Source of the DNA: a virus
Reading direction: 5' to 3' (one strand)
IMG/VR virus record: IMGVR_UViG_3300032080_000019
Location: 1-31,180 of that record
DNA length: 31,180 nucleotides
Translations under genes and position numbers: made by a program
Part shown: in pieces, positions 1 to 31,180 of the stretch
Numbering within the stretch: position 1 is the first letter of the stretch
Layout of the letters: every line of letters starts with the position of its first letter
The notes under the pieces: generated by a model
Seen by the model: the letters and a program-made list of their open reading frames with translations, nothing else
The model's database searches: none
Told to the model about the DNA's origin: nothing

Positions 1-1
1 G

Positions 2-670
2 TACGAGTGGCACCAGAAGCAGGGGCGCCACCCGGACGCCGCGCTGGGCCTGTCGAAGAAGGCATGGCTTACTTGCGAGTCGTTCAAGCTGGGCTGGCGC
101 GACGCCCACCAGAGCGTGGTGCAGCTGTGGCGCGACCTCGACGCGGCGGTGCGTAGCGCTATCACCCGGCCGGGCGAGACGTTCATCGTTGGCGTGCTGC
201 GCGTGCGGCGGGATGGCGCCTGGCTGCGGATCGTCTTGCCATCGGGCCGGGCACTGTGCTACCCCTCGCCGGCGCTGGTGCCGGAGAAGAAAAAGCGCAA
301 GCTGGCCGAGTGGGAAGCCGACGAGGCGGCGATCGCCGAGGAAGACACCGGCCGCACCGTGATTACCTACATGGGCGTCAATCAGTATAGCCGCAAGTGG
401 GACCGGCTCACGACCTACGGCGGCAAGCTGGTGGAGAACGTCACCCAGGCCGTGGCGCGCGACGTCATGGCGGCGAACATGCCGGCGATCGAGGCCGAGA
501 TGTACGAGATCGTGCTAACTGTTCATGACGAAATAATCTGCGAGGCGCCCGATCATACCGACTGGAACCACGAACACCTGGCGTCGCTCATGGCCACGGT
601 GCCGGAGTGGGCCAAGGGGTTGCCGCTGGCCGCTGCGGGCTTCGAAGCAACAAGGTACAGAAAAGACTAG
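2..670 (+). CDS. Family A DNA polymerase, C-terminal part (5' end outside window)
   Basis: This is the last 222 residues of a phage PolA-type DNA polymerase; the reading frame is open from the first bases of the window, so the gene starts upstream. The polymerase motif C, VHDE (His-Asp-Glu at visible residues 175-177), is present; its acidic residues bind the catalytic metals. Just before it the segment TYGGKLVENVTQAVARDVM matches the conserved helix found ahead of motif C in phage family A polymerases. The protein would replicate the phage genome and presumably works with the helicase and VRR-NUC nuclease downstream. The stop at 668-670 abuts a promoter. Family assignment is firm; the exonuclease part and motif A cannot be judged from this fragment. 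Confidence 0.93.
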   Translation, partial: YEWHQKQGRHPDAALGLSKKAWLTCESFKLGWRDAHQSVVQLWRDLDAAVRSAITRPGETFIVGVLRVRRDGAWLRIVLPSGRALCYPSPALVPEKKKRKLAEWEADEAAIAEEDTGRTVITYMGVNQYSRKWDRLTTYGGKLVENVTQAVARDVMAANMPAIEAEMYEIVLTVHDEIICEAPDHTDWNHEHLASLMATVPEWAKGLPLAAAGFEATRYRKD

Positions 671-703
671 TATAGGCTGGTACTTGTGCTATTATACGTA
701 CAT
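671..703 (+). promoter_or_regulatory. Extended -10 promoter P1
   Basis: A TGC-TATTAT extended -10 element lies at 687-695, directly after the polymerase stop. No good -35 hexamer is visible at the usual distance, which fits extended -10 promoters. The 33-base block is 26/33 identical to the block at 3306-3338, which argues that both are genuine phage promoters. It would drive the genes from 728 to 3295. Confidence 0.6.
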
Positions 704-706
704 ACC

Positions 707-720
707 AACCCCTCTCGGAG
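707..720 (+). promoter_or_regulatory. Leader/RBS motif AACCCCTCTCG, copy 1
   Basis: The 11-base string AACCCCTCTCG (707-717) is followed by GAG and precedes the ATG at 728. The same string occurs at 1423-1433 ahead of another start codon, and a close variant precedes the tail chaperone start on the other strand (17979-17990). Confidence 0.45.
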
Positions 721-727
721 ATCCAAA

Positions 728-823
728 ATGATTACCGAACGCCTTCTTGTTGCCACCCTGGCCGTTCTCGTGCCGATCATCGCCGCCGGCCTCTTGACAA
801 TCATCGTACTGGAATTCCAATGA
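728..823 (+). CDS. 31-residue single-span membrane peptide
   Basis: A tiny reading frame starting MITERLLVATLAVL and made almost wholly of one hydrophobic helix (about residues 5-28). It starts 8 bases after a GGAG ribosome-binding site in the leader behind promoter P1, and its stop overlaps the start of the next gene (ATGA at 820-823), so the two are probably translationally coupled. No family is recognised. It may be a membrane regulator or partner of the next small membrane protein. The leader and coupling make it more credible than a random short frame. Confidence 0.55.
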   Translation: MITERLLVATLAVLVPIIAAGLLTIIVLEFQ

Positions 824-1023
824 TTTTTCTTACCTTATGGGCCCTGGGCAGCGCCGGGTGCTTCGTCGCCGTGGTGGTTATGCTTCGCGCCATGCGCGAG
901 TTCCCTGGGACAGCCGGACTTGCCATTCCGCTGGCGGCCCTGGGCGTATTTCCCCCGCCCGTAAATTTGCTGGCCCTGGCCGGCGCTGTTTGGATTATTC
1001 GTCAGGATAGAAAGGGCCGTTGA
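820..1023 (+). CDS. Small two-span membrane protein
   Basis: A 67-residue protein with two hydrophobic segments (about residues 2-23 and 32-60) and a basic C-terminus ending RQDRKGR, predicting an inner-membrane hairpin with the tail in the cytoplasm. It overlaps the 31-residue membrane peptide upstream by ATGA and is followed after one base by the VRR-NUC gene. No family is recognised. As the second gene behind promoter P1 it could act early on the host envelope, but that is only position-based inference. Confidence 0.6.
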   Translation: MIFLTLWALGSAGCFVAVVVMLRAMREFPGTAGLAIPLAALGVFPPPVNLLALAGAVWIIRQDRKGR

Positions 1024-1024
1024 A

Positions 1025-1414
1025 ATGATCCTCCCCCACGAAATCCCCAAGTTCCTGCCGGATGCGCCCAAGCCGCGCAAGGCCAAAGAAATCCGCGAGC
1101 GCGACGTCGAAGCGTATATGGTCAAGCGCGTCAAGGCCCTGGGCGGCGAGTGCCGCAAGGTGAAATGGATCGGCCGCACCGGGGCGCCGGATCGACTGGT
1201 GATGCTGCCGGGGCACCGTTGGCTGGAAGATACCGTCCACCCGGCCCGCAAGATGCAACGAGAGTCTCCAGGCCGCACCATCTGGATCGAGCTAAAGGCC
1301 CCCGGCGTGCCGCCCAAGGCCCACCAACTGCGCGAGCACGAACGCATGCGCAAGATGGGCCAGCGAGTGGAAGTGGTGGACAGTTTCGAACGCGTCGACG
1401 AAGTGCTGCAATAG
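1025..1414 (+). CDS. VRR-NUC domain nuclease
   Basis: A 129-residue stand-alone VRR-NUC protein of the PD-(D/E)XK superfamily. The catalytic signature is visible as GAPD (Pro55-Asp56), the ELK triplet (Glu89, Lys91) in IWIELKAPG, and Gln101 in a following helix; an upstream acidic residue is Glu29. Phage VRR-NUC proteins commonly sit beside an SNF2-type helicase, as here (helicase at 1916). They are thought to cut structured DNA during replication or recombination. The length is normal for the stand-alone phage form. Activity on particular structures is inferred from the family. Confidence 0.88.
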   Translation: MILPHEIPKFLPDAPKPRKAKEIRERDVEAYMVKRVKALGGECRKVKWIGRTGAPDRLVMLPGHRWLEDTVHPARKMQRESPGRTIWIELKAPGVPPKAHQLREHERMRKMGQRVEVVDSFERVDEVLQ

Positions 1415-1426
1415 CCAATAACAACC

Positions 1427-1438
1427 CCTCTCGAAAGG
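1427..1438 (+). promoter_or_regulatory. Leader/RBS motif CCTCTCGAAAGG, copy 2
   Basis: The near-palindromic 12-mer CCTCTCGAAAGG contains the AAAGG Shine-Dalgarno core 8 bases before the ATG at 1447. The identical 12-mer occurs on the - strand ahead of the tail chaperone gene and, on the + strand, at 18018-18029. Confidence 0.6.
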
Positions 1439-1446
1439 AAACGATC

Positions 1447-1644
1447 ATGGAACACGTCGATGATGTAACCCAGGCATTTAACACGATCCACGAGAACATG
1501 CGCGGCCTGCGCCGGCAGAACATCGACCTGCGCAAGCAGGTGGAGCAGGCCAAGGCGTCCCAGGCGATCGCCGAGCAGGAGCGCGACGACGCCCTCAAGC
1601 TGCTGAACCAGATGCGCGCCCAGCGCCAGCGGGTGACGGCATGA
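1447..1644 (+). CDS. Small coiled-coil protein
   Basis: A 65-residue, highly charged helical protein; residues 12-60 have heptad-like spacing of Leu, Ile and Met with many Gln, Glu and Arg, so a coiled coil is likely. The ATG at 1447 has a clear AAAGG site in the CCTCTCGAAAGG leader. The stop overlaps the start of the next gene (ATGA at 1641-1644). No family is recognised. It may pair with the coiled-coil product of the next gene. Confidence 0.7.
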   Translation: MEHVDDVTQAFNTIHENMRGLRRQNIDLRKQVEQAKASQAIAEQERDDALKLLNQMRAQRQRVTA

Positions 1645-1919
1645 ACGAGCAATGGCTGGCGCTGGCGGCGCAGATCGCCGCCCTGAATGCCCAGGTGCAC
1701 ACGCTCACGGCCGAGCGCGATATGCTGGCCGACCAGCTGCGCCAGCGCACCGCGGCGTACGATGTGCTCCTGGCCGGCGCGGAGGTGCTGAAGCAAGAGA
1801 TCGGCCTGGCCAACGCCGTGCACGCGCTGCATGATGCCCAACAATCCGCCGGCGTGCTCGTGACGAACGTTCAGTTCGTTGACCACGTGCCGCTGGTCAC
1901 TATCAAGGACGTATCTTGA
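1641..1919 (+). CDS. Coiled-coil protein upstream of helicase
   Basis: A 92-residue protein whose first 60 residues form a long amphipathic helix (AQIAALNAQVHTLTAERDML and onward), typical of a leucine-rich coiled coil; the last 25 residues look like a short beta segment. It overlaps the previous coiled-coil gene by 4 bases and the TTG start of the helicase by 4 bases (TTGA at 1916-1919), so all three are likely coupled. It may be an accessory subunit of the replication proteins, but nothing specific is recognised. Confidence 0.7.
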   Translation: MNEQWLALAAQIAALNAQVHTLTAERDMLADQLRQRTAAYDVLLAGAEVLKQEIGLANAVHALHDAQQSAGVLVTNVQFVDHVPLVTIKDVS

Positions 1920-3295
1920 GCCAAGTATTCACCCCGCGCCCGTACGGCCGCCTTATCACCGACCACATGCTCGATATCGACCGCGGCGCAGTATGGGCCG
2001 GCATGGGGATGGGCAAGACCGTCTCCACGCTCAACGCCATCGACGTGCGTCAGGCGATCGACAACCGCCCGGTGCTGGTCCTGGCGCCGCTCCGGGTGGC
2101 GCGCTCCACCTGGCCGGACGAGGCGCGCAAGTGGGCCCACCTCCGGCACCTGTCGGTGATGCCGATCGTGGGCAGCGAGCGTGAACGGATCGCCGCGCTG
2201 AAGTACGACGCCAATATCTACACCACCAACTACGAGCAAATCCCGTGGCTCGTCGAGCACTACGCCAAGCGCGCGTGGCCGTTCCGCGCGGTGGTGTGCG
2301 ACGAGTCGACGAAGCTCAAGGGCTTCCGGTTGAAGCAGGGCACGCAGCGCGCCAAGGCACTGGCCCAGGTGGCCCACTGCAAGGTGGACATGTTCCACGA
2401 ACTGACCGGCACGCCCTCGCCCAACGGCCTGGCCGACTTGTGGGGGCAGATCTGGTTCCTGGACAAGGGCGAACGCCTCGGCAAGAACTTCACCGCGTTC
2501 CGCGATCGGTGGTTCAACCAGTCGTACGACGGCTACGGTATGACGCCGAAGGAATACGCCCAGGAGCAGATACAACGCGCGCTGCGCGACCTGTGCATCA
2601 CCATCGACGCCAAGGACTGGTTCGATCTGCGCGAGCCCGTGGTGCACAACATTTACGTCGACCTGCCGGCCAAGGCCCGGGCGAAGTACGAGGACATGGA
2701 GAAGCGCATGTTCATGGAATTGTCCGGCCACGAGGTGGAAGCGTTCGGCGCGGCGGCGCGCACCGTGAAGTGCCTGCAACTGGCGAACGGCGCGGCCTAC
2801 GTGGGTGAGACGAGCCAGGAGTGGGTGGAGGTGCACGACGCCAAGCTCGACGCGCTCGACGAGATCATCGAGGAGGCCGCCGGCATGCCGGTGCTGGTTG
2901 CCTACAACTTCAAGTCGGACCTGGCCCGGCTGGCCAAGGCGTTTCCCAAGGGCCGCCAGCTCGACGCGGACCCGCAGACGATCGTGGACTGGAACGCCGG
3001 CCGCATCCCGGTGCTGTTCGCCCATCCGGCCAGTGCAGGCCACGGCCTGAACCTGCAGGACGGCGGGAACATTCTGGTGTTCTTCGGTCACGACTGGAAC
3101 CTCGAGAACCGGCTGCAGATCATCGAGCGGATCGGCCCCACCCGCCAGATGCAGGCCGGCCACGACCGATCGATGTTTATCTACAACATCATCGCAAAGG
3201 ACACCGTTGACGAGATGGTGATCGAGCGGGTGAACACGAAGCGCGAGGTGCAGGACATCTTGCTGGATGCGATGAAAATCAAAGGGTACCGCTAA
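1916..3295 (+). CDS. SNF2-type DNA helicase/translocase
   Basis: A 459-residue superfamily 2 ATPase of the phage SNF2/DEAD group. Motif I (Walker A) is GMGMGKT at residues 29-35, motif II is DEST at 129-132, and motif III is LTGTPSPN at 163-170, all typical of SNF2-like phage helicases. A motif VI-like segment, RIGPTRQMQAGHDR, lies near residue 400; the usual SNF2 form is closer to RxxRxGQ, so this is slightly divergent. The TTG start at 1916 follows AAGGACG and overlaps the previous stop, which favours it over internal ATGs. With the VRR-NUC nuclease and polymerase it forms the replication/recombination set. Family is confident; direction and substrate are not visible. Confidence 0.92.
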   Translation: MSQVFTPRPYGRLITDHMLDIDRGAVWAGMGMGKTVSTLNAIDVRQAIDNRPVLVLAPLRVARSTWPDEARKWAHLRHLSVMPIVGSERERIAALKYDANIYTTNYEQIPWLVEHYAKRAWPFRAVVCDESTKLKGFRLKQGTQRAKALAQVAHCKVDMFHELTGTPSPNGLADLWGQIWFLDKGERLGKNFTAFRDRWFNQSYDGYGMTPKEYAQEQIQRALRDLCITIDAKDWFDLREPVVHNIYVDLPAKARAKYEDMEKRMFMELSGHEVEAFGAAARTVKCLQLANGAAYVGETSQEWVEVHDAKLDALDEIIEEAAGMPVLVAYNFKSDLARLAKAFPKGRQLDADPQTIVDWNAGRIPVLFAHPASAGHGLNLQDGGNILVFFGHDWNLENRLQIIERIGPTRQMQAGHDRSMFIYNIIAKDTVDEMVIERVNTKREVQDILLDAMKIKGYR

Positions 3296-3302
3296 AAAGT
3301 GC

Positions 3303-3338
3303 TTGCATAGGCTTTGGCTTATGCTATTATACGTTCAT
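3303..3338 (+). promoter_or_regulatory. Extended -10 promoter P2
   Basis: A TTGCAT -35 (3303-3308), a 16-base spacer ending in TGC and a TATTAT -10 (3325-3330) make a good sigma-70-type extended promoter. Block 3306-3338 matches promoter P1 at 26 of 33 bases. It lies just after the helicase stop and drives the PP-loop protein and probably the small genes after it. Confidence 0.72.
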
Positions 3339-3340
3339 GG

Positions 3341-3359
3341 GCAGCGCACATGGCGCTGC
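3341..3359 (+). promoter_or_regulatory. 5' leader hairpin after P2
   Basis: GCAGCGC (3341-3347) and GCGCTGC (3353-3359) form a perfect 7-bp stem with a 5-base loop. It starts about 10 bases after the -10 element, so the transcript would begin with this hairpin. 5' end protection of the mRNA is a plausible role. Confidence 0.5.
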
Positions 3360-3377
3360 GGAAACCGGAGATACGAC

Positions 3378-4172
3378 GTGAAAGTTAAAAACTGCCCCTC
3401 CTGCGCGGATCGCCACGAAGGCGAGTTTCCTTGCAATTGCGAAGCTTGCGGGGAACTTATCGTGGCTGACCCGCTGCACGTAGTTGGCCTGAGTGGTGGC
3501 AAGGATTCGACGGCGCTGGCGTTGCGCCTCGTTGAAGTCGAACCGCGCGAATACACTTTCATTTGCAACACCACCGGCAACGAATTGCCCGAGATGCTGG
3601 ACCACTGGAAGCGGCTCGAGGATATGCTCGGCACCGAGATCGTCCAGGTGCGGGCGCACACGGATCTCGAGGGCCTGATCGCCGAGCAGAACATGCTGCC
3701 CAACGTGTTCGCCAGGTGGTGTACGCGCATCCTGAAAATCGAGCCTACCATCGCATTTATGGAAAGCCTACCGGACGACTCTACTCTGTATGTCGGTCTG
3801 CGAGCCGATGAAGAAGTGCGCCGCGGCATCTACGGCGAGGATATGAAAATCCGTTTCCCAATGCGTGAATGGGGGTGGAAAGAGGAAGACGTCTGGAAGT
3901 ACCTCGATTCTCGCGGCGTCTGTATCCCCGAGCGCACCGACTGCGCGTGGTGCCCTTACCAACGCCTCGGCGAATGGCGCAGCCTGCATCAGAAATACCC
4001 GGTCATCTACATGCGCGGCGCCGAGATCGAACGCGAGCAGGGCCACACTTTCCGCTCGCCAGGGCGAGACACCTGGCCCGCTGACCTTGATTCACTGGCC
4101 AAGGAATTCGATAGTGGCCGCAAGCTGCGAGAGTTCAAGCGGGCCACTACCTGCCGCGTCTGTTCGTTGTAA
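3378..4172 (+). CDS. PP-loop ATPase of the PAPS reductase / DndC-like family
   Basis: A 264-residue protein with the PP-loop SGGKDS at residues 39-44, which activates a substrate by adenylation, and a GLRADEEVRR segment (139-149) typical of the PAPS reductase/DndC fold. Cysteines cluster unusually: C6, C9, C19, C21 and C24 in an N-terminal zinc-finger-like stretch, C115 in ARWCTRILK, C182, a CAWC pair (C189/C192), and a terminal CRVC pair (C259/C262). C115 plus C189/C192 could hold an iron-sulfur cluster as in relatives. The GTG at 3378 is chosen because it has GGAG at 3367-3370 and because any longer start would overlap promoter P2. True sulfate reduction is unlikely in a phage; nucleic-acid sulfur or base modification is an alternative, not proven here. 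Confidence 0.82.
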   Translation: MKVKNCPSCADRHEGEFPCNCEACGELIVADPLHVVGLSGGKDSTALALRLVEVEPREYTFICNTTGNELPEMLDHWKRLEDMLGTEIVQVRAHTDLEGLIAEQNMLPNVFARWCTRILKIEPTIAFMESLPDDSTLYVGLRADEEVRRGIYGEDMKIRFPMREWGWKEEDVWKYLDSRGVCIPERTDCAWCPYQRLGEWRSLHQKYPVIYMRGAEIEREQGHTFRSPGRDTWPADLDSLAKEFDSGRKLREFKRATTCRVCSL

Positions 4173-4179
4173 CAACCCC

Positions 4180-4195
4180 GCGCCCTTCGGGGCGC
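4180..4195 (+). terminator. UUCG-loop hairpin after PP-loop gene
   Basis: GCGCCC-TTCG-GGGCGC is a perfect 6-bp stem closed by a TTCG tetraloop, 7 bases after the stop. No T-run follows, so it is more likely an mRNA-stabilising or partial termination hairpin than a full intrinsic terminator. Confidence 0.5.
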
Positions 4196-4213
4196 ATCAC
4201 CTGGAGTATGAAA

Positions 4214-4375
4214 ATGGCGATCGACTACAAGCACCTTCTCGAGCAGTATATGCGCCTTGTCGTATCGTGCGAGGGCATAACGTTTTTGGACAGCACGGAC
4301 TATGAACACACGCTGTCGGACGAAGAACAAACCCAGCTTGAAGAGGTGGCGCGGGCCATCGGCTTCGGCGATTAA
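4214..4375 (+). CDS. 53-residue acidic protein of unknown function
   Basis: A small, Asp/Glu-rich protein beginning MAIDYKHLLEQYMRLVV and ending in AIGFGD. The ATG at 4214 is favoured over the in-frame ATG at 4208 because GGAG (4203-4206) is then 7 bases away. The ribosome-binding region GGAGTATGAAAATGG is nearly repeated (GGAGTATTAAAATGG) at the next gene. No family is recognised; acidic small early proteins sometimes bind host enzymes, but nothing here shows that. Confidence 0.65.
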   Translation: MAIDYKHLLEQYMRLVVSCEGITFLDSTDYEHTLSDEEQTQLEEVARAIGFGD

Positions 4376-4394
4376 ACTACTCAGGAGTATTAAA

Positions 4395-4589
4395 ATGGAA
4401 TCGTTCATCTGGCTGGCCGTGGTGGTCATCCTCTATCTTATCCCGACGTGGTGGGCGGTTCCCGGCCGCCGCGGCTCGGTGTTCGTCACCAACTTGCTGT
4501 TCGGCTGGACCGTACTGGGCTGGGGCATCGCGCTGATCATGGCCATCCGCAGCCGCGAGCAGGCGGCAGAAAAGAAAGGGGGTGTGTGA
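4395..4589 (+). CDS. Superinfection immunity protein (T4 Imm-like family)
   Basis: A 64-residue membrane protein with two hydrophobic helices (about residues 3-22 and 28-50). The second contains VTNLLFGWTVLGWGIALIMA, which matches the hallmark N-L-x-x-G-W-T-x-x-G-W-x-x-A-L pattern of the superinfection immunity family typified by phage T4 Imm. In T4, Imm sits in the inner membrane and blocks DNA injection by related phages. The ATG at 4395 has GGAG 7 bases upstream; the stop overlaps the next ATG (TGATG). It sits in a run of tiny accessory genes, as expected for such a function. Members also occur outside phages, so exclusion activity is inferred. Confidence 0.7.
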   Translation: MESFIWLAVVVILYLIPTWWAVPGRRGSVFVTNLLFGWTVLGWGIALIMAIRSREQAAEKKGGV

Positions 4590-4783
4590 TGCGAGTTCGA
4601 ATAACGCCGGACCCAATCACAGATCAAACGAGGGATCAGCGCCGCGAAGCCCTCGCCCGCGATCTGCTCCTCAAGCTGGTGGAAAGCCACCCGCACGATC
4701 AGGAATACAACGTGCGCGCCGCGGTGGAGTACACCGATGCGCTGCTCGCCAAGCTGGAGGAACCATGCGACCCAACGAAATGA
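4589..4783 (+). CDS. 64-residue helical protein of unknown function
   Basis: A small charged protein (MRVRITPDPITDQTRDQRRE at its start) with a predicted helical middle (LARDLLLKLVESH and AAVEYTDALLAKLEE). The ATG overlaps the TGA of the immunity protein gene and lies after a GGGGGT-rich stretch that can serve as ribosome-binding site. Its 3' end overlaps the next gene by 19 bases in another frame. No family recognised. Confidence 0.6.
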   Translation: MRVRITPDPITDQTRDQRREALARDLLLKLVESHPHDQEYNVRAAVEYTDALLAKLEEPCDPTK

Positions 4784-4929
4784 GCATCGGCAAGCGCATC
4801 GTTAGCGCTGAAGAGGCTCGGCGCCGTGCCGAGGACCAGGAGCGGATGATGGAAGCGCTCGAGCGCCGCCGGGATCAGGAAGAAATGCGGCGCCAGCTCG
4901 GGCCGACCGGCAAGGAGAAGACGCGATGA
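4765..4929 (+). CDS. 54-residue highly charged helical protein
   Basis: An Arg/Glu-rich protein with a single long predicted helix (AEEARRRAEDQERMMEALER and onward). The ATG at 4765 follows GGAGG by 4 bases; an alternative ATG at 4780 would drop five residues. The stop overlaps the next start (ATGA at 4926-4929). No family is recognised; it resembles small coiled-coil phage proteins. Confidence 0.6.
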   Translation: MRPNEMSIGKRIVSAEEARRRAEDQERMMEALERRRDQEEMRRQLGPTGKEKTR

Positions 4930-5102
4930 GCGCCGATGACCCGGGCTACCCGGAAACCATACCCTGCCCGAAGTGCGGCGGAGAAATGTATCAAATGGCA
5001 CCATCGACGCCGGACTGCGATGCCGATAAAGACCATTATTGGTGCAATCACTGCGCCGAAGTAGTCTTGTTTGAAGAGTATGACCAGGAGCGGCCCCGGT
5101 GA
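4926..5102 (+). CDS. Small zinc-ribbon protein
   Basis: A 58-residue protein with CPKCGG near residue 13 and CNHC about 25 residues later, a CxxC...CxxC zinc ribbon. The rest is acidic. Such small zinc ribbons are common in phage early regions and can bind nucleic acid or host proteins. It overlaps the genes on both sides by 4 bases (ATGA and GTGA), which supports its being translated. Confidence 0.65.
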   Translation: MSADDPGYPETIPCPKCGGEMYQMAPSTPDCDADKDHYWCNHCAEVVLFEEYDQERPR

Positions 5103-5236
5103 AAATCTACCAATTTGCGCTCATAGTGTTCTTCATTTACGCCGCCCGTACGGACAGCGAAAATACCGCGAAGTTTATGCAGTTTGCCATGTTATTGCTC
5201 GCCGTCGGTTCTTTTATTTACGAGGTCGCCAATTGA
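5099..5236 (+). CDS. 45-residue membrane protein (GTG start)
   Basis: Starts with GTG at 5099, overlapping the zinc-ribbon stop. It has an N-terminal hydrophobic stretch (about residues 3-16) and a second (about 26-42), separated by a short polar loop (ARTDSENTAK), so it probably makes a two-span hairpin in the inner membrane. No family is recognised. Its own stop overlaps the TTG start of the next gene. Confidence 0.5.
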   Translation: MKIYQFALIVFFIYAARTDSENTAKFMQFAMLLLAVGSFIYEVAN

Positions 5237-5370
5237 AACACGACAACAACCCACCATGTTGGCGCGAGGCCAAAGCCTGGGCCGAGGAGCAAGAGGCCGG
5301 CGACTCGGTGGCCGCCTACCTATTAGTTTTCTTCCTGCTGTGCTGGGCGCTGGGCAGCCTTCTCTACTGA
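5233..5370 (+). CDS. 45-residue single-span membrane protein (TTG start)
   Basis: Begins with TTG at 5233 (TTGA overlap with the preceding gene). The first 27 residues are polar and acidic; residues 28-45 form one hydrophobic helix (LLVFFLLCWALGSLLY) reaching the C-terminus, so it may be a tail-anchored membrane protein. Its last 48 bases lie antisense to the end of the i-spanin gene. No family is recognised. Confidence 0.5.
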   Translation: MKHDNNPPCWREAKAWAEEQEAGDSVAAYLLVFFLLCWALGSLLY

Positions 5371-5829
5371 GTCGTACGCCCGGTAACAGGCATTCAACGC
5401 TGCCCGGTGCTCGTCTGCGCGGGCAGCAAGCCCTGCAAGAAATTCCCCATCTGGTCTTGATAGCTCGGCCCCAGTGGAACCCGCGCAAGCGGGGGCGGGC
5501 GCGGGCACTCCACCTGCACCGGCGGGCTTACGATCGGGGCGCTGTTGCAGCCTTGCAATAGCAGCAGCGCTATCGGCACGAATTTTAGCGATTGCATCTG
5601 TCTTCTCCTGCTCAATTATTCCTGCTTTCACCGACAGCGCTTGCTCCTGCGCCCGTGCGATCTTTTCATCATCCGCGCGCACCAGTTGGCGCTGGCGTTC
5701 GGCCTCCGCAGTGTCGGCCACCATCTGGTCAATTTTCGCGCCGAGGCGCGTATGCTCGACAGCGAAGCCGCCGGCAAAGCCAATCACAAGGGCGCCGGCT
5801 GCGATCGGCCAGGTGGGCAGGATGCTCAT
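5323..5829 (-). CDS. Rz-like i-spanin
   Basis: A 168-residue inner-membrane spanin subunit: an N-terminal transmembrane segment (about residues 7-25) followed by a long periplasmic coiled coil (about 28-95, rich in Ala, Glu, Gln and Arg), then a Pro/Ala-rich stretch and a C-terminal helix. With the nested o-spanin it would bridge the inner and outer membranes and fuse them in the last step of lysis. The start overlaps the endolysin stop by ATGA. Its 3' end overlaps the convergent small membrane gene. Confidence 0.88.
   Translation of the reverse strand: MSILPTWPIAAGALVIGFAGGFAVEHTRLGAKIDQMVADTAEAERQRQLVRADDEKIARAQEQALSVKAGIIEQEKTDAIAKIRADSAAAIARLQQRPDRKPAGAGGVPAPAPACAGSTGAELSRPDGEFLAGLAARADEHRAALNACYRAYDSVEKAAQRPAQQEEN
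5394..5597 (-). CDS. Rz1-like o-spanin lipoprotein, nested in the i-spanin gene
   Basis: A 67-residue lipoprotein encoded wholly inside the i-spanin gene in the +1 frame. The lipobox LLQGC puts the lipidated cysteine at residue 17 after a short signal peptide (MQSLKFVPIALLLLQG). The mature part is proline-rich (SPPVQVECPRPPPLARVP), a hallmark of Rz1 proteins. The ATG at 5597 has GGAG 8 bases upstream, better than the upstream TTG at 5615. It would sit in the outer membrane and bind the i-spanin C-terminus. Confidence 0.88.
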   Translation of the reverse strand: MQSLKFVPIALLLLQGCNSAPIVSPPVQVECPRPPPLARVPLGPSYQDQMGNFLQGLLPAQTSTGQR

Positions 5830-6473
5830 GCCAGCACCCGGAGGGCTTGCTCGTAGAGCGATCTACGAGGCTCAAGGCCGTTAACGCCGCCGTTGATCGC
5901 CTTACTGATACGGTCGATCTCGCCGATGTCCGCGAACGCGTTGAGCGACTTGCCGGTGCGGTTCCCCTCCGACCAGAACCACCCGGCCGCCATGGCGCCG
6001 ATCACGGGCTCGAGCAGCCGGTCGGGGTGGTTCACCAGGTCGACGTTCAGGGCCTTGCTGAGGGCGGTGTAGTTGTCGCGCCCGGTCAGCTGGATAGGCC
6101 CGCGGCCCCGGAAGCGCCAGCCGTCGAGGGTTTCCACCCCGCCGTTGCCCATCCTGCCGCCATAGGCAATAGCCGCGATCATGGCCTTGTTCGCCGGGTG
6201 TCCGTCCTCCCCCTCCACCCGGCCGAACTCTTCGGCCAGGATCTTCGGGAAGCGCGCCGGCCATAGCCGATGCAGCGCCGTGGCGGAATAGTTCAGGTTT
6301 TCTTCCAGCGTGCGGAAACCGTTCGACTCGTGCACCAGCTGCGCGAGGAAGGCCGCGGCGCGCGGCGTCGAGTTGATCTTGTGGGCGGCCATCACGCTGA
6401 TAAGCGGGCCCTCCCATTCGCGCGCCCGGTCCTGCGGCACGCCTAGCGCAATCAGTTCCTTGACATCGATCAT
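5826..6473 (-). CDS. GH19 endolysin (chitinase-like muramidase)
   Basis: A 215-residue glycoside hydrolase family 19 protein. Visible family features are AAAFLAQLVHES with the probable general acid Glu49, EENLNYSA near residues 57-64, and FRGRGPIQLTGRDNY near 118. Phage members cleave the glycan strands of peptidoglycan. There is no signal peptide or SAR anchor, so it needs the holin for export. It overlaps the holin stop and the i-spanin start by ATGA, forming a tight lysis cassette. Confidence 0.92.
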   Translation of the reverse strand: MIDVKELIALGVPQDRAREWEGPLISVMAAHKINSTPRAAAFLAQLVHESNGFRTLEENLNYSATALHRLWPARFPKILAEEFGRVEGEDGHPANKAMIAAIAYGGRMGNGGVETLDGWRFRGRGPIQLTGRDNYTALSKALNVDLVNHPDRLLEPVIGAMAAGWFWSEGNRTGKSLNAFADIGEIDRISKAINGGVNGLEPRRSLYEQALRVLA

Positions 6474-6940
6474 GGCGGTGTTTCCTCACGGGGTTTCACG
6501 GGTTCAGCGGTGCGGCCGAACAGCCGCCCGAATACGAGACGAAGCCAGGGAATGCCGCCCTCGTCAAGCAGCACGTCGAGTACCTTACTGCCGCCATAGC
6601 CGCCCAGGAGGATCAGCACGGCCTGCGCCCACAGGTTGATGCCTTCCCACCAGTTTGTGGCGAAGAACGCCAGGAGGCCCACGACAATCGAGGCCATGGT
6701 GTCTTTGGCGATCTCAAGTGCCATGTTGACGATCACCACGTCTTTCTTCGTCAGCTTCACCAGGGTGCCGGTAACGCCGCCGACGACGGCCAGCACCAGT
6801 ACGATGCCGATATCTTGGATGGGGATGGTGCTTAGACCTTGGGCAAGGGTGCGCGATTCAGCGGCATAGCACGCTACAGACCAGGTGAGCAGGACGTAGA
6901 TCCAGATCCCGGCCGTTAGCTGTGCGCTGCTCTTTGCCAC
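6470..6940 (-). CDS. LydA-like holin
   Basis: A 156-residue protein from the GTG at 6940 (start sequence MAKSSAQL), chosen because GGAG lies about 8 bases upstream and longer starts would run far into the preceding gene. It has an N-terminal hydrophobic segment (possible signal or membrane span, residues 8-25) and three further hydrophobic segments, and the middle resembles the LydA-type holin family (IAKDTMASIVVGLLAFFATN, then an AxLILLGGYGGSK segment). Its place immediately ahead of the endolysin supports a role in timed inner-membrane opening. Confidence 0.72.
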   Translation of the reverse strand: MAKSSAQLTAGIWIYVLLTWSVACYAAESRTLAQGLSTIPIQDIGIVLVLAVVGGVTGTLVKLTKKDVVIVNMALEIAKDTMASIVVGLLAFFATNWWEGINLWAQAVLILLGGYGGSKVLDVLLDEGGIPWLRLVFGRLFGRTAEPVKPREETPP

Positions 6941-7374
6941 TGGAGGCTCCTTGATCTTTGCTTGGCGTCGAAGAAAGCCAAGACGAGGCACTGGAAAGAG
7001 TTCCAGTAGTAAAATATTACTAACGATACAGCAAAACCGCTCTTCGCGGCAACATATGGTTGCGCTGCGTAGCAAAAAGCGAGGGTTACAAAAAGGAAGT
7101 GTCTGTATTCGAACGCACGCTGCCAGGCCAGGCGGAATCGCTTGCCGGCGATGCGGATACTGTCGGGTGTCAGGTCGTTGATCAGAACATCAAGGACCAT
7201 TACGGCCCCGGTGATGGCCATTATCCACAGCAGCATGGCGCCGTCCTCGGTGCGGGCAACGGTGGAGAGCCCGGAGCGGGGGTCTAGGAATGCGTTGTAC
7301 CAGGACACGATCGCGTCGCCCCCTGCGTACAAGCGGAGAAGCGACATTGCATAATCGTTAAGTCGGTATCGCAT
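6916..7374 (-). CDS. Membrane protein of the lysis region
   Basis: A 152-residue protein starting at the ATG at 7374 (MRYRLNDYAMS). It has at least three hydrophobic segments: about residues 47-67, 92-110 and 115-135. It overlaps the preceding membrane gene by 17 bases and the holin by 25 bases, which suggests coupling. No family is recognised. Position suggests a second holin or antiholin, but a superinfection or envelope function is equally possible. Confidence 0.65.
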   Translation of the reverse strand: MRYRLNDYAMSLLRLYAGGDAIVSWYNAFLDPRSGLSTVARTEDGAMLLWIMAITGAVMVLDVLINDLTPDSIRIAGKRFRLAWQRAFEYRHFLFVTLAFCYAAQPYVAAKSGFAVSLVIFYYWNSFQCLVLAFFDAKQRSRSLQWQRAAHS

Positions 7375-7756
7375 GGCGGTTTCGCAATATGGGCGCGGCA
7401 ATAGATGAGAGCACCACGCAAGCCACCAGCTGCAATACCTCAAGAATTTTCACGATGGCGCGATAGGGGCTGAAAGGCGCGGAGCCATTTAGAACGTACC
7501 CGAATACATGCGTAATGACAAGTAGCGCGCACACATTGGCGACAAGATAGCCCATGGAACTGCGGGAGCGGTAAGCGAAGAGGCCCACCAGGATCTCGGC
7601 CGAGATGCAGAAGGAATAGAAGTGCAAGGCAGTATCGCCCGGCACCGGAACCATGACGCTCGCCCCCACGAGGAAGGCGAGCATTAGCGAGCGCTGGTCG
7701 CGCATGTTCAGGCCCAGGGCCATCACCCACAGAACGGCGCACGCGTAGAGGTACAT
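7358..7756 (-). CDS. Four-span membrane protein of the lysis region
   Basis: A 132-residue, strongly hydrophobic protein with about four membrane segments (residues 1-16, 22-40, 44-62 and 68-90), plus a last hydrophobic stretch near 103-123. The ATG at 7756 lies two bases after the stop of the 38-residue gene. No family is recognised. Together with the next membrane protein and the holin it makes three consecutive membrane genes before the endolysin. Confidence 0.62.
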   Translation of the reverse strand: MYLYACAVLWVMALGLNMRDQRSLMLAFLVGASVMVPVPGDTALHFYSFCISAEILVGLFAYRSRSSMGYLVANVCALLVITHVFGYVLNGSAPFSPYRAIVKILEVLQLVACVVLSSIAAPILRNRHAIPT

Positions 7757-7758
7757 GG

Positions 7759-7875
7759 TTACTTCGTGTCGGCCGGTTGATCGACTGGATCTTTCTCGGT
7801 CGGCACCGGCTGTTGCTGGCGGCTCGGTGGCGGGTTGCCGTTGCCGGTTTCGCCTTCTTTGATGTGCAGGTTCAT
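7759..7875 (-). CDS. 38-residue polar protein
   Basis: A very short reading frame (MNLHIKEGETGNGNPPPSRQ at its start), rich in Pro, Gln, Asp and Lys and probably unstructured. It has an AAAGG ribosome-binding site about 8 bases before the ATG at 7875 and is spaced two bases from the following gene, so translation is plausible. Function unknown. Confidence 0.5.
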   Translation of the reverse strand: MNLHIKEGETGNGNPPPSRQQQPVPTEKDPVDQPADTK

Positions 7876-7911
7876 GTGTTGCCTTTCAGTTATTGAGGGA
7901 TGGAAATCCGA

Positions 7912-8136
7912 TTATGCGGCCGGTTCGGCCGGCGCGTCAACTGGCGGCGGCGCGGTGACCGCGGCCAGCCAATCCGGGTTCACCCGCCAATGGCCCGCGT
8001 AGCACAGTTCTGCGAACCATTCGGTGGCGACGATAGTATTGTCGACTGTCTCCTCGTCATCCCCCAGGATATCGATGTTCTTGATTTCCACGTTGTCGTG
8101 GCCGTTCTCCCAATTCCCTAGCACCGGCTGCCGCAT
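7912..8136 (-). CDS. 74-residue acidic protein downstream of tail fibre
   Basis: Starts at the ATG at 8136, with GGGGAG 4 bases upstream and the tail fibre stop 8 bases before the start. A central acidic part (NIDILGDDEETVDNTIVATE) is followed by WFAELCYAGHW and a Pro/Ala-rich tail. Proteins of this size directly after a tail fibre gene can be fibre chaperones or phage morons, but no family is recognised. Confidence 0.6.
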   Translation of the reverse strand: MRQPVLGNWENGHDNVEIKNIDILGDDEETVDNTIVATEWFAELCYAGHWRVNPDWLAAVTAPPPVDAPAEPAA

Positions 8137-8146
8137 ACGCTCCCCT

Positions 8147-10165
8147 TTACCATTCGATCCATACACCTCCAGCCGCGCCGGCCGGTACCGTGATTGCCCG
8201 CGTACTACCCGAGCTGGTGCGCGCCACCACGCCCCCGCCGGCGCCGCCGAAAGCCCCGCCAGTGTGCCCGGTGGGGGCGCCCGACACGGCGCCGTCCATG
8301 ATGTACCCGCCCGCGCCGGCAAACGCCCCCGCCAGGGCCCCGCTGGTCGCCACGCCCGACGTCTGAACGTGGCCCCCGGTTGCACCACCTGCCGGGGCGG
8401 TAGGCGAACCGCCGCTGGTAGTGGGGACCGCGCCGCCCCCGGTAGCGCTGTCCAGGTCGTGGGGCATTGCAGCAGCTGCAGCGCCGTTGGGCTGGCCTCG
8501 ATAGTTCGCGCCGGCCTCGCCGGCCACCGCCGTCTTGTTCGTCACGTTCGTTGCCGCCGTGCCTGCGCCGCCGCCGGCCGAGAGGGTCGTGGTAGTGGAA
8601 GCCGTAGCGATACCGCCCCGGCCGCCGACACCCGCGCCACCGGCGGCGGCCACCATGCCCGTGGCCGTGGTGATCGCGTCGCCGCCTTGGTACCCCACGC
8701 CCCGGATACCCACCGCCCCGCCGCCGGAGGCCGCAAGGCAGCTGCCTTGCAACTGCGCGGCGCCGCTGGCCCCTCCGGCGACAATCAGGTCGCTAGACAG
8801 GCCAGTAGCCGTGCCACCTGGCGAACCGGCGGTATTGCTGCCCTGCGCGTACAGTCCCTTCGTTCCGCCGTTCGCCGTCATCGTGGTGATGCCTGCACCG
8901 CTGAAGGATGACGCGCTGCCGTCGTTGCCGTTCTGGTTCACCTGGGTGGTGTTGGCGGCCAAGGTGAAGCCCGCGCCGCCGGCACCGACCGTTACCGCGT
9001 AGGAGACGCCCGCGGTAAGATACCGCATCCCGCTGATGAACCCGCCCGCGCCGGCGCCCGTCGCCGCTGCGGAGTTGCCTGCGGTCGTGGAGACCCCGCC
9101 CGCGCTGCCAGATCCGCCTACCACCGTGATCTTGTGCCAGCCCGTCTTGGTGGCGGTGAACACCCCCGAAGCTTCGAACACGCGCAGATTGTGGAAAGCG
9201 CCTTGGTTGAACTGTACCGGCGTGCCGTCGCGCTTGCGGAACGTAACGCGGAAATTCTGCGCGCCCAGCGCCAGCACGTCCACCAGGTCGCCCGTGCGCA
9301 TGGTCTGCGTGCCGCCGTAGGCCGCCAGTGTTCCCGATTCCTGAAATGTCACCGTGCTTTCAATCAGCAACGTGCGTTGCGCGCCGGCTTGCGGGGCGTC
9401 GGTAAAGCTGCTGATCGTGCCGTCGCCGGTAATTACCACGGTGTTGCCGGCGCCGCTCCAGATATCGGGCGTTGCCGATACGGGCACGTCGTTGGCCCGC
9501 CGCAGGTTGATCGCCCCTGTGGCGCTGCCCCCGGTGATGCCGCCGGCTGCGCCTTGGGCGCCCTTCTCGCCGCTCAGTACGATAGACCAGTTGGCCACCG
9601 TGTTGCCGTTCGCCGCCGCGTTCACATCGGTGACGTTCAAGGTAAGCGATGAACTCGCCCCGTTGCTGGTGTACGCGGTGACGGTGCCCACCATCCACTG
9701 GGTCGAGTTCGTCTGGTTCACCGCCTTAAGCGTCTGCCCCACCGCGAACTGTTTGGTGGCCAGGCCGGCCCCGGTGAAAGTCTTACTGCCCACACCGATG
9801 ACCAGCGATGTAGTGCTGGTCGCGGTCAGCGCGCCGGCGTAGTTCTGCGTCGACTGGGCGAATGCCTCGGCCTCGTTACGAAAGGTCTGCGCTTCGTTCC
9901 GGTAGGTCATCGAGGTTTGCGCGTAGCCGTTGGACTGGCCCGCGCTGGTAGCCGCACTGGTGGCGCTGGTGGCAGCGTTGTCCGCGCTAGTGAACGCGTC
10001 CACCGCGTTGTTGTATGCGTTCGTAGCGATGCCGTAGATGTCCGCTGGCGCGGCCGTCAGGTACGTAATCGTTTGGTCAACGCGATCGGAGAACGTGGCG
10101 CGGTCGCCGCGCTGGATCGGCGGTGTCGGTGGCGCAAGAGGAGTAGGCGGTGCGGTGCGTGCCAT
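8147..10165 (-). CDS. Tail fibre with glycine-rich receptor-binding domain
   Basis: A 672-residue fibre protein. Residues 1-40 are Pro-rich and likely the attachment part; 45-110 is an Ala/Ser/Thr/Asn-rich helical segment; a short collagen-like GEKGAQGAAGG lies near 199-209; a beta-rich part spans 220-335. Residues 345-672 are extremely rich in Gly, Ala, Ser and Thr, beginning GWHKITVVGGSGSAGG and ending GGVWIEW, the pattern of the glycine-rich adhesin domains of phage fibres. That domain probably contacts the host receptor. The start overlaps the preceding gene by ATGA. Confidence 0.85.
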   Translation of the reverse strand: MARTAPPTPLAPPTPPIQRGDRATFSDRVDQTITYLTAAPADIYGIATNAYNNAVDAFTSADNAATSATSAATSAGQSNGYAQTSMTYRNEAQTFRNEAEAFAQSTQNYAGALTATSTTSLVIGVGSKTFTGAGLATKQFAVGQTLKAVNQTNSTQWMVGTVTAYTSNGASSSLTLNVTDVNAAANGNTVANWSIVLSGEKGAQGAAGGITGGSATGAINLRRANDVPVSATPDIWSGAGNTVVITGDGTISSFTDAPQAGAQRTLLIESTVTFQESGTLAAYGGTQTMRTGDLVDVLALGAQNFRVTFRKRDGTPVQFNQGAFHNLRVFEASGVFTATKTGWHKITVVGGSGSAGGVSTTAGNSAAATGAGAGGFISGMRYLTAGVSYAVTVGAGGAGFTLAANTTQVNQNGNDGSASSFSGAGITTMTANGGTKGLYAQGSNTAGSPGGTATGLSSDLIVAGGASGAAQLQGSCLAASGGGAVGIRGVGYQGGDAITTATGMVAAAGGAGVGGRGGIATASTTTTLSAGGGAGTAATNVTNKTAVAGEAGANYRGQPNGAAAAAMPHDLDSATGGGAVPTTSGGSPTAPAGGATGGHVQTSGVATSGALAGAFAGAGGYIMDGAVSGAPTGHTGGAFGGAGGGVVARTSSGSTRAITVPAGAAGGVWIEW

Positions 10166-11187
10166 CAGATTAAACCTTTCACGGTAATGCTAAGTGTTGC
10201 AAATGGGTAATCGGCCGGTGACATTCTACCGCTTATCAGGCCGAAAACGGTCATCCATTCATAGTATTGGGCCTTGCTGCCGACCACCACGCACGGCGTG
10301 CCGAGCACCTGCTGCACGGTGTCCAGCACCAGGCCGGCAAGTTCCTTGTCCATCTTGGTAGTGATGGACATGCCCGTGGCCACGGCCCCTTTGCGCACCG
10401 TGCTGTTGCCGTACTGGTCGGTTTTTACGTAACTGTAGTCAATCGGCTCCACGCTGGCGTCACGCTGGGGGATGCCGATAGGCCTCATATCGCCAATAGC
10501 GAACATGCCTAGGCCGACTTGCCCCGATGCCTTTGTAAGGATAAGGGTTATCTCCGCAGAGCCGTACGGTTCTATGTCCGTCCGCACCAGTCGCGTCAGG
10601 GGTTTGAAGGGGCTGAAAAAATATTCGTAATAATCGCCCGGCGTCGACGCATCAAGCGAGGTCAACGGTTGGTAGTAGATGGTGTTGCCGCCCGGCGCGT
10701 CCTTCACCGTCACCGAGTACTGATCGGCCTCGATGCCGAAGAGCGCGAACCCGTTGAAGGCGCCCGGACGCAACTTGATCACCAGGGGGCTGTCGGCATA
10801 CGTCTTGCTGCTGACTAGTCCGTCGAACATGGCCGCGCGATTCGTCGGGCCCACCTCCAACCACCAGGTGCCGACGCCGGCGGCGCTGACTCGGTTGGCC
10901 AACACGGTCGGGTCTTTCCCGATGTTGTTATCCTTCAGGCTTTCGTACACCCGGTGCGTCGCCAGATGGTGCACTTGGTCGCCAATGCCATACGTGTCGG
11001 TGTTCGACCATGCCGGCGCGGCGTCTTCGGGCAGCGCCACGCCGCCGGCGGTGATCGTAACCAGAGAGGGGTCCATCGACAGCACGTCGAGCGGCACCAG
11101 GATGCTGCACGCGTCGTCATCCTCCCACACCGGGGCGTACGTCGGCAGGGTTGGCTCAGGAACGACGTAGTTAATAACGATGGGCAT
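10165..11187 (-). CDS. Tail protein with carbohydrate-binding-like segment
   Basis: A 340-residue virion protein resembling a conserved phage group found next to tail fibres. Residues about 58-93 (AWSNTDTYGIGDQVHHLATH, followed by RVYESLKDNNIGKDP) resemble CBM5/12-type chitin-binding modules; the segment VGPTNRAAMFDG (near 112-123) and the later YSYVKTDQYGN are typical of the group. It lies between the beta-helix spike and the fibre, overlapping both by TAATG and ATGA. It may join the receptor-binding proteins to the tail tip. Family recognition is from memory of sequence pattern, so moderately sure. Confidence 0.65.
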   Translation of the reverse strand: MPIVINYVVPEPTLPTYAPVWEDDDACSILVPLDVLSMDPSLVTITAGGVALPEDAAPAWSNTDTYGIGDQVHHLATHRVYESLKDNNIGKDPTVLANRVSAAGVGTWWLEVGPTNRAAMFDGLVSSKTYADSPLVIKLRPGAFNGFALFGIEADQYSVTVKDAPGGNTIYYQPLTSLDASTPGDYYEYFFSPFKPLTRLVRTDIEPYGSAEITLILTKASGQVGLGMFAIGDMRPIGIPQRDASVEPIDYSYVKTDQYGNSTVRKGAVATGMSITTKMDKELAGLVLDTVQQVLGTPCVVVGSKAQYYEWMTVFGLISGRMSPADYPFATLSITVKGLI

Positions 11188-12764
11188 TATCCGGCCTCGG
11201 AGATCTGGTAAGCGACCAGTCCGGCGTCGCTTGCGTTGCTGGAGGTGATCGTGAAGCCCGTACCCGCCGTCACCACAGCACGCAAGGCACCCGTGACCGT
11301 GGCGCTTTGGCTGGATGGGAACACCAGCGTATTGGCCGTCACGCTGGTGTTCGCCACTGTTGCCGTGCCACTCGCCAGGGTAGCCGTGGACACCACACTG
11401 CGCTTATGAATTTGCGCCCCACTGCCCAGGTACTCTACTGCCGCAGTGCCGTCAGATTCGCATCGGTCGTATACGTTGCCGACGCCGCTAGTAGCCGATT
11501 GGAATGCGCCGTCTGCGTCAGGGCTCGACAGCACCCGCGCTTCGCGCACGCGCGTGTTCGTGGCCTTGTATGTCGCGCCGTCGTTGTTGATGCCGATGCC
11601 GTAGGTAGGCTGCGCCCAATGGCCCGTAGGGTCGTAGCCGGCGCGCGTGATGACGGGAAAATTGATGGTGTTGCTGTCGGTGTTCTGCGTCACCGAGTCG
11701 CTGCCGGATACAACGATGCCACCCAGGCCGGAGCGATCCACACGGGGTGTGTTCAGGGTGTTGCGCGACGCGCCATGGATGAACTTAATCCCGAAGCCGA
11801 GCGCGCGACTTACGATGGGGGAGTTGATCGTGCCGTCTTCGCCGAACGTGTCGATGCCCTCGCCCACCTCGTCGATCACCGCGTTATCGATTTGGTAGAA
11901 CCGCGTACCGGCGTTGATGTTGATACCGTCCGTCTGCGGACCGTAAGCGGCGAGAAACGCCGGGGTCCACCACAGCTTTTTGATGTCCGGCGAGATAATG
12001 AAAAGGCGCTCGGTGGCCACGCCGCCAATGCGGAAATCGTCGGTCAGAATCCCGGTCAACTGTCCGCCGCTGATATTTCGGTCCAGCGTGCAATCGTGCA
12101 GGTGCGGATTCGTGATCCACACGTCGGTGCTGCTGTCGACGAGGATGCACGCGCCGGCATTCAAACCGGAAATCTCGACGTTCTCCAGGTGGATATTTTG
12201 CGCGCCCCGAACCGTAAGCGCGTACGACCAGGCATTGACGCCGCAAGTACCCTCGATTGTTACGTCACGCAAGGTGACGTTTTGCACATTTTCCAGCGAC
12301 AGAACAACGGACGTTGGCCCCAGCGTTTTGGTCGTGGCGGTGAAATCCGCGGAGCTGAATTTGAGCGTGCCCGGACCCACCAGGGTGGAGTTACTAGGGA
12401 TCTGCGTCGTACTGGTGATCTCGTACTCGCCACCGTTCAGCATCACCCCGCCCCCGACGTCCAGCGCGTCTTGCAACGTGGCGTAGTCGGCTGCGCTAAC
12501 CGCATTGGACCCGTCGAAAAACGAGATGGGGCCGCGGGTACCGAACACCTGTCCCTGGATCGACACCTGGATAAAATACTTGCCGTTGGGGGCAGCGAAA
12601 CCGAACCCGCCCAGGTTGTCTGTGGTGAGCGGGTTATCTATTTGCGCGCCGGCCGCGTCGTAGATGACTGCCTCGGTTTGGCCATCTGCCGCGAGCACCA
12701 GCACGATGGCGCCGGATACTACATTGCCCTCGAGGTCAAACACTACATCGCTTTTGTATTCCAT
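11187..12764 (-). CDS. Beta-helix tailspike
   Basis: A 525-residue protein. Residues 1-82 form a beta domain common at the N-terminus of phage fibres and spikes (DLEGNVVSGAIVLVLAADG, then NPLTTDNLGGFGF and PNGKYFIQV). From about 90 the sequence has short repeated beta strands with Asn/Val/Ile ladders, typical of a right-handed parallel beta-helix (NVTLRDVTIEG; NIHLENVEISG). The last 75 residues are Ser/Thr/Val-rich and may trimerise. Spikes of this kind often depolymerise or bind surface polysaccharide; catalytic residues cannot be assigned. It follows the tape measure, with AAGGAAAACG before its ATG. Confidence 0.82.
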   Translation of the reverse strand: MEYKSDVVFDLEGNVVSGAIVLVLAADGQTEAVIYDAAGAQIDNPLTTDNLGGFGFAAPNGKYFIQVSIQGQVFGTRGPISFFDGSNAVSAADYATLQDALDVGGGVMLNGGEYEITSTTQIPSNSTLVGPGTLKFSSADFTATTKTLGPTSVVLSLENVQNVTLRDVTIEGTCGVNAWSYALTVRGAQNIHLENVEISGLNAGACILVDSSTDVWITNPHLHDCTLDRNISGGQLTGILTDDFRIGGVATERLFIISPDIKKLWWTPAFLAAYGPQTDGININAGTRFYQIDNAVIDEVGEGIDTFGEDGTINSPIVSRALGFGIKFIHGASRNTLNTPRVDRSGLGGIVVSGSDSVTQNTDSNTINFPVITRAGYDPTGHWAQPTYGIGINNDGATYKATNTRVREARVLSSPDADGAFQSATSGVGNVYDRCESDGTAAVEYLGSGAQIHKRSVVSTATLASGTATVANTSVTANTLVFPSSQSATVTGALRAVVTAGTGFTITSSNASDAGLVAYQISEAG

Positions 12765-12772
12765 CGTTTTCC

Positions 12773-15700
12773 TTATGCGAGTTCGGTGCGCATCGCATTT
12801 CCGCCGGAGGTCACTTGATCGATCTGTGACGACATGCGGGTGGTAGCGGTGGCCGATTCCACCAGGGCGCCCTCTATTTTCGCCCAGCGCGTGGAGAGGT
12901 TTTCGACCGCAGCAGCAAGGTTGTTGTCGCCACTGCCCATTGTACCGGCTTGTTGCGTAGTGTAAAGCCCGCCGCGGTATTCCGCGCTGTTGCGAATATC
13001 CTGCGCGATGTTCGCCAGGCTCGCGCCGGCGTTGTACAGGTCGAGGTAGTACTTCAATCCGGCCGCATCGCTGGCGCGCCCCAGGATGCTGTTGTACAGG
13101 GCTTCGATCTGCGTTGTGGGCGTCACGCTAGGTTGCGAGGCGATCACCTGATTTTGCAGGGCGGCGAGAATGGAGTCGGCGAAGGCCTTGAACGCCGCCG
13201 GAATGCTCGTCACGTCGGTGCGCACGCCGTTGATGGCGTCGAGCTGCTGTTGCGCTTTCTCCACCATTGCGTCTAGGCGGGCAATCTCGGCGTTGTAGGC
13301 GTTCTGCGCCGCCGTGCGCTGCGACTCCAGCGATGCCAGAGTACGCTCCGCCGTGGTCAGCTCGCGCCCGGTGATGGCCGCGAGTTCTTCGATGTTGTTC
13401 TGCGTGCGCAGCTGGTCGCGCTGTGCGTCCACCAGGGTGGCGAACTGGTCGCCGGCGTCGCGGCTCACCGCCGCCAGCGCGTCCTTGATGCTCTCGGAGG
13501 TGGGCAGCACGCCCGAAGCCTTGGCGATAGCCAGCGCTGTCGCGATATCGGCCTGGGCCTTGGCGCGGCCGGCCTGCAGCTGCTGGTCGCTGGCACCGCC
13601 CACCGTGGTGCCCGCCAGCGCCTGTTGCAGGGATGAGAGGCGGGTTACCTTGTCCTGCTGGGCCTCGATCGCCGCACCCAGTCGTTCCATCAGCGCGTCG
13701 AACTCGGCCGCCAGTGCATCTTTCCGGGCGTTCACCGAACGCTGGAGGAGCGCGAACATATCGTTGGCCGTATCGCGCAGCGCTTGCGCGGCGGCCTGTC
13801 GGGCTTCCTCGGCGGCCTCCTCGCGCGCCTGCGCGAGATCCTTCTCGGCTTGAGCCGCGGCCTCGGCGGCCGTCTTCGCCTGCTCGGTGTAGTCCACCAT
13901 CTGCTTGAACGCAGGCGCCAGCGCCAGCAGCGCCGCATACGTCCGCGCGCCGGCCTCGGTGGCCAAGCCCCCACCGTTCACCAGGTCCATCACCGCGCCG
14001 GCGAACTGGTCGGTAGTCTTCACCCCCGCGTAGCCGAGGGCGGCCAGCTGGTCGGTGACCTGCTTCTGCACCGGGGCCATGCGCGCCGCATCGGTCAGGA
14101 AGTTTTGCGCGAAGAAGCTGGTTTGCTGCGCCAGTGCATCCACCCCGCCGGTCAACGCCAGCAAGCGTTCGCGCGCCTCGATCGATGCCGCGCCGAATGC
14201 TTTCATGCCGTCGACGCCCAGCATCTGGAGGATCTGGTTAACGCCGGCCGCGTTCGTGGCGAGCCGCTGCAGCGTGGCCGCGGCGGTTTCGCCCTCTGCG
14301 GCGAACTGCGCTAGGTTCGGCACCAGGGTGTTCGCCAGCGAGTCGCCCAGGCCCGACAGCAGGTCGGTGATCTGCTTCTGCTGTTCTTCCTTGTCCTTGG
14401 AGAACGTGATGTCGAACGCGTAGCGGAAGTCGTCCAGGCCGGCGGTGGACACGCCCAGCGCCGCGCCCAGGTCTTTCGCCGAGCCCTTCAGCGCCGCGAA
14501 GGTCTCGGTGAGCATCTGCCCGAATTCGCTGTTAGCGCCCTGCGTCACCTCGTAGCGCTTGTCGGAGCGGAAAACGCCGCCCTTCTCCAGGATCTTGTAG
14601 AAGTTCTGCGCCATCACGCCGCCGCTGTTGAACTCACCGCGCAGGCCGGACGACTCCACCACCGGGTTAGCGCGGCCGAACAGCTTGGCGAAAACCGCCT
14701 GGCCAGAGAAGATGTTGGCGGCCGTGTTCGACAGCCCGATGCCGCGAAACAGTTTGTCGACCAGCTTAATGCCCGAGCCGAGGCCCAGCGGGTCTTTGAC
14801 CGTGCCGTTTTGCATGTCGAAGCCCTGCTTGAAGAAGCCATTGGCAGCGTTCATGCCCGCGATGATCCAGCCGATGATCGGGATCACCGAGGCCGAGGTG
14901 GCGCCCGCGCTGGCGGCTGTGCCGGCGGCGAGGTTGCTGCCCGCCACGCCGGACATGCCCGCGCCGAACTCAGCCACCGCCGCCGAACCGAACGTGGTTC
15001 CCAGGTTCGTGATGGTGGTGCCCAACGAGGTCATAAGACCGCCGGTGAAGCCTTGATAGATGGTCTTGCCGATCGAGAGGAGATTCGACGCGCCGCCCAG
15101 GAACCCACTACCGCCCGACGATCCCCCACCGGTGGCGCCGCCGAACATATCGGCGAGCGACGACAGGCCGCCCCCGCCCATGGTGGCGTTGCCCTGCAGA
15201 TTGATGATCCACTTTTTGAGGGTCTGCTGGTACAGCCAGTCGAAGAAAATATTCTTGAAGGTGTCCTTCAGCCGGGTGGCGGCGTCCTTGCCACCATCCA
15301 TGATGGACACAAACGTGTCGTGTGCGGTCTTTTCGATTGACTCCCACATATCGCGGGTCTTCTGCAGCTCCTCGAGCTCGCCGACCGCGCTGGCGTTGCG
15401 CTGTTTCAGCTCGATCAACTGGGTGAGGTATTCGATTTCCTTTTCGTTGCCCTCGGCACCGAGCAGCTGCGCGCGCTGGTCTTCCAGGCGGGCGATGGTC
15501 AGCTCCTCGATCGCCTGCGCGCTCATGCCGAAAGTGGCCACCAGGCGTTCGGCCGATTCTGCCTCGGTGCGCGCGGCGTCGAGCGACTGCGTGCGCTGGT
15601 TCTCGAGCGCTTCCACCGCCTTGCGCTCTTCGTCAGCGGCCTTCTTGGCCGCTTCGTTGGCCTTTACCATGTCCTCGCTGGCGCCGATCGATTCGATGAC

Positions 15701-17116
15701 GGCGCGGTAGTAGGCCTCCTCGCTGGCGGTCAGGGTAATTTTGCCCTTGGTGAGGGCCTTGTCCAGGTCCATGGCCATCTGCTGGCTGCGCGTCAGCTTG
15801 TCCAGGCCCAGGGCCTCGCGGTTCGTTTCGAACGCGGCTTGCTCGGCCGCATCGATGAGCGACTGGTAGTTCTTGAGGCGATCGGCTTCTGCTTTCTTGG
15901 CCGTGTCAGCCGCCTTCTTCTGCGCATCGGACAAGCCGGCGACCGCCCGGGTTTCGATCTTGAGGCCTTCTAGCCGGTCTTTCGTCTGCTTGCTGCCCGC
16001 GTTTCGGGCTTCCTGGGCTTTCTGCGCGGCTCCCAGGATCGCCGCGCTCGTTTCGTCCACCTGGCGGCGTTCTTCCTTCGCCTCGGCCACCCGAGCGCGG
16101 CCGATCTCCTGCACCCCGCGCAGCGTCGAGCCGTCGATCAACCCTTGGAATCCGCCAGTGAAAAGGACGGCCGCCTGCGCCGCGAACGCGCCGATGTCCT
16201 TTCCGATCGTCTTGAACACGTAGGCCACGTTGGTGCCCAGCACCATGATGGCTTCGAAGAAAGTGGTTAAGCCTTGATGGATGGGGCTAATCTCCTGGAT
16301 CTTTCCGCCCTCTTCGGCCGCCGCGCTGGTGACGGCCTTGAACATGGCCTGCAAATCCACCAGGGCGGCGGATAGGGCCATCACGCTGCCGCGCACGGTA
16401 TCACCAAAGCCCGAGGTGCTGAACGCGGTAAGCGTGCGTTTCCAGGTGTCGGAGAGGGCCGACAAATCGCCATCCAGCGTATCGGCCTGGCGCGACATGG
16501 CGCCGGCGAAATTAACCTCGCCGATTTGCATCAGGTATTTTTCGATTTCGGCCGCGTTGTTGCCCACTTTCGTGGTAACGCCCTGGAAGGTGAGCGACAC
16601 TTGATCGCCCTGCTGTTTGGCCTTGATGCCGAATTCCTTGAGCCGTTCGAATTCGCCCGTGGCGGCGTCGGCCACGGCCTCGATAAGCTGGTTCAGGTTC
16701 TTGCCCATCGCCGACGCCGTGTTGCCGTACGACGTCAGCGCGCGTTCCGATGGTGTCAGGCCCAGGTTGCGGAGCTTGAGGAAACCTTCGGTCACCTCCT
16801 GCAGGCTGTATGGCGTTTTGGCGGCGAACTCTTGCAGCACGCCGAACACTTCGCGCGCCGCCTTGCTCGACCCTGTGATAGTGATGAGCGACGCATTCAG
16901 CTTGTCAAACTCGCGCTGCGCACCGATCACCTGGCCGACCAGTGCGCCCAGGCCGAGACCTACCCCCAAACTACCCAGCACGTTCTTGAACTGATTTACC
17001 GCCCGGGTCATTTGCCCCATGGCGGTGTTCACCTCGCCGCGCGCCCGGTTCAAGTCTTGTTGGAGCCGCGCAATGTCGGCACGGAGCCGGATTTCTACGT
17101 CGGAGACGATTGCCAT
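12773..17116 (-). CDS. Tape measure protein with DUF4214 C-terminal domain
   Basis: A 1447-residue tail length protein. The N-terminus has the usual TMP layout: coiled coil (residues 1-45), a hydrophobic GVGLGLGALVGQVIGAQ patch, then LQEFAAKTPYSLQEVTEGF typical of siphovirus tape measures. Long Ala/Glu/Gln-rich helices fill the middle, with hydrophobic, Gly-rich membrane-like segments around 660-780. Near 1335-1383 sits a DUF4214-like module (ALYNSILGRASDAAGLKYYL), seen in some tape measures and bacterial surface proteins. At roughly 0.15 nm per residue the tail would be about 215 nm (family-based estimate). It follows the chaperone frameshift product by 17 bases. Confidence 0.95.
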   Translation of the reverse strand: MAIVSDVEIRLRADIARLQQDLNRARGEVNTAMGQMTRAVNQFKNVLGSLGVGLGLGALVGQVIGAQREFDKLNASLITITGSSKAAREVFGVLQEFAAKTPYSLQEVTEGFLKLRNLGLTPSERALTSYGNTASAMGKNLNQLIEAVADAATGEFERLKEFGIKAKQQGDQVSLTFQGVTTKVGNNAAEIEKYLMQIGEVNFAGAMSRQADTLDGDLSALSDTWKRTLTAFSTSGFGDTVRGSVMALSAALVDLQAMFKAVTSAAAEEGGKIQEISPIHQGLTTFFEAIMVLGTNVAYVFKTIGKDIGAFAAQAAVLFTGGFQGLIDGSTLRGVQEIGRARVAEAKEERRQVDETSAAILGAAQKAQEARNAGSKQTKDRLEGLKIETRAVAGLSDAQKKAADTAKKAEADRLKNYQSLIDAAEQAAFETNREALGLDKLTRSQQMAMDLDKALTKGKITLTASEEAYYRAVIESIGASEDMVKANEAAKKAADEERKAVEALENQRTQSLDAARTEAESAERLVATFGMSAQAIEELTIARLEDQRAQLLGAEGNEKEIEYLTQLIELKQRNASAVGELEELQKTRDMWESIEKTAHDTFVSIMDGGKDAATRLKDTFKNIFFDWLYQQTLKKWIINLQGNATMGGGGLSSLADMFGGATGGGSSGGSGFLGGASNLLSIGKTIYQGFTGGLMTSLGTTITNLGTTFGSAAVAEFGAGMSGVAGSNLAAGTAASAGATSASVIPIIGWIIAGMNAANGFFKQGFDMQNGTVKDPLGLGSGIKLVDKLFRGIGLSNTAANIFSGQAVFAKLFGRANPVVESSGLRGEFNSGGVMAQNFYKILEKGGVFRSDKRYEVTQGANSEFGQMLTETFAALKGSAKDLGAALGVSTAGLDDFRYAFDITFSKDKEEQQKQITDLLSGLGDSLANTLVPNLAQFAAEGETAAATLQRLATNAAGVNQILQMLGVDGMKAFGAASIEARERLLALTGGVDALAQQTSFFAQNFLTDAARMAPVQKQVTDQLAALGYAGVKTTDQFAGAVMDLVNGGGLATEAGARTYAALLALAPAFKQMVDYTEQAKTAAEAAAQAEKDLAQAREEAAEEARQAAAQALRDTANDMFALLQRSVNARKDALAAEFDALMERLGAAIEAQQDKVTRLSSLQQALAGTTVGGASDQQLQAGRAKAQADIATALAIAKASGVLPTSESIKDALAAVSRDAGDQFATLVDAQRDQLRTQNNIEELAAITGRELTTAERTLASLESQRTAAQNAYNAEIARLDAMVEKAQQQLDAINGVRTDVTSIPAAFKAFADSILAALQNQVIASQPSVTPTTQIEALYNSILGRASDAAGLKYYLDLYNAGASLANIAQDIRNSAEYRGGLYTTQQAGTMGSGDNNLAAAVENLSTRWAKIEGALVESATATTRMSSQIDQVTSGGNAMRTELA

Positions 17117-17133
17117 TGCGCGGGGTTCCCTTT

Positions 17134-17972
17134 CTATTTACAAAATGCGTCGAGCTGTCGCTCCATGTTCAGCATTTTCGCCCGGCGGTATTGCCAGGCT
17201 ACCTCAGGCCAAGGGCATGGCGCCTCCGGCTTGGTGGCGGCGTGCAACTGCCCTTGATACTCCCTGGACAACTTCACCAGGGCTCGGCTTTCCCAAGGTT
17301 GGAACTGCACCTTGAGCAGCCTTTCTACTTCGTTCACATCGCCCGCCTCCCATGCCCCGTCTTTAGAAACAGGGCCGAATTCGAAGAGGTACCCCACCAA
17401 GTACTCGGCCCATGAAATCCGGGGCATCGCCACCACAAGGCCTGCGGCTTCTATCTGTTCACGCCGTGGGCGTTGCGCTTTTGCCGGCGAGCCTTTCTTG
17501 CCAGGAGGGGTCTCGGGCGCGGTGTTCAGCCAGCCGATGTAGCGGACGTGCTGGGCGAGTTCGTCGACGAAGCTGGCATGAAGTTTCCCCGATCGTTGAA
17601 CGTCTTTTCAACGCCATCGGCGATGTGGCCCAGCTTGGGGTTCAGGTACAGGGCCTTATACGCTTCGTAGCCGGCCTTGCCGCCGTATGTGAAGTTGTCG
17701 AACGATTCGGTGATGGCGGCCAGGAACTCGGCGCGCTCCACGCGCTTGGCTTCCTCCGCGTTCTTCTGCGATTTGCCGGTCAGCAGCGCCACCGAGCGGG
17801 TAGCCTGTTTCTCGTCGCGCACGTGCTGCGCGCGCATCGCTTTGTCGGTGCCGGGACCGGCGATGGTGATGGTTACCTCGCGGCCTTTGTCGTCGAACTG
17901 CTCGGTGCCGTCGGCCGCCGTTACGTGGTACTTGGCGGTGTCGGTGATTTCCAGGGTACTGATATCGAACAT
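17134..17972 (-). CDS. Tail assembly chaperone frameshift fusion (G-T analogue)
   Basis: The long chaperone form made by a -1 frameshift: 130 residues from the ATG at 17972 through the AAC codon at 17585-17583, then 149 residues in the -1 frame starting CTT CAT GCC and ending LDAFCK. The downstream frame has no stop between the slip site and 17136, and no usual start before the GTG at 17436, which lies deep inside it. This mirrors lambda gpG/gpGT, where the T part recruits tail tube protein to the tape measure. Predicted product 279 residues. Supported by gene position (tube - chaperone - tape measure) and the slip site. Confidence 0.85.
17526..17972 (-). CDS. Tail assembly chaperone, short form (G analogue)
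   Basis: A 148-residue protein from the ATG at 17972 (MFDISTLEITDTAKYHV), directly between tail tube and tape measure, where siphophages encode the tail assembly chaperone. The N-terminal half is a small beta domain (YHVTAADGTEQFDDKGREVT), the C-terminal half helical. The last residues (ASSTNSPSTSATSAG) are low complexity, as expected when the zero-frame tail is only the read-through alternative to frameshifting. The start has AAAGGG 6 bases upstream inside the leader motif; upstream GTG/ATG options would overlap the leader hairpin. Confidence 0.85.
   Translation of the reverse strand: MFDISTLEITDTAKYHVTAADGTEQFDDKGREVTITIAGPGTDKAMRAQHVRDEKQATRSVALLTGKSQKNAEEAKRVERAEFLAAITESFDNFTYGGKAGYEAYKALYLNPKLGHIADGVEKTFNDRGNFMPASSTNSPSTSATSAG
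17583..17589 (-). promoter_or_regulatory. -1 frameshift slippery heptamer G GGA AAC
   Basis: On the - strand the heptamer reads G GGA AAC in the chaperone frame, the X XXY YYZ form that permits -1 slippage to GGG AAA. Lambda uses GGGAAAG at the same place in its G gene. The AAC codon begins 387 bases (129 codons) after the ATG, so the phase is exact. Confidence 0.85.
17594..17613 (-). promoter_or_regulatory. Hairpin just upstream of the slip site
   Basis: On the - strand CGTTGAA and TTCAACG form a perfect 7-bp stem with a 6-base loop, ending 4 bases before the slippery heptamer. An upstream hairpin can modulate frameshifting as the ribosome melts it, but that is inferred. Confidence 0.45.
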
Positions 17973-17978
17973 GGTTTC

Positions 17979-17990
17979 CCTTTCGAGAGG
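17979..17990 (-). promoter_or_regulatory. Chaperone leader/RBS motif CCTCTCGAAAGG
   Basis: Carries the AAAGG Shine-Dalgarno core 6 bases before the ATG at 17972. Identical to the + strand leader at 1427-1438 and exactly complementary to the hairpin loop segment at 18018-18029. Confidence 0.6.
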
Positions 17991-18003
17991 AGTTGGCACC
18001 GAA

Positions 18004-18046
18004 CCCGCCGCGCGCCCCCTCTCGAAAGGTTTTTACGCGCGGCGGG
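18004..18046 (-). promoter_or_regulatory. 11-bp hairpin with loop complementary to downstream RBS
   Basis: CCCGCCGCGCG (18036-18046 read on the - strand) pairs perfectly with CGCGCGGCGGG (18004-18014), enclosing a 21-base loop. The loop holds CCTTTCGAGAGG, the exact reverse complement of the chaperone leader CCTCTCGAAAGG at 17979-17990. The mRNA could form an H-type pseudoknot that hides the chaperone ribosome-binding site. No T-run follows, so it is not a simple terminator. Confidence 0.6.
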
Positions 18047-18079
18047 ACGATGCCCGGTTATGCCCAGGTGGGCGAAAAG

Positions 18080-18556
18080 TTACGGCGTCGGTTCCACGCG
18101 GATGACTTCGGAGTCGCGCAGGATCGACAGAGTGCCAGTCAGTGCATCGTTCGGACCGCCGCCGGCATCCGACAGCGACAGCACGTAGCCCGTGAAGTAC
18201 AGCACCGCGCCGGACTGGCGGGTCAGGCGGAACGAGCAGATGGAGCGATCCCGCATGGCGGTGTCGGCCGTGTTGAACGCATCGGTGCCGGTCAGCCATT
18301 GGATCGTGAAGTCGGCCTGAGGGAAGGTGTACGTGCCCGGCTTCTGGCGGGTGCGGCCGCGCGATACCACTGTCAGGGTGGCGATGTCGGAATTGCGGCC
18401 CTCGACCGCGCCGACGTTGGTCAGCTCGAAGCCGTCATCGTCGGTCACGCCGGTGAACAGCGTCACATAGGCGGCCGAGGTGTCAGCGGTGGGTCGGCCG
18501 GCCGCGATGTGCAGCGTGGTGCCGGCGATAACTTCGAAATCGGGTTCGAATGCCAT
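18080..18556 (-). CDS. Major tail tube protein
   Basis: A 158-residue protein in the tail tube position (after the tail terminator, before the chaperone). The sequence is mostly beta (FEVIAGTTLHIAAG; FTIQWLTGTDAFNTADTAM; LYFTGYVLSLSDAGG) and ends in GTLSILRDSEVIRV, like siphovirus tube proteins where a final beta segment completes the ring fold. Hexamers would stack around the tape measure. GGAG lies 7 bases before the ATG at 18556. Both flanks carry hairpins, fitting a gene expressed at a different level from its neighbours. Confidence 0.85.
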   Translation of the reverse strand: MAFEPDFEVIAGTTLHIAAGRPTADTSAAYVTLFTGVTDDDGFELTNVGAVEGRNSDIATLTVVSRGRTRQKPGTYTFPQADFTIQWLTGTDAFNTADTAMRDRSICSFRLTRQSGAVLYFTGYVLSLSDAGGGPNDALTGTLSILRDSEVIRVEPTP

Positions 18557-18575
18557 TCTTACTCTCCTGTGATAA

Positions 18576-18607
18576 AGCCCGCTCGCACCATGCGATACGG
18601 GCGGGCT
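18576..18607 (-). terminator. Bulged hairpin ahead of tail tube gene
   Basis: On the - strand AGCCCGC (18607-18601) pairs with GCGGGCT (18582-18576), with an inner TCGCA/TGCGA stem and a 3-base loop; the transcript continues TTTATC. It may be a weak terminator or an mRNA processing/stability element that sets tube protein level. Confidence 0.45.
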
Positions 18608-18624
18608 AGAAGCTCACCAGTATT

Positions 18625-19038
18625 TTAGTTCGCTTCGGCAAAAGTTACCATGAAATCACGCGACTGCTCGAAAATTTTGTCGTCGCCTGGGTAAATATCC
18701 GGGTTCACGCTTACCGGGTCGACCATGTTGACGGTAAAGCCGGCCACCTCGCCGATGTTGTACCCCGGCCCCAGCTTCGTCGCTTGGATCAATTGTTTCT
18801 GCTGGGCGTAGTCCTTAGCGTACACCGTCACCTGCACGCGCGAGCGCACGGTGGTCTTAGCGCGCCCGCGCGTGGTGGTCTTCCACGGCTCGCTGGCGCT
18901 GATCTCGGTGATGCCGATGGCTGGCACCGAGTCGCCTTGCGGTAACGCACCGATGATCACTCGGCTGGCGGGCACGCCGGCGGCTGCTACGGCGGGCCAG
19001 TTGATCAGCAGTTCGCGGATAATTCGGACGGCGCTCAT
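18625..19038 (-). CDS. Tail terminator/completion-like protein (DUF3168-like)
   Basis: A 137-residue protein in the gpU/gp17 position between the HK97 gp10-like protein and the tube. It starts with a helix (MSAVRIIRELLINWPAVAAA) and continues with alternating beta strands (RSRVQVTVYAKDYAQQKQL) as in the alpha-beta fold of DUF3168-type tail completion proteins. It would cap the tube and dock it to the head. The start overlaps the upstream stop by ATGA. Assignment rests on position and fold pattern. Confidence 0.72.
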   Translation of the reverse strand: MSAVRIIRELLINWPAVAAAGVPASRVIIGALPQGDSVPAIGITEISASEPWKTTTRGRAKTTVRSRVQVTVYAKDYAQQKQLIQATKLGPGYNIGEVAGFTVNMVDPVSVNPDIYPGDDKIFEQSRDFMVTFAEAN

Positions 19039-19538
19039 TCTTCGGGGTCCGCAGGAGTGGGGGCCGGCGTGTTGATGCCGGCATTGGTGAGCCGCTGGCG
19101 AATACGCCGCGTCACCGCCTCGATCGCCCGCCCGAGCGATGCATCGGCCGCGGGCCGCATGAACGGTTGCGGGCGGGTGCCGGGGTGGTCCGCGCTGCGT
19201 ACTTCGGCGCCGTTGATCCGCAGCGCGCCGCCACGCCGCCGCGGCTGGATGACGTGCGGCCGGGTGCCAAACTCCACCAGGTGGGCGTACCAGGCGACGA
19301 AGTTGCCCACCTTGACGCTGGCGGTTACGGTGCCCTTTCGGTACCGCGTGGTAATCCGCGCGCTGGCGGCCAGCTGGCCCGAGTCCACCGGGATCCGCTG
19401 CCGAACCTCGTCCAGCACCTCTTTCGCGCCTTCACGCAGGGCCGAGCGCATGATGTTGCGCTCCATCTTCGCTGGCAGCGTTTGCAGGAGGTTGTCCAGC
19501 TCCCGCCCACCGCCTATTGCTTCGTCACGTGTCGCCAT
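19035..19538 (-). CDS. HK97 gp10-like neck protein
   Basis: A 167-residue protein of the HK97 gp10 family. Hallmarks are an N-terminal helix with ALREGAKEVLDEVRQRIPVD followed by SGQLAASARI, then AWYAHLVEFGTRPHVIQPR and a C-terminal helical end after PFMRPA. Members act at the head-tail junction during assembly. The start lies inside the end of the head-closure gene (14-base overlap). Confidence 0.88.
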   Translation of the reverse strand: MATRDEAIGGGRELDNLLQTLPAKMERNIMRSALREGAKEVLDEVRQRIPVDSGQLAASARITTRYRKGTVTASVKVGNFVAWYAHLVEFGTRPHVIQPRRRGGALRINGAEVRSADHPGTRPQPFMRPAADASLGRAIEAVTRRIRQRLTNAGINTPAPTPADPEE

Positions 19539-19878
19539 GGGTGGTGTACTCCGTTATCACGAACTCTATCCACTCGCGCCGGCCAATCTCCACGGGTGGG
19601 CTGGAAATCTGGTACACCTCGTCGATGTCGTTGTGCACGATCACGCGCATGGCCGAGTCCACGCCGCGCATGAAACGCATCCGTACGCGGGCGGTGCGGT
19701 CAGCGACGCGAGCGCCGTTGCGCACCTGCTCGCTCTTGCTGGGCAAGGTGTCCTGCACCTGGGCCGGCAGCCGCGCGAAAATCACGTCCCACTCGTCGAT
19801 CGGCTGCAAGCCGTAGCCGTTGTCTACCATGCGCTGGCGCTGCAGGCTTACGCGGCGGTCGAGATCCGCGCCCCTCAT
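19525..19878 (-). CDS. Head closure / head-tail adaptor (SPP1 gp16-like)
   Basis: A 117-residue protein from the ATG at 19878 (MRGADLDRRVSLQRQRMVDN). The LDRRVSLQRQ start, the DEWDVIFARLPAQV segment and the RVRMRFMRGVDSAMRVIVHN segment match the phage head-tail joining family (SPP1 gp16/HK97 gp7-like), a beta-barrel ring that closes the connector. It overlaps the gp6-like gene by ATGA. Confidence 0.85.
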   Translation of the reverse strand: MRGADLDRRVSLQRQRMVDNGYGLQPIDEWDVIFARLPAQVQDTLPSKSEQVRNGARVADRTARVRMRFMRGVDSAMRVIVHNDIDEVYQISSPPVEIGRREWIEFVITEYTTHGDT

Positions 19879-20441
19879 ACATACACCATATACGGGTGCC
19901 ACAACCAGCTCATGAAATCCTCGGGCAAAGGCTGCACAGTCACGCCGGCGGTGAGCGCTTCCCGGTTCTCGTACATCGCGGCGATTGCCATCAGCATCCA
20001 CATTTTCAGCTGCGCCGGAACGCTCGCGGCGTCCGCATAGCCTACCTCCACGCGCACGGTGCGCGGGCTGCTGGGCTGTGCCTCGGGCCACACGCCGCCG
20101 TAGGGCAGCCCGATGATGGCCGGCTCGACGAACGAGTCGACCGCCAGGTCGGCCAGGTCGATCGGCTGCGTGGTGCCGGAGGTGTCCAGGTACGTCACGC
20201 CCACCAGTTGTCGGAAAGGCGCCACAGGTACGCGCAGGCCGAAGCCCCACAGTTTCGACGCGAACTCAATCGTTTGCGCCATGAGGAGCCGGTTTGTGCG
20301 TTTCTCGAGCATGCCGCGCGCCGCCGCGATCATCATGCTGATCTGTGCGTCCTCGTCGTCGAAAACCACCCGGAGGTGGGCTTTCGCCTCCTCCAGGGTG
20401 ATCGGCTCGGCGGCCGGCGGGATGACGACTTTGTAGGCCAT
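19875..20441 (-). CDS. Head-tail connector, gp6-like (QLRG family)
   Basis: A 188-residue protein from the ATG at 20441 (MAYKVVIPPAAEPITLEEAK). The segment AHLRVVFDDEDAQISMMIAA followed by ARGMLEKRTNR is the signature of HK97 gp6-like connectors, and the C-terminal helix QLKMWMLMAIAAMYENRE is also typical. It would form the ring under the portal. A longer in-frame start at 20543 was not used because it lies inside the preceding gene and the family begins near MAYK. Confidence 0.88.
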   Translation of the reverse strand: MAYKVVIPPAAEPITLEEAKAHLRVVFDDEDAQISMMIAAARGMLEKRTNRLLMAQTIEFASKLWGFGLRVPVAPFRQLVGVTYLDTSGTTQPIDLADLAVDSFVEPAIIGLPYGGVWPEAQPSSPRTVRVEVGYADAASVPAQLKMWMLMAIAAMYENREALTAGVTVQPLPEDFMSWLWHPYMVYV

Positions 20442-20449
20442 GCCAGATC

Positions 20450-22249
20450 CTATAGGTAAGTTATCGTTTCGGGGCCGATGTTCGGGCGCCGGTACTGCCT
20501 CATGTCGGCGGGCGCGCGGGTGAACTTCCCGGCACCTCGACAAGGGGATGATAACGCAAGCGTGGCCCTCGTGGGGTTGCTGAAATCCACTTGGGGGTCA
20601 AGATCGATGTTCGCTGCGCAGCCGGGCGCGGCATTCAGAGCCATTTCCACCCCCGCAATCAACGCGACAGGGGCCGGATTTCCAGCGCCTGTAAACACGT
20701 CATTGTTTTGGAAAAGCTGAACGCCTACAGGCTCACCAGATTGATTAACTTGGAACCAAGCCGCGCTAGATGCGCGGTGATAGCAAATGTTGTTGATAAA
20801 CTCCACCGTGCCGTCCGCAATGACAGGTTCAGGGACAGGGTAATTGTACGGATTAAACGTAGAAAGTCGAATTATATGGCCAACAGGATCAACAAACATA
20901 TTCTCTACTAGCCGCACACCGGTAGGGACATTGCGTATATACGCATCATCGCCCAATGCGGACGATCCCGAGCGGTAAAGCAATTCGGCCGTTATGGCAA
21001 TCGCATGGCTCACCCCTACGCGCGTATTCGTTAGTCGCATATTGCGCCATACGTTGCGGTAGACAAACGGAGCGCCATTAAGCTGGCTGCAAATTGTTTG
21101 ACCATCAAAATCACATTCAATAATGTAGCTTGATGGCGTTGTTGGGTATGTCGTACATGCGCGCCCGTAGGTATGCCATGTATCCCAAAATGCTTTGCAT
21201 CGATAGAATCCGCAATTGTCGGTAGGGTATCGATTATCTACATATGCCCCCATCGTAAAAGCAACGTGCATACTATTAATCGACGTGCAATATTCTGCGC
21301 GGCAATTAGTTGCGTTGTCGCGGAACGCAAAGGCGTCCGGTGCGTTGATCAGGTAATTGTAGGTGTTGTCCGGCTCCTGCTCTTGCGGCGACGTGCCCAT
21401 GTCAGCTACGCACCCGGTGAATAGCACGTTCGACACTTCCACCTTGGGCAGGGCGCTGTTGTCGCCGGCCGGGGCCGCGCGGAACCCGCCAGTGTAGAAG
21501 TATTTCGCCACGCAATTACGGAAAGTGATATTGGCGGTGGGGGCGGTGTCATTCACGCTCGATTGCGCTACAAACGCGGTGCTGTTCGCGCCCCATGCTT
21601 CGATGTTCTGCACCAGCACATTCGAACACTGCCGCAGCAGGAGGCACGTTTGCGCGCCAACCGTAGCTTGATCGCCTGCCAACAAGGCAAGACCGTTGTA
21701 GAACGTGGGCGGGTTCACCGTAGTGGACCCGGTGTAGACGTACAGCTTGTACCCCATGGCGCCTTGTGAGGGCCACCAGATATCATCATTGTCGAGGTTA
21801 GCGGTGATGCTGGCCAGGTCGTCGGCCGATGGCGTCTTGGCGCGGCGCCGCGCCGTGCCGACCGTGCGCTGGGTCCGCAGGTTGCCAGCCTTGTTGGCCC
21901 CCGTCCATAAGCGTTTGACCCGTGAGGTGGCACTCGCTCCGTTGCCGAACAGCTTTGACCAGACGCCGGCCCCCTCATGCGCCCACCCGGTGGCGCCGGA
22001 ATTTTCGTAGGTCAGCCCGTCGAGCACGGGCAAGCCGCCGGTTCCGTATGCATCTACCGTAATATTGTCTTTCGAGGCGATCGCGTCGAAGAAACCGCCC
22101 GAAGGATCGAAAGAGCAGTCCCGCTTCAGCAGGATGGTGTCGCCGCTTGCCGCCAAGGCCACCGCACGATCCCAAGTTTTGACAGGCAAAGCCTGCGTTC
22201 CTGAGTTAGTGTCAACGCCGTTGACAGAATCGGCGCAAATCGTCGCCAT
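20450..22249 (-). CDS. Beta-helix virion protein inserted in the head region
   Basis: A 599-residue protein resembling right-handed parallel beta-helix surface proteins: an N-terminal cap motif (GVDTNSGTQALPVKTWDRAV, then ASGDTILLK) and repeated short strands with Asn/Cys (NVLVQNIEAWG; ITFRNCVAKYF; VLFTGCVADMG). It is rich in cysteine compared with its neighbours. Unlike usual tailspikes it lies between capsid and connector genes, so a capsid-surface place is possible. The stretch about 20700-21400 is clearly AT-richer than the surroundings (several 60-base lines near 43-46% GC by hand count), suggesting recent acquisition. The start overlaps the preceding stop by ATGA. Substrate and active site are unknown. 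Confidence 0.75.
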   Translation of the reverse strand: MATICADSVNGVDTNSGTQALPVKTWDRAVALAASGDTILLKRDCSFDPSGGFFDAIASKDNITVDAYGTGGLPVLDGLTYENSGATGWAHEGAGVWSKLFGNGASATSRVKRLWTGANKAGNLRTQRTVGTARRRAKTPSADDLASITANLDNDDIWWPSQGAMGYKLYVYTGSTTVNPPTFYNGLALLAGDQATVGAQTCLLLRQCSNVLVQNIEAWGANSTAFVAQSSVNDTAPTANITFRNCVAKYFYTGGFRAAPAGDNSALPKVEVSNVLFTGCVADMGTSPQEQEPDNTYNYLINAPDAFAFRDNATNCRAEYCTSINSMHVAFTMGAYVDNRYPTDNCGFYRCKAFWDTWHTYGRACTTYPTTPSSYIIECDFDGQTICSQLNGAPFVYRNVWRNMRLTNTRVGVSHAIAITAELLYRSGSSALGDDAYIRNVPTGVRLVENMFVDPVGHIIRLSTFNPYNYPVPEPVIADGTVEFINNICYHRASSAAWFQVNQSGEPVGVQLFQNNDVFTGAGNPAPVALIAGVEMALNAAPGCAANIDLDPQVDFSNPTRATLALSSPCRGAGKFTRAPADMRQYRRPNIGPETITYL

Positions 22250-23526
22250 CAGGTGCTCCGGGCCTTCAGCCGGGCCGTGCCGCTCGCCACCACCGCGTTC
22301 ACCGCGCCCGTCTCCACCACGTCGCGCGACGACAGCCGCTCGCCTGGGCGCAGCTTGAACGTGCCCTCGGTGTCGGCATCCGTTGCCGTGGCCGCCGCGC
22401 CAATGTTGATCAGGATATCCGCCGCCGAGTCGTTCGCCAGGAACCAGCTGTTCGCGTTGGCGGGGATGACCGTTTGGCTAGTCATCGTGACCAGCATCGA
22501 ACGATTCGTGCCCGGCCGCTTGGCCGGCTGGATGCGCAGGCCCGCGGTATCGCCGCGCAGACGGTCCCAGGTACCGGCATCGTTCAGCACGTAGCCGCCG
22601 ATAGCGAGCAAGTGCGAGCCCCCGGTGGATTCCTGCTCATTACTGAACATGGACAATGAGTTACTGTGACCGTCCGCGCCCGTCGTAGGGGTGCCATACG
22701 CCCGCGCAAGCAAATTGCCCCGAACGTCCGTAGCGAGGGGTGCCATCTGGCCCGCAGTACGAGCGGCCGACGCGCCGTAGTACATGCCGCCGATAAGCAT
22801 CGACTTCGTCGCCGCGGCGCCGATGGCTGCCGGGCCCACCGTCCTCGCGATCTCTTGCGACGCGATCACCTGGGCCTTGTTCAACGATACGACCGTGTTC
22901 ACCCCAGTAGGGTCGCTGGCGGGCGCGTCGGCCCTTGTGCCCACCGTTGCGTCGGCGCCTTCGGCGATGGTTACCGTGCCGTCGAACGTCCCGCCGCTGC
23001 CGCCCCCGCCTTCGATCTTGTAGGGCTCGCCAGTGGCGGGGTCGATCGGAACGAAGTAGAGCGGCGAGGACTTCATGCTACCCGCCACCACCCCGGGCTT
23101 GATGGTCAAGCTTCCAGTGTTGACAGTGAAGCGCACGCGCGTGTCGGCCAGGAACACCCCGATGGTAGAGGTGCCGCCCACCAGGGCGGTCGGCGTGGCC
23201 GTGGTGCCGTCCGGGTTGATCACCGCCCAGTTGCCCGAGATACCGCTCGTGGCCACAAGTCCCAGGGTTACCCCGGAAGGCACCGTCACATCGGCCGTCT
23301 GGTTGGCGCTAATCGTTTGGTTACCCGGCAAGTTCGCACCGGAGCCCAAGCCGTTACCCGGCGAGGGGCGGAACTCCACCCGGCCGCCGGTCAGATCGTA
23401 GGTGGCGTTGCGGTTGGCAATCAGTTGATCCGCCACGGGGTCATCGACCCAGATAATTGCACCGGGGGAGAAGTACCCGCCCCCGGGCACGGAGTATGTC
23501 GCCAGCAATTTGATCTGTTTCGACAC
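22249..23526 (-). CDS. Putative head-decoration protein sharing an N-terminal module with its neighbour
   Basis: A 425-residue protein with GTG start at 23526 behind GAGGAG. Residues 1-50 (KLLATYSVPGGGYFSPG, ending NATYDLTGG) and a following beta domain (VTVPSGVTLGLVATSGISG up to DTRVRF, near residue 130) are clearly related to the start of the SGNH protein upstream. The middle is Gly/Ala/Thr-rich with a GGGGSGGT linker, and the C-terminal 80 residues form another beta domain (SWFLANDSAADILINIG). It may be a capsid-bound fibre with a distal binding domain. No named family is certain. Confidence 0.65.
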   Translation of the reverse strand: MSKQIKLLATYSVPGGGYFSPGAIIWVDDPVADQLIANRNATYDLTGGRVEFRPSPGNGLGSGANLPGNQTISANQTADVTVPSGVTLGLVATSGISGNWAVINPDGTTATPTALVGGTSTIGVFLADTRVRFTVNTGSLTIKPGVVAGSMKSSPLYFVPIDPATGEPYKIEGGGGSGGTFDGTVTIAEGADATVGTRADAPASDPTGVNTVVSLNKAQVIASQEIARTVGPAAIGAAATKSMLIGGMYYGASAARTAGQMAPLATDVRGNLLARAYGTPTTGADGHSNSLSMFSNEQESTGGSHLLAIGGYVLNDAGTWDRLRGDTAGLRIQPAKRPGTNRSMLVTMTSQTVIPANANSWFLANDSAADILINIGAAATATDADTEGTFKLRPGERLSSRDVVETGAVNAVVASGTARLKARST

Positions 23527-23539
23527 GTCGCTCTCCTCG

Positions 23540-25576
23540 TCAGATGGCTTTAGCGATCACGGATACCATGGATTGATCTGCGGGTCCCGTGGGGTGCAGG
23601 CCATCAGCGTAGATCGAGGTATTGCCGGGGGTGCCCATGGCCTCGACGTCGAGCAGGTCGATAAGGGTATCAGCCCCCATCCCGCTGGCGCCCAAGCCGG
23701 CCACTTGGCTCCGTACGCTGCGCAGTGTTGCAGCAGAGGCCCCGTTAGTGGCCAGCTCGTTGCAAAGTACCACTTTCATGCCCGCAGCCTTCAGCGCGGC
23801 CACGCAATCCTTAATATTCTGCGTGGTCTGTGCCGCCGACGCCCCGCTCGAAACGTCGTTCACCCCGCCGAGGAACGTGGCGACATTTTTTGCGGCCGGG
23901 TTGTACAGCGACGCCGCAAACGGAATCGTCTTGAGCGTGCCGGACGCCAACAGGTTGGGTGTTTGCGCGCCGTAGCTACCCAGGCCGTAGATGCGGTAAT
24001 CCTTGCCCAGTACCTCGGCCAGCAAAGTGGGCAGGGCCATAAAAGGCGCCGTCAGCGGATGCCGCGATGCCGTGCGACTGTCGCCAACCATGAACACCTG
24101 ATCGAGCACCTGCGGTCGGATATCGAAGCGGGCGTATGCGGAGTACCGCAGAGCTTTCGCTTGCGCAGCGGTGGCCGCGGCCTTCGCAACGCCGAAACCG
24201 AACACCATGTGGCTGGCATAGTTGCCTGTCGCGGCCGGCGAGTAGCAGAACAGCCACCCACTGCTATACGTGTTCGTGTCACTGTGCGTTTCCGTGCTGG
24301 CGTCCTCGTTCACGTTGATCGTTACGGTCGTCGGCGCGCACACCACCGTGAGGGCTTGGGCTTGGGCATTCACGCCAAGGGGCGCTCCGCTTTGCAGTTT
24401 GGTAAAGCTCCGGTTCAGGTATAGCCGGCCGTTGGTTTCCGTGGTCAGCGACCACATGCGCGACGCCGGCAGCGTGCGATCGCCCAGGGCGAACAACGTA
24501 GCGGATGCAGTAGTGGCGGCATTGCCGCGCGCGTATGCAAACACCGTGAAAGCGCCGCTGGCGACGCCGAAACCGGAATCCAGGTTCGTGCCCGTGAAAG
24601 TGCCGTTTGGCGCGCGTAGCGTGCGCGGCGCACCGGCATTCGGGCCGTTACCGGTCAGGCCGAAACGCCTTTCGCTCGGATCGTACACGAAGTAAGGCGC
24701 CGGGTACGCGGGGTCTTTCGTCCAGTGGTTGCCCGCGCCGGACTGGTCATAGACCTGCGTGCACGTCGGGAACGTGCCGGCGTCAGCTTTACCGATCGCT
24801 GCAAATGCGGCGTTGTTGTCCAGCTCACCATTGGCCAGGATATTCAGGGTTGTGACCACCGGGGCACCGCCCACGGTCACCGTGATATCGACAGCCGGAC
24901 CGGTGAAGCCGGTTTTCATCGCCACCGTGCCCCAGGCGGATATGGTTGCCGCGCCCATGATGTCGGTGAACGAACCCCCGAAGCCCGCTACCTCGCCCCA
25001 CACGGCGGATCCGGCGGTTGGCGCAAGCGTCGGCTGATAAATTTTCCCGCGCGCCTGCCACACCGAATTGGCGGTGTACCCTGCCGAGGCATTGTCAGAA
25101 TTCCCGGGCGCCCGGTTGAGACCGTCCCGCGACTCCGCGAACGCAGCCGGCATGGACACGGTGTACTCGCCCGAGATGCCGCGAATACGGTAGTCCCGAT
25201 CATCCGTAAGCGACTCATTGATCAACAGCTCGCCGGCGCCGAGACTGCGCGAACGCATCACCCCGCCCCAGCTGTTGAGCGATTCCAGGACCCCCGCGGC
25301 GCCGACCGTGCCGACCACCTTCAACGATCTGCCGGAGGGTACAGTAACCGTCTGCCGGTCCAGCGAACGGACGACGAAGGGCGCCTTTGCCTCCACGGTC
25401 GGGGCCGTGGCGTAGGCCGCGCCATCACTGTAAGCTGCTGGCACGCCGCCGGTCAGGTCAGTGGTGGCGCCCACGCCGTTCGCCAGCAGTGCGTTAGCCA
25501 CATCGTCCGGCAGATCGAGAATGGTGTAGGGCGTGAAATTCTTGTACGTGGACAACAGTTTAACAGTGATGGACAT
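23540..25576 (-). CDS. SGNH-hydrolase fused to a capsid-anchor-like N-terminus
   Basis: A 678-residue, multi-domain protein. Residues 1-48 (KLLSTYKNFTPYTILDLPDD, then ATTDLTGG) are the module shared with its neighbours; a beta domain follows to about 130. Residues about 200-420 resemble the arabinofuranosidase-B-like/lectin jelly-roll region of other phage proteins (VYDQSGAGNHW). The C-terminus is an SGNH/GDSL esterase: block I GDS with Ser500, block II glycine in GLGSYG, block III GGVND with Asn573, block V DGLH with Asp658 and His661, all present. It probably deacylates a host surface glycan or lipid. Location on the capsid is inferred from the shared module and gene position. Confidence 0.82.
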   Translation of the reverse strand: MSITVKLLSTYKNFTPYTILDLPDDVANALLANGVGATTDLTGGVPAAYSDGAAYATAPTVEAKAPFVVRSLDRQTVTVPSGRSLKVVGTVGAAGVLESLNSWGGVMRSRSLGAGELLINESLTDDRDYRIRGISGEYTVSMPAAFAESRDGLNRAPGNSDNASAGYTANSVWQARGKIYQPTLAPTAGSAVWGEVAGFGGSFTDIMGAATISAWGTVAMKTGFTGPAVDITVTVGGAPVVTTLNILANGELDNNAAFAAIGKADAGTFPTCTQVYDQSGAGNHWTKDPAYPAPYFVYDPSERRFGLTGNGPNAGAPRTLRAPNGTFTGTNLDSGFGVASGAFTVFAYARGNAATTASATLFALGDRTLPASRMWSLTTETNGRLYLNRSFTKLQSGAPLGVNAQAQALTVVCAPTTVTINVNEDASTETHSDTNTYSSGWLFCYSPAATGNYASHMVFGFGVAKAAATAAQAKALRYSAYARFDIRPQVLDQVFMVGDSRTASRHPLTAPFMALPTLLAEVLGKDYRIYGLGSYGAQTPNLLASGTLKTIPFAASLYNPAAKNVATFLGGVNDVSSGASAAQTTQNIKDCVAALKAAGMKVVLCNELATNGASAATLRSVRSQVAGLGASGMGADTLIDLLDVEAMGTPGNTSIYADGLHPTGPADQSMVSVIAKAI

Positions 25577-25579
25577 GGC

Positions 25580-25903
25580 TTATTTCTTCCGCGAATGGGT
25601 GCTTTTCTTTTCGCCGGCCTTGTTTTCCGGCTCGGCGTCCATTTTGTTCTGCGGCTCGGCGTCCATCTTCTCGCCGCCCAGCAGATCATCGACGTCAGTG
25701 TCCGCTTCTGCTGCCTGCGGCGCTTTCTCGGGTGCGGGCGCCTTGGACTGTTCGACAGGGGCCGGTTCGTCTTTCACCGGGGCTGCGAGACCGACTTTTT
25801 CGAGCTCGTCAGCTTCGCCCTTCGTGACTTCCAGCTCATCGCCGAGGTGCGCATGCACGCGCCCATGCATGAAGCTGGTCAGCGCTTTAACTTTCGTTTT
25901 CAT
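25580..25903 (-). CDS. Small head fibre/decoration-like protein
   Basis: A 107-residue protein directly after the major capsid gene. The first 45 residues (KVKALTSFMHGRVHAHLGDE, then ADELEKVGLAAPV) fit the small beta module that starts many capsid-neighbouring phage proteins and is distantly like the first residues of the next two genes. The rest is Pro/Ala/Glu/Lys-rich and ends in a repeated AEPQNKMDAEPENK stretch with a basic tail, probably unstructured. It may be the minimal capsid-binding form of the module. AGGAG lies 6 bases before the ATG. Confidence 0.62.
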   Translation of the reverse strand: MKTKVKALTSFMHGRVHAHLGDELEVTKGEADELEKVGLAAPVKDEPAPVEQSKAPAPEKAPQAAEADTDVDDLLGGEKMDAEPQNKMDAEPENKAGEKKSTHSRKK

Positions 25904-25915
25904 CTTGTTCTCCTG

Positions 25916-25941
25916 AAAAGATGGCGGCCGAAGCCGCCATC
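25916..25941 (-). terminator. Intrinsic terminator after the major capsid gene
   Basis: On the - strand GATGGCGGC-TTCG-GCCGCCATC forms a perfect 9-bp stem with a TTCG loop, followed by TTTTC. It begins 4 bases after the capsid stop. The form is that of a rho-independent terminator, so downstream genes depend on read-through. Confidence 0.8.
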
Positions 25942-25945
25942 GTCA

Positions 25946-27127
25946 TTAGGCCGCAGCCGGCAGGGCGCCTTTGATCAGCGCTTGAGGGCGGTAGATGGCC
26001 AGCGCCAGACGTTCTTCGGCCAGGATCGTCACGCGGTTGTTCACGAAGTCATCTTCGTTCTCCGTCGACACCACCACATTCGCGTTCTCGCGGTCGAAAA
26101 TCTGCGCCGACTGGCGGAAGTTACCAGCCAGGAATTGGCCTGCGGTCATGGCCAGCGTGGTGACGATACGACGGCCCCACAGCGTTGCGGCCAGCGTGCC
26201 TTGCGGGTTGCCGATCAGGTAACGGCCCTGGGTATCCTTCAGCAGTTCGATCTGCGCCCAGTTCATCGGGTGCAACACGGCGGAATCGGCCGGCAGCAGC
26301 GACAGTTCACCCTGCAGGAAGGCCAGGCGCAGACGGTCGATCGCCGTTTCGCCGGCGCCCGGGGTGTACGGGGCCACGTAGGCGGTCGCGTTGGTGTACA
26401 GACCCGGCAGGTTGTTACCCACACCGGTGCCCATCAGCAGCTGGAGGTCTTCCACGTAATCCAGGCCGTAGCGCAGGCGCTCGTCGATCATCGACTGCAG
26501 GGCCGGGGCGTCGTCCAGGATCTCGGTGGTAGCCTTGATGAAATGCGCCAGCTTGATCACCTTCGCGTCGGCCTGGGTGAACGTCAGATTCGATTCCGGC
26601 TTGCGCGTACCTTCAGCCACCGGGGCGGCGTTGTTGGTGAATACGTCCTCGCGGAAGTACTGGATCAGATTCGAATTCGTACGGCCGGGGGCGACCAGGG
26701 CGCGTACCGTCAGCGGGCGACGGGGGATTTCAAGGATGCCGGCCTGGCGATCCGGTGCGATCAGAGCGCCGGCGGAACCGCCCAGGCTGGTAATCGCCTT
26801 GACGTCGACCTGGATCTTGGAGCCGCGTTCCCATTCGCCGCGGTTCTTGAACGTTTCGCTCTCGATGAACTTGTAGCCGGCCGTTTCCGGGGTCTGCTTC
26901 TCGGTGCCGCCGCGGCGGGCCATTTTCTGCATCAGTTCGTCCAGCTCGGCGCGCGCTTCCGACTGCTTGATCATCAGCTCGTCGGTGATTTCCTTCAGCT
27001 TGTCGGACATAACCTTGTTGCCCTTGGCCAGGGCGACAGCTTCCTCGGCCTTTTCCAACACCTTGTCGTTGGCCGTATTGACGGCGCCCTTGATCTTGGT
27101 GAGTTCTTCTTGCAGTTCGTGGTCCAT
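25946..27127 (-). CDS. Major capsid protein, HK97 fold
   Basis: A 393-residue HK97-type capsid protein from the ATG at 27127 (MDHELQEELTKIKGAV), with AAAGGAAAT upstream. Residues 1-75 form a coiled-coil scaffolding (delta) domain that the neighbouring protease would remove. The mature part has typical features: GGSAGALIAPDRQAGI, a VAEGTRKPESNLTF segment with the following ATTEILDDAPAL spine helix, and a C-terminal AEERLALAIYRPQALIKG. It lies between the protease and the decoration-like genes. Confidence 0.95.
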   Translation of the reverse strand: MDHELQEELTKIKGAVNTANDKVLEKAEEAVALAKGNKVMSDKLKEITDELMIKQSEARAELDELMQKMARRGGTEKQTPETAGYKFIESETFKNRGEWERGSKIQVDVKAITSLGGSAGALIAPDRQAGILEIPRRPLTVRALVAPGRTNSNLIQYFREDVFTNNAAPVAEGTRKPESNLTFTQADAKVIKLAHFIKATTEILDDAPALQSMIDERLRYGLDYVEDLQLLMGTGVGNNLPGLYTNATAYVAPYTPGAGETAIDRLRLAFLQGELSLLPADSAVLHPMNWAQIELLKDTQGRYLIGNPQGTLAATLWGRRIVTTLAMTAGQFLAGNFRQSAQIFDRENANVVVSTENEDDFVNNRVTILAEERLALAIYRPQALIKGALPAAA

Positions 27128-27137
27128 GGTATTTCCT

Positions 27138-27800
27138 TTATGGGGTGAGTTTGAATTCGCGCAGGGCGCGCAGTGCTGCGTCGCGTTGTTCGCCACCGGG
27201 CTCACCCCGGGAAAGCAGTTTGGCGTAGCCGCCCGCGACAATACAAGCGGCTTCGCTTTTGGAGAAACCTACATCCCGCAGGTAGTCTTCAAATTCTCGG
27301 ATAGTGGGGCGCCGACCAGACTCGATCATGCTCTTGACGTCGGCAATCCGGGCGTCATCATGCGCGGGGTTGGTCACCACGCTGATCTCCACCAGGTCGA
27401 GCTCGAGCAGCCGGTTGTGCCCGCTCTTGCGGTCCATCTCGTTACGCTTGACGCGATAGCCGATGGACAGGCCGGTGATCGACTTAGTTTTCATGCCCTT
27501 GTGCGCCAGGCGCGCGTACGGCGCGTCGTCCAGCCACAGTTCGGCGCCGCCAAACAGGCCGTGGTCGTCTTCCTTCAGCTCGGGCCAGTGGCCGATCGGC
27601 TGGTCCTTCTGGTGCTGCCAGAGCGCGGGCACGGTACGGCCAAGGCTGGACCACGCGCGCAATGATTTTTCGAAGGCGCCGGGCTCGACGATATCCCGCA
27701 CCTTGTCGGGGGTCGAGAATACCGAACCGTAGCCCGAAAAATGGCCGGTGTCGGTCAAGCTTTTGAGCTCGAGCTCGATGGACTTATGCAGGATTGTCAT
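27138..27800 (-). CDS. Prohead maturation protease (S78/HK97 gp4 family)
   Basis: A 220-residue serine protease of the herpesvirus-like fold. Visible motifs are GHFSGYGSVFSTPDKVRDIV, LWQHQKDQPIG with candidate His63, SITGLSIGYRV with candidate Ser112, and LVEISVVTNPAHDDA. It cleaves the scaffolding domain off the capsid protein during maturation. Its start overlaps the portal end by 17 bases; AAGGAAACG precedes the ATG. Confidence 0.93.
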   Translation of the reverse strand: MTILHKSIELELKSLTDTGHFSGYGSVFSTPDKVRDIVEPGAFEKSLRAWSSLGRTVPALWQHQKDQPIGHWPELKEDDHGLFGGAELWLDDAPYARLAHKGMKTKSITGLSIGYRVKRNEMDRKSGHNRLLELDLVEISVVTNPAHDDARIADVKSMIESGRRPTIREFEDYLRDVGFSKSEAACIVAGGYAKLLSRGEPGGEQRDAALRALREFKLTP

Positions 27801-29103
27801 CGTCGTTTCCTTGTGGATCTTGCCCGATTGTACCAGTTTGTGCTGTGCTGGTGATTTTTCCGAGCATTGTCAACGGCACCATGTTCGACTGCACGCGGAA
27901 CACATCACCGCCCGGCACCGGTTCGAGATTTTCCTTACCGCGCACCTCGTCGACGTTCATCCACCCGCCGTTGAGGGCCGCATTGTAGAACGCGGCGCGG
28001 CCGGCGCTGTCGGAGCGCAGCAGCGCTTCGAAATTGAACTCGGCGTAGTAGCGCCGGCGCTCGGCCGGCGTAAGCAGATGCTTTGCGATACTCTGCTCGA
28101 TGCGCGTGGTGTACTGGTCCAGCACATACTGCTTGAAACCCAGGTTGATTTGCTCCCGGCCGGTTCCCCAGTTTGACACCATACCACCGTGCCCGATCAT
28201 CGAGGGCGGCACGCGGAACCAGCGGCACAGATCCTCCACACTGGCGTTGATCTGCTCGATCATCTGCGCATCGAGAGGACTGATCGTCAACTGCTTGTAG
28301 TCGGTGGCCTCGAGCAGCATCATACGGTGGCCTTCGCCGCCAAACAGAGAGCCCATCAGCTTGTCTTTCATCTGGCGCCGCTGGTCTGGCGTCAGAATTT
28401 CCTTCGTCGACAACACGGCGTCGGGCTTGAGGCTCTTGCCGAACAGCTCCGAACCGGCGCGGGCGATATTCGTAGCGCCCACCATTGAACGCCAGCCCAT
28501 GCCAATCGGCGACAGGCCCACCAGGCCATCAGAGCCGAAGCCCTTGATATGCCAGATCTCGCGCTCGGTGTACTCACGTTGCCCGCGCGGATCGGCGTAC
28601 AGGTACGTAATGGCGCCGTCCAGTGTGCGCCGTACCGTCATCAGCGCGGGGTCGAGCGGGTCGAGCGAGATGATACGGCCGGCGCTACGATTGATCAGGA
28701 TGAAAGCGTTCCCCCAGGTGCACATGCGCACCAGGCAGGATTCCCAAAACTCCACCGCCGTCATATCGGCGTTGGGGGAGTCGTGCAGGAGGTAGTAAAG
28801 CGGGTGCTCGCGCGCGATACGCCGGGTATCCCGGCCGCCCGTCACCGTGCGCTCGAACATGAACAGGGGGAGGGTGGAGATAGTGCTGGCAATCAGCCCG
28901 ATGCAGGACCAGATTACGGAAAGCTGCAGCGCGTGATCAACACGCGGCGTCCCGTTGCCCGCAGTGTTGTAAGAGCCGTTGACGATATCGCGGTTGCCCG
29001 GGTCACGGTCCATCTCCCGATAGGCGACGGCCGCTTGCAAGGTGCCGTAGAGCGCCTTGCGGTCGCTGGTGAGGACAGATAGAGCCTTGTCCTTCAGCGT
29101 CAT
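27784..29103 (-). CDS. Portal protein (HK97 family)
   Basis: A 439-residue HK97 gp3-type portal. Recognised are SVIWSCIGLIASTISTLPLF, the HPLYYLLHDSPNADMTAVEF segment, WHIKGFGSDGLVGLSPIG, and the C-terminal FRVPPSMIGHGG with NLGFKQYVLDQYTTRIEQS. The dodecameric ring is the DNA entry channel. The start overlaps the terminase stop by ATGA and the length is normal. Confidence 0.95.
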   Translation of the reverse strand: MTLKDKALSVLTSDRKALYGTLQAAVAYREMDRDPGNRDIVNGSYNTAGNGTPRVDHALQLSVIWSCIGLIASTISTLPLFMFERTVTGGRDTRRIAREHPLYYLLHDSPNADMTAVEFWESCLVRMCTWGNAFILINRSAGRIISLDPLDPALMTVRRTLDGAITYLYADPRGQREYTEREIWHIKGFGSDGLVGLSPIGMGWRSMVGATNIARAGSELFGKSLKPDAVLSTKEILTPDQRRQMKDKLMGSLFGGEGHRMMLLEATDYKQLTISPLDAQMIEQINASVEDLCRWFRVPPSMIGHGGMVSNWGTGREQINLGFKQYVLDQYTTRIEQSIAKHLLTPAERRRYYAEFNFEALLRSDSAGRAAFYNAALNGGWMNVDEVRGKENLEPVPGGDVFRVQSNMVPLTMLGKITSTAQTGTIGQDPQGNDDDNPA

Positions 29104-30647
29104 AGCATCACCGGGTCAGCCAGGTAATCGTCCATCGATCCTTTTTCCTCTTGTGTTTCCTGTGGCATCACGCCCACCGCCATGGCTAGGGCCACCATCC
29201 CGTCGATACGGCCGCGGGCGGTGCGCTTGTCGAACTTACGCGCGCCGCTGTCCCCGACCACCCTTGCGTTGTGATTGCACACTGACAGCACCGGGTGGTT
29301 GCCGTGTCGCAGTTGCCCTTCGATCAATTTTACCTCAAGTTCCCGCAGAGCCGGCGTCATGCTGGCTGTACCCTGCCCGAAATCAACAAATTTGTCAATT
29401 TCTTCTTGGGAAAACAACGGTATGCCCGTCTTGGGGTCCGGCCGGTTAAGCCATTCCTTCAGGAAAGCCATGTTGTAGCGGTCAAAACCCAGCAACTGGA
29501 CGTCGAAATCATCAAAAACCCGGCGCAAATACTGCGCCACGAAGCGATATTGTATCGTTTTTCCGGGGATTGCCTGCAAAAAACCTTGCTTTTCCCACTG
29601 GTCATAGGGCACTTTGTCTCTCTCGGAGCGCCCTTTCAGGTCGTATTCTGGTAGCCAAAACGTCGGGAAAACGCTCCCGTCGTCAGCATCAACCAGCACA
29701 AGGGCGGTCAAATCGTTGACTTCAGACAGGTCCAGGCCCCCGTACACCCGCTGTTTCGGTCGGCGCACCGGCTCGGCGCCATTCAGCTCCCACACGGTAC
29801 GAGGGCAGAACGGCGACACCGCGTCCACGCGCTGATTCAGGATCAGATTACGCACCCCGTTCTCCTGCGACGGCTGGGCCTTGGCCTTGTCTATCTGCTT
29901 CTTCAGATCGGTCAAAGATCGAAACACGCCCAAGGCTGGATTGGCCGCACGCCATGCGTCCTCGTCGTCAAGATCGCACTCATCTGGCGCGGCGTAGACG
30001 TGTTTCACGATCTGCGGGTTCGGATCCGCGTCAATCATGCGCGAAAGCAGGTCATTTGCGGTCGGCGCCTGGGTGCTGATCACCAGATACAGAGGATTTT
30101 CGTAGGCGCCCTGGGCTGTTTCCACCGCCTGCACGAACTCGTCGGTGGGGCCTTTCACTTGGCCGAGCTCGTCCATGATGGCCAGGATCGGAGAAAGGCC
30201 GTGCGTCGTCTTGCCCTCGGCCGCCAGCGCGGCGTACTCGACGTTCTTCGACAGACCCAGCAGACGCTTGCCCGAAGGGAATATCTTGATGCGGGATTGC
30301 AGCTCCGGCGAAAAGTTGATCATCTTCACCATGAGCTTGAACAGGATAGCCGCCTGATCTTTGGACATGGCGCCGCTCACGATCTGGCTGTTCTCCACCG
30401 CCTCCGGTCCGGCTATGTGGGCCAGGGCGATGCCGGCAATCAGCGCGGTCTTGCCGTTCTTCCGGCCGATAGACAAGATGCCCGTGTGGGTGCCGGCCGG
30501 ATTGTCGTACACCTCGAGGATGAACTTTTTCTGGAAAGGCTCCAGCACGATCGGCTTTCCCACCAGGGCGCCTTCCGGCGCGCAGCAGTACTTCTCGATG
30601 AACGCGATCACGCGCTCGCCGCGAGTGGGCGTTTTACGGGCGGTCAT
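29100..30647 (-). CDS. terL: Terminase large subunit
   Basis: A 515-residue packaging motor of the HK97-like Terminase_1 family. The ATPase has Walker A GRKNGKT (61-67), Walker B LAIMDE (155-160) and the coupling motif STQAPT (191-196). The nuclease has an acidic site with Asp306 (GGLDLS), a middle Asp in LGFDRYN, and Asp482 in GRIDGMVALAMA. It cuts and pumps DNA into the prohead. The start overlaps the small subunit stop by TAATG. Confidence 0.96.
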   Translation of the reverse strand: MTARKTPTRGERVIAFIEKYCCAPEGALVGKPIVLEPFQKKFILEVYDNPAGTHTGILSIGRKNGKTALIAGIALAHIAGPEAVENSQIVSGAMSKDQAAILFKLMVKMINFSPELQSRIKIFPSGKRLLGLSKNVEYAALAAEGKTTHGLSPILAIMDELGQVKGPTDEFVQAVETAQGAYENPLYLVISTQAPTANDLLSRMIDADPNPQIVKHVYAAPDECDLDDEDAWRAANPALGVFRSLTDLKKQIDKAKAQPSQENGVRNLILNQRVDAVSPFCPRTVWELNGAEPVRRPKQRVYGGLDLSEVNDLTALVLVDADDGSVFPTFWLPEYDLKGRSERDKVPYDQWEKQGFLQAIPGKTIQYRFVAQYLRRVFDDFDVQLLGFDRYNMAFLKEWLNRPDPKTGIPLFSQEEIDKFVDFGQGTASMTPALRELEVKLIEGQLRHGNHPVLSVCNHNARVVGDSGARKFDKRTARGRIDGMVALAMAVGVMPQETQEEKGSMDDYLADPVML

Positions 30648-31132
30648 TATGCTAGCAGGCTGTCTTCTTTCGCCGCCTCGCCGTGGGCGGTGCGCGCGTC
30701 GCGCTCGAGCTGCCGACCGGCCTGCTTCTTGCGCTTGTCGCCGGCGGTGCCCGGCACCCGGCCGCCCATCTGTAGCGTGCGCATGTATGCCATCTGCCGG
30801 CCGGCCAGGTTCGCGAGCATCGCCACCCGCGGATTGGCAACCAGCGTGCCCTTCGCATTCTCCACCACGTCACCCTCGACGGCAATCATGGCGTCCTGCT
30901 CGCGCTGCTTGACGATGCACTCGGCCAGCTGCACCGCGACGATCAGGTCCAGTTCGCTCCACTCGTCTCGCGCGCGTGCGCGCACGATCGCGAGGTAATC
31001 TGGCATGACTTCCGCAGAAATTTGCAAGTGCGAGGGGGGCATCGGGTCCCCCAATGCGGCGTTTTTCGCAGCCCGAATTGCTGCTGCAGCGCTGTCCGAT
31101 CGGGGTTTCCTTGCAGGTGTTTTTGTGGTCAT
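30647..31132 (-). CDS. terS: Terminase small subunit (P27-like)
   Basis: A 161-residue protein directly before the large subunit. The layout fits P27-type small terminases: basic N-terminus, a helical core (VRARARDEWSELDLIVAVQL, then KQREQDAM), NPRVAMLANLAGRQMAYMR, and a basic C-terminal region (KRKKQAGRQLERDAR). It recognises the packaging site. The ATG at 31132 has AGGA about 10 bases upstream. It is the first gene of the late module seen here; its promoter is not recognised in the remaining 48 bases. Confidence 0.85.
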   Translation of the reverse strand: MTTKTPARKPRSDSAAAAIRAAKNAALGDPMPPSHLQISAEVMPDYLAIVRARARDEWSELDLIVAVQLAECIVKQREQDAMIAVEGDVVENAKGTLVANPRVAMLANLAGRQMAYMRTLQMGGRVPGTAGDKRKKQAGRQLERDARTAHGEAAKEDSLLA

Positions 31133-31180
31133 AGCGAAATATTCCTGTATGGAACTTGTGCCTTAGCGTTGAAAAAGAGG

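Follow-up and report, generated by a model that had tools for sequence, protein, structure and literature searches.

Capsule-acting phage enzymes are usually described on tails. In phage lambda, the gene for gpFI directly follows the capsid gene. The protein's known role is that of a packaging chaperone rather than of a display anchor; we know of no case in which a gpFI domain carries an enzyme or a display body. This protein is thought to work via the major head protein (PMC7889075). The head spikes of the Rhodobacter capsulatus GTA (RcGTA), which bind capsule polysaccharide, are a two-part, N-terminally anchored head appendage, with Rcc01079 as base and Rcc01080 as fibre (PMC7296036, PMC10218006). 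JBD30 gp39 is a small beta-plus-helix protein encoded beside the capsid gene (PMC11445458), and T4 Hoc joins beta-sandwich domains to a capsid-binding domain (PMC7602432); within the excerpts available of these papers, no enzyme bodies are described for JBD30 gp39, T5 pb10 or T4 Hoc. Virion-borne SGNH-type or polysaccharide-deacetylating enzymes are reported for phages Moo19 and B2 (PMC11654681), Aristophanes (PMC8471582) and Possum (PMC9569702), where they reside in tail parts.

We suggest that the locus described here follows a different plan, in which a gpFI-like capsid-binding domain is reused as an anchor displaying swappable glycan-active bodies on the head, with the slot that holds them acting as an exchangeable cassette; we would place the probability of this reading at roughly 0.6. 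The window (the whole stretch of viral DNA analyzed, 31,180 nucleotides) holds four genes, all on the minus strand, in the interval from the capsid gene to the connector, as determined from the ORF list and Pfam and phrog assignments. The first-pass annotation had set four extra genes apart in this interval, and the PF05065 and PF05135 matches at its two ends bear this out. With the major capsid protein as reference point, the cassette is composed as follows.

25946..27241, minus strand: major capsid protein, HK97-type (PF05065 Phage_capsid, E=2.1e-54; phrog_10)
25580..25903, minus strand: small protein, 107 aa (PF23843, phrog_2616, AF2 model)
23540..25576, minus strand: ORF A, 678 aa, anchor, beta-sandwich, middle region and SGNH esterase
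22249..23526, minus strand: ORF B, 425 aa, anchor, beta-sandwich and mosaic body
20450..22249, minus strand: ORF C, 599 aa, beta-helix-like, without anchor (PF13229, E=0.045)
19875..20444, minus strand: gp6-type head-tail connector, the far slot boundary (PF05135 Phage_connect_1, E=1.5e-11; phrog_442)

In the window and in 29 relatives, the small gene is the next one downstream of the capsid gene. Its product starts with a probable DUF7210/gpFI-like domain, continues with a charged linker and carries two repeats of an 'NK' peptide.

25778..25903, minus strand: folded domain of the small protein, residues 1-42 (AF2 pLDDT 86-88)
25616..25669, minus strand: C-terminal repeat KMDAEPQNKMDAEPENK of the small protein, kept in nearly all relatives

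The DUF7210 profile (PF23843) matched the small protein at 23.0 bits (E=5.7e-5), under the curated cut-off of 27, and also the small proteins of 12 of 25 relatives (best E=3.7e-7), with no match in A or B. When the predicted model was compared with the PDB, the C-terminal domain of lambda gpFI (2lsm) ranked second, a weak match (E=0.12; probability 1.00, TM 0.59 on target) and the best one from a phage; GINS, ribosomal L9 and SH3 domains score similarly in the same search. The likeness to gpFI comprises the post-capsid gene and may extend to the predicted arrangement of strands and helix in the small protein and, in its topology, in the anchor; gpFI itself serves as a packaging chaperone and resembles the small protein weakly and by fold only. 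Sequence-profile searches of the PDB gave chance-like matches only, for the small protein (2lsm not among them), the group-2 small protein and the anchor alike, and tblastn against phage records returned no matches for the latter two. We also note that the small size of the fold and the weakness of the gpFI match both count against the gpFI reading. Kinship with JBD30 gp39 is not claimed; JBD25 gp39, which is likewise post-capsid, gave no alignment to the group-2 small protein.

The N-termini of A and B are 34% identical over residues 1-130 (BLASTP E=1e-7, in a single comparison), a stretch that contains KLLsTY, DLTGG, VTVPSG and a DxR. This likeness goes beyond chance, because a profile of the first 45 residues recovers the same element in 17 relatives of the phage, with domain E-values of about 1e-20 to 1e-24. 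The stretch had been taken for one shared base of about 130 residues; the likeness holds, but the base divides into two modules, an anchor of about 45 residues present in every member and a beta-sandwich of about 90 residues (module II) present in 17 of 39 anchored proteins.

25442..25576, minus strand: anchor module of A, residues 1-45 (profile domain E=4e-21)
25130..25384, minus strand: module II of A, residues 65-149 (profile E=5e-26)
24107..25129, minus strand: middle region of A, residues 150-490 (phiAX1 homologue)
23588..24088, minus strand: SGNH/GDSL hydrolase domain of A, residues 497-663 (PF13472, E=6.1e-12)
23383..23526, minus strand: anchor module of B, residues 1-48 (AF2 pLDDT 91-96)
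23068..23325, minus strand: module II of B, residues 68-153, a seven-stranded beta-sandwich (AF2 model)
22711..22980, minus strand: segment of B, residues 183-272, also found in the adaptor of relative L030 (46% identity)

In AlphaFold models, the anchor and the small protein have an identical order of strands and helix at nearly the same residue positions (strands 2-7, 11-13, 17-19 and 24-28 and helix 29-37 in the anchor of B; strands 2-7, 11-13, 16-18 and 23-27, helix 28-37 and strand 40-42 in the small protein). The anchor and the small protein are thus predicted to fold alike, and this lends support to the earlier proposal, which saw in the small protein a minimal version of that module. 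Pairwise BLAST found no match between the small protein and A, and profile-profile comparison of the anchor is no more than suggestive with the small protein (P=0.02) and with the group-2 small protein (P=0.002-0.003), one shuffled control having scored higher. The 19-row anchor alignment is too diverse for pattern search.

Relatives were reached via the capsid, chosen as search entry because whole-protein searches of IMG/VR with A and B found no matches (for B, none in phage records either). The phage is related to prophages from soil bacteria, Massilia among them; the relative whose host is named is a Massilia prophage. Across 17 IMG/VR relatives and the Massilia-family genomes, the anchor always stands at the start of a protein whose body varies, and in all 17 the anchored gene sits directly behind the small capsid-adjacent gene. 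Of 394 genomes from the Massilia rubra family, 15 contain it, at 22 places in all, and in the order 2 of 399 genomes do; it is hence not widespread. Among 16 more distant prophage loci, ten run from capsid through small gene and anchored gene to gp6, and the other six place the anchored gene just upstream of the terminase genes.

The bodies behind the anchor tell of exchange. Among three relatives (L007, L008 and L026), identity is 92-97% between capsids, 87-91% between connectors, 87-96% between anchors and 81-86% between module II regions, and the bodies lack any match; in a further pair (L013 and L014) the capsids are 99% and the anchors 76% identical, again with unmatched bodies. Capsids 94-99% identical and conserved anchors with unrelated bodies indicate that the bodies are swapped. 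SGNH/GDSL esterase matches were found in about 24 of the 39 anchored bodies, and some anchored proteins carry a beta-sandwich or FN3 spacer after the anchor. The profile hits, body swaps and SGNH bodies uphold the idea, already present in the first-pass annotation, of a modular anchor with exchanged glycan-active bodies. The slot is dispensable, as it is empty in 6 of 30 relatives. Some anchor-free slots hold the PF23148 Gp77 domain (in L027, and weakly in L009), named after a podophage fibre-tail adaptor, and this counts against the display model.

In A, the SGNH esterase recognized earlier is confirmed by PF13472 (46.8 bits, above the cut-off of 32.9) and by the catalytic blocks GDS, G, GxND and DxxH, which appear in the translation as VGDSR, GLGSYG, GGVND and DGLHP. 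For the 'jelly-roll' region ascribed earlier to A, residues ~150-490, neither Pfam nor the PDB gave a sequence match. A protein of Acetobacter phage phiAX1 resembles residues 134-612 of A (28.5% identity); this copy of A's body sits in a non-structural-looking region, which counts against the model.

ORF B starts with GTG, preceded by a ribosome-binding-like GAGGAG. Its module II is modeled with pLDDT of about 91-96 across residues 70-140 and gives weak matches to beta-sandwich folds; past residue ~147 AF2 gave no confident model, and fold matches there were disregarded. The 'Gly-rich arm' attributed to B proved to be a short linker, EGGGGSGG, and the remainder of the protein is a mosaic in which a Pfam scan recognized no enzyme. 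Residues 183-272 are 46% identical over 90 residues (E=3e-13) to the differently anchored L030 adaptor. The adaptors of L002 and L030 differ at their N-termini, while their last 198 residues are 66% identical; the beta-helix-like proteins encoded downstream of them share 58% identity over 561 residues, and this co-inheritance of adaptor ends and beta-helices suggests docking. In the window, the ATG of C overlaps the stop of B (TGATG). The beta-helix identity proposed for C survives as a weak resemblance, PF13229 (right-handed beta-helix) scoring 13.8 bits, under its cut-off of 25.9. B is probably an adaptor for the co-translated, un-anchored, beta-helix-like C, which, judging from sequence, would dock onto it.

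We posit that the small protein would be a gpFI/DUF7210-like capsid-binding protein, and that the N-terminal 45 residues in A and in B would be a second form of its fold, docking N-terminally on the capsid lattice and bearing the stalk-like beta-sandwich of module II and then the swappable body. The SGNH esterase of A would most likely strip O-acetyl or similar esters from host surface polysaccharide, B, as an enzyme-less adaptor, would receive C, and the displayed proteins may help free virions to grip or thin host capsule or slime ahead of tail engagement. We infer capsid binding, outward display, and the esterase substrate and role. Placement on the head, proposed from the outset, is likewise a matter of inference, from an unvarying location within the capsid/packaging block, from the predicted gpFI-like fold and from the separate tailspike-like gene; the suggested link to mucus found no support, and glycans on the surface of bacteria are more likely to be the target. 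So conceived, the display cassette would be a variant of known head fibres and decoration proteins. The RcGTA base is a pentameric jelly roll, a Leu-Gly repeat holds the fibre, and the portions available report no enzyme (PMC7296036, PMC10218006); an N-terminal Leu-Gly repeat of that type is absent from the translations of A, B and C. In contrast to the tail-borne enzymes of Moo19, B2, Aristophanes and Possum, the esterase here is joined to a domain that occurs, in the loci covered, only within the capsid/packaging block.

The main rival to head display is a site at the neck, where the anchored proteins would attach close to gp6, at the portal/connector region, as whiskers or other neck or collar appendages instead of decorating the capsid lattice. 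The anchored gene does adjoin gp6, PF23148 occurs in the slots mentioned above, and lactococcal phages are reported to have carbohydrate-binding modules in their neck passage structure (PMC6669499). We nevertheless consider a neck appendage unlikely, given that the predicted fold of the anchor is that of the capsid-adjacent small protein, which among solved phage structures comes closest to a capsid-binding domain, and that PF23148 is absent from every anchored protein scanned.

Relocation of tail spike or fibre genes to the head locus, with their products still assembling on the tail tip, would agree with the tail location otherwise reported for phage SGNH esterases (PMC11654681, PMC8471582, PMC9569702). 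Yet the anchor was found in the tail block at none of the 17 relatives and 16 more distant prophage loci, A to C lie between the capsid gene and gp6 and not in the tail block, and a separate gene of the window, behind the tape measure, is tailspike-like (beta-helix and K1-lyase_C); we regard this reading as very unlikely. It is also improbable that the proteins are non-virion products, whether late soluble enzymes released at lysis or cargo, with the 45-residue element aiding, for instance, assembly or packaging. The dispensable slot and the unrelated context of A's body in phiAX1 would suit such a role, but a free enzyme needs neither an N-terminal domain conserved through repeated body swaps nor a beta-sandwich or FN3 spacer behind it.

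If heads do carry exchangeable esterases, the entire surface of the particle would shape adsorption and host range, and enzymes bound to capsids would be worth seeking in the many phages annotated only by their tails. A capsid anchor of 45 residues to which nature already joins unrelated cargo could serve directly as a display tag, and these viruses may exchange the enzymes on their surface much as tools are changed on one shared handle. We would more tentatively, and at somewhat less than even odds, extend display to a general platform, in which a duplicated gpFI-like domain serves as plug-in anchor for interchangeable enzymes and enzyme-docking adaptors on the capsid surface.

A related arrangement occurs in Rhizobium phage P106B (gp12-gp14, KF977490), where genes for a free-standing module II protein (E=6.5e-9) and for two SGNH proteins follow the coat gene at a short distance. 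These are separate genes, unlike those of the window, and no 45-residue anchor was identified among them; the arrangement constitutes an independent case in favour of the display model.

All structural genes of this 31,180-base IMG/VR virus record lie on the minus strand: terminase, portal, S78 protease, capsid, a small protein, ORFs A, B and C, and the gp6 connector, followed by neck genes, tail tube, tape measure, tail-tip genes and holin/endolysin. The four capsid-to-connector genes reported by the first-pass annotation are all present where it had placed them.

25580-25903, minus strand: small capsid-adjacent protein, 107 aa
23540-25576, minus strand: A, 678 aa, SGNH esterase
22249-23526, minus strand: B, 425 aa
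20450-22249, minus strand: C, 599 aa, beta-helix-like
11190-12764, minus strand: tail-region protein with Beta_helix and K1-lyase_C, behind the tape measure

The same annotation had proposed that A and B share an N-terminal base of about 130 residues. The similarity is real (130 residues aligned, 34% identity, E=1e-7), but it comprises two modules rather than one: an anchor and a beta-sandwich, here module II. Among 49 loci fetched by capsid similarity (L-numbers, with those of Massilia-family prophages), a profile of the first 45 residues matched 17 relatives, and in all 17 the anchor opens the protein encoded immediately after the small gene. In the alignment of N-termini this 45-residue anchor is universal (consensus TIRLLSTYxGxxPxTIxTLDDAxAxALxAGGxNATxDLTGG), and it continues in one of three ways: into module II, of about 90 residues, in 17 of 39 anchored proteins (A, B, L002, L007, L008, L012, L026, L058, L059 and several prophages); into fibronectin type III-like spacers (L005, L006, L050 and L019, the last with PF00041); or into a short unassigned stretch. 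Because the matches of the predicted module II model are many and weak by E-value, spanning small beta-sandwiches such as GOLD domains, CBM families and the C-terminal domain of STIV structural protein A223, module II may be either a stalk or a glycan binder.

Beyond these modules the protein bodies differ. The capsids of L007, L008 and L026 are 92-97% identical and the flanking neck and tail genes 80-100%; their anchors are 87-96% and their module II regions 81-86% identical, while the bodies show no match at all, being beta-helix-like by eye without a Pfam match (L007), an SGNH esterase (L008) and a divergent SGNH esterase (L026). The same pattern recurs in L013/L014 (capsid 99%) and L003/L004 (connector 95%). 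These comparisons show a conserved anchor on which one body replaces another. An SGNH/GDSL domain occurs in about 24 of the 39 anchored proteins (Pfam or iterated profile; the assignment is weak for L004, L026 and L050). The small gene is present in 30 records, namely the window and 29 loci. In these, the slot before gp6 holds an anchored protein in 18, a large protein without this anchor in six, including a SASA-type esterase (L009) and Laminin_G_3 (L018), and nothing in six. The slot is therefore an accessory site that frequently houses glycan-active proteins, and the anchor is its commonest plug. A 948-residue slot protein (L027, 14221-17064) carries C-terminal PF23148 (Gp77, podophage fibre-tail adaptor; E=1.7e-8), and a small gene in the L009 slot has a weak match to PF23148. 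Other means of attachment may serve the slots that lack the anchor.

Where an anchored protein has no recognised enzyme domain (B and those of L002 and L019), the next gene encodes a beta-helix-like or BNR-like protein that lacks the anchor. The adaptors, as we term such proteins, of L002 and L030 are 66% identical over their last 198 residues and unrelated at their N-termini, L030 lacking the anchor; their beta-helix-like next genes share 58% identity over 561 residues, and residues 183-272 of B are 46% identical to the N-terminal part of the L030 adaptor. Most simply, an adaptor would dock its partner through its C-terminal end and the two would travel as a pair, as we infer for B and C. These two genes are probably also translationally coupled, since the ATG of C overlaps the stop of B (TGATG) and B has GAGGAG before its GTG start.

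We infer a position of A and B on the head from gene position, predicted fold, a gpFI match and the presence of a separate tailspike-like protein. The anchored gene lies behind the capsid gene in all capsid-linked relatives, and the order capsid, small gene, anchored gene, gp6 is kept in 10 of 16 more distant Massilia-family prophages. In the other six (L090, L093, L094, L099, L100 and L101) it lies just upstream of the terminase genes, and the capsid-gp6 gap, where read, holds no anchored gene; the anchored gene can thus shift its place inside the head/packaging block. Neither the capsid-linked relatives nor the 16 distant prophages had it in the tail block. One Massilia-family genome has five anchored genes (L064, L079, L082, L084, L085), and so would contain several related prophages side by side. 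In AF2 models built with an alignment, the B anchor has pLDDT 91-96, module II about 91-96 and the first 40 residues of the small protein 86-88; compared by residue position, the predicted strands and helix of anchor and small protein coincide within one position. The gpFI gene is located after the capsid gene, and in a Mesorhizobium phage the small gene behind the capsid gene bears the annotation FI. The second-best PDB match of the small protein is the C-terminal domain of lambda gpFI (2lsm; E=0.12, TM 0.59 on target, weak), and gpFI is thought to act via the major head protein (PMC7889075). The tailspike-like protein (12764-11190), a probable tailspike depolymerase of this phage, is separate from A-C. 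Against a head position we count the weak gpFI score, a profile comparison of anchor and small protein that is only suggestive, and the Gp77-type domains in some unanchored slots.

The C-terminus of the small protein (25616-25669, minus strand) carries two copies of a peptide, KMxxxPxNKMxxxPxNK, that nearly all relatives retain; this short tail may bind the capsid or the terminase. Sequence comparison of the small genes of L086-L098 with the JBD25 protein gave no match.

Most likely, A would form a chain from capsid lattice through gpFI-like anchor and beta-sandwich to esterase, and B a chain from anchor through beta-sandwich and adaptor to the beta-helix of C; the esterase would remove ester groups from capsule or slime, and the pair of adaptor and beta-helix would bind this material or cleave it. 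The cassette would work like a head fibre or decoration protein, a likeness of function. The head spikes of RcGTA are anchored N-terminally and bind capsule (PMC7296036, PMC10218006); on that precedent, head appendages can serve adsorption in the manner proposed. The esterase of A is, by sequence, a member of the SGNH/GDSL superfamily. Phage proteins with this enzyme type are otherwise described from tails (PMC11654681, PMC8471582, PMC9569702), and the literature searched, of partial coverage, yielded no head-borne esterase.

Rhizobium phage P106B has the same combination of module II and SGNH beside its coat gene. The best viral match of the module II model is a 187-residue P106B protein, which we take for gp12 on the grounds of length and a module II profile match (E=6.5e-9 in a 14-sequence search); gp12 lies three genes past the coat gene, with two SGNH proteins next. 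The P106B region 6968-10661, shortly after the coat gene, is a row of small genes for beta-sandwich-like proteins and for two SGNH esterases, annotated as hypothetical or 'lysophospholipase L1-like'. Acetobacter phage phiAX1 (11827-13611) encodes a homologue of A's middle and esterase under the label 'KilA-N DNA-binding protein', which looks wrong.
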